From: Pseudomonadales bacterium | Lineage (GTDB): Bacteria > Pseudomonadota > Gammaproteobacteria > Pseudomonadales > Pseudohongiellaceae | DNA: 45,890 nt | Assembly (NCBI GenBank): GCA_023256835.1 | Contig: JALREE010000292.1 | Span: 1 to 45,890, forward strand | Direction: 5' to 3' | Part shown: one piece after another, positions 1-45,890 of the stretch | Numbering within the stretch: the stretch's first letter is position 1 | How the letters are laid out: each line of letters starts with the position of its first letter | Position numbers and translations under genes: made by a program | The notes under the pieces: model-generated | What the model was told of the DNA's origin: nothing | The model's database searches: none | Seen by the model: only the letters and a program-made list of their open reading frames with translations

Positions 1-1281
1 CTCGATGCCGCGGTCGCCGAAGCCGGTGCGCTGCTTGATCACCGCGTGCTGCACCTTGCCCTGGAAGCCGAAGGTCCAGTCGAAGGAATCGTCCTCGTTG
101 TGCGTCAGCACAAGGTGCTTGGCATTCACGGTGCCGCCGAAGAACTCGACGCCGTCATCGGAGCTGCCGTGCACCTGCACGTAGTCCACGACTGTGCCGC
201 TGCCGACGCCCTGGAAGGCGATGCCGTTCAGTTCGTTGGTTTCCGTGATGTTCTGGCCGGGGTACTTCACGATCACGTAGTTCAGCGTGCCGCTGCTGTC
301 TGTCGGGTTGTTGCCGCCGTACTTGCCGGTGGAGCCTTCGCCTTCCAGTTCGCACAGTGCAGTGCCAGCCGCACAGCCGTTCACCGGGGCGTTGCCGTTG
401 ATGATGATGCCGCCCCAGCGACCGGTGGTCGTGGCAGTGGCTGTGGCTTCCCCGTCGTAGGTGAAGGTGATCGGGGCGGCTTCGCTGCCCAGGGCTTCGA
501 TCTTGGAGCCGCGACGGATGACCAGGAAGTTCAGGCCGACCGGGCTGATCACCTTGACGCCGGCGTCGATGGTCAGCGTGGCGGAGTTCGTGTTGTCGCC
601 GCCGATGAATACCGCGCCATTGAGCAGGTACACGTTGTTCGCGTTCAGGTGGGTGTTGCTGGAGATGGTGCCAGTCAGCATGCACACGGGCTTGCCATCG
701 AAGGTGCCGCCAGTGGACAGGGTGGTGTTGGTCGGGCAGCCGGCCGCGGGCTTGGCGGCGATGGAGAAGGAGATCGGGCTGCCGGTATAGGCCAGCGTGC
801 TCACGTCGTTGTTGGTGTAGTAGCCGAAGAAGACCTGGAAGCTCAGGCCGGACAGACCGGAGTTCACGCCAATCAGGTCGTTCAGGATGGTGACTGGCTC
901 GGAGGCCGCCAGTGTCTTCACTGCGAAGGGCTGCAGGCCGCTGACCTGGCCATTCCAGGGCAGGAAGAAGCCGCCGGAAACCATCTGGTAGACGCCCATG
1001 CCGGGGATCTGCACCAGTGCCACGAGGGAGCCTTTCTTGCCGACGTCGGCAGGCGCCACCTTGATGGTGCCCATCACGTCCACGGCGGCGCTGCTGGCTG
1101 CGCTGCTGATCCAGGAGGAGCCGTTGTTGATGGTGGCACCGCCGGTGAAGGAGGCCGTTGTGGCGCCGCCGCTGGCGGTTGCGCCGGCCAGTGCCGGCTC
1201 GACTGCTTGTGCGGAGAGGGCGGCCAGGCTCAGCGCGACGGCGCTGACGGCAGAGTAAAGGGCTTTGCGTGTGAAGGTCAT
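1..1281 (-). CDS. Secreted repeat / beta-helix-like hypothetical surface protein (3' part outside window)
   Basis: Open minus frame from ATG at 1281 to the window edge: MTFTRKALYSAVSAVALSLAALSAQA (signal peptide) ... APITFTYDGEATATATTTGRWGGIIINGNAPVNGC...GVEFFGGTVNAKHLVLTHNEDDSFDWTFGFQGKVQHAVIKQRTGFGDRGIE. Absent from the ORF track because it is truncated by the window edge. Confidence 0.75.
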   Translation of the reverse strand, partial: MTFTRKALYSAVSAVALSLAALSAQAVEPALAGATASGGATTASFTGGATINNGSSWISSAASSAAVDVMGTIKVAPADVGKKGSLVALVQIPGMGVYQMVSGGFFLPWNGQVSGLQPFAVKTLAASEPVTILNDLIGVNSGLSGLSFQVFFGYYTNNDVSTLAYTGSPISFSIAAKPAAGCPTNTTLSTGGTFDGKPVCMLTGTISSNTHLNANNVYLLNGAVFIGGDNTNSATLTIDAGVKVISPVGLNFLVIRRGSKIEALGSEAAPITFTYDGEATATATTTGRWGGIIINGNAPVNGCAAGTALCELEGEGSTGKYGGNNPTDSSGTLNYVIVKYPGQNITETNELNGIAFQGVGSGTVVDYVQVHGSSDDGVEFFGGTVNAKHLVLTHNEDDSFDWTFGFQGKVQHAVIKQRTGFGDRGIE

Positions 1282-1583
1282 GGTGACTCCTGTAGTCCAG
1301 TCTCGAAGTGAGCGGATGGCGTTGAGAACGTTTTACAGGCGGAATGCTAGACAGCATTTATTGCAGTCTGGCGACATGCAGATGACAGATTCTTGACAAT
1401 TCCCAAGTGCGTCGGGGGCAGGACTGTTCTTGGTCTGTGCACAGGGCCGCCGCGATTTCGGGACTCAGTTCGCAGAAAGTGCGAATGCGCGCCGATTCAG
1501 GCATGTTTTTGCTGCAGAATGCTCTGCGACCCGGGCTATAATGCGCGCGCTTTTTGACACTTGGGCACACCACAGGAGATACC

Positions 1584-2624
1584 ATGAAAAAGACTTGCAA
1601 AACTGCAGTGCACTTGCTGCTGGCGACCGGCGCACTCACGCTGGGTGCCGCGGCAATGGCAGACGAAGGCCAGTTCTACATCGCGCCGGGAGTGCAGTGG
1701 CTTGACTTCGATTCAGAGCGCATGCTCGACAACCAGACCGGCTTCACTCTGGGACTGGGCTACGACTTCACGAATCGACTCAGCGGCGAAATCAATGTCT
1801 TCGACATGGACCTCGACGGCACAGGTCCGGACGATGACGTCTTCCACTACCGCTTCGATCTGCTCTACACCTTCGCGCGTCAGATGGGCACGCTGACCCC
1901 GTTCTTCGTGGCTGGCGCGGGTCACAACGATTACTCCCGCAACGAGGAAACCGTGTGGGACGCTGGTGTGGGCGTGAAGTACCAGATCAACGAGAACCTG
2001 GTGCTGCGCACGGCACTGCGCAAGTTCTGGGGCATGGACGAGCACATGCATGACTACGGCATCGACATGGCCCTGGTCTACAGCTTCGGCGGCAGTGCAG
2101 CGCCTGCGCCGCGTGCGGCAGCGCAGGCAGCTCCGGCTCCTGCAGCAGCACCGGCTGATGATGATCGTGACGGCGTGGTGAATGCCAGCGACGCCTGCCC
2201 TGACACGCCGAGCACCCACCGTGTGGATGCCCGCGGCTGCTCGATCCCCGTGCAGGAAGTGGCCCGCATCACCCTGAACGTGCAGTTCGATTTCGACCAG
2301 TCCGTCGTCAAGCCCGAGTTCAATGACGAGATCCAGCAAGTGGCTGATTTCCTGCGTCAATACCCGGACACCGTCGCCTCGCTGGAAGGTCACACCGACT
2401 CCATGGGCACCGACGAGTACAACCAGAGCCTGTCCCAGCGTCGCGTTGACGCCGTGCGTCAGGTGCTGATCGACCAGTTCGGCATCGCTGCCAACCGCCT
2501 GCGTGCCCAGGGCTTCGGCGAATCCCGTCCGGTCGCCAGCAATGACACTGCCGATGGCCGCGCGCAGAACCGTCGCGTGGAAAGTGTCATCACCACGACC
2601 TTCGAGCGCTTCGAGCAGCGTTGA
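1584..2624 (+). CDS. OmpA/OprF-like outer membrane protein (beta-barrel, short TSP3-like linker, OmpA peptidoglycan-binding domain)
   Basis: MKKTCKTAVHLLLATGALTLGAAAMA signal; DRDGVVNASDACPDTP linker; LNVQFDFDQSVVKPEF...LEGHTDSMGTDEYNQSLSQRRVDAVRQVL OmpA domain; SD aggagat upstream. Confidence 0.93.
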   Translation: MKKTCKTAVHLLLATGALTLGAAAMADEGQFYIAPGVQWLDFDSERMLDNQTGFTLGLGYDFTNRLSGEINVFDMDLDGTGPDDDVFHYRFDLLYTFARQMGTLTPFFVAGAGHNDYSRNEETVWDAGVGVKYQINENLVLRTALRKFWGMDEHMHDYGIDMALVYSFGGSAAPAPRAAAQAAPAPAAAPADDDRDGVVNASDACPDTPSTHRVDARGCSIPVQEVARITLNVQFDFDQSVVKPEFNDEIQQVADFLRQYPDTVASLEGHTDSMGTDEYNQSLSQRRVDAVRQVLIDQFGIAANRLRAQGFGESRPVASNDTADGRAQNRRVESVITTTFERFEQR

Positions 2625-2647
2625 GAAGTCGGCCGGTCCGCGACCAC

Positions 2648-2678
2648 AACCCCCGGAGCTGCAGAGCTGCTGGGGTTT
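2648..2678 (+). terminator. Weak intrinsic terminator-like hairpin after the ompA-like gene
   Basis: AACCCC..AGCTGCAGAGCT..GGGGTTTTC stem with a short T-rich tail. Confidence 0.4.
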
Positions 2679-2737
2679 TCGTTTCGCGGTCCCGGCCATC
2701 TCGGGCTCGGGCAGAGCCCTCTGGCACAGGTGAGCAA

Positions 2738-3289
2738 GTGAGCGCAACGTTCCCGCCAACATGGCCCGGCCTCGACGCCGCCGGTCTGCTTTGGAAATCC
2801 GCCGCCGAGGTGGTGCCAAGGCCTGCGCCCGCCCTGCAATCCTGGCTGCTGGACCCAGGCTCCCTCACGGCCCGACTCAAGACACTGGCCGGGCCGCAGT
2901 TTCGGGTCCGCGTACTTGAACAGGGCTGGGTTCATCACTGTTCCCCTGCGCTGTTGCAGTGCTTTGCGCCCCATGTCGCGCGTCAGCGGATGTGGTCGCG
3001 CAAGGTGCTGCTGCAGTGCGGACAGACTCCCTGGGTCGCCGCACACTCCCTGATTCCGCTCAGCAGCATGCAGGGGCCGCTCAAGCGCCTGCGTCGGCTG
3101 GACGAGCGCCCCCTGGGCGAGTTCCTTTTCCGCGAACCGAGCATGCAGCGCTTTCAACTGGAACTGACGCAAGACGCCGGGATCTGGGGTCGGCGCTCCC
3201 TGTTCTATCTGCACGGCCGCCCCTTGCTGGTAGCCGAGTTCTTTCTGCCCGCCCTGCTGCAGGCTGCTGAGGCGGCGCCTTCCTCGTAA
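2738..3289 (+). CDS. ubiC: Chorismate lyase (chorismate--pyruvate lyase)
   Basis: WPGLDAAGLLWKSAAEV...LLDPGSLTARLKTL...SRKVLLQCGQTPWVAAHSLIPLSSM...LGEFLFREPSMQRFQLEL...GRRSLFYLHGRPLLVAEFFLPALL matches the UbiC pattern. GTG start at 2738 assumed. Confidence 0.88.
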   Translation: MSATFPPTWPGLDAAGLLWKSAAEVVPRPAPALQSWLLDPGSLTARLKTLAGPQFRVRVLEQGWVHHCSPALLQCFAPHVARQRMWSRKVLLQCGQTPWVAAHSLIPLSSMQGPLKRLRRLDERPLGEFLFREPSMQRFQLELTQDAGIWGRRSLFYLHGRPLLVAEFFLPALLQAAEAAPSS

Positions 3290-3384
3290 GCGCTTTGCCG
3301 GCTTCGGACGCGCTGCGGTGCTCAAGATCGAGCCGGCGCCGATTCACGGATGGCCTGCACCATAGTTTGCTTCTTGCAGCGCGC

Positions 3385-4875
3385 TCACTTGCGCGCCGCG
3401 GGCATGCGCACTGTCAGCAGCACGTTCTCGGCGCGCACCGGCACGCCGTCGCGCATGGCCGGGCGAAATTGCAGCAGTTCGGTGAGCTTGCGCAGCTTCA
3501 CCCGATTGGGCGTGTTGTCAGGGGTGACGGCCAGGTATTCCAGATTGCCCACCTGGCCGTTGCTGCGCACATTGAAGCGCAGTCTGGCCTCCAGCGTGCC
3601 CTCCGGGCCGCCCGCGTCGCCCTGCAGGCCGGGGATCAAGGTCGAGATCAGATTGTAGTCTTCCAGGGTGTAGGACACGGGCTCGGCCACGTGCTGGCAG
3701 GCGGGAAGGGCTGCGTCGACGCTGGCATGGAAGACGGTGAGCGGCAGCATGACCGGGCATCGAGTGAGTGCCGCGATCCGTTCTGTCGCCACGCCAGCCT
3801 CCGCCAGCAGCGCCAGGGCGTCCTGATAGGACATCATCGCCGCCCCGGCTGACGAGGAGCCGCGCTGCATTCCGGCGAAACTGCCGGGGCGGTCCTCGAA
3901 CTGGGTGCGCATCAGCACCGAATCCCCCATGGCCATCAAGGCCATGGCTTCGGCCTCGCGATTGCCGCTGCCGGCATAGATGTCGCGGATGCGCTCGAGC
4001 TCCTCGTAACTGGCACCCATATTGGCCTTGAAGGAGCGCTCGATGACCGTGCTGGCGCGCGAGCCATAGAGCGCCTCGACTTCCGCCACGCCCAGTCCTC
4101 CTGCGGCACTGCCTGCGCCGAGCGCTCCGCGATTGCGCACGCCTTCGGTCTCCAGCATCAGCGCCTGCGAGGTGTCGTCGGTCAGCATGATCGCCAGGGC
4201 GATGTACAGCTCGGCCACGGACTTGTCATACAGATAGGGCACCAGCGCCTCGCTGTCTGCGCCATGCTGTTCCTCGGCAAGCTCGGCGGCCTTTTCTTCC
4301 ATGAGGCTCAGGCGGACCAGGTGGTGGGCTTCGCGCACGTGCTCGTCCTTTTCCAGGGCCTGCAGATGCCAGGCGCCGATCTTCTTGAGCCCGGCCAGAC
4401 GGGCCTCGACAGGCAGCGTGTCGTCCCGTTCGTAGAGCCAGCTCAGATACTGCAGGGTGTCATCGATGCGTCCCCACTGGCCCTGGCGGGACTGCAGCTC
4501 GAGCAAGGTCTCGATGACGGGAATCTGTTCGGGAGAGTACAGGCCATGGGTGATGCGCTGAATCTGCAGCTGTTGGTCCAGCAGGCTGACGGCGTCGTCG
4601 AAGCGTTCGTTCTCGATGTGCACGCCGATCAGGTCATCGAGCGGCTCCAGCAGGCGCTGGTCGAAGGGGCCATGGGCGCTCTGCAGGGCGCTGAGTGCCT
4701 CTTCGTAGCGGGCGATGCGGGCCTCCATCTCGAGGGCGCGCTGCATGGCCGGGGACAGATCGTCATCCTGCGCCTGACTCGTCATGCCAGGCAGCAGCAA
4801 GGCAATGGCGGCGGCCGTCAGCGCCTTGCGCAGACGTGCAGATCGATGGACAGCCTGCGGGGGCAGTGCGTGCAT
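3385..4875 (-). CDS. Secreted TPR-like protein with TonB-like C-terminal domain
   Basis: Start taken at MHALPPQAVHRSARLRKALTAAAIALLLPGMTSQAQ (signal peptide). Helical repeats, then EARLRFNVRSNGQVGNLEYLAV...LLQFRPAMRDGVPVRAENVLLTVRM, resembling a TonB C-terminal fold. Confidence 0.7.
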   Translation of the reverse strand: MHALPPQAVHRSARLRKALTAAAIALLLPGMTSQAQDDDLSPAMQRALEMEARIARYEEALSALQSAHGPFDQRLLEPLDDLIGVHIENERFDDAVSLLDQQLQIQRITHGLYSPEQIPVIETLLELQSRQGQWGRIDDTLQYLSWLYERDDTLPVEARLAGLKKIGAWHLQALEKDEHVREAHHLVRLSLMEEKAAELAEEQHGADSEALVPYLYDKSVAELYIALAIMLTDDTSQALMLETEGVRNRGALGAGSAAGGLGVAEVEALYGSRASTVIERSFKANMGASYEELERIRDIYAGSGNREAEAMALMAMGDSVLMRTQFEDRPGSFAGMQRGSSSAGAAMMSYQDALALLAEAGVATERIAALTRCPVMLPLTVFHASVDAALPACQHVAEPVSYTLEDYNLISTLIPGLQGDAGGPEGTLEARLRFNVRSNGQVGNLEYLAVTPDNTPNRVKLRKLTELLQFRPAMRDGVPVRAENVLLTVRMPAARK

Positions 4876-4900
4876 GCCGCGATTCGCCTTGATCGAGTGG

Positions 4901-4929
4901 TTGACACGACCAAGTAGATCACATAGATT
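4901..4929 (+). promoter_or_regulatory. Strong sigma70-type promoter candidate
   Basis: TTGACA (4901-4906), 17-bp spacer, TAGATT (4924-4929). Confidence 0.65.
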
Positions 4930-4979
4930 CGCGCGCCTCAAACCCGGCGTGCACTTTTGCACCAATGCGGATCCGCCCC

Positions 4980-5111
4980 ATGAACACGACTCCACACCGC
5001 CTCCTCGCCCTTGCCATGGCAGCTGCCATGTCAGCCGCGCGTGCAGCCGCGGCGCGTCGTCGTGCGCGCGCGCGTGACGCCCATTCAGCGCAGATGTCGG
5101 AGACCTTCTAA
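4980..5111 (+). CDS. 43-aa Arg/Ala-rich small ORF; candidate leader peptide
   Basis: MNTTPHRLLALAMAAAMSAARAAAARRRARARDAHSAQMSETF*. Lies between the promoter candidate and the intrinsic terminator. Six Arg codons within 12 codons. Confidence 0.5.
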   Translation: MNTTPHRLLALAMAAAMSAARAAAARRRARARDAHSAQMSETF

Positions 5112-5134
5112 GCACCCTTGCAGTACCCCAACAG

Positions 5135-5173
5135 AACCTCCAGGCGTCGCGCGACTCCGGGAGGTTTTTTTTT
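5135..5173 (+). terminator. Intrinsic terminator / possible attenuator upstream of the argD-like gene
   Basis: AACCTCC (5135-5141) pairs with GGAGGTT (5160-5166); inner GTCGCGCGAC self-complementary; run of nine T (5165-5173). Confidence 0.75.
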
Positions 5174-5197
5174 GCCTTGAAGAAAGCCGGAGGGCTT

Positions 5198-6415
5198 ATG
5201 AACACGATCGAGATTGAGGACAGCCTCGCGCTGTCTGTCTGCATGAAACAGCCAGTGGCCTTCGAGCGCGGACTGGGCGCCCGCGTCTGGGACGAGCAGG
5301 GCCGCGCCTTCCTGGACTTCACCGCTGGCTGGGGCGTGACCTCGCTGGGGCATTCCCATCCGGTGCTGGTGGCGGCCATCGCCGAGCAGGCCGGCAAGCT
5401 GATGCAGAACCCCAATTCCGGTTTCACCTATTCCCCGGTGCGCGCGAAGCTGCTGCAGCAACTGCAGCAGGTGCTGCCTGCCGGCCTGGTGCGGGTCTTC
5501 TTCGCCAACAGTGGCGCGGAGGCCAACGATGCCGCCGTGAAGCTGGCGCGCAAGGTGACCGGGCGCAGCAAGCTGCTGGTGGCGTCCAATTCCTTCCACG
5601 GGCGTACCCTCGCCACCCTGTCACTGTCCGGCGGACCTGAGAACGGGGCGCGCTTCTCGCCCCAGGTGCCCGGTCATCAGTTCCTGCCCTTCGGTGATGC
5701 CGACGCGCTGTGTGCCGCCATGGACGAGCAGGTGGCGGCCGTGTTGCTGGAGCCGGTGCAGGGCGAAGGCGGCGTGCGAGTCCCGGCGCCGGACTATCTG
5801 CCAACGGTGGCGGCCCTGTGCCGGGAGCACGGCGCCTTGCTGATCGCTGACGAAGTGCAGACAGGCTTCTGCCGCACGGGCAGCTTCTTCGCGGTCGATG
5901 CCGCAGGCGTGCAGCCCGATATCCTCACCATGGGCAAGGGCATCGCCGGGGGCTTTCCCCTGGCGGCGTTCGCCGTCACCGCCCGGGTGGCAGCAGGGGT
6001 GGCGAAGGGCGATCACGGCGGAACCTACTGCGGCAACCCTCTGGCCTGCGCGGCCGCCAGTGCCGTGGTGGACTATCTGGTGTCCCACGATGTGGCCGGG
6101 CGGGTGGCGCGGCTGGGGCTGCGTGCGCTGCAGGATCTGCAGCAACTGGCAGACAAGTATCCGCAGCTGCTGCGCGAGGTGCGCGGCAAGGGCCTGTTGC
6201 TGGGCTTGCAGCTGCACAGCGATGCCCAGGTGAGCGCCCTGACGGAGGCGGCGCTGGCGCGCGGCCTGCTGGTGACGCCCACCCGCAATGCCGTGCTGCG
6301 CCTGATTCCGAGCCTGCTGCTGGAGCCGGCGGAGTGGGAGGAGGGACTGGGTATTCTGCGCAGTGCCTGTGGCGACGTGCTGGCGCGGCCCGGCACTGCC
6401 GTTCGGGCAGCCTGA
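5198..6415 (+). CDS. argD: Acetylornithine/succinylornithine aminotransferase family (ArgD-like, class III PLP aminotransferase)
   Basis: PVAFERGLGARVWDEQGRAFLDFTAGWGVTSLGHSHP; FFANSGAEANDAAVKLAR; FHGRTLATLS; EPVQGEGGV; LLIADEVQTGFCRTG; MGKGIAGGFPLAAF. SD ggaggg 4 bp before ATG. Symbol tentative within the family. Confidence 0.85.
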   Translation: MNTIEIEDSLALSVCMKQPVAFERGLGARVWDEQGRAFLDFTAGWGVTSLGHSHPVLVAAIAEQAGKLMQNPNSGFTYSPVRAKLLQQLQQVLPAGLVRVFFANSGAEANDAAVKLARKVTGRSKLLVASNSFHGRTLATLSLSGGPENGARFSPQVPGHQFLPFGDADALCAAMDEQVAAVLLEPVQGEGGVRVPAPDYLPTVAALCREHGALLIADEVQTGFCRTGSFFAVDAAGVQPDILTMGKGIAGGFPLAAFAVTARVAAGVAKGDHGGTYCGNPLACAAASAVVDYLVSHDVAGRVARLGLRALQDLQQLADKYPQLLREVRGKGLLLGLQLHSDAQVSALTEAALARGLLVTPTRNAVLRLIPSLLLEPAEWEEGLGILRSACGDVLARPGTAVRAA

Positions 6416-6511
6416 CCCTGTCACCCGGGAGACTGGCGGCAGTCTGTCACGGGATTGAGTAAGATGGCCGGCGCGCGGACTTCAGTCGCGCGCTCACAAG
6501 GAGAGTCACCC

Positions 6512-7528
6512 ATGCAGTCCACGAAGATCGTGCTGGCCCGGCGTCCGGTCGGCGAACCCGAGGATGCCTGTTTCGGCATCGTCCATGAAGACATTCCCGC
6601 ACTCGGTGAGGGGCAGATCCTGATCAAGGTCCTCTGGCTGTCGCTGGACCCGTACATGCGCGGCCGCATGAACGATGCCAAGTCCTATGCCAAGCCGCTG
6701 GAGATTGGCGACATCATGCCGGGCGAGACGGCCGGGGTGGTGGTGCAGTCGCGCTCCAGTCGCTATGCGGTGGGCGACCATGTCACGATTCACAAGGGCT
6801 GGCGCAACCTCATCTTAGCCGATGACACTGATCCGATACTGATGAAGGTGGATCTTGCCAATGGCACGCTCTCGGCCCATCTGGGAGTGGTCGGCATGCC
6901 AGGACGCACCGCGTATTTCGGCCTGCTGGAGCTTGGCCGCCCGCAGGCCGGCGAAACCTTGGTGGTGGCGGCGGCCTCCGGCGCCGTCGGCTCGGTGGTG
7001 GGCCAGATCGCGAAACTCAAGGGTCTGCGTGTGGTGGGCATCGCCGGCGGCGAGCAGAAGTGCCGTCATGTGCGTGAGGAGCTGGGTTTCGACGAGTGCC
7101 TGGACTATCGCGAGCCGCAGCTGGCCGAACGTCTGGCAGCGGCCTGTCCGCGGGGCATCGACATCTATTTCGAGAACGTGGGCGGGGATGTCACCCGTGC
7201 CGTGGGGCCACTGCTCAATCCCGGCGCGCGCGTGCCCATCTGCGGCTATGTCTCCCACTACAACGACAAGGACATCAGTCAGTCGGTGCTGCCGGCCGAT
7301 ATCCTGAAGTCGCTGCCAGTGGTGCCCGAGCACCGCTTCTTCCTGGTCAGCGAGTGGTTTGCGCGCTGGCCCGAGGCCACGCGGCAGCTGGGGCAATGGG
7401 TCAGGGAAGGCCATATCCAGTACCGGGAGACGGTGGGCGAGGGGCTCGAGAAGGCGCCGGAGTATTTCCGTGGCCTGCTGCGCGGGCGCAATCTTGGCAA
7501 GCAGTTGGTGAAGGTGGCGGAGGCCTAG
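6512..7528 (+). CDS. NADP-dependent MDR-family oxidoreductase (CurA/YncB-like)
   Basis: LWLSLDPYMRGRMNDAKSYAKPLEIGDIMPG; AASGAVGSVVGQIAKLKGLRVVGIAGGEQKC; DIYFENVGGDV; GRNLGKQLVKV. Confidence 0.9.
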   Translation: MQSTKIVLARRPVGEPEDACFGIVHEDIPALGEGQILIKVLWLSLDPYMRGRMNDAKSYAKPLEIGDIMPGETAGVVVQSRSSRYAVGDHVTIHKGWRNLILADDTDPILMKVDLANGTLSAHLGVVGMPGRTAYFGLLELGRPQAGETLVVAAASGAVGSVVGQIAKLKGLRVVGIAGGEQKCRHVREELGFDECLDYREPQLAERLAAACPRGIDIYFENVGGDVTRAVGPLLNPGARVPICGYVSHYNDKDISQSVLPADILKSLPVVPEHRFFLVSEWFARWPEATRQLGQWVREGHIQYRETVGEGLEKAPEYFRGLLRGRNLGKQLVKVAEA

Positions 7529-7552
7529 ACCCGGGCTCGCGTGGTGCACGCC

Positions 7553-8653
7553 TCAGGGCTGCGCCTGCGTGTGCGGCATCAGGTGGATCAGCTCGCCGCG
7601 CAGACGCACCTGCAGGGTCTGTCCCTCCGCCAGGGCATGGCGCCTGGCCACATGGCGCGGCACGCTCATCGTGAGCGTGTCGCCGCCGCACAGCAGCATC
7701 ACCCGCAGCTGTTCTCCCAGGGCCAGGATGCGTGTCACCTGCACCGGCACGGCATTGTCCAGCGCCTGCTGCTGTGTCGACTGGCTGCCGAGCAGCATCA
7801 CGCCAGTGCCGGGAACCGCCCACATCACCGCATCGCCGGGCACCATGTGCGACTGGCGGGCAATCCGCAGTTCCCGCTCCTGCCAGCTCAATACACTGCA
7901 CTCCTGCTCGTGACGCAGCAGGATGCCGGCGAACAGATTGCGCATCCCCAGCATCCTGGCCACGGCCGCGCTGGCCGGGGCCCGCAACAGTTCGTCCGGG
8001 GTCGCCGTCTGCAGGATGCTGCCATGATCGAGCATGCACATGCGGTCGGCGAGCAGCGTCGCCTCGTCCAGATCATGGGTGACCAGGATCACCGGCATGC
8101 GCAGTTCCTCGCGCAGCTCCGCCAGCTCGTGGTACAGGGTCTCGCGGGTGGCGCGATCCACGGCCGAGAAGGGTTCGTCCAGCAACAGGATCTGTGGCTC
8201 CCGGGCCAGTGCGCGGGCTACGGCCACGCGCTGCTGCTGCCCGCCCGACAGTTCTCGCGGCAGCCGTTCTTCCAGACCCTGCAGGTGCATGCGCGCCAGC
8301 CAGCGTCGCGCACGCAGCCGGCGCTCTCCCGCAGGCAGCTCGAGCATCGCCGCCGCCACATTGTCCAGTGCGCTCAGGTGCGGGAACAGCGCGAACTGCT
8401 GGAACACCATGCCCACTCGACGCTGCCGGGTTGGCATACAGAGCCGCGATTGGCTGTCGAACCACACCACGCCGTTGCATTCGATCCGACCCTGAACACT
8501 CTGATGCAGCCCGGCGATGCTGCGCAGCAGCGTCGTCTTGCCACTGCCCGAGGGACCGACCAGCGCGAGCACCTCGCCCGGCGCGCAGTGCAGTGTGGCA
8601 TCCAGGGGAATCGGCGCGTGCTGCCGCACGCTCAGGTGCAGACCGTCAGACAT
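7553..8653 (-). CDS. modC: Molybdate ABC transporter ATP-binding protein
   Basis: MSDGLHLSVRQHAPIPLDATL...GPSGSGKTTLLRSIAG...LSGGQQQRVAVARAL...LLDEPFSAVD, C-terminal TOBE-like region; directly follows modB. Confidence 0.9.
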   Translation of the reverse strand: MSDGLHLSVRQHAPIPLDATLHCAPGEVLALVGPSGSGKTTLLRSIAGLHQSVQGRIECNGVVWFDSQSRLCMPTRQRRVGMVFQQFALFPHLSALDNVAAAMLELPAGERRLRARRWLARMHLQGLEERLPRELSGGQQQRVAVARALAREPQILLLDEPFSAVDRATRETLYHELAELREELRMPVILVTHDLDEATLLADRMCMLDHGSILQTATPDELLRAPASAAVARMLGMRNLFAGILLRHEQECSVLSWQERELRIARQSHMVPGDAVMWAVPGTGVMLLGSQSTQQQALDNAVPVQVTRILALGEQLRVMLLCGGDTLTMSVPRHVARRHALAEGQTLQVRLRGELIHLMPHTQAQP

Positions 8654-9320
8654 GGGCTTGTCTCGTCTGCAGTCGTGACGTGGCAAGGTAAGACAGGCTG
8701 ATCGCCGCCAGGGAAATGCCGAGCAGCACCGCGGACATCAGCCCGGCGGCCTCGTTGTCGAAGGCCTGCACGCGGTCATAGATCGCGATGGCGATGGTGC
8801 GGGTCTCGCCCGGGATGCTGCCGCCCACCATGAGCACCACGCCGAATTCACCCAGGGTATGGGCGAAGGTCAGCACCAGGGCCGACAGGATGCCTGGCCA
8901 GGCCAGAGGCAGTTCGATGCGCAGCAGGATCTGCCAGGGGCTCATGCCGCAGCAACGGCCCGCTTCGCGCACTTCCGGCGCAATCGCCTCGAAGGCGCGC
9001 TGCATCGGCTGGATGGCGAAGGGCAGATTGAAAATGACCGAGGCGATCAGCAGACCGGCGAAGGAGAAGGTGAGCTGCTGTCCGAACACGGCCTCCCAGG
9101 CGCGGCCGAAGGGCGAACCGGCGCCCATGGCCACCAGCAGGTAGAACCCCAGCACGGTGGGCGGCACCACCAGCGGCAGAGCTACCAGCGCTTCCAGCAG
9201 ACTCTTGCCCCGCACCGGCGTCCAGGCCAGGCGTCGACCCGACCAGATGCCGATGGGCAGCAGGATCAGCATCGTCCAGAGGGACAGTTCCAGGGATAGC
9301 AGCAGGGCGGTCCAGTCCAT
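8646..9320 (-). CDS. modB: Molybdate ABC transporter permease
   Basis: MDWTALLLSLELSLWTMLILLPIGIWSGR...LPLVVPPTVLGFYLLVAMG...HTLGEFGVVLMVGGSIPGETRTIAIAIYDRVQ. Confidence 0.95.
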   Translation of the reverse strand: MDWTALLLSLELSLWTMLILLPIGIWSGRRLAWTPVRGKSLLEALVALPLVVPPTVLGFYLLVAMGAGSPFGRAWEAVFGQQLTFSFAGLLIASVIFNLPFAIQPMQRAFEAIAPEVREAGRCCGMSPWQILLRIELPLAWPGILSALVLTFAHTLGEFGVVLMVGGSIPGETRTIAIAIYDRVQAFDNEAAGLMSAVLLGISLAAISLSYLATSRLQTRQAHV

Positions 9321-9326
9321 GTCCGC

Positions 9327-10112
9327 TCAATCCTCGGCCGGTACGGCGAAACCGTGGCGACGCAGAATGGCCTGCGCTGCCGGCTGCTGCAGATAGTCGT
9401 AAAACGCGGCAATGGCCGGCGAGGCATTCTTCAGCATCACCATGCGCTGGCGCAGCGGGCTGTGCCAGTGCTCGGGCAACAGGGCATAGGTGCCCAGCGC
9501 CGCCACATTCGGAGCCAGTGCCAGCGAGTAGGCGATGATACCCCCCTGGGCGTTGCCGGAGGCCGCGAACTGCGCGGCCTGCGAGACATTCTCGCCCAGC
9601 ACGAGAGCCGGTTGCAGGGCATCCCACAGTCCAGCGTGACGCAGGGCTTCCTCGGCGCGGGCGCCATAGGGCGCGTGTTCCGGGCTGGCGATCGCGAAGC
9701 GGCGGATCTCGCCCCGCTGCAGGGCGGCGCGCAGGCCGTTCAGATCGGCGTCCACCGCCAGCGGCGAGCCTTGCGGGGCAAACACCGCGAGGCGCCCGAT
9801 GGCATAAAGCTGGCCTTCGTCGCGCGTCAGACCTTGCTCGGCGAGCCGGGTCACGAAGCTTTCGTCGGCCGACAGGAACAGCTCGAAGGGCGCGCCTTCG
9901 ACAATCTGCCGATAGAAATTCCCTGAGGAGCCGAACACCAGCTGAATCGGGTGTCCGCGGTCGCGCGCGAACAGTGTCTGGACTTCCTGCAGCGCGAACT
10001 GCAGATCGGAGGCGGCCGCCACGGTCGGTGTCTGCCCATGGCCGGCCGTGAACGGCAGCAAGCAGGCCAGGACGATGGCGCCGAGGCGGCGCAGCGGTCG
10101 GACGGGGGACAT
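9327..10112 (-). CDS. modA: Molybdate ABC transporter substrate-binding protein
   Basis: PTVAAASDLQFALQEVQTLFARDRGHPIQLVFGSSGNFYRQIVEGAPFELFLSADESFVTRLAEQGLT; head of modABC. Confidence 0.95.
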   Translation of the reverse strand: MSPVRPLRRLGAIVLACLLPFTAGHGQTPTVAAASDLQFALQEVQTLFARDRGHPIQLVFGSSGNFYRQIVEGAPFELFLSADESFVTRLAEQGLTRDEGQLYAIGRLAVFAPQGSPLAVDADLNGLRAALQRGEIRRFAIASPEHAPYGARAEEALRHAGLWDALQPALVLGENVSQAAQFAASGNAQGGIIAYSLALAPNVAALGTYALLPEHWHSPLRQRMVMLKNASPAIAAFYDYLQQPAAQAILRRHGFAVPAED

Positions 10113-10144
10113 CAGAGACGCTCCAGAGAGGGGGGCGGAACCAT

Positions 10145-10170
10145 GCGCTGTATCATTTCATATACAGCGC
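10145..10170 (-). promoter_or_regulatory. 26-bp inverted repeat upstream of modA; ModE-like operator candidate
   Basis: GCGCTGTAT-catttcat-ATACAGCGC: 9-bp arms around an 8-nt spacer, 33 bp upstream of the modA start. Confidence 0.6.
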
Positions 10171-10199
10171 AGGGGCGTCCAGCCGGGCGTCGGCAGGGC

Positions 10200-11279
10200 T
10201 CAGGACAGCCAGTCGAAGTGGCGCGTGAGCGCCGTCAGCTTGAAGCCGCGGGTCTGCTCGCGGGCCTCGGGGTTGGTGTCGTACTTCACATCAGGGCCCT
10301 GCAGCAGGCGGGTCTGGAAGCTGTCGAGGTCGAACATGACCAGGCTGGCCCGTTCGTCCTGCCCTTGCAGCGAGGCAGGGGCGAGGCGCGGGGCCTGGGC
10401 GAACAGCAGGGCACGGTCCAGGGGCGACCATTGCAGGTTGTAGATCACGTCCTGCGTGCTGAGGACTGTCACGGGGGAATTCGGCAATTCCATGGAACCC
10501 AGCAGCAGGCTGGAGCCCTCGTCCCCGTAGCGCACCATGGCGAAGAGACGGCCATCGCTGGACACCACGGGCTGCGTGCCGGACAGCGGGCTGATCTCGA
10601 GCCCCGGTGTCGCGTCATCCACCAGCGTGGCTGACGCCGGCTCGAACCGTCCGCCCAGTCCGCGCTGGGCAGCCGTCTCGCTGCTCAGCGTGATGTCGGC
10701 CAGCGGATAGGCGGCCGGCGTCGTGGCGTCGGCTGTCAGCAGGCTTTGCGCCCCAAGAAGCATGACGGCGCCGAGTGCCAGGCTCAAGGCTCCCCCCAGC
10801 AGCGGCCGTGCCGGCCCATCCATGCGCAGGTGCGGCATGCCTGCGGCAGGTCGCAGCAGGACCGGCTGGGCAGCGGCGGGTTTGCTGTCGCAGTTCATCT
10901 GCACGTCCTGCACGCGGCAATGGGAGGCCAGCCGGTAGCCGGTCTTGGGGATGGTATCGATCAGCGAGGCATCCGTGCTGTCGGTTTCCAGACGCCGGCG
11001 CAGTTCGGAAACGGCCCGAGTCAGGGAATTCTCGTTCACCACCACGCGCGGCCACAGCTGCTCGATCAGGCTCTCGCGGCTCAGCACGCGTCCGGGTGTC
11101 GCACATAGCAGGCACAGCAGGCGCATCAGGCGCGGCTCCAGCGAGCGCAGCTCGCCGCTGTCCAGGTGCTGCAGCTGGCGGCTTGCCGGGTCGACGCGCC
11201 AGCACTGCAGAATGAAGGCGCTGCTGCGGGCCTCCACGGCAGGGGAGTGGGTATCGGCACTGCGATGGGTGTCACTCAT
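10200..11279 (-). CDS. CadC/ToxR-like membrane-anchored winged-helix transcriptional regulator
   Basis: LEPRLMRLLCLLCATPGRVLSRESLIEQLWPRVVVNENSLTRAVSELRRRLETD...IDTIPKTGYRL (OmpR-type wHTH); TM LLGGALSLALGAVMLLGAQSLLT; C-terminal propeller-like segment. Confidence 0.88.
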   Translation of the reverse strand: MSDTHRSADTHSPAVEARSSAFILQCWRVDPASRQLQHLDSGELRSLEPRLMRLLCLLCATPGRVLSRESLIEQLWPRVVVNENSLTRAVSELRRRLETDSTDASLIDTIPKTGYRLASHCRVQDVQMNCDSKPAAAQPVLLRPAAGMPHLRMDGPARPLLGGALSLALGAVMLLGAQSLLTADATTPAAYPLADITLSSETAAQRGLGGRFEPASATLVDDATPGLEISPLSGTQPVVSSDGRLFAMVRYGDEGSSLLLGSMELPNSPVTVLSTQDVIYNLQWSPLDRALLFAQAPRLAPASLQGQDERASLVMFDLDSFQTRLLQGPDVKYDTNPEAREQTRGFKLTALTRHFDWLS

Positions 11280-11546
11280 GTCGGCCTCTGCGCTTGCGCG
11301 CGCTGGAATCGGTCGCAGGTCGTCACCTGCGCGATGTCTTCTCTTTACGCTGTACGTCTTTTATCCCGATTTGGCTCAGCTTTCCAGTGTGGGACGGTGC
11401 TTCGCCTGTTTCTTCACATTTTCTGGATGAAAACTTCAGCTTTTCCACAGGTATTTCCTTCTCTGCGACCGCACTGTAGCGCCATGAGCTGCTGCAGGGC
11501 GGCTCCAAGGTTCGATCATCCGTATTACGCAAGAGAGGTGTCTGCG

Positions 11547-12944
11547 ATGAACAAACGTGTCGTGAGTCTGGTGTTCATGTTGGGGCTGAGCGCGTTCGCG
11601 TCAAGTTCATCCTTTGCCTTGAGCGAAGAGGCTGCTGGCAACGGGGTGCCGTCGCTGGCGCCTATGCTGGAGCAAGTGACGCCGGCGGTGGTCATCATCT
11701 CCACCGCACGCACTGCCCCGGCCCCCGAGTCCCTGCGCTTCCTGGATGAAGAGGATATGCGCCGCTTCTTCAGCGATCCCTCGGCCCCCCCGGGCCAAAA
11801 TCGTCAGCCCTCCCTGCGCGGCGCCGGCTCGGGCGTGATCGTGGACGCCGACAAGGGCTATGTCGTGACGAATCATCACGTCATCGACGAGGCCGACGTG
11901 ATCACTGTCGAGCTGCAGGATGGGCGCGAGTTCACGGCGAAACTGCTGGGCAGCGATGCCAGCACCGACGTGGCCCTGCTGCAGATCGAGGCCGACAACC
12001 TGCAGGAGCTGCCTTTCGCCAACATGGAGGATCTGCGCGTGGGGGATTACGTGGTGGCCGTCGGCAACCCCTTCGGACTCGGGCAGACCGTGACGCAGGG
12101 CATCGTCAGCGCGCTCGGACGTTCCGGACTGAACAACGAGAACTACGAGGACTTCATCCAGACCGATGCCGCCATCAACATGGGCAATTCCGGCGGCGCG
12201 CTGGTGGACCTGGAAGGTCGGCTGATCGGCATCAACACCGCCATCATCAGCGGCACTGGCACCAATGCCGGGATCGCCTTCGCCGTGCCGGTGGACATGA
12301 TCGCGTCGGTAGTGACGCATCTGGAGCGTGACGGTGAGGTGCGTCGCGGCCAGCTGGGGGTGCAGATCCAGGATCTGAACGCCGCGATGGAGCAGGCGCT
12401 GCAGACGGGTGCCGGCAAGGGCGCTCTTGTCACCAGCGTGGTGCCCGGCAGTGCGGCTGAAGCCGCCGGCATCCAGGCCTCCGATGTCATCGTCGAAGTG
12501 GATGGGCGTCGCATCGAGAGCGGTCGCGAGTTGCGCAACATGATCGGCCTGATGCGCCGTGACCAGGAAGTGGAGCTGCTGGTGTACCGCGATGGCGAGG
12601 CCCAGCGCATCAGCGCGGTGGTGGGCGGTGGTCAGCCAGCCGTGGCTGCCAGCACGCAGGACAGCGGCCGTGCGCTGGCCGACCCGGTCTACCAGGGCGC
12701 CCAGCTGCGCAGCCTGGATGAGGTGGCAGGGGCCGGCGGGCGACGAGGCGTGGAAGTGGTCAGCGTCGAGCAGGGCAGCCCTGCCTGGCAGGCCGGTCTG
12801 CGCGCCGGCGACGTGATCTACGAGGTCAATCGCAGCGAGGTCGCCACGCTGCAGGAATTCAATCAGCGCGTCGACGCCGATGCGCCCGTGACCGCCTTGA
12901 GCGTGCTGCGCGATAACCGTCGCATGCTGGTGATCATGTCCTGA
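11547..12944 (+). CDS. Do-family periplasmic serine protease (DegP/DegQ-like, two PDZ domains)
   Basis: SGVIVDADKGYVVTNHHVIDEADVITVELQDGREFTAKLLGSDASTDVALLQI; INMGNSGGALVDLEGRLIGINTAI; PDZ repeats. ATG at 11547 with signal MNKRVVSLVFMLGLSAFASSSSFA. Confidence 0.93.
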   Translation: MNKRVVSLVFMLGLSAFASSSSFALSEEAAGNGVPSLAPMLEQVTPAVVIISTARTAPAPESLRFLDEEDMRRFFSDPSAPPGQNRQPSLRGAGSGVIVDADKGYVVTNHHVIDEADVITVELQDGREFTAKLLGSDASTDVALLQIEADNLQELPFANMEDLRVGDYVVAVGNPFGLGQTVTQGIVSALGRSGLNNENYEDFIQTDAAINMGNSGGALVDLEGRLIGINTAIISGTGTNAGIAFAVPVDMIASVVTHLERDGEVRRGQLGVQIQDLNAAMEQALQTGAGKGALVTSVVPGSAAEAAGIQASDVIVEVDGRRIESGRELRNMIGLMRRDQEVELLVYRDGEAQRISAVVGGGQPAVAASTQDSGRALADPVYQGAQLRSLDEVAGAGGRRGVEVVSVEQGSPAWQAGLRAGDVIYEVNRSEVATLQEFNQRVDADAPVTALSVLRDNRRMLVIMS

Positions 12945-13001
12945 ATTTGCATCACCAGTGCAAGGCGAGGGTGACAGGTTTCAACACTGTGCCTGACTTT
13001 G

Positions 13002-13036
13002 GCCGGCTGCGGGGCACCCCCAGCCGGCATTTTTTT
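13002..13036 (+). terminator. Intrinsic terminator after the Do-family protease
   Basis: GCCGGCTG-CGGGGCACCCC-CAGCCGGC followed by ATTTTTTT. Confidence 0.85.
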
Positions 13037-13052
13037 GCAAAATTCCGGCACC

Positions 13053-14240
13053 ATGCTATTTTCCCGCCCCATCTGCCGTGTGCTTCCGGGGTCTTTCGTC
13101 TTGTCAGCTTCCCTTTCCTGTTCTCGTGTTGTGCTGTGGGCCGCCGCCCTGCTTGTTCCCGTTTCACTTTGCGCCCAGACACCGGGCTACGCCCAGTATG
13201 CGCAGTGGCTCAATGCCAGCGTCGCGGCCAGCACCGTGCCCGGTGTGGCCATGGCGGTGGTGAGTGCCGATCGGGTGCTGGATGTACAGACCTGGGGCGT
13301 GCGCGCCATTGATCAGCCAGCCCCCGTTGACGCGAGCACACTGTTCCGCATCGCCTCGGTGTCCAAGACCTTCGCTGGCGCAGTGGCCGCCACCCTGGTG
13401 CACGAACGCAAGCAGGACTGGGACACGCCGCTGACGAGCATCCTGCCGCAGCTCGCCATCGGCACCGAGCCCAGCAGCCGGAGCCTGACCCTGCGCCATG
13501 TGCTGAGTCACTCCACTGGGCTCATGCCTCATGCCTTCTCCAACATGTTGGACGCCGGTGTGGCCTATCAGAAGATCCAGGAGAAATTCTCCGAGATCCC
13601 CACGGTCTGCCAGCCCGGTCGCTGCTACGGCTACCAGAACGTCGTGTTCTCCCTGGTGTCCGACGTGGTGCAGGTGTCGGAACACATTCCGTATGAGCAG
13701 TTTGTCGAGACCCGCTTGTTCGAGCCGCTGGGCATGACGCGGGCCTCGATGACCCTGGATGACTTCCTGGCGGACACCAATGTCAGTGCGCCCCACCAGC
13801 GCCGGGGCGAACAGTGGCAGACGGTGAGCACCAATGCAGCCTATTACACTGTCGGCCCCGCTGCCGGGGTGAATGCCAGCCTCAATGACATGATCCTCTG
13901 GGCTCAGGCCAATCTGGGTGCCTTCCCCGAGGTGCTGCCGCCCGAGGTCCTGGCTCAGCAGCACGCCCCCGTGGTGGAAACGCCCCACGGCAATTACTTC
14001 AATCGCTGGCCCAATCTCGAACAGGCCTGGTACGGGCTCGGCTGGCGCGTCTTCGACTATGCCGGGCAGCGGGTTGTCCACCATGGCGGCGGGGTGCGGG
14101 GGTTTCGCACGGAGCTGGTGCTGGTGCCGGCCCTGGATATCGGCATGATCGTGCTCTTCAACGCCGAGACGCCGCTGGCCAACGACGTGGTGCCGCATTT
14201 CCTCGATGCCATGCTCACCTCGGGGCTGGCACTGCAATGA
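13053..14240 (+). CDS. Secreted serine hydrolase, class C beta-lactamase-like family
   Basis: FRIASVSKTFAGAVAATLV (SxxK); YGYQNVVFSLVSDVV (YxN-type); VVHHGGGVRGFRTELVLVPALDIGMIVLFN. Start uncertain (ATG 13053 or a later GTG/TTG). Confidence 0.88.
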   Translation: MLFSRPICRVLPGSFVLSASLSCSRVVLWAAALLVPVSLCAQTPGYAQYAQWLNASVAASTVPGVAMAVVSADRVLDVQTWGVRAIDQPAPVDASTLFRIASVSKTFAGAVAATLVHERKQDWDTPLTSILPQLAIGTEPSSRSLTLRHVLSHSTGLMPHAFSNMLDAGVAYQKIQEKFSEIPTVCQPGRCYGYQNVVFSLVSDVVQVSEHIPYEQFVETRLFEPLGMTRASMTLDDFLADTNVSAPHQRRGEQWQTVSTNAAYYTVGPAAGVNASLNDMILWAQANLGAFPEVLPPEVLAQQHAPVVETPHGNYFNRWPNLEQAWYGLGWRVFDYAGQRVVHHGGGVRGFRTELVLVPALDIGMIVLFNAETPLANDVVPHFLDAMLTSGLALQ

Positions 14241-14974
14241 CGCCGGTGATCGCGCTTCTCAACAGCCACCGCAGCATCCGCCGCTACTCCAGCACGCCCA
14301 TCGAGGAAGACCTGCTGCAGGCCATTGTGGGTGCCGGTCAGGCGGCGGCCACGTCCAGTTTCCTGCAGGGCTGCACGGTGATTCGCGTGCGCAGTCCGGA
14401 ACGTCGCCAGCAGCTCGCCGCGCTGGCCGGCAATCAGGCTCACGTGCAGAGCGCCGCCGAGTTTCTCGTGCTGTGCGCCGATCTCAAGCGCGCGGCCAAT
14501 GCCTGCGAGCAGCAACACATGGTCTTCGCGGGGGACTGGACCGAACACTTCATCATCGCCACGGTGGACGTCGCCCTGATGGCGCAGAACATGGTGGTGG
14601 CGGCGGAATCGGCAGGGCTGGGCATCTGCTACATCGGTGGCCTGCGCAATCAGCCGCGGGAAGTCAGCGATCTACTGCAGCTGCCGCTGGGGGTCTACCC
14701 GGTGTTTGGACTGTGTCTGGGTTACCCGGACCAGAATCCCGAGTGCAAACCGCGCCTGCCGCTGGATGTGGTCCTCAAGGACGAGGTCTACAGTGAGCAG
14801 GGTGACGCCGAACGCATCGCCCTGTATGACGCGCAGGTGCGGGAGTACTACCGCACGCGCACGGGAGGCGGGCACGGCCAGAGCTGGAGCGAGCAGGTCG
14901 CGGGCCTGCTGAGCGAAAAGGCGCGTCCGCACATGCGCGAGTTTCTCGCGGAACAGGGCTTTCTTCTGCGCTGA
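14237..14974 (+). CDS. NADPH-dependent nitroreductase (NfsA-like)
   Basis: LLNSHRSIRRYSSTPIEEDLLQAIVGAGQAAATSSFLQGCTVIRV; LCADLKR; AESAGLGICYIGGLRNQPREVSDLL; LPLGVYPVFGLCLGYPD. ATGA overlap with the upstream gene. Confidence 0.92.
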   Translation: MTPVIALLNSHRSIRRYSSTPIEEDLLQAIVGAGQAAATSSFLQGCTVIRVRSPERRQQLAALAGNQAHVQSAAEFLVLCADLKRAANACEQQHMVFAGDWTEHFIIATVDVALMAQNMVVAAESAGLGICYIGGLRNQPREVSDLLQLPLGVYPVFGLCLGYPDQNPECKPRLPLDVVLKDEVYSEQGDAERIALYDAQVREYYRTRTGGGHGQSWSEQVAGLLSEKARPHMREFLAEQGFLLR

Positions 14975-15189
14975 AGGACCTCCCTGCGAGCGCACCCGGG
15001 CAGTGGGCTCCGGGGGCTGCGCGAAGGATGAACCTTGTCACAGTTTATCGACAGCGCGGTGCAGGCGCTGGAATTCTGTGAAGCGCTTAACACCCGCCCT
15101 GGCGAGGGCTGGCCATAATGCTGCCGTGATTCCTGCCGGTTCCCGGCAGCGTTCAGCCACCACCGCCCCCCTGTCAGGAGCCCTGCGAC

Positions 15190-15366
15190 ATGAATGCCAA
15201 CGTGCAAGACATCCGTCACCTTCAGGCCTATAGAGAACTGGTCGTCATTCTGAAGAAGCCGTATCAGGACGTCTACCGCGCCTGTGAAGGCCGCGGCACG
15301 CTGGCGAATGCGCAGATCTGCCACACCTGCAAGGGCAGCGGCCATCGCTGGCTGAAACTGCTCTGA
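15190..15366 (+). CDS. 58-aa protein with a DnaJ-like zinc-finger half motif
   Basis: MNANVQDIRHLQAYRELVVILKKPYQDVYRACEGRGTLANAQICHTCKGSGHRWLKLL*; SD caggag before ATG. Below the ORF-track length cut-off. Confidence 0.6.
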   Translation: MNANVQDIRHLQAYRELVVILKKPYQDVYRACEGRGTLANAQICHTCKGSGHRWLKLL

Positions 15367-15479
15367 TCCTGACGGCGCAGCCCCTGTTGCGCGCTTGTGT
15401 CTTTCGCCTGGGTCATCCTCTACAATCGCCCCGACCTCGCTGCACAAGAACAACAATGCCTGCCCAGGAGAAACGTCCC

Positions 15480-16205
15480 ATGTCGTCTGCCCGCCGTCTT
15501 TTGCTTGTCTGTCTCGGCCTGCTGGCCACTGCCTGCGCCGCCGTGGCTCAGGACCAGTCCGAACCGCGCTATGTCTATGCCCCGGAACGCAGCATCGATG
15601 GCGGCACCGGCATGTTCTACATGGGTCGGGAAACCTCCGGCGTCATGGGGCACCTGGCCGCCGAGTGGCTGGAGCGTCCCACCCGCACGCACGAGGAAAT
15701 GCCTGACGAGGTGGTGGAGAACATGGCTCTGCGCCCCACCGATGTGGTCGCCGACATCGGCGCCGGTTCCGGCTATTTCACCTTCCGCATCGCCGCCAAG
15801 GTGCCCCAGGGCAAGGTGCTGGCCGTGGACATCCAGCCCGAGATGCTGGCCATGGTGGAGGCGCGTCGTCTCAACGAGAACGTGAGCAATGTGGAAGGTG
15901 TGCTGGGGGATCTGCAGAGCACCAATCTGCCACCCGACTCCGTGGACGTGGCCTTTCTGGTGGATGCCTACCACGAGTTCTCCCATCCCTACGAGATGAT
16001 GCAGAGCATCTTCACCGCGCTGAAGCCTGGCGGGCGACTGATTCTCGTAGAATATCGCGGGGAGGATCGCAACGTGCCCATCCGGCCCTTGCACAAGATG
16101 ACGCAGGCCCAGGTCAAGCGCGAGATGGCAGTGTTCGACCTGCAGTTCGAGGAGACGCTGGACTTCCTGCCCTGGCAGCACATGATGATCTTCAGCAAGC
16201 GCTGA
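15480..16205 (+). CDS. Class I SAM methyltransferase with N-terminal export/lipoprotein-like signal
   Basis: MSSARRLLLVCLGLLATACAAVAQ; VVADIGAGSGYFTFRIAAKVPQGKVLAVDIQPEML; SVDVAFLVDAYHEFSHPYEMMQSIFTALKPGGRLILVEYRGED. Confidence 0.87.
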   Translation: MSSARRLLLVCLGLLATACAAVAQDQSEPRYVYAPERSIDGGTGMFYMGRETSGVMGHLAAEWLERPTRTHEEMPDEVVENMALRPTDVVADIGAGSGYFTFRIAAKVPQGKVLAVDIQPEMLAMVEARRLNENVSNVEGVLGDLQSTNLPPDSVDVAFLVDAYHEFSHPYEMMQSIFTALKPGGRLILVEYRGEDRNVPIRPLHKMTQAQVKREMAVFDLQFEETLDFLPWQHMMIFSKR

Positions 16206-16217
16206 AGCTGGGGCGAA

Positions 16218-16657
16218 TCAGCGCTCGATGATCTCGCCACGCAGGGCGGCCAGGCGGGCCAGCAGGCGATTCTGCGGCCCGAGGGGAATGCCGGCCTTGT
16301 CCATCGCGGCCATCATGTCTTCCACGATGGCATTGAAGTCGGCCTCCGTCACACCCATGCCGGCATGGGTGTCGATCATGCTGTCACCCTGATCTGATAC
16401 GCACAGGGGCCGTCGGCCACCATGCACAGATGCTGGTTCAGCATCACGCGAAAGCGCTGCACGTTCGACACCTCGAAGTGATCGATGACGCGCTCGTCCC
16501 CCGCAATCTCCAGAATGAAGTTCTCCACGATGATGGCGATGGCTGACTCGCCGCCCAGGGCCTCGTAGAGCGTCGCCTCGGCGGGCTTGCCGCTGCAGGC
16601 CGTCAGGCTGCAGGACAGCAGCAGGGGCAGGACGAGCGTGCGGGCGCGCGGTGACAT
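16218..16657 (-). pseudogene. Group I truncated haemoglobin-like lipoprotein, frameshifted
   Basis: N-terminal frame MSPRARTLVLPLLLSCSLTACSGKPAEATLYEALGGESAIAIIVENFILEI...LNQHLCMVADGPCAYQ; the rest (QGDSMIDTHAGMGVTEADFNAIVEDMMAAMDKAGIPLGPQNRLLARLAALRGEIIER) is in another frame. Junction is a 5-bp tandem duplication at 16389-16398. Confidence 0.82.
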
Positions 16658-16660
16658 GAT

Positions 16661-17507
16661 TCAGAAGGCTCCCTGCAGTGAAAGGTAGACGCCCGACTGG
16701 TCCGGGGCTCCGGCGATGAGACCCAGGTTCACCCAGGCGGCCGTGAGGGACACGCGCTTGTCGGGGAACCAGGCGATGAATACATCGTGGGCATCGTGTT
16801 CTTCCAGCGCGCGCAGATTGTCCGGCTTCTGACGATATTCGGCGCCGACCACCCAGCTGCGCGTCAGGAACACGGCCACCGCGGCTTCCAGTTGCCAGCG
16901 TGCGTCCATGTCATCCCCGCCATGGCCCAGCAGGCCGTACTGATTGGCGCTGGAATGCCGCAGATTGACGTTGAGCAGCGTGGTGCGTCCCGCCACCCCG
17001 GCAATCCACGCCCGGGCAGCACCCACATAGAGATCGGTGCCGGCCGTGCTGCGTGCACCCACGGCTCGGGCCGTGGCCGGGTCGCGCAGGGCATGGTGTT
17101 CCACGCCCGCCACCAGCTGCGGCAGCCGGTCGTAGAGCACATCGCCCGCGACTCGCCACTTCAGTCCCACCACGTCCTGGCTGATCCTGGCGCCATTGGC
17201 CTTGATGTCGAAATTCTGTCGGGCGAACGAGACCTCGGCCCGGTCGCGGATGTTGAGCGCGGCGCCGGCGACGTCCAGGGTGAAGTCATCCACGCTGGCA
17301 TGGGTGGCGAACACGCTGCCGCTGGAAGAGGGGGTGCGTGGCATAGCCGGTCAGCGTGGCCCAGGGAATCAGACCGCCGCCACTGGCGGCGCTGATGCTG
17401 CTGACGCCGCCGGTGCCGCGCAGGCGGCCGTCCAATTGCGCCTGCGCCGCACTGGCAAGAAAGCCCAAGGTCAGCAGCGTGCAGGCGAGGGCGGCACTCT
17501 TTTTCAT
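16661..17507 (-). pseudogene. DUF3034-like protein, frameshifted
   Basis: Frame 1 (17507 down): MKKSAALACTLLTLGFLASAAQAQLDGRLRGTGGVSSISAASGGGLIPWATLTGYAT. Frame 2 (to 16661): PSSSGSVFATHASVDDFTLDVAGAALNIRDRAEVSFARQNFDI...GVYLSLQGAF. Shift explained by one extra C in the C5 tract (plus-strand G5, 17330-17334). Confidence 0.78.
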
Positions 17508-18232
17508 GGGGACACTCCAGACTGGGGTTGCGTCAGCGCGCGGAAGCCGAACACCTGGTCCGGCTGGCGCACGTTGAGCTGGACGCGCAAGGTGCCGTCG
17601 GCGTCAGGTTCCAACGCGTTGAGTTCGCGGCGATTGTCCGGATCGGTGGACCAGGGATGCCAGATCGACAACGAAGGCGGCAGTGTGCTCATGGACAGGG
17701 TGGCACTGCCCTGCGCGTCGGTGACAGCCACGTGCGCAAACTCGCTCACGTAGATGTATCCCACCATACTGTCGTGGGTGTTGCAGCCCAGCACGGCGAT
17801 GCCGGGCTGGTCGAACAGGATCGGATCGCCATGCACATCCGCGTACAGCTCGGTGGAGAACTGCGGGATGGGCGAGAACGAATACACGTGATGGCGGATA
17901 TTGTCGTTGTTGGGGAAGTTCACCGACTGTCCCTGGGCGATGGCGATCACCATAGGCACGAAGCGCTTGTTGATCTGGTCGATGACGGCGATCTCGCCGG
18001 GCACTTGCTGCAGGGCTTCGTGCCGGCTCTCGACCACAGCGTTGGCGAGTGGCAGGCCGTCCTGATCCACCACCAGCACGTGCAGGTCGGCGACGGCGCT
18101 CAATGGCGCGAGCGCGCAGGCCAGCAGCAGGCCTCTACGCAGGAGTGGGACGAGTGATCGAGACGACACGGAGGTTCCTGGGAGCATGGGATTCTGCCGA
18201 GGCTTACGCCTCTGCGCTGCAGTCTGGATCAC
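17504..18232 (-). CDS. Methylamine-utilisation-like / cupredoxin-like secreted protein
   Basis: ADLHVLVVDQDGLPLANAVVESRHEALQQVPGEIAVIDQINKRFVPMVIAIAQGQSVNFPNNDNIRHHVYSFSPIPQF...LGCNTHDSMVGYIYVSEFAHVAVTDAQGSATL. ATGA overlap with the DUF3034-like gene. Confidence 0.82.
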   Translation of the reverse strand: MIQTAAQRRKPRQNPMLPGTSVSSRSLVPLLRRGLLLACALAPLSAVADLHVLVVDQDGLPLANAVVESRHEALQQVPGEIAVIDQINKRFVPMVIAIAQGQSVNFPNNDNIRHHVYSFSPIPQFSTELYADVHGDPILFDQPGIAVLGCNTHDSMVGYIYVSEFAHVAVTDAQGSATLSMSTLPPSLSIWHPWSTDPDNRRELNALEPDADGTLRVQLNVRQPDQVFGFRALTQPQSGVSP

Positions 18233-18260
18233 TGCGACGCAGGGGCGTGCGCGACGGACA

Positions 18261-20420
18261 TCAGAAGGTGGTGCGAATCTTCAGGGCGATCTTCTGGCCA
18301 CCGCCTGAGCTGCAGGAATCCTCGATCTCGCGCAGGCTGCCAAGGCCCACCAGGCCGTCGAAACGCAGACGATCGCGGCAGAACTCCGACTTCAGCACAT
18401 TGTTGGCCTCCAGGCGGAACGTGACGTCCTCGAAAGCGACCTTGGAGACGAACAGGTTCAGCTGAGTCCCGGGCAGGCCGACTTCCAGCGTGTCGACGTC
18501 CACGTTCTTCTCGCCGCCATGGAAGTCCGTCTGCAGGTTGAAGCCATAGTTGATGCCGAGGCCGGGCAGGTCATGCCGAAAGCCCAGCGAGGCATTGCCG
18601 CGGCCGTTGAAGCGACGGTCCGCGCCGAGGATCGGGTCGAACACGTAGGAGTCGAAGACATTGACGCTGGCGGTCAGCACCGCTTCCGGCAGTCCCAGGA
18701 ATCCCAGGCGTGCGCTGGCGTCGAAGTAGGCGCCGTAACGCTTGCCGTTGCCGAGGTTGCCAGTGGCTGATTCAGGGTCTGTCGGATCGCTGGAGAGGTT
18801 GATCTTGCCGATCACATCGTCGATGTCGCGATAGAAGGCGCGGGCACTGAGCACCCCACCATCGTTGGGCAGGCGGTACTCCAGGCCCAGCTCGTAGCGC
18901 ATCTCGATTTCCTGGGTCAGGTCCGGGTTGCCCGAGGTGGTGTCCTTGTCGTTGTCCTGATTGTTCGTGGTGGCCGTGAAGCTCTCGAAACTCAGCTGTG
19001 AGACCTGGCGTTCGGCTGTCGCGCGCAATTGCAGGGAACTGGTCATGTCGAAGCGGTAATCGAGTTTCGGGCGCCAGAACTGGAAGTCGCGCTCGCGGCT
19101 GGCAGCGCCGCTCTGACTGATGGCGGAATCCTCGTACAGCAGGGTGCTTTCCAGGCTCATGCGCGGGTTGAGCGTCCAGTTGTGCACGGCGAAGGCCTCG
19201 TAGCGCATTTCCTCCACCGTCGAGCCCTGGTTCGAGGAGCTGAGCACGGGCACCAGCCCGCCATACGCCACATTCGCGGCCCCGGTTGCGGTGGCAGAGC
19301 CCACCAGCAGACGCGTGTCGAGTATGGTCTGGGCGCGTTCGAAGCCCACCTGCATGTCCTGCGCGTCGCTCAGGCGCCAGCTGTAGCTGCCCTGACCGAT
19401 GCGCTCGCGGGTGGTGCGATCGGACTGCAGGTAGCTGGTCTTGTCGCGTGCATCGGCGAGCATGTTGAAACGCTCGCGCACGCTGTCCCGCACCTCTTCA
19501 TTGACTATGAACAGGAACTGGAAACGGCTGCCGTCAAGGAAGGTGTGTTCGTGATTGCCGCCAATCTCCCAGTTGCCGTGGTTGTTCTCGGTGTTTTCCC
19601 ACTCACGGCGGAACACATCGGTCACGGCCGGCGCTCGCAGGATGCTGCGGTCGATGTTGTAGGGATGATCCTCGTCGCCGATCAGCGCATTGAACTGCAG
19701 GCGATCGCGCTCGAAGTCGTAGCCGAGGTTCATGCTGGCCTGCACCGCGCTCTGATCGCGGTAACTGTCTTCCAGCACGATCTCGCTCAGGCGGCGGTCT
19801 GGCAGGTAGTTGTACTCCTTGCGCTGGAAACCGTTGTAGCGCGGGTCCACCTCCAGATTGAAAAGGTAGTTCAAGGCGCCTGCCTGGCCGCCGTAGGAGA
19901 ACGACCCGCCGGGATCAAGGGTGTCGTCATGGTGGTAGTCCATGCTGATCTCGGCCGAGATGCTGGCAGTGTCCATGGACTCTTTCAGCACGATGTTCAC
20001 CACCTGGGCAGAGCCACGCACATCCATGTCGCCGGAGGAGCCCCGGATGATCTCGATGCGCTCCACCTGATCCGCGGCAATGCGCGTCAGCTGGCTGCTG
20101 GTGGAGTTGTCCTTGCCGGCCACGCGCTTGCCGTTGATCAGCAGCTCGCCGCTGGTGCCAAGGCCACGGCCCCCGCCGTTGTTGTTGCCACGTCCGAGCG
20201 TGACGCCGGGAATGCGGGTGACCATGTCGTTGGCAGATGCCGGGGTGTAGTGTTCGAAGAAGCTGGCCGGGTAGACGACGGTGGATTCATCGCTGCCGGC
20301 TTCCTGCGCCTGGGCGGTGGAGATGGCAATGGCAATGGCGAGGGCAAGGGTGGTACGGGTGGCAAGGAGTAGACAGGGATTTTGCAACAAATGGGAAAAG
20401 ACAATTCGCCGATCTGTCAT
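18261..20420 (-). CDS. TonB-dependent outer membrane receptor
   Basis: MVTRIPGVTLGRGNNNGGGRGLGTSGELLINGKRVAGKDNSTSSQLTRIAADQVERIEIIRGSSGDMDVRGSAQVVNIVLK plug motifs; long beta-barrel; C-terminal Phe (IALKIRTTF). Confidence 0.92.
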   Translation of the reverse strand: MTDRRIVFSHLLQNPCLLLATRTTLALAIAIAISTAQAQEAGSDESTVVYPASFFEHYTPASANDMVTRIPGVTLGRGNNNGGGRGLGTSGELLINGKRVAGKDNSTSSQLTRIAADQVERIEIIRGSSGDMDVRGSAQVVNIVLKESMDTASISAEISMDYHHDDTLDPGGSFSYGGQAGALNYLFNLEVDPRYNGFQRKEYNYLPDRRLSEIVLEDSYRDQSAVQASMNLGYDFERDRLQFNALIGDEDHPYNIDRSILRAPAVTDVFRREWENTENNHGNWEIGGNHEHTFLDGSRFQFLFIVNEEVRDSVRERFNMLADARDKTSYLQSDRTTRERIGQGSYSWRLSDAQDMQVGFERAQTILDTRLLVGSATATGAANVAYGGLVPVLSSSNQGSTVEEMRYEAFAVHNWTLNPRMSLESTLLYEDSAISQSGAASRERDFQFWRPKLDYRFDMTSSLQLRATAERQVSQLSFESFTATTNNQDNDKDTTSGNPDLTQEIEMRYELGLEYRLPNDGGVLSARAFYRDIDDVIGKINLSSDPTDPESATGNLGNGKRYGAYFDASARLGFLGLPEAVLTASVNVFDSYVFDPILGADRRFNGRGNASLGFRHDLPGLGINYGFNLQTDFHGGEKNVDVDTLEVGLPGTQLNLFVSKVAFEDVTFRLEANNVLKSEFCRDRLRFDGLVGLGSLREIEDSCSSGGGQKIALKIRTTF

Positions 20421-20720
20421 GTGAACTCCGGAATGTAACGAGTCGAGTAAAACGCACGAGGTACGTCGTTAGAGGTTCCGTTCAACGCCAGATTTGGCCC
20501 TGATCGAATATTGAACGATTGGAGTGTACAGGAGCAAAGTGTCCGCTTTGGTAACAAATTGTGATCCGCTGTGCTTTAGGCGGGTTCAATTCTGTCAAAC
20601 TGCGGGCAACTGCCTGTTTTTGACAATGCGCTGTCATGTGCCGGGAGGCCCCGTACTTTGCGCTTTGCAGACCGATTGCGCATAATGCGCGCCTGTTTTG
20701 AGCGGCCAGCCGGAGAAGGA

Positions 20721-22394
20721 ATGATGCAGCGCGAGTCCATGGAAGTTGATGTCGTCATCGTTGGAGCCGGGCCGGCCGGCCTTGCCACTGCCTGCAGATT
20801 GCTGCAACTGGCCCGGGAGTCCGGCCAGGAAATCAGTGTCTGCGTGCTGGAGAAGGGCTCCGAAGTCGGCGCCCATATTCTCTCCGGTGCCGTCTTCGAG
20901 CCCAGTGCCCTCGATGAGCTGTTCCCGGACTGGAAGGCTCGCGGCGCACCGCTGAACACCGCGGTCACCGGCGATGACGTCTACTACCTCTCGGGCCCCG
21001 AAAGTGCCGTGCGGTTCCCCGGCCCGCTGGTGCCGCGGCCCATGCACAACGACGGTAACTACATCATTTCCCTGGGTAATCTCTGCCGCTGGCTGGCCGA
21101 GCAGGCCACAGAACTGGGTGCCGAGATATTCCCGGGATTCGCGGCGGCCGAAGTGCTCTATCACGAGGATGGCAGCGTGAAGGGCGTCGCCACTGGCGAC
21201 ATGGGCGTGGATGCTCAGGGTGAGCAGAAGGGCAGCTTCCAGCCGGGCTTCGAGTTTCATGCGCGTTACACCGTGTTTGCCGAAGGCTGCCGCGGCCACC
21301 TGGGCAAGGAGTTGATCGAGCGCTTCCAGCTGGCTCGCGACAGTGACCCACAGCACTACGGCATCGGTTTGAAGGAAGTCTGGGAGATTCCGCCGGAAAA
21401 GCACAAGGAAGGTCTGGTGGTGCACACTGCGGGTTACCCGCTCATCGGAGCGAGCGCGGCGGGCTCCAGCGGCGGCTTCCTCTACCACAGCGAGAACAAC
21501 CAGGTGTCGGTGGGGCTGATCGTCGATCTGGGTTATCGCAACCCGCATCTGAGCCCCTTCGAGGAATTCCAGAAATTCAAGCAGCATCCGGTCATCAAGC
21601 AGTATCTGCTGGGTGGCAGGCGCTTGAGCTATGGTGCCCGGGCCCTGAACAAGGGCGGCTTGAATTCCTTGCCGCAGATGCATTTTCCTGGCGGTCTGCT
21701 GGTGGGTTGCGAGGCCGGCACGCTCAACGCCGCGAAGATCAAGGGCAGTCACACCGCGATGAAATCCGGCATGCTGGCGGCCGAGTCCCTGCACGCCGCA
21801 CTGCGCCAGGCGGCCGACGCGGGGGAGGCGCCGCGCGAACTGGTGGACTACGCCAGCCGCTTCCGCCAGTCGGCTCTGCATGCGGAGCTGCACACGTCGC
21901 GCAACTTCAGCGCCGGGTTCCACGCGCTGGGGTTCTGGCTCGGCAGTGCCTTGGTGTTTCTGGAACACAATGTCCTGCGTGGCCGCTTCCCATTCACGCT
22001 GCGCGATCGCACGGCCGACCATCTGCAATTGCTGCCCGCTGCCGAGGCGCCGCGCATCGAATATCCCAAGCCTGACGGGAAGATCAGTTTCGACAGGTTG
22101 TCGTCCGTCTTTCTCTCCAATACCAATCACGAGGAAGACCAGCCCTGCCATTTGCGTCTGCGCGACCCGTCGGTTCCGCTGACGCAGAACCTGCCACTCT
22201 ACGACGAACCGGCACAACGCTACTGCCCGGCAGGGGTGTATGAAATCGTGGAAGAGGCTGACGGCAGCAAGCGCTTCCAGATCAACGCCCAGAACTGTGT
22301 GCACTGCAAGACCTGCGACATCAAGGACCCGGCGCAGAACATCCAGTGGGTGACTCCGGAAGGGGGCGGAGGCCCCAATTACCCGAACATGTAG
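20721..22394 (+). CDS. Electron transfer flavoprotein-ubiquinone oxidoreductase (ETF-QO)
   Basis: VDVVIVGAGPAGLATACRL...GSEVGAHILSGAVFEPSALDELFPDWKARGAPL; C-terminal 4Fe-4S region CPAGVYEIVEEADGSKRFQINAQNCVHCKTCDIKDPAQNIQWVTPEGGGGPNYPNM. Confidence 0.97.
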   Translation: MMQRESMEVDVVIVGAGPAGLATACRLLQLARESGQEISVCVLEKGSEVGAHILSGAVFEPSALDELFPDWKARGAPLNTAVTGDDVYYLSGPESAVRFPGPLVPRPMHNDGNYIISLGNLCRWLAEQATELGAEIFPGFAAAEVLYHEDGSVKGVATGDMGVDAQGEQKGSFQPGFEFHARYTVFAEGCRGHLGKELIERFQLARDSDPQHYGIGLKEVWEIPPEKHKEGLVVHTAGYPLIGASAAGSSGGFLYHSENNQVSVGLIVDLGYRNPHLSPFEEFQKFKQHPVIKQYLLGGRRLSYGARALNKGGLNSLPQMHFPGGLLVGCEAGTLNAAKIKGSHTAMKSGMLAAESLHAALRQAADAGEAPRELVDYASRFRQSALHAELHTSRNFSAGFHALGFWLGSALVFLEHNVLRGRFPFTLRDRTADHLQLLPAAEAPRIEYPKPDGKISFDRLSSVFLSNTNHEEDQPCHLRLRDPSVPLTQNLPLYDEPAQRYCPAGVYEIVEEADGSKRFQINAQNCVHCKTCDIKDPAQNIQWVTPEGGGGPNYPNM

Positions 22395-22454
22395 CGCTTG
22401 CCAAGGTTCCGACCCTGACTTACTCTGGCCGCAACCGGGTTTCTGGAGTGTGCC

Positions 22455-23999
22455 ATGAGTCGCCAGTTTGCCATTGTGACAGCCTGCCTGCTGTGTTCGA
22501 CGCAGGTGCAGGCGCAAGTGGAACTGGCCGGGGAGCGCTGGTTTGCTGTCGACACTCCCAGCTTCCAGATTCTCAGCCAGCGCTCGCGCGCCGATACCGA
22601 GGAACAGGCCCGCTTGCTGGAGGCCTGGCGCCAGGCCGCCGTGCAGATTCTGTCTCCCGCGCTTGTCATCGGTGCCGACCCGATTCCCAACTACGTCTAC
22701 CTGTTCGACAATGACGACGATTACCGGCCTTTCGCGGAAGGTCAGGATTCTGCGTATCTGTATTCCTCCCCGCGTTCCAATTTCTTGGTGGTCTCCGATG
22801 CGCGCGGTGCGCAGGATCTCGCGGAGCATCACTACAGCCACTTTCTCATCAACAATCGGCCGATCGGTCTGCCGCGCTGGTTTGAGGAAGGCATGGCGCA
22901 TTACCTGTCGCGCCTGCGTGTGGAGGATGCACAGGTTAGTCTGATCCCCCTGGCTCGTGAACAGTACGATCTGGTGCTCGACGTTAATGACGTGCTCACG
23001 CTGGAGGAAATCCACTATGACAATGCCGCGCTGGCATCGCCGCGCCTCGTCCAGCTGGCCAATCTGAAGTCCGGTCTGTTCGTGCATTTTCTGCAGCACG
23101 CGCACGAATACGAGGGTTTTCTCGATCGTCGCAAACAGCTGCAGGACTACCTGGGGCATCTGCAGCAATCCCGCGCGGAACGCTTCGCCTACGATCAGTC
23201 CTTCGATGTCTCGCTGACTGCACTGGAGGAAGAGTTCGACCGTTTTCTGGTCTTGCTGAGCGAGACGCGCGAGGACGAACGCAATCTGTTTTCCCAGGAC
23301 GAATCAGCCGAGTTCACGGCGCAGCAGGCGCCGCTCGCACAAGTCACCCTGCAACTGGGCGAGCTGGCGCTGCATGCCGGCCGCTTCGAGCTTTCCGAGG
23401 CGTATTTCACGGCGCTGATGCAGGATGCAGCGCCACCCGGGAGAGCCTGGTCGGGGCAGGCCGATGCCTTGCGCATGCGCGAGTACGAAGAGGGCGACGT
23501 GGCGCCCGCAGTGGAGCCCCTGTATCTGCAGGCGCAGCGCATCGAGCCTGATGATTACCAGCTCTATCTCGACTACGGGCAGTATCTGGACACGGAGCTT
23601 AAGGACTGTGACGCGGACTACGCGCCGGCGCAGCGCGAACGGATGCAGCAACTCATGCGGGAGCAGTTCACTCGCGCCTTGGAATTGAACCCCGATTCGC
23701 CTGAAGTCCAGCTGTCCTATGCTCAGCTGTTCAGCGTGCCCGGCGCCGACTGGCAGCAGGGGATGCCCCATCATCAGCGTGCGCTGGACAGCCTTGCCGC
23801 CGATTCCTTTGTTCTGGAACAGGCTGTCGATTACGCGATTCTGGCCGACCGACTTGCAGACGCCAGACGACTTGTCGATCGCATGGCCCGGCCGATGCAC
23901 TTCTGGGGCGAGCACCCGTGGATCAGCGCTTTGAACGGCAAACTGCAGGCCGCCGATCGCGGGCAGCCCTGGGATGCCTGTGCGGACGCCGGGCGATGA
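22455..23999 (+). CDS. Secreted protein with peptidase-MA/DUF1570-like and TPR-like regions
   Basis: Signal MSRQFAIVTACLLCSTQVQA; ERWFAVDTPSFQILSQRSRADTEEQARLLEAWRQA; LPRWFEEGMAHYLSRL; C-terminal TPR-like helices. Confidence 0.72.
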   Translation: MSRQFAIVTACLLCSTQVQAQVELAGERWFAVDTPSFQILSQRSRADTEEQARLLEAWRQAAVQILSPALVIGADPIPNYVYLFDNDDDYRPFAEGQDSAYLYSSPRSNFLVVSDARGAQDLAEHHYSHFLINNRPIGLPRWFEEGMAHYLSRLRVEDAQVSLIPLAREQYDLVLDVNDVLTLEEIHYDNAALASPRLVQLANLKSGLFVHFLQHAHEYEGFLDRRKQLQDYLGHLQQSRAERFAYDQSFDVSLTALEEEFDRFLVLLSETREDERNLFSQDESAEFTAQQAPLAQVTLQLGELALHAGRFELSEAYFTALMQDAAPPGRAWSGQADALRMREYEEGDVAPAVEPLYLQAQRIEPDDYQLYLDYGQYLDTELKDCDADYAPAQRERMQQLMREQFTRALELNPDSPEVQLSYAQLFSVPGADWQQGMPHHQRALDSLAADSFVLEQAVDYAILADRLADARRLVDRMARPMHFWGEHPWISALNGKLQAADRGQPWDACADAGR

Positions 24000-24022
24000 T
24001 CCTTGCCGTGAGGAGGGTCTGC

Positions 24023-25237
24023 ATGCGCTTCATCACCGTGGTGGCAGTGCTGGCTTCGACGCTTCTCGCATCAGCGGCGTTGCCTGCCGTATTGGACCCC
24101 GAAAGCCCCGTGGAGCTGCCACTGCAGCAGCTTGAGACTGCGCTGGATGCCGCTGGGGTGGACATCGCCTTCAATCTCAATCGTCGACAGGTGGCAGGTC
24201 AGTCGCCACGCCGACCCCGTATCGGGGCCTTGGCGGATCTACCGCCTTTGAGTTTTCCGGACTCCGAGCAGCTGCTCGCCTGGGAGGAGGCCTTGGCCCG
24301 CGGCGAGATCGGAGCGCTTGCGTTTCTGACAGCGGAACAGGCCATTCCATCGGCCGACGAGGATTTTCATCGCCGTTGGCTCGACACTCCGGCGCCTCAG
24401 CGCCATCTGCTGAGTTTCGCCAGCGTGGATGCCATGACGGCAGCCACAGTGCAGGCACTGCTGCAGGCTGAGCATGCCACGCTGCTGCTTAGCGGCGCTG
24501 CCGTCGCGCAGAGTCCTGAGGCAGGGGGGCGTCTGTTTGCCACGGCTGGACGACGCTGGGTCGTGGATTCTGTCGCTGCCCGGGATCTCGATCTGACCAT
24601 ACCCGACTTCGACCTGCTGGGGGAGTCCCTGCGGCGCGACAGCGACTCGGCCATCGATCCTGACAGCAGGGCACTGCGGCGCATCGCGGCGAACGAGCCG
24701 GCGGTCTTTCTCAAGGAGAGTCTCGGCGATGAGTTTGAAGCGTCGACAATTCCCGAGATCATCGTTCCTGGCGGAATTGCCTTTGGTGAAAACGCGGTCT
24801 TGCATTCTGAGAACGTGGCTTTGGTGTTCGCGGAGGATCGGTTGTGGCTGGCGCAGAACGGACGCCGGCTTCCGCTGCCGGCCGAGGCCCCGGCCTTGCT
24901 CAAGGCGGCCTTCGATCTTGCCAGGCGCTCCGAGCGTACAGGGTCTGATGCCATTGTCGACATCGATGAGCGCGGACGGGTCCGTATCTCGTCCGAGCTC
25001 AAGGACACGGATCTTGGCGCGGGGATGGTGCGCCTGGACCTTGTGCCGTTCAATCACGTGACGCGGCTGGATGTGCTGAAGAGCGTGATCATCGACACCA
25101 GTGTCGCGATTGAGCAGAGGCAGGACGAGCTTCACTTCCTGACTAAGTACGAGGTGCGGTTTCTTCAGTCCGATCGACTGCACATCGCGCGCACGCAGGC
25201 CGCACTGGTGTATCGCTATGACTCCTCGAGTCAGTAG
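24023..25237 (+). CDS. Secreted hypothetical protein, possibly prematurely terminated by amber codon
   Basis: MRFITVVAVLASTLLASAALPAV signal, SD aggaggg; ends at TAG 25235-25237. The same frame stays open for 71 further codons to TGA 25451-25453. Confidence 0.65.
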   Translation: MRFITVVAVLASTLLASAALPAVLDPESPVELPLQQLETALDAAGVDIAFNLNRRQVAGQSPRRPRIGALADLPPLSFPDSEQLLAWEEALARGEIGALAFLTAEQAIPSADEDFHRRWLDTPAPQRHLLSFASVDAMTAATVQALLQAEHATLLLSGAAVAQSPEAGGRLFATAGRRWVVDSVAARDLDLTIPDFDLLGESLRRDSDSAIDPDSRALRRIAANEPAVFLKESLGDEFEASTIPEIIVPGGIAFGENAVLHSENVALVFAEDRLWLAQNGRRLPLPAEAPALLKAAFDLARRSERTGSDAIVDIDERGRVRISSELKDTDLGAGMVRLDLVPFNHVTRLDVLKSVIIDTSVAIEQRQDELHFLTKYEVRFLQSDRLHIARTQAALVYRYDSSSQ

Positions 25238-25480
25238 GCGACATTCGAGGACTCCTGGGGGCCCGAGGCCTTCAGGCTGGAAGGGCGTACCGATTTCGAT
25301 GCTCTGGGCAGCAGCACTGCAGAAGCGGGCCGCTTTGCTGCCTGGATCGCGCTGTTCCGCAAGGTGCACGGGAATGCACTGGATTTCAGTCACGGACGCT
25401 ACGAGTTCCTCAAACTGGACAAGGCGGGTCGGGCAACTCCCACCCGGATGTGAGCGGCGATGTGCAAGCAATGCCCCCTG

Positions 25481-26656
25481 ATGAGAACGACAGTGCTGCT
25501 GGTTCTGGTGGCACTGCTGTCCGGTTGTTCCGCGATCCGGCTGGAACTCCCCCTTGCGTCGGACAATGCCCTGGAAGCGCAGATCCTGTCACAGCAGGGC
25601 GATGCCTTTCCGCAGCTCGACCCACTCGCCTTGAATCAGGACATCATCGACTACCTCGACACTCATGTGACCGATCGCTCTTCGGACTACCGTATCGTTG
25701 ATCGTCTGCAGCAATTGCTCTTCACCGAAGGCTATCTGAACCTGCAGTACGACGATCAGCGCACGCGCACTGCCGTGCAGACCTTTGCCGACAGGCAGGG
25801 CAATTGTCTGTCCGTGGTCAGCCTCTATATCGCGATGGCGCGTCATCTGGGCGTCAATGCTCAATATCAGACGGTGCGCGTGCGCCCGAGCTGGGACCGT
25901 CGTGGCGAGCACCTGGTGTTGAGTCAGCACATCAATGCCATCGGGCGACTTGATCAGAACACGCAGTACGTCGTCGACTTCACGCCTGAAATCACCCTGC
26001 AACAGCTCACGGCCAGCCGCGTCACGGATGCACAGGGTCGGGCACTGTATTTCAACAATCTGGGTGTCGAGGCGCTGATCGCCAATGAACTGGATCTGGC
26101 GGTGGCCTATTTCCGCAATGCGCTGTGGATTGACCCCGAACAATCGATTGTCTGGAACAATCTTGGCTCCACTTACAACAGGCAGGGCCATCGCGACTTC
26201 GCAGGCTACGCCTATCGCAAGGCCTTCTCGCTCGATCGCACAAATGCCACCGCCATCAACAATCTGGTGAAATTCCACACGGCGGAAGGCGATTTGGAAA
26301 CCGCGCAGCGTTACGCCAGAGCCATCGAGCGTTTCAACGAGAGCAACCCCTATTTTCATTACAACCTAGGTAACGAGGCCTACGCGCAGGGGGATTTCGA
26401 ACTGGCTCGCACACACTACGAGCGTGCCATACGACGCAAGGACGGTGAGCCGGACTTCTATCTGGCCTTGAGCAAGACCTGGGAAATGCTGGGCGACATG
26501 GAGCAGTCTGCTACACAGCTGGCGCTGGCGCGCGTGACCGTGCTGACAGCCAACCAGCTTTACCTCCCGAGTCGTGACAAGGTGCGCGTGCTGGATGAGC
26601 GGTCGATTCTACGTTCTTCGAGTGCGGGGTTCAGCGTGCGGGCCACCCCGCGTTGA
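25481..26656 (+). CDS. Lipoprotein with transglutaminase-like and TPR domains
   Basis: MRTTVLLVLVALLSGCS lipobox; ADRQGNCLSVVSLYIAMARHLGVNAQYQTVRVRP (transglutaminase-like core); NNLGVEALIANELDLAVAYFRNALWIDPEQSIVWNNLGSTYNRQG TPRs. ATG at 25460 is an alternative start. Confidence 0.82.
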   Translation: MRTTVLLVLVALLSGCSAIRLELPLASDNALEAQILSQQGDAFPQLDPLALNQDIIDYLDTHVTDRSSDYRIVDRLQQLLFTEGYLNLQYDDQRTRTAVQTFADRQGNCLSVVSLYIAMARHLGVNAQYQTVRVRPSWDRRGEHLVLSQHINAIGRLDQNTQYVVDFTPEITLQQLTASRVTDAQGRALYFNNLGVEALIANELDLAVAYFRNALWIDPEQSIVWNNLGSTYNRQGHRDFAGYAYRKAFSLDRTNATAINNLVKFHTAEGDLETAQRYARAIERFNESNPYFHYNLGNEAYAQGDFELARTHYERAIRRKDGEPDFYLALSKTWEMLGDMEQSATQLALARVTVLTANQLYLPSRDKVRVLDERSILRSSSAGFSVRATPR

Positions 26657-26666
26657 CAGCGGGAGT

Positions 26667-27653
26667 TCAGCTGCTGCGGCGAACTGACAGGTTGGCCATG
26701 TCAAGAAGGGCAGTGCGGTAAGGGGTGTCCGGCAGGCCTTGAAGCAGCGCAATAGCGGTGTCAGCCTGCTTGAACGCCAGTTCTCGTGTGTATTCCAGGC
26801 TGCCGCACTTGCGCACGATGGCGATCACCCTCTGCAGCACGAGCTCACGGTTCTCGATTCCTTGCTGGCCGCCGGCCTCGATGCAACGCCGCAGCAACGC
26901 GGCGTCCTCTGCGTCGGCATTGCGCATGGCGTGGATCAGCGGCAGCGTCGGCTTGCCTTCCGCAAGATCATCGCCCACGTTCTTGCCCATAGTTGCAGCA
27001 TCGCCGTCGTAGTCCAGCACGTCATCGATCAGCTGGAAGGCCATGCCAATATGCATGCCGGCATCACGCAGAATCGCGCGTTGTGCATCGGTGGCTCCGG
27101 CGAGCAAAGCGCCGCACTCGGCGGCAGCCTGGAAGAGAATGGCCGTCTTGTGGCGAATCACATTCATGTAGCCTTCCTGGGTCGCTGCGCTGTTGTGCTT
27201 GTTGATCAGCTGCAATACCTCGCCCTCGGCGATGCGGTTGGTCGTGTCAGCGATGATGCGCATGATGTCCATGCTGCCAATGCTGACAAGGATCTGGAAG
27301 GCGCGTGAATAGATGAAGTCGCCCACTAGCACGCTGGAGGGGTTGTTCCATTTCTCGTTGGCGGTCGGGCGACCTCTGCGCATGGCCGACATGTCCACCA
27401 CGTCGTCGTGGAGCAAGGTGGCCGTATGGATGAATTCGATCACGGCTGCCAGCCGGATGTGGTCAGTGCCCTTGTAGCTGCAGCTGCGTGCGCTGAGCAG
27501 TACCAGAACCGGTCGCATGCGTTTGCCGCCAGCGTCGATGATGTAGTGCCCGATACTCTCGACCAGCGCGACATCGGAATACAGCTGGTCGACAATCACC
27601 TGATTGACAGCTTCGAAATCGGACGCGACAACCGCGCGAATCTGTTTGTACAT
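26667..27653 (-). CDS. ispB: Octaprenyl diphosphate synthase (polyprenyl synthetase)
   Basis: GKRMRPVLVLLSA; LLHDDVVDMSAMRRGRPTANEKWNNPSSVLVGDFIYSRAFQ; AFQLIDDVLDYDGDAATMGKNVGDDLAEGKPTLPLI; divergent to rplU. Confidence 0.95.
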   Translation of the reverse strand: MYKQIRAVVASDFEAVNQVIVDQLYSDVALVESIGHYIIDAGGKRMRPVLVLLSARSCSYKGTDHIRLAAVIEFIHTATLLHDDVVDMSAMRRGRPTANEKWNNPSSVLVGDFIYSRAFQILVSIGSMDIMRIIADTTNRIAEGEVLQLINKHNSAATQEGYMNVIRHKTAILFQAAAECGALLAGATDAQRAILRDAGMHIGMAFQLIDDVLDYDGDAATMGKNVGDDLAEGKPTLPLIHAMRNADAEDAALLRRCIEAGGQQGIENRELVLQRVIAIVRKCGSLEYTRELAFKQADTAIALLQGLPDTPYRTALLDMANLSVRRSS

Positions 27654-27983
27654 GGGACTACCGTGATCAATGCCGTTGCCGGCCGAGGCCTTGCCAAACT
27701 GCCGGGAGTAAGCACGCGGGCGCTGGAGCAGGGTGGAAAATGTGCGTGCATGCTAGGGGCGAAGGGCATGACTGTCAAGAATGACGGGCCCCGCCGGGTG
27801 TCGCAATTGGGCGAAATGATTGGATAATTTCACTGCTCGTGCTTGCCACTGCCGGAGCGTTCTCGTAAAATGCCCGCCCCTATAGGCACTGCTGGACTAC
27901 AGGTTCGCTGACCCGTCACGACGGAGTCACGTTGAGACCGCAGCGCTGGCAGAGAATACCCTATACCCAATCTGGAGTGAGAT

Positions 27984-28295
27984 ATGTACGCGGTAATTGA
28001 AAGTGGTGGCAAGCAACACCGAGTGGTTGAGGGCGAGATCCTGAAGCTGGAGAAACTGGAAGCCGCCACTGGTGAACAGGTCAGCTTCGACAAGGTGCTG
28101 ATGGTTGGCGAAGGCGAGTCCGTGAAGATCGGTGCTCCCTACGTTGCTGGCAGCAAGGTGACTGCGGAAGTCGTGGCTCAGGGTCGTGCCGACAAGGTGC
28201 GCATCATCAAGTTCCGTCGCCGCAAGCACCACTTGAAACACCAGGGCCACCGTCAGTGGTTCACCGCAGTCAAGATCACAGGCATTTCCGTTTAA
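27984..28295 (+). CDS. rplU: 50S ribosomal protein L21
   Basis: [26 protein letters not shown]...[24 protein letters not shown]. Confidence 0.98.
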
Positions 28296-28324
28296 AGTCG
28301 GGCGCAAGCTGGCAGGAGTAGAAG

Positions 28325-28582
28325 ATGGCTCATAAAAAGGCAGGTGGTAGTACCAGTAACGGCCGCGATTCCCAGTCGAAGCGACTTGGTGTCAAGCGTT
28401 TCGGCGGTGAGACAGTTCTGGCAGGCAATATCCTCGTGCGTCAGCGCGGCACTCACTTTCACCCCGGTGTGAATGTCGGTCTTGGTAAGGATCACACGAT
28501 CTTCGCGACCGTCACCGGTACCGTGAAGTTTGAAGTCAAAGGTCCAGCTCGCAGAAAATTCGTCAGCATCGTTCCGGTCTGA
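28325..28582 (+). CDS. rpmA: 50S ribosomal protein L27
   Basis: [61 protein letters not shown]. Confidence 0.98.
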
Positions 28583-28639
28583 TCTGGCGATTCACTTCGT
28601 TCGCCGAGCGTGCAGGCCAGTGGTCGAGCGTGTTCGGGC

Positions 28640-28668
28640 AAAAAGCCTCGTCCGTGACGGGGCTTTTT
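28640..28668 (+). terminator. Intrinsic terminator after rpmA
   Basis: AAAAAGCCTCGT-CCGTG-ACGGGGCTTTTT, 12-bp stem (one G-U) with a T run. Confidence 0.85.
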
Positions 28669-28725
28669 CATATTGGGTAATTCGCCGCATCACTGCAGCA
28701 GTCATCCCCGTCTCGGGGCAGGTAA

Positions 28726-29901
<1,176 letters not shown>

Positions 29902-29931
29902 TGGCTTGAAGAGACCGCGAGACCTGTCTGC

Positions 29932-31053
29932 ATGATGCGAAAAGACTTGCTGAAGACACGCTGCTGGGTGGTGAAGATCGGCAGTTCCCTGATCACGAAC
30001 AACGGGCTTGGCCTGGACAAACAGGCGATTTCAGCCTGGGTTGGACAACTGGTTTCCATGCAGAAGCAGGGTATCCAGGTGGTTCTGGTCTCCTCGGGAG
30101 CCGTCGCAGAAGGGGTGGCGCGGCTTGGTCTCAAGAAACGGCCGAAGGAAATTCATCTGCAGCAGGCCGCCGCGGCGGTTGGGCAGATGGGCTTGATCCA
30201 GACCTACGAAACCTTTTTCAAGGAGTACGGTGTCCATACGGCACAGATACTCCTAACCCACGACGATCTTTCCAATCGCACGCGTTATCTCAATGCGCGC
30301 AGCACACTGCGCACCCTTGTGGACATGCAGGTCATCCCGGTCATCAACGAGAACGACACCGTGGCCACCGCCGAATTGTGCTTTGGTGACAACGACACCC
30401 TGGGTGCCCTGGTAGCCAATCTGGTCAATGCCGATGCGCTTGTCATTCTCACGGATCAGAAGGGCTTGCACGAGTCGGATCCACGTCAGAATCCCGATGC
30501 ACCGGTCATCAGCACGGCCATGGCCGGCGATCCGACGCTGGCAGGCATGGCAGGCGAGGGCGGCAGCCTGGGACGAGGTGGCATGATCACCAAGGTTTCC
30601 GCAGCGAAACTGGCGGCGCGTTCAGGCGCGTGCACCCTCATCGCCAGTGGTCGTGAGCCGAACGTGCTGGTCAGGCTGGCGCAGGGTGAAGAGATCGGCA
30701 CCTTGCTATTGCCTGAAAAGCAGCCCATGGCTGCACGCAAGCAATGGCTGGCTGGTCAATTGAAGGCCAAAGGGCAGTTGATCATCGATGCCGGTGCCGT
30801 GAAGGTATTGACGGGATCGGGGCGCAGTCTGCTGCCCGTCGGGGTGATTGCATGTCAAGGGCAGTTCGAGCGGGGCGATGTTGTCACGTGTCTCGACGAA
30901 AACGGCAAGGAAGTCGCGCGCGGCCTGGTGAACTACGACAGCCGAGAGACTGCGAAACTCCTGCGAGTGTCCAGTGACAGGATCGAGGACGTGCTGGGCT
31001 ATTCGGGCGAGGAGGAAATGATCCATCGCGACAACATGGTGCTCGTGGAATAG
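29932..31053 (+). CDS. proB: Glutamate 5-kinase with PUA domain
   Basis: [98 protein letters not shown]-terminal PUA. Confidence 0.97.
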
Positions 31054-31093
31054 GGAACCCCTGCCGCAGCGGGATCATGAAATCTGCACCAAT

Positions 31094-31121
31094 AAAAAAA
31101 CCGGCTGAAGCCGGTTTTTTT
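31094..31121. terminator. Bidirectional intrinsic terminator between convergent proB and rpsT
   Basis: AAAAAAACCGGCTGAAGCCGGTTTTTTT, A/T tracts on both flanks. Confidence 0.92.
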
Positions 31122-31140
31122 ATTTCCACAGCTGCAGATC

Positions 31141-31410
31141 TCAGGCGGCTTTGAGCGCCAGAATTGCAGTGTTCAGACGGCTTTTGTGACGAGCAGCCTT
31201 GTTCTTGTGGATGATGCCCTTGTCGGCCATTCTGTCGATCACGGGTACTGCGTTGTTGTAGGCAACTGTCGCCTTGTCGTAATCGCCAGTCTGGATCGCC
31301 GCAATCACCTTCTTCAGGTAGGTGCGAACCATGGAACGAAAGCTTGCATTGTGACGACGACGAACTTCCCCCTGACGGGCGCGCTTACGAGCTTGTGCTG
31401 AGTTGGCCAA
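31141..31410 (-). CDS. rpsT: 30S ribosomal protein S20 (TTG start)
   Basis: (M)[38 protein letters not shown]...[19 protein letters not shown]; minus strand AAGGAG-CATCAG-TTG-GCC. Confidence 0.96.
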
Positions 31411-31554
31411 CTGATGCTCCTTGATGCATAGGCAATTCAATACGATTCAGATTTTGCGGCAGATTCCGTGCCGGAGATTCCAGGCCGGATCGACGAACGC
31501 CACGCGTTCGCCAGCCGATTTTTAGACGCGGCACTATGCCGGTTTAATCCGGTG

Positions 31555-31582
31555 TTGTCAAGGCAGCGAACGGCACTATAAT
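31555..31582 (+). promoter_or_regulatory. Sigma70 promoter candidate for fabV
   Basis: TTGTCA, 16-bp spacer, TATAAT. Confidence 0.7.
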
Positions 31583-31657
31583 GACCGCCTTTGCCTCGAG
31601 GCAACCCGCTTCGAAGCTGCCGTATCGATTTGCCACCAAGGGGAAACAGGACACTTC

Positions 31658-32842
31658 ATGATCATCAAGCCGAAAGTTCGCGGATTCATCTGTATCAACG
31701 CCCATCCCCAGGGGTGTGCTGCCAATGTGCACGAGCAGATTGCCTACGTGAAGGCGCAGGGTACCGTCGCCGGTGGCCCCCGTAATGTGCTGGTCCTGGG
31801 ATGTTCCACCGGCTATGGACTTTCATCCCGCATTGCGGCGGCTTTTGGCAGTGGAGCCAGCACGCTCGGGGTCTGCTTCGAGAAGCCTCCCACTGACGCC
31901 AAGACGGCTTCAGCCGGTTATTACAATACTGCCGCCTTTCATGAAGAGGCCGAAGCGGCCGGTCTGTTCTGCCAGACCATCAATGGTGACGCCTTCTCCT
32001 CCCAGTGCAAGGAGCAGGTCATCGAGGCCCTGAAAGCCGGCATGGGCAAGGTCGATCTCATCGTTTACAGCTTGGCCGCGCCACGTCGTACCGACCCCGC
32101 CACTGGCGAGACATACTCCTCCGTTCTGAAGCCCATCGGTCAGGCCTACACTGCCAAGAATCTGAATACCGACACGCACAAGATCGCTCCTGTCACCGTG
32201 GAGCCGGCCAGTGCTGAAGAGATCGCCGCCACTGTGAAAGTCATGGGCGGCGAGGACTGGGAACTGTGGATAGCGGCACTGAAGCAGGAAGGTCTGCTGG
32301 CGGAAGGCTGCAAGACCGTCGCTTACACCTATCTGGGCGACAAGCTCACCTGGCCGATCTACGGACACGCCACCATTGGCAAGGCGAAGGAAGATCTGGA
32401 CCGCGCTGCCGCTGCTATCGCGCAGTCACTCGCCGGCCTGAAGGGAGACGCTCGTGTCGCCGTGCTGAAGGCTGTCGTGACACAGGCCAGTTCCGCAATT
32501 CCCGTCATGCCTCTCTATTTGTCCATCCTGTTCAAGGTGATGAAGGAGCAAGGCTCGCACGAAGGCTGCATGGAGCAGATCCAGCGGCTGTTCACCGAGT
32601 GTCTCTATTCTTCGGCGCCGCGCCTCGACGCCGTTGGTCGTCTGCGCGTCGATGAAAGGGAGCTCGATCCGGCTGTACAGCAGCGCGTCGAAGTGCTGTG
32701 GGAGCAGGTTGACGAGAGCAATCTGTTCGAGCTGACCGACTTTGCGGGCTATAACGCCGAATTCCTCAAGCTGTTCGGCTTCGGCGTGAGCGGTATCAAC
32801 TACGACGCCGAGACCAGCCCGCTGGTTGAGTACGACTTCTAG
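31658..32842 (+). CDS. fabV: Trans-2-enoyl-ACP/CoA reductase, FabV type
   Basis: [116 protein letters not shown]. Confidence 0.97.
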
Positions 32843-33547
32843 TCACGGATTCTGCAGCACGGACTGCAGCCAGGGGTCCAGGGTCTCCCATTCCATCGAG
32901 AACATGTGGGGGGCCATGAACACCAGGCCCGCATCGACAATCGCGCCCGCTTCTTCCAGGGCGGCGCGCGTTTCCTCGAATCGATTCATCCAGCTGAACT
33001 CGTCCTGGTCGCCGATCCTCAGATAAATGGGCATGCCGGCGAGTCTCGACACCTCCAGCCGTTCCGGGATCAGGGCGGGCACCGCCATGACGCCTCGGTA
33101 GTCCTCGGGCGAGCGGGCCGCAATCTCCAGTGCGGACATACCCCCGTTGGAAATGCCGGCGAGCAGGGTCTTGTCGTCCGCAATTCTTTCATCTTCCTGC
33201 AGTAGAGTGATCAGCTGCGGGATCAGGGCGTTGTTGCCACCGCGAAACGACCGGCCGTTGGGTGACACCGGCACAGCCACTGCCCAGCCGCGCTCCTTGA
33301 GTTCCTCGGCCAGCCAGAAGTGCAGATCGCGTGCGAGGGATTCATCGCCCGAGCCGCCTGGCATGAGAATCACCAAAGGCGCGCCGCCAGCGGGCGCAGT
33401 GGAAGGGAGCAGTCGGTAGACGGCGAGGGTGCTGGCATCGGGGAGCGTCACTTCGACGCGTTCGGTCTGTGCCAGAACAGGCATCTGCACGCAGGACAAG
33501 CCTGTCAGCAACAATATGTGGAAGAGTTTTTGCATCGTGATTTTCAT
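32843..33547 (-). CDS. Secreted alpha/beta-hydrolase
   Basis: APLVILMPGGSGDESLARDLHFWLAEELKERGWAVAVPVSPNGRSFRGGN; TLLAGISNGGMSALEIAAR (GxSxG); stop adjacent to the convergent fabV stop. Confidence 0.8.
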   Translation of the reverse strand: MKITMQKLFHILLLTGLSCVQMPVLAQTERVEVTLPDASTLAVYRLLPSTAPAGGAPLVILMPGGSGDESLARDLHFWLAEELKERGWAVAVPVSPNGRSFRGGNNALIPQLITLLQEDERIADDKTLLAGISNGGMSALEIAARSPEDYRGVMAVPALIPERLEVSRLAGMPIYLRIGDQDEFSWMNRFEETRAALEEAGAIVDAGLVFMAPHMFSMEWETLDPWLQSVLQNP

Positions 33548-33728
33548 CCGCGGGAAGCGAGGTTGTTTAACGGTGATTACAGATTTTGCGAGGCCTCATT
33601 CGGTGCGAAAGCTCCCTTCATGTGCCTTTTTGGTGCGCTGCCTGACTTTGGTGCGAGCCGGGAAAAATCGTGCCATTTCAAGGTTTTTTCAAGCCTGCGG
33701 AGGCAAAAATATATTTCCGTGTGAACCA

Positions 33729-33757
33729 TTGACGGGCATGGGGCGTAACCATACCAT
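33729..33757 (+). promoter_or_regulatory. Sigma70-like promoter candidate for the NdvB-like gene
   Basis: TTGACG, 17-bp spacer, TACCAT. Confidence 0.5.
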
Positions 33758-33805
33758 GCGCGCCGTTTGTCCACCTCACCCATTTTTTCCTGATTCCCTG
33801 GATCT

Positions 33806-36412
33806 ATGCGTATATCGACTCTGATTGTCGCCTTGTTGTTCGCAGTAGTGACCTATTTCCTCTGGGCGATGGTGAATCGTCCGACCGAAGTCGTGCCCTG
33901 GCCTGAAGAGATCAGCGGCTTCGCATTTTCGCCCTTTCAGAAGGGGCAGAACGCGATCTACAACGTCATGCCATCCGAAGAAGAGATCCGCGAGGACGTC
34001 GAGCTGCTCTCCGGCAGCACGCGTGCCCTGCGCACGTATTCCAGCCTGCGCAGCCTTGCCGCTGTCCCCGACATTGCGCGCGACTACGGAATGGACGTCG
34101 TCATCGGCATCTGGCTGGGTATGGATACCATCATCAATGAAGACGAAATCCAGGCCGGCATCGCGCTCGCCAATGCCAGCACGAATGTGACCAGTGTGAT
34201 GGTGGGCAACGAGACCATTCTGCGTGGCGAATTCAGTGCCACCGATCTCGGCGTGCTGATGGACCGTGTCCGTCGCGAAGTGAATGTGCCAGTGAGCACC
34301 GCAGAGCCGTGGCATGTCTGGCTGCGCTATCCCGAACTCGCTGACCACGTCGACTACATCACGGTACACATGCTCCCTTATTGGGAAGGCATAGATGTGG
34401 ACATCGCCGTCGACTACATCGTCGACAAGATGGAGCAGCTCGAAGCCGCCTTCCCGGACAAGAAGATCCTGATCGGTGAAGTGGGTTGGCCGTCCGACGG
34501 TCGCACGCGCGAAGCCGCGGTGGCCACTGAGGCCAATGAAGCGCTTTTCCTGCGTCGTTTCCTGCACCGCGCGGAAGAGCTGAATTACGACTATTTCCTG
34601 ATGGAAGCCTTCGATCAGCCTTGGAAGGCCGAGAACGAGGGCGGCGTGGGGGCCTACTGGGGCGTCTATGACGTCGAGCGCAATCCCAAGTTCTCTTTCG
34701 CCGAACCCATCGTGCGTGTGCCGGGCTGGGAAGTGCTGGCCGCGATCTCCATCCTGACCTCCGTGATCATGCTGGCGATCTTCGGCATCAACAGCAAGGC
34801 ACTGAAGACCAAGGGCTATGGCCTCATGGCGCTGGTGGCTTCCGTCACGGCGACGGTGCTGGTCTGGATCATCTATGACTATTCCCAGCAGTATTTGACC
34901 ATCACGTCCACCATCGTCGGCATCCTCCTGATGATCGGCATGCTGGGCGTGGTGACGATCCTCTTGACCGAGGCCCACGAGTGGGCGGAAGCCCACTGGT
35001 ACACCACGCGTCGACGTCAGATCAAGCCCACGCAACTGGTGATGACGCGCACGCCGAAAGTCTCAATCCATGTGCCGGCTTACAACGAACCGGCAGACAT
35101 GATGATCGAGACCCTGAACGCGCTGGCGAAGCTCGATTATCCCGACTTCGAAGTGCTGGTGATCGACAACAACACGCGTGACGAAGCCGTGTGGCGACCG
35201 GTACAGAGCCACTGCGAGAAGCTCGGTGCTCGTTTCCGCTTCTTCCATGTGGCGCCCCTGTCCGGCTTCAAGGCGGGCGCACTGAATTACGCGCTGGAGC
35301 GCACGCATCCCGAAGCCGAGATCATCGCGGCCATCGACAGTGACTATCAGGTGGAACCGAACTGGCTCTCGGACCTGGTCGGCGCCTTTGAAAACCCGAA
35401 GATGGCCATCGTGCAGTCGCCGCAAGACTACCGCGACCACGACGACAACGCCTTCAAGTCCATGTGCTTCGCCGAGTACCGGGGTTTCTTCGAGATCGGC
35501 ATGGTCACCCGCAACGAGCGCAACGCCATCATCCAGCACGGCACCATGACCCTGGTGCGTCGCAGTGTGCTCGAGGAAGTCGGCGGCTGGGGCGAGTGGT
35601 GCATCACCGAGGATGCCGAGCTGGGGCTGCGCATCTTCGAGGCCGGCTACGAAGCGATGTACCTATCGTACAGCTACGGTCGAGGCCTGATGCCTGACAC
35701 CTTCATTGACTACAAGAAGCAGCGTTTCCGCTGGGCCTATGGTGCGATGCAGATCTTGCGCAAGCACACGCGTGAACTGTTCACGCTGCGGGATTCGCGA
35801 CTCACGAATGGTCAGCGCTATCACTTCCTGGCGGGCTGGTTGCCCTGGGTGGCGGATGGTTTCAACCTGGTGTTCAACTTCGCCGCCATCGCCTGGACCA
35901 TCGCGATGATCCTGTCGCCGACCCAGATCGACGCGCCGCTGGTGATGTTCTCGGTACTGCCTTTGTCACTGTTCGTGTTCAAGCTGTCGAAGATGACTTA
36001 CCTGTACCGCTCCCGCGTGAAGGCGAATCTGCGCCAGACATTCGCGGCCGCGATCGCCGGGCTGGCCCTGTCGCACACGGTGGGTATCGCCACCTTGCGT
36101 GGCATGTTCACGGATGACATGCCCTTCGTGCGCACGCCGAAATGCGCGCGTCCATCCGCTGTGTTGCAGGCGCTGACCGCGGTGCGCGAAGAGTTGCTGA
36201 TGCTGGTGAGTCTGTGTCTGGCCGTGGCCATGCTGAACCTGATTCCGCGTGAGTTCAGCAGTCCTGATCTGCGCATCTGGAGCATCGTGATGCTGATTCA
36301 GGCGATCCCGTATGCCGCAGCAGTGCTCGTGTCCTTTGTCAGCTCCTTCCGCTGGCCGGCGCGACTGCTTGGTGGCGGCATCAAGCGCAACGTGTTCGTG
36401 CGCGGGGCCTGA
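33806..36412 (+). CDS. ndvB: NdvB-like beta-glucan synthase: N-terminal GH17-like domain fused to a membrane GT2 glycosyltransferase
   Basis: GH17-like: VGNETILRGEFSATDLGVLMDRVRREVNVPVSTAEPWHVW...LIGEVGWPSDGRTR...LMEAFDQPWK. GT2: VSIHVPAYNEPADMMIETLNALAKLDYPDFEVLVIDNNT...FKAGALNYAL...IDSDYQVEP...TEDAELGLRIFEAGYEA...QRFRWAYGAMQIL. Confidence 0.88.
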   Translation: MRISTLIVALLFAVVTYFLWAMVNRPTEVVPWPEEISGFAFSPFQKGQNAIYNVMPSEEEIREDVELLSGSTRALRTYSSLRSLAAVPDIARDYGMDVVIGIWLGMDTIINEDEIQAGIALANASTNVTSVMVGNETILRGEFSATDLGVLMDRVRREVNVPVSTAEPWHVWLRYPELADHVDYITVHMLPYWEGIDVDIAVDYIVDKMEQLEAAFPDKKILIGEVGWPSDGRTREAAVATEANEALFLRRFLHRAEELNYDYFLMEAFDQPWKAENEGGVGAYWGVYDVERNPKFSFAEPIVRVPGWEVLAAISILTSVIMLAIFGINSKALKTKGYGLMALVASVTATVLVWIIYDYSQQYLTITSTIVGILLMIGMLGVVTILLTEAHEWAEAHWYTTRRRQIKPTQLVMTRTPKVSIHVPAYNEPADMMIETLNALAKLDYPDFEVLVIDNNTRDEAVWRPVQSHCEKLGARFRFFHVAPLSGFKAGALNYALERTHPEAEIIAAIDSDYQVEPNWLSDLVGAFENPKMAIVQSPQDYRDHDDNAFKSMCFAEYRGFFEIGMVTRNERNAIIQHGTMTLVRRSVLEEVGGWGEWCITEDAELGLRIFEAGYEAMYLSYSYGRGLMPDTFIDYKKQRFRWAYGAMQILRKHTRELFTLRDSRLTNGQRYHFLAGWLPWVADGFNLVFNFAAIAWTIAMILSPTQIDAPLVMFSVLPLSLFVFKLSKMTYLYRSRVKANLRQTFAAAIAGLALSHTVGIATLRGMFTDDMPFVRTPKCARPSAVLQALTAVREELLMLVSLCLAVAMLNLIPREFSSPDLRIWSIVMLIQAIPYAAAVLVSFVSSFRWPARLLGGGIKRNVFVRGA

Positions 36413-36461
36413 CAAGCGTTTTGCAAGGCAAGGTTTTCGACTCGGTTTTCCGGGTTTTTCA

Positions 36462-36488
36462 GGGTCGCCACTGGCGACCCTTTTTTTT
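36462..36488 (+). terminator. Intrinsic terminator after the NdvB-like gene
   Basis: GGGTCGCC-ACT-GGCGACCC followed by T8. Confidence 0.92.
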
Positions 36489-37718
36489 CTAGGAAGTCAG
36501 CCACCACAGCACGTAGCCAGCGGTAAACAGGCTGAGATAGGCCATGCCGATCCAGGCGAAGACCTGCATTCGTCTGGAGAGTCCCTGCTGACGCATCAGA
36601 TCGAAATTGAGCCAGGCGAAGAAGGGTGTGGTCACGAAGGCCAGGGTCATGGCAAAGGTCAGCATCGGGGCCAGTGCGCTCTGGAAGAACAGGATGATGG
36701 CCATGCCGCTAAGCGCCTGGGCCACGATCCAGGCACTCAGTGTCCAGGGTGCCGGTTCGCTGCGCGATTCGCGCAGCAGATGAATGGATTCATCCAGCGT
36801 GCGGGCATAGCCATCCATCACGGCGAGGGTGGTGCCGAACATGCACAGGAAGGCGATGGCCGCGACCAGATAGCGGGACCAGTCGCCAATGGTCGCGGCG
36901 TACATGGAGACGAGCTGTTGCGCGAAAGCGCCGCTGGCCAGCGCAATCTCCTGATCCGAGCCGTGCTGCACGAGCGCGCCCAGGGCCACGAACACCAGCG
37001 CCAGGAAGACGGCGACGCCATAGCCCAGATTGAAGTCGAAAAGCGCATCGGGCAGGGTCACGCGGGTCAGCTTCTGCTTCGAGCGCGTCCACAGCGAACT
37101 GATGGCGGAAATCTCGATGGGCACCGGCATCCAGCCCATCATGGCCACCAGGAACGCCAGCGCTGAGAGCTGCCACGGGGAGGGGCTGACATAATCGGCC
37201 GGCGCGGTGGGGCCGTTCTGCCAGGCGATCAGCACGGCTACGCAAGTGGTGATGGTCAGGCACACCATGATCACCTTGGACAGACGATCCAGCAGCTGGT
37301 AGTGGCCGGCCAGCAGAATGGCCAGAGCCACAGCCAGCAGCAGCCAGCACAGCACGGTCAGGGAGAGCGTGACCGGAATGAAGTACTGCAGCAGGCTCGC
37401 CGTCAGGATCAGAACGCCGGCCGTGTTCACCACGGCCGCCACCACATTGAGCAGCGTGAAACCGATCAGGTAGGCACGGCCGCGGCGCAGATAGCCCTGG
37501 ATCAGACTCTCGTCCCGTTCCAGGGTGTATTGCACGCCGAAGCGGAAGAAAGGGTACTTGAGCACATTGACCAGCAGGATCAGCCACAGCAGCTGCCAGC
37601 CGAACAGTGCACCCGCCTGCGTCGAGGCCACCAGGTGCGAGCCGCCCACGGCGGCGGAAGACATGACGATGCCGGGGCCCATGGCGCGCAGTCGCGCCTG
37701 CCAGTGCGGGGTGTTCAA
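36489..37718 (-). CDS. Nramp-superfamily transporter homologue lacking canonical metal-binding motifs
   Basis: MGPGIVMSSAAVGGSHLVASTQAGALFGWQLLWLILLVNVLKYPFFRFGVQYTLERDESLIQGY; TM6 MMGWMPVPIEISAISSLW. Nramp-like topology, but DPGN and MPH are not present. Confidence 0.82.
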   Translation of the reverse strand: MNTPHWQARLRAMGPGIVMSSAAVGGSHLVASTQAGALFGWQLLWLILLVNVLKYPFFRFGVQYTLERDESLIQGYLRRGRAYLIGFTLLNVVAAVVNTAGVLILTASLLQYFIPVTLSLTVLCWLLLAVALAILLAGHYQLLDRLSKVIMVCLTITTCVAVLIAWQNGPTAPADYVSPSPWQLSALAFLVAMMGWMPVPIEISAISSLWTRSKQKLTRVTLPDALFDFNLGYGVAVFLALVFVALGALVQHGSDQEIALASGAFAQQLVSMYAATIGDWSRYLVAAIAFLCMFGTTLAVMDGYARTLDESIHLLRESRSEPAPWTLSAWIVAQALSGMAIILFFQSALAPMLTFAMTLAFVTTPFFAWLNFDLMRQQGLSRRMQVFAWIGMAYLSLFTAGYVLWWLTS

Positions 37719-37891
37719 GGGAATACTCCAAGAGGGTGAGGGGACGGGCCGAGTCTAGCCTGCCGCCTGCGTCCAGACAATTGCAGCCTGGCCACCCCGG
37801 TGACGGAGTTTTTGGTGTAGGCTGGCGGCCTTTTCCGGCCCCTGCGTCGAGTTCATCGGCGCAGTAGCCGCCATCGACTCTCGGGTACCCC

Positions 37892-38848
37892 ATGTCCGTC
37901 AATCGCACCGCCTGGCTGCAGATTCATCTGTGCGTCTTTCTCTGGGGCTTCACCGCCATCCTCGGCCGCCTGATCACGCTTCCGGCACTGCCACTGGTGC
38001 TCTGGCGCATGGTGGCCGTGGGCCTGGTGCTGCTGTTGCTGGCACGGGTATGGCGCGGCATTCTGCGGCTCACGGCGCGGCATTTTCTGGCCTTTCTCGG
38101 GGTGGGCGTGCTGGTGTCGCTGCACTGGCTGACCTTTTATGCTGCGGTGAAGCTGGCCAACGCCTCGGTGGCGGCGACCTGCATGGCGCTGATTCCCGTC
38201 TGCCTGTGTTTCATCGAGCCGCTGGTGACCGGGCGCCCCTTCGTGCGGCGCGAATTGCTGCTGGGCGTGCTGGTGCTGCCAGGCGTCGCCCTGGTGGTGG
38301 GCGGCACGCCGCAGAGCATGAACCTTGGCATAGCGGTCGCCATCGTTTCGGCGGTGCTCGCGGCGCTCTTCACGGCCTTCAACAAGCGTCTGATCCTGCG
38401 CACCGATGCCTTGAGTGCCACCGCCCTGGAAATGCTTGGTGGCGGCGTGTTCGTGCTGGTGCTGGCGCTATTGCTGAGCGTGCTTCCGCTTGCGCCGTGG
38501 GAAGCGGGAGCCATGCTGCCCGCACAGCAGGACCTGCTGGTGCCGCCGGCCGGGCGCGATCTGCTCTGGCTGGGCGTGCTCGCGGTGGCCTGCACGCTGC
38601 TGCCCTTTGCGCTGTCGCTGGTGGCCCTGCGGCAGCTATCGGCCTATGCCTCGGCGCTGGCCGTGAATCTGGAGCCGCTCTACGCCATTCTACTGGCCAT
38701 GGCAATCCTGGGAGAGCAGCGTGAACTGGGGCTGACGTTTTATCTTGGCGCCGGCATCATCCTGGCGGTCGTCCTTGTGTATCCTGTGCTGCTCAAGGGT
38801 AACAATCCGGACTCAGTGGCAGTCTCTGCCCCGAAGTCCCTGTCATGA
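37892..38848 (+). CDS. EamA/DMT-family transporter
   Basis: FLWGFTAILGRLITLPALPLVLWRMVAVGLVLLL; ten-TM pattern; LSAYASALAVNLEPLYAILLAMAILGEQ. Confidence 0.93.
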   Translation: MSVNRTAWLQIHLCVFLWGFTAILGRLITLPALPLVLWRMVAVGLVLLLLARVWRGILRLTARHFLAFLGVGVLVSLHWLTFYAAVKLANASVAATCMALIPVCLCFIEPLVTGRPFVRRELLLGVLVLPGVALVVGGTPQSMNLGIAVAIVSAVLAALFTAFNKRLILRTDALSATALEMLGGGVFVLVLALLLSVLPLAPWEAGAMLPAQQDLLVPPAGRDLLWLGVLAVACTLLPFALSLVALRQLSAYASALAVNLEPLYAILLAMAILGEQRELGLTFYLGAGIILAVVLVYPVLLKGNNPDSVAVSAPKSLS

Positions 38849-38860
38849 GGAGTGCAAACC

Positions 38861-39160
38861 ATGCGTGAGGATGTCCTGCGCAGCAATCTGGATGAAGAAG
38901 CCTCGGTGCTGGAGATCCTGCGTGCCCTGAAACGGCTGGAGCCGGACACGGACCCGCAGCAGCTCAAGGCCTGGCTGGTCGAGCGCCTGCAGGAAGGGGC
39001 GGAACGCGACGAGATCGGTTTCTACATCGACGAGTTCGGCGCACGCGATGTCGTCGACGCCGAGCGCGACGAGGGGTTGGCGCTGCTGGCCGAGGAAGCC
39101 GTGTGGTCCGAACACAGCGACATGATGCTGCATGTCTATGCGGCTGACGCGCTGCAATGA
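38861..39160 (+). CDS. 99-aa acidic hypothetical protein at the head of the radical SAM / MoSto cluster
   Basis: MREDVLRSNLDEEASVLEILRALKRLEPDTDPQQLKAWLVERLQEGAERDEIGFYIDEFGARDVVDAERDEGLALLAEEAVWSEHSDMMLHVYAADALQ; SD gagga; packed between eamA and the radical SAM gene. Confidence 0.75.
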   Translation: MREDVLRSNLDEEASVLEILRALKRLEPDTDPQQLKAWLVERLQEGAERDEIGFYIDEFGARDVVDAERDEGLALLAEEAVWSEHSDMMLHVYAADALQ

Positions 39161-39184
39161 CACAAGCGAGAGGCAGGGGGCACC

Positions 39185-40282
39185 ATGGAATCCATCTATT
39201 ACGTCTTGTGCTGGCATTGTCATCGCCGCTGCAAGCATTGCTATGAAGAGCGTTTCCGCCCCTATGTGCGGGATGAGCTGGTAGCCGTGGTGGCCGAGGC
39301 CGAGCGCAATGCGCCGCGCATCGTCGCCAACCTGCCCGCGCGCTTGAGCTATCTGGACAACGGGGTAGAGCGCAGCGGCCGGCTCATTCTGTCGGGCGGC
39401 GATGTGCTGACCGAGCCCGTGCGCGAGCGCGTTCTGTATCCCACCCTGCAGGCCATTCGCGAGAAATACCGCGCCCAGGGCGGCGTGCGCGTGGTGGTAC
39501 AGACCACGGGCGATCTGCTGACCCCCACGATCATCGACGAGCTGCTGGGCCTGGGCGTCAACACCATTTCCGTGGCTGGCATGGACGACTATCACGTCGG
39601 CATGGAAGGTGACAAACGCCAGAAGCTGATCGACAAGCTGCTGGCCATGTTTGCCGCCGCAGGCATGCAGAACTCCGCCATCTTCTCGCCGCGCCGCCCG
39701 GGCGAAGACATCGGGCCGCCGCTGTTCAATATGTTTGGCGCCACCGAGGAAGCCTGGATCGGCAAGCTCTGGCCGCGCGGCCGTGCCTGGCAGAACGGTC
39801 TGTCCACGGCCACGCTGCAAGACAATTTCTGCAATGCCTGGTCGGGCGGGCTGAATTTTCTCAATCATGGTCAGGCCGGGTCGGAGGTGTCCATCGACCC
39901 GACCGGCGACGTCTATCCCTGTTGCCTGAAGACGGCGCATCCGCTGGGCAATCTGGTGGAAGAGCCGCTGCTGGAGATCCTCGACGGCCTGCGCGACTTG
40001 CCTGCCATGCAGGCCATCAATGCGGGTTCGCCGCAGACCATGGGACTCGCGCATGGCTGGAGCGAGGCGCAGTTTCTCGCGGCCTGCCACACCACCACGC
40101 CGGACGGAAAGCCGTATCAGAACCTGTGCATCGGCTGTGACCGCTTCCACGAGCAGGTGCTGGGTGCCGTGCTGGACGAGGCCTCGCGCGAGCGGCGCGC
40201 CCGACGCCTGGGAGTGCTGGCGCGCAGCACGGTCGTGACGGGCAGTGCCCACTCCGCAGAGGCGGGAGCCGGCGCATGCTGA
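39185..40282 (+). CDS. Radical SAM protein with SPASM-like C-terminal Cys cluster
   Basis: WHCHRRCKHCYEE (CxxxCxxC); ILSGGDVLTEPVRERVLYPTLQAIREKY; C-terminal SIDPTGDVYPCCLKTAHPLGNLVEEPLLEILDGL...C...CIGCDRFHE. Confidence 0.9.
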   Translation: MESIYYVLCWHCHRRCKHCYEERFRPYVRDELVAVVAEAERNAPRIVANLPARLSYLDNGVERSGRLILSGGDVLTEPVRERVLYPTLQAIREKYRAQGGVRVVVQTTGDLLTPTIIDELLGLGVNTISVAGMDDYHVGMEGDKRQKLIDKLLAMFAAAGMQNSAIFSPRRPGEDIGPPLFNMFGATEEAWIGKLWPRGRAWQNGLSTATLQDNFCNAWSGGLNFLNHGQAGSEVSIDPTGDVYPCCLKTAHPLGNLVEEPLLEILDGLRDLPAMQAINAGSPQTMGLAHGWSEAQFLAACHTTTPDGKPYQNLCIGCDRFHEQVLGAVLDEASRERRARRLGVLARSTVVTGSAHSAEAGAGAC

Positions 40283-41484
40283 GAGCGCTGACCGGACTGC
40301 TCCTGCTCGCCCTGCTGGGCACCGCTGGCCGCGCCGCCACGCCGGACCCGGCCGACTGGGACGCCGTGCTGGCCGAGGCGCGAGGCCAGACCGTGTACTT
40401 CCACGCCTGGGCCGGTGACCCGCAGATCAATGCCTTCATCGTCTGGGCAGGCGAGCAGCTGCAGGCGCAGCATGGCGTCACCCTGCAACATGTGAAGATC
40501 GGCGACACGGCCGAGTCTGTCGCCCGCATCCTGGCCGAGCGCATGGCCGGCAATGCCGATCGTGGCAGCGTCGACCTGCTGTGGGTGAATGGCGAGAATT
40601 TCGCGGCCCTGAAGGCCAATGACCTGCTGTACGGGCCTTTCGCCGAGTCCCTGCCCAATTTCCCGCTGGTGCAGGCCGAGCGCTTCCCCGAGATGCGGGA
40701 GGACTTCACCATTCCGGTGGAGGGTTACGAGTCGCCGTGGACACGCTCGCGCCTGGTGTTCTATTTCGATCCGGACCTGCTGCCGGAGCCACCGCTCTCC
40801 ATGACTGAGCTGCTGAGCTGGAGTCAGGCCAATCCGGGGCTTTTCACCTATCCGCGCCCGCCGGATTTCCTTGGTTCCACCTTCCTGAAGCAGGCGCTGC
40901 TGGAGCTGGCGGCCGAGCGCGCGGTGCTTTACGAGTCCGTGGACCCTGCACAGTTCGACGCCGTCACGGCGCCACTGTGGGCCTACCTCGATGCGCTGCA
41001 TCCCACGCTGCTGCGCGGCGGGCGCAGCTTCCCCGGCAATGGAGGCGAACTGCGGCGCATGCTCGGCGACGGCGAGATCGCGCTGGCCTTCTCCTTCAGT
41101 CCGGCCGAGGCCAGTGCCGGCATCCTGGCGGGTGAGCTGCCGCCGACCGTGCGCAGCTTCGTGCCGCGCGGAGGCAGCATCGGCAATGTCAGCTTCCTCG
41201 CCATTCCCTTCAATGCGCCGGCCCGGGCGGGCGCCCTGGTGGCGGCGAACTACCTGCTGTCACCCGAGGCCCAGGCCCGAGCCTATTCTCCCGAGGTGAT
41301 GGGCAGCACCACCGTGCTGAGCATGGACGCCCTGAGTCCGGCCGACCGGGCGCGCTTCGAGGCCATCGATCCAGGCCCTGCCACGCTGCCGCCGCAAGCC
41401 CTGGGGGACCCTTTGCGCGAGCCGCACCCGTCCTGGATGGAGGCGCTGGAGCAGGCCTGGCTGGCGCGCTATGGGGTGCGTTGA
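40276..41484 (+). CDS. ynjB: YnjB-like ABC transporter substrate-binding protein
   Basis: Signal MLRALTGLLLLALLGTAGRAA; WDAVLAEARGQTVYFHAWAGDPQINAFIVWAGEQLQAQHGVTLQHVKIGDTAESVARILAERMAGNADRGSVDLLWVNGENFAALK; overlaps the radical SAM stop by 7 nt. Confidence 0.85.
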   Translation: MLRALTGLLLLALLGTAGRAATPDPADWDAVLAEARGQTVYFHAWAGDPQINAFIVWAGEQLQAQHGVTLQHVKIGDTAESVARILAERMAGNADRGSVDLLWVNGENFAALKANDLLYGPFAESLPNFPLVQAERFPEMREDFTIPVEGYESPWTRSRLVFYFDPDLLPEPPLSMTELLSWSQANPGLFTYPRPPDFLGSTFLKQALLELAAERAVLYESVDPAQFDAVTAPLWAYLDALHPTLLRGGRSFPGNGGELRRMLGDGEIALAFSFSPAEASAGILAGELPPTVRSFVPRGGSIGNVSFLAIPFNAPARAGALVAANYLLSPEAQARAYSPEVMGSTTVLSMDALSPADRARFEAIDPGPATLPPQALGDPLREPHPSWMEALEQAWLARYGVR

Positions 41485-43168
41485 GGTGCTGCTGCGAGCG
41501 GCTCCCTGGCTGGTCACCGTTCTGCTGCTGGCGCCGGTCGCCCTCGGCGTGGGGCTGACCTTGCTGCCGGCCTTCGGCTATCTGCCCGTGCTGGGCGGCG
41601 ACAGTGTCAGCCTGGACCCTTGGCGGCAGCTGCTGGCCATGCCCGGTCTTGGCCGCAGCGTGTCGCTCAGCCTGTTGGCAGGCGTGCTCACGCCGCTGCT
41701 GGCCTTGGCCATCGTGCTGATGTTCCTGGCGGGGTCTTCCGGCACGGCCCTCGAACGCTGGCTGCGCCGTCTGGTGGCGCCGCTGCTGGCCGTGCCCCAT
41801 GCGGCGGCCGCCTTCGGCCTCGCCTTTCTCATCGCCCCCGCAGGCCTGCTGTCACGCCTGGTGTCGCCTGGGCTGACGGGCTCGGAACGGCCGCCCGATC
41901 TGCTGATCGTCAACGACCCCTGGGGCCTGTCCATGATGCTGGCCCTGGTCCTCAAGGAAGTGCCGTTCCTGCTGCTGATGGCGCTCGCCGCCCTGCCGCA
42001 GTGCGAGCCCGGGCCGCGGGTCCTGCTGGCGCGCTCGCTGGGCTATCGGCCCGCGGTGGCCTGGGTGCTCACGGTGCTGCCCGCGCTCTACCCCTTGCTG
42101 CGACTGCCGGTGTATGCCGTGATTGCCTATGCCAGCGCGACGGTGGACGTGGCCATGATTCTCGGGCCGACCCTGCCCGCGACGCTCAGTGTGAGCGTGC
42201 TGCAATGGTTCTCCGATCCCGATCTGAACCTGCGTTTCCAGGCGGCGGCCGGCGCCGTCCTGCAACTGGGCGTCACTGCGCTGGCCATGCTGTTGTGGCG
42301 GCTGCTGGAGGCGCTGGCTGCCGTGGCGGGTCGGCACTGGCTGGCGGCGGGACAGCGCAGCCGGGGCGAGGCCGTGCTGCGCCACGCCGGCCGTCTTGGC
42401 GTGGTGTTCCTGCTGGCGCTTGCGCTGGGCAGTCTGCTGGCCCTGCTGTTGAACTCGGTGGCGGGCTTCTGGCGCTTTCCCGACGCATTGCCGGGCAACT
42501 GGACTCTGCAGACCTGGTCCCGAGCCCTGCCCGAAGTGCTCGCGCCGCTGGGCAATACCCTGCTGCTCGCGGGGGCCGCCACTCTCATCGCCGTGAGTCT
42601 GTGCCTGGCGGTGCTGGAGGCCGAGGGGCGACAGGGGCGGCGCCTGGCACCTGCGCTGTGGCTGCTCTACCTGCCCTTGCTGGTGCCGCAGATCGCGTTT
42701 CTCTTCGGTCTGATCGTGGCCACCGAATTCCTGCGCTGGACGCCGGATGCGCGCCTGGTGCTGTTTGTCCATCTGCTGTTCGTGCTGCCCTATGTCTTTC
42801 TGTCGCTGTCCGAAGCCTGGCGGCATCTGGACCCGCGCTGGACCCAGCTGGCCACGACGCTGGGCGCCTCGCCCTGGCGCCGTTTCTGGCGCATCCGCCT
42901 GCCCCTGCTGCTTGGCCCGTGTCTGAGTGCCGCCGCAGTTGGCCTGGCGGTCAGTGTCGGGCAATATCTCGCCACCCAGCTGCCCGGCGCGGGCAGGGTG
43001 CCGACGCTGACCACCGAAGCCGTCGCCCTGGCTGCCGGGGGCAATCGCGGCATCATAGCCGTCTGGGCCCTGTTGCAGGCGGCGGTGCCGATGCTGGGCT
43101 TCGCCATGGCCTTGCTGGTGCCGCGTCTGCTGTGGCGTCATCGACTTGGCATGAGGAGCACGCCTTGA
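41471..43168 (+). CDS. ynjC: YnjC-like two-module ABC transporter permease
   Basis: 565-aa, many TM segments, two permease repeats: LLLMALAALPQCEPGPRVLLARSLGYRPAVAWVLTVLPALYPLLRLPVYAVIAYASATVDVAMILG and LSEAWRHLDPRWTQLATTLGASPWRRFWRIRLPLLLGPCLSAAAVGLAVSVGQYLATQ. Confidence 0.88.
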   Translation: MGCVEVLLRAAPWLVTVLLLAPVALGVGLTLLPAFGYLPVLGGDSVSLDPWRQLLAMPGLGRSVSLSLLAGVLTPLLALAIVLMFLAGSSGTALERWLRRLVAPLLAVPHAAAAFGLAFLIAPAGLLSRLVSPGLTGSERPPDLLIVNDPWGLSMMLALVLKEVPFLLLMALAALPQCEPGPRVLLARSLGYRPAVAWVLTVLPALYPLLRLPVYAVIAYASATVDVAMILGPTLPATLSVSVLQWFSDPDLNLRFQAAAGAVLQLGVTALAMLLWRLLEALAAVAGRHWLAAGQRSRGEAVLRHAGRLGVVFLLALALGSLLALLLNSVAGFWRFPDALPGNWTLQTWSRALPEVLAPLGNTLLLAGAATLIAVSLCLAVLEAEGRQGRRLAPALWLLYLPLLVPQIAFLFGLIVATEFLRWTPDARLVLFVHLLFVLPYVFLSLSEAWRHLDPRWTQLATTLGASPWRRFWRIRLPLLLGPCLSAAAVGLAVSVGQYLATQLPGAGRVPTLTTEAVALAAGGNRGIIAVWALLQAAVPMLGFAMALLVPRLLWRHRLGMRSTP

Positions 43169-43812
43169 ACATTGCAAGCACCCTGCGCGTGACGCATCGC
43201 CTGCAGCTGGACGACGTGCGACTGTGCCTGCAGGGCAGGGAGTTGCTGCGCCTGAGCGCCGAGCTCACGGCCGGCGAGATTCTTTGCGTGATGGGGCCTT
43301 CCGGCTCGGGCAAGTCCAGTCTGTTGGCCTTGCTGGCGGGCTTTCTGGCGCCAGCCTTCGAGGCTTCGGGCCGCGTGCTGCTGGACGGTCGTGACGTGTT
43401 GCCGCTGCCCGCCGAGCAGCGCCGTATCGGCCTGCTGTTTCAGGACCCGCTGCTGTTTCCCCATCTGAGCGTGGGCGGCAATCTGCGTTTTGCCTTGCCA
43501 GCGGCCTGCTCTGACAAACAGACCCGTATCGAGACTGCACTGGCTTCCATCGGCCTCGCCGGCTTCGCCGAGCGCGACCCGGCCACGCTCTCCGGCGGGC
43601 AGAAGTCCCGAGTCGCCCTGCAGCGTCTGCTGCTGAGCGAACCGCATGCCGTGCTGCTCGACGAACCCTTCTCGCGCCTGGACACGGCACTTCGGCGCGA
43701 GGTTCGGGCGCTGGTGTTCCAGACCCTGCAGGCGGCGGGACTGCCCAGCGTGCTGGTGACCCACGACCCGGAAGATGCCGAGGCCGCCGGCGGTCGTGTG
43801 GTGCAGCTGTGA
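43165..43812 (+). CDS. ynjD: YnjD-like ABC transporter ATP-binding protein (TTG start)
   Basis: (M)NIASTLRVTHRLQLDDVRLCLQGRELLRLSAELTAGEILCVMGPSGSGKSSLLALLAGFL...LSGGQKSRVALQRLLLSEPHAVLLDEPFSRLD...VLVTHDPEDAEAAGGRVVQL; TTGA overlap with the ynjC stop. Confidence 0.87.
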   Translation: MNIASTLRVTHRLQLDDVRLCLQGRELLRLSAELTAGEILCVMGPSGSGKSSLLALLAGFLAPAFEASGRVLLDGRDVLPLPAEQRRIGLLFQDPLLFPHLSVGGNLRFALPAACSDKQTRIETALASIGLAGFAERDPATLSGGQKSRVALQRLLLSEPHAVLLDEPFSRLDTALRREVRALVFQTLQAAGLPSVLVTHDPEDAEAAGGRVVQL

Positions 43813-43894
43813 ATTGCTGCAGCGTGGCCGCGCGTACTAACATGCGCCCCGATTGGTCGCAACGGCTGACTTTCTGCTCAAGGATCCATTCGCC

Positions 43895-44710
43895 ATGAAC
43901 CCCTCACTGCTGACAGAACTCGGTGCCGCGCTTGTCGCCGGCAATCTCACCGACAAGACCCTGCTGGCGCGCACCGGGGACACCCCGAATCTGCAGATCC
44001 TGCCCCAGGCCAATGTCATCAAGATCGGGGGGCAGAGCTTCATTGACCGCGGCCGCAGCGCTGTGTATCCGCTTATTCACGAAATCAAGCAAGCGCTGCC
44101 GGAGCATCAGATGATCATCGGCACCGGGGCCGGCACGCGGGCGCGCCACGCCTACAGCGTGGGCATCGAGCTGGGCATGCCCACTGGCGTGCTCAGTGTG
44201 CTGGGCACCTTCGTCAGTATGCAGAACGCCCGCATGCTGCACTACCTGCTGGCCGATGCCGGCATTCCCTTCATAGAGCCCGCCCAGTTTCCTCAGTTGC
44301 CGCTCTACCTGGCCGAGCGCCGCGCCGCCATCTTCTTCGGCATGCCTCCCTACACCTTCTGGCAACGCAATCCCGAGGTAGGCCGCATTCCGCCTCATCG
44401 CACCGACACCGGCGCTTACCTGATCAGCGAGACCTTCGGCGCCCGCAGCATGATCTATGTGAAGGACGAGGACGGGCTCTACACCGCCGATCCGAAGAAG
44501 GAGCGTCACGCCCGCTTCATTCCCAGCATCACCGTGGCCGAGCTCAAGGCCATGGACCTGCAGGACGTGGTGGTGGAACACAGCGTGCTCGACATGATGG
44601 CCAATGCGCGCAACCGACGTTCCATCCAGATCATCAACGGCCTTGTCGAAGGCAATCTGACCCGCGCCCTCAATGGAGAGGCGGTGGGCACCATCATCAC
44701 CGCGGATTGA
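43895..44710 (+). CDS. mosB: Molybdenum storage protein (MoSto) beta-like subunit, amino-acid/UMP kinase fold
   Basis: NVIKIGGQSFIDRGRSAVYPLIHEIKQALPEHQMIIGTGAGTRARHAYSVGIELGMPTGVLS; MPPYTFWQRNPEVGRIPPHRTDTGAYLISETFGARSMIYVKDEDGLYTADPKKERHARFIPSITVAELK; GLVEGNLTRALNGEAVGTIITAD. Closely resembles recalled Azotobacter MosB. Confidence 0.85.
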   Translation: MNPSLLTELGAALVAGNLTDKTLLARTGDTPNLQILPQANVIKIGGQSFIDRGRSAVYPLIHEIKQALPEHQMIIGTGAGTRARHAYSVGIELGMPTGVLSVLGTFVSMQNARMLHYLLADAGIPFIEPAQFPQLPLYLAERRAAIFFGMPPYTFWQRNPEVGRIPPHRTDTGAYLISETFGARSMIYVKDEDGLYTADPKKERHARFIPSITVAELKAMDLQDVVVEHSVLDMMANARNRRSIQIINGLVEGNLTRALNGEAVGTIITAD

Positions 44711-44719
44711 GGGCGCCCC

Positions 44720-45553
44720 ATGACCCAGTACACGCCTGACGACAAGCGCCACCACATGCAGTCCCTGCTGGCCCGCGAGAGCCTGCTCGACAAGGACGTG
44801 ATGGCCGGCACCGAGACCCCCGTGTTCCGCATGCTGCCTCAGGTGCATGTGGTGAAGATTGGCGGCAGTTCCCTCCTGGAGGCCGGCCGCGACGTGGTCA
44901 TGCCCGTCGTCGACGCTCTGGGCGAAGTGCTCAAGTCGGAGAAACTCATTCTCGGCGTGGGGGCTGGCGCGCGCAGTCGCCACGTCTTCTCCATCGGGCT
45001 GGATCTCGGCCTGCCCACGGGCGTGCTGGCCCAGGTCAGCGTGGCCGATGCCCTCGGCAATGCCCACATTCTCGGCACGCTCCTGGCGCCCCATGGCGTC
45101 ACGGCCATTCCACCGGAGATCTTCGGGCATCTGCTGCCCCTGTTCATGCACGCGGTGCCTGGCGTGATCTTCAACGGCGTGCCGCCGTACTCTCTCTGGG
45201 AGCACCCGCCGGCCGTGGGCAAGATTCCGCCGCATCGCACCGATGCCGGCTGCCTGATTCTGGCGGAGTGCTTCGGCTGCAAGTCCGTCACGCTGGTGAA
45301 AGATGTTGACGGCCTGCACACGGAAGATCCGAAACACAATCCTGCCGCACCCCTGATCGAGCGCATCAGCGTCAGTGCCCTGCGTGCGCTGGCCCTGCCG
45401 ACACTGCCCTTCGACGAGGCACTGCTGGACGTGCTGGACACCGCGCGTTGTGTGCACTCGTTCCAGTTGATCAACGGTCGCCGGCCCGAGCTGATCGCCC
45501 GGGCCCTGCGCGGCGAACACGTGGGCACCATCGTCCACGCCGACGAAGACTGA
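44720..45553 (+). CDS. mosA: Molybdenum storage protein (MoSto) alpha-like subunit
   Basis: VHVVKIGGSSLLEAGRDVVMPVVDALGEVLKSEKLILGVGAGARSRHVFSIGLDLGLPTGVLA; GVPPYSLWEHPPAVGKIPPHRTDAGCLILAECFGCKSVTLVKDVDGLHTEDP; RALRGEHVGTIVHA. 9 nt downstream of the mosB-like gene. Confidence 0.83.
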   Translation: MTQYTPDDKRHHMQSLLARESLLDKDVMAGTETPVFRMLPQVHVVKIGGSSLLEAGRDVVMPVVDALGEVLKSEKLILGVGAGARSRHVFSIGLDLGLPTGVLAQVSVADALGNAHILGTLLAPHGVTAIPPEIFGHLLPLFMHAVPGVIFNGVPPYSLWEHPPAVGKIPPHRTDAGCLILAECFGCKSVTLVKDVDGLHTEDPKHNPAAPLIERISVSALRALALPTLPFDEALLDVLDTARCVHSFQLINGRRPELIARALRGEHVGTIVHADED

Positions 45554-45612
45554 GACGCCATGCCGTTGTCTGCGCTGCCGACAATTGACCCGGGCCTCGG
45601 ACCCGTCCCACG

Positions 45613-45890
45613 ATGAAGCGCCGTCGCCTGCTGCAGTGGCTGGCCGGACTCGGCCTGAGTGCCGGGGGCGCCTGGGTGTTGTGGCGGCCGCAGGAGCCGG
45701 AGCCCCTGCCGCTGACGCAGACGGCCGCCGGGGTGCAGTTCCCCACCATCGGTATCGCGCCCGGGCCGGTAGGGCAGAACCCCCTGCGCATTCCCGAGCT
45801 GCTGGAAGGTGAACTGCGCGATGGCGTGCGCCACTTTGCCCTGCAGACACAGCACGGCCTGACGCGCTTCTTCCCCGAATTCGAGACCGC
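45613..45890 (+). CDS. Tat-exported multicopper-oxidase-family protein (start only, runs off window)
   Basis: MKRRRLLQWLAGLGLSAGGAWVLWRPQEPEPLPLTQTAAGVQFPTIGIAPGPVGQNPLRIPELLEGELRDGVRHFALQTQHGLTRFFPEFETA...; Tat-like RRRLL signal and an N-terminus typical of the SufI/CotA-type family. Confidence 0.6.
   Translation, partial: MKRRRLLQWLAGLGLSAGGAWVLWRPQEPEPLPLTQTAAGVQFPTIGIAPGPVGQNPLRIPELLEGELRDGVRHFALQTQHGLTRFFPEFET

Follow-up and report, generated by a model that had tools for sequence, protein, structure and literature searches.

The control of amino acid biosynthesis through a translated leader peptide has long been known for amino acids other than arginine, and ArgR repression is the usual description of how gammaproteobacteria such as E. 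coli control arginine synthesis. The his, trp, phe, thr, leu and ilv attenuators of proteobacteria combine a promoter, a short open reading frame (ORF) with codons for the amino acid of the pathway, a mutually exclusive pair of antiterminator and intrinsic terminator, and a downstream biosynthetic gene. The leader of an argD-like gene found in the 45,890-nucleotide stretch of Pseudohongiellaceae DNA analyzed here (the window) resembles them in each of these respects; its codons, however, are those for arginine. His, thr and phe genes have been described as attenuator-controlled and arginine genes as controlled by T-boxes only (PMC1262725), and a survey of attenuators reports none for arginine biosynthesis (PMC2965389). 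A text search of the literature, which mostly did not extend to subscription journals and whose silence is hence no proof of absence, returned no leader-peptide attenuator of an arginine biosynthetic gene, and the only arginine-sensing leaders that it yielded were those of speF (PMC6386406) and rbfL (PMC13009471).

In Salmonella, consecutive Arg codons in orf34 upstream of speF sense low arginine through ribosome pausing (PMC6386406). Like the argD leader, orf34 is a gammaproteobacterial leader ORF with Arg codons; unlike it, orf34 serves an ornithine decarboxylase gene, acts via Rho, access to the ribosome-binding site and RNase G, possesses a conserved HIRRT domain, and lacks an intrinsic terminator (PMC6386406). 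Membership of the argD leader in the orf34 type (DUF2618) was rejected, as it encodes an Ala-rich peptide built around an AARR core and its gene is argD-like, and neither HIRRT nor ornithine decarboxylase is involved. The rbfL leader peptide of Staphylococcus aureus also senses arginine limitation with its Arg codons but, unlike the argD leader, it relies on AGA/AGG, which are rare codons, prevents the translation of a biofilm regulator from being initiated, responds with the opposite sign, and operates no terminator switch (PMC13009471). The arginine T-boxes of Firmicutes share with the argD leader the control of arginine genes at the RNA level via the charging of tRNA-Arg (PMC1262725), but they bind the tRNA directly and have no leader peptide. 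An Rfam scan of the window, T-box included, gave no match at the gathering threshold, and the argD leader was therefore not assigned to the T-boxes.

Architecture of the argD leader

All elements of the leader lie on the forward strand. A sigma70-type promoter (TTGACA-N17-TAGATT) was found by a promoter scan at positions 4901-4929, just as the earlier note had read it, and is the sole promoter-like match in the region 4400-6700, where 0.3 matches would be expected; most relatives carry a similar site (TTGACN-N17/18-TANANT-like), mostly 30-66 nt upstream of the leader ATG. It is followed by the 43-codon leader ORF (MNTTPHRLLALAMAAAMSAARAAAARRRARARDAHSAQMSETF; positions 4980-5111), which starts with an ATG at 4980, ends with a TAA stop codon at 5109-5111, encodes an Arg/Ala-rich peptide, and has orthologues in relatives. 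Its clustered Arg codons, likewise part of the original description, are codons 21, 26, 27, 28, 30 and 32. The presumed regulatory codons form the core AAARRRARAR (5046-5075), with RRR at 5055-5063, and the comparison of this Arg run among relatives that had been proposed as a check came out in its favor: an RR or RxR core is retained in nearly all leaders.

An intrinsic terminator, also noticed earlier, occupies positions 5134-5173 and consists of a hairpin (5134-5167) and a U tract of nine T (5165-5173), behind which the ATG of the argD-like gene (5198) stands after 24 nt. The hairpin folds with -21.3 kcal/mol (z -2.1), is more stable than most shuffles, and is nearly invariant, with 94% pairing in 11 species of the genus; a simple terminator scan of the DNA did not list this nine-T terminator. 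The entire leader has an ordinary stability (z -0.9), and its minimum-energy fold already includes a different helix, 5088-5102/5138-5152.

This helix is located directly 5' of the leader stop codon and is the predicted antiterminator, an assignment that draws on pairing, covariation and duplex energy. Its 5' strand (GCGCaGATGTCGGAG ... TTCT; 5088-5109) overlaps the end of the leader ORF, and its 3' strand (5133-5152) uses the same bases as the 5' arm and loop of the terminator, so that the two structures are mutually exclusive. In the genus alignment, 89.6% of the cells of the helix are paired, the covariation score of the whole antiterminator structure is equaled by 2 of 500 shuffles and exceeds that of all slid versions, and the duplex in the window has an energy of -23.3 kcal/mol (p 0.004 versus shuffles). 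The earlier note had proposed another partner for the terminator, the helix 5071-5081/5143-5153. Its 11-bp complementarity does exist in this genome, but it is not conserved in the genus alignment (65% of cells paired versus 64% in shuffles, 134/500), and it was mistaken for the antiterminator: the conserved partner of the terminator 5' arm, 5088-5102, lies further downstream. The envisaged comparison of the helices thus upheld the terminator and revealed a covarying alternative to it, but not the one originally drawn.

In related genera, both antiterminator strands differ in sequence while their complementarity is retained, as exemplified by the replaced strand pairs CATCCGGAG/CTCCGGATG (L018), GGGATAcCTGGA/TCCAGcTGTCCC (L022) and GGAGAGCTGTGGTTTTA/AAAACCTCTAAGTGTCTCC (leaders preceding a GNAT gene, the GNAT group). 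The mean energy of cognate duplexes is -19.6 kcal/mol versus -16.3 kcal/mol for non-cognate combinations. Against shuffled spacers, roughly one leader in two is significant by itself, and outside this genus many fail to exceed the shuffles; the case for the antiterminator is best in this genus and in the GNAT group, and weaker elsewhere. The leader stop codon follows closely behind the helix in most leaders. In the group of L045, L047 and L017, a gap of 32 nt separates the end of the antiterminator strand from that of the stop codon, rather a long way for the strand to be covered by a ribosome at the stop.

The influence of a ribosome on this switch was modeled for 34 leaders with a simple partition function that takes the ribosome footprint into account. 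An initial model had yielded zero sequestration at the stop codon because all upstream RNA had been cut off, and it was replaced by this fairer one, which gives a smaller contrast. The mean sequestration of the terminator arm amounts to 0.57 with the ribosome stalled at the Arg codons, 0.40 with the ribosome at the stop codon, and 0.41 when it is stalled and the spacer is shuffled; in 19 of the 34 leaders, at most 10% of the shuffles reach an equally high sequestration. The modeled effect hence points in the expected direction on average, with a modest contrast. A conserved protector (1:2) hairpin, which would maintain termination in an untranslated leader, could not be established.

Distribution among relatives and the genes downstream

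Orthologues of the argD-like protein occur throughout the genus and family (51-92% identity), with matching contigs that include Pseudohongiella and LSUCC0112, and the leader is found upstream of argD in every readable orthologue. The common layout comprises the promoter, an Ala/Arg-rich ORF with the core AAARRRARA or AAARRAARA, its stop codon, and a terminator of the AAACCTCC...GGAGGTTTTTTTT type; in one case (L020), the contig ends inside the leader and the terminator can still be seen. The recurrence of promoter, ORF, Arg codons and terminator in dozens of relatives shows that their arrangement in the window is not due to chance. Two seemingly identical copies of leader plus argD (L047, L048) are present on two contigs of one assembly (G068 C6 and C14), and reflect either a duplication or an assembly artefact.

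A covariance model trained on 19 leaders was run against 137 genomes of the family including Pseudohongiella, and its matches at E < 2e-6 were set against those of a protein search in these genomes. A leader match was obtained in 57 of the 58 genomes possessing an argD orthologue, and the remaining one (G010) has a run of N, an assembly gap, in the middle of the leader. In thirteen further family genomes, the leader is present but a complete argD orthologue is not. In most of them, a GNAT gene directly follows the leader and argD has been deleted or is present as a remnant only; the exceptions are G154, which is cut by a contig end, G149, in which the GNAT gene has decayed, and G025, which has lost the argD orthologue and in which leader frame and terminator have both decayed. 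When argD stands second behind a GNAT gene (about 250-265 codons), the leader precedes GNAT, and this constant place at the start of the operon, irrespective of the gene that follows, further backs the earlier view of the leader as a control element of argD. In the loci L199-L209, the GNAT-argD unit either lacks argD or keeps just remnants of it, the leader persists before GNAT, and the same genes for a CurA-like oxidoreductase and an SDR protein follow. When 392 genomes of the order were scanned, one further real case emerged in another family (L186/L083), again in front of an argD orthologue. Inspection of the other matches outside the family, save for three weak ones, showed unrelated terminators or MFS leaders, and the inspected weak matches inside the family (E > 2e-6) turned out to be different terminators or leaders upstream of MFS genes. 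No such leader was seen in the upstream regions of argF, nor upstream of the deltaproteobacterial orthologues of about 50% identity. Comparative sequence analysis has thus confirmed the argD leader as a real element that is conserved well beyond this genome, in a family of marine and freshwater bacteria.

The gene behind the leader (5198-6415) encodes a protein of 405 amino acids, assigned by profile matches and orthologues to the class-III aminotransferases. It matches PF00202 and scores 370.8 bits with NF002325 (cut-off 372) and 369.6 bits with TIGR00707 (cut-off 410), and is nearest to the acetylornithine transaminases, just below their curated cut-offs. Among the NCBIfam models, the GNAT protein matches CG3035-type N-acetylglutamate synthase best, at a score well under the cut-off; it passes Pfam PF24553. 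The steps of N-acetylglutamate synthase and ArgD both belong to the acetyl cycle of arginine synthesis, and the argD-like gene would, by its family assignment, serve arginine biosynthesis. Other ArgD proteins pass the curated cut-offs in all three relatives tested, and a classical ArgA scores above the cut-off in 33 of the 34 genomes screened for it; the argD-like enzyme may consequently not be the main ArgD, and the role of the operon may be supplementary or specialized. Hexameric ArgR (PF01316), found in E. coli by the same search, was found in none of the 36 family genomes, including the assembly of the window, which is 77% complete, and membership of the leader in a regulon of hexameric ArgR was therefore rejected.

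More distant matches of the argD-like protein (L058-L089; about 50% identity) derive mostly from Desulfobacterota-type MAGs and have no leader, a distribution that may point to a horizontal transfer of the gene. Downstream of argD, positions 6512-7525 encode a CurA-like NADPH-dependent oxidoreductase (NF058644, just below the cut-off), whose gene adjoins argD or GNAT in several family genomes.

Proposed mechanism and competing explanations

Very probably, the leader is a transcription attenuator that works through the ribosome and senses arginine via charged tRNA-Arg. RNA polymerase would start from the promoter at 4901-4929, with a ribosome trailing on the leader ORF. When Arg-tRNA is ample, the ribosome would get to the stop codon (5109-5111) and mask the RNA just upstream; with the antiterminator strand masked, the terminator (5134-5173) would form and transcription would end before argD. 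When Arg-tRNA is scarce, the ribosome would stall at the Arg codons around 5055-5075 and leave 5088-5109 free to pair with 5133-5152, which would use up the 5' arm of the terminator and allow transcription into argD. Translation of the leader ORF, arginine as the signal, the direction of the response, and co-transcription of the later genes are what we infer from this arrangement. The central proposal of the earlier note, an Arg-codon leader peptide that switches a terminator before an argD-like gene, is strongly supported at the sequence level by the conserved short ORF with its clustered Arg codons, the intrinsic terminator in front of the first gene, and the mutually exclusive antiterminator helix.

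The nature of the signal deserves scrutiny. Ala residues outnumber Arg residues in most leaders, and the Ala codons beside the Arg codons could be read as a signal too. An attenuator that answers to alanine supply, or to a general slowing of translation (e.g., by an inhibitor) for which the Arg/Ala run is merely a slow stretch, would profit from this fact and from the presence, in the same bacteria, of other conserved leader-terminator units ahead of MFS transporter genes, since these indicate that non-nutritional leader control may exist there. We nevertheless regard such a cue as unlikely. RR is found in 19 of 21 additional leaders and is retained in L201, L207 and L208 although their Ala run is gone, which favors arginine over alanine as the amino acid being sensed; moreover, the genes under control resemble those for ArgD and N-acetylglutamate synthase and have no link to alanine or drugs.

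It is less likely still, and in our view very improbable, that a protein or small molecule governs the terminator by acting on a conserved RNA in which the leader ORF is incidental. In its favor, 22 of 34 untranslated leaders already prefer the antiterminator in the model, so that translation is not obviously required for read-through. Against this stand the absence of an Rfam match and of a conserved aptamer-like core, the swapping of the helix sequence across genera in which the Arg codons remain, the proximity of the stop codon to the helix in most leaders, and a codon-phase bias: close leader pairs differ at 84, 85 and 156 sites in codon positions 1, 2 and 3 (325 in total), an excess at the third position that we take as supportive only, since the pairs are interdependent and constraints act on the RNA itself as well. 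The strong nine-T terminator ahead of argD could also close the gene of a small RNA or of a functional small Arg-rich protein, with argD expressed from elsewhere, and a small basic peptide might well have a role of its own; yet only 24 nt separate the U tract from the ATG, the leader is tied to the argD operon, the peptide is poorly conserved outside its Arg core, and a covarying alternative helix would be purposeless. We thus give this explanation the least credence of all.

Taken as an arginine attenuator, the leader would probably represent a family-wide Arg-codon device by which bacteria that lack hexameric ArgR govern an operon for arginine biosynthesis (an N-acetylglutamate-synthase-like GNAT together with ArgD), and would add arginine to the repertoire of classical attenuation. 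If this is true, attenuation by a peptide leader can take over arginine control in a lineage apparently devoid of hexameric ArgR, and dozens of natural variants, including operons lacking argD, allow the helix and codon requirements to be read.

As a separate observation, further loci in family genomes (L149-L153, L165, L157) carry another conserved leader ORF, which ends with ...GHQ(L/F)C(S/T)RV(A/V)xNWETCLE, is followed by a terminator (AAAGACCTCTAAG...CTTAGAGGTCTTTTTTTT), and stands shortly upstream of an MFS transporter gene (PF07690); judged by its sequence, it looks like a separate leader-peptide attenuator. In another family of the same order (L190, L192), a conserved leader ORF ending with ...(G/A)(S/A)FYDPGKSVG or similar and a terminator (AAAACCCCGAAGCGCCC...CCTTCGGGGTTTTTTTTT) likewise precede an MFS transporter gene.
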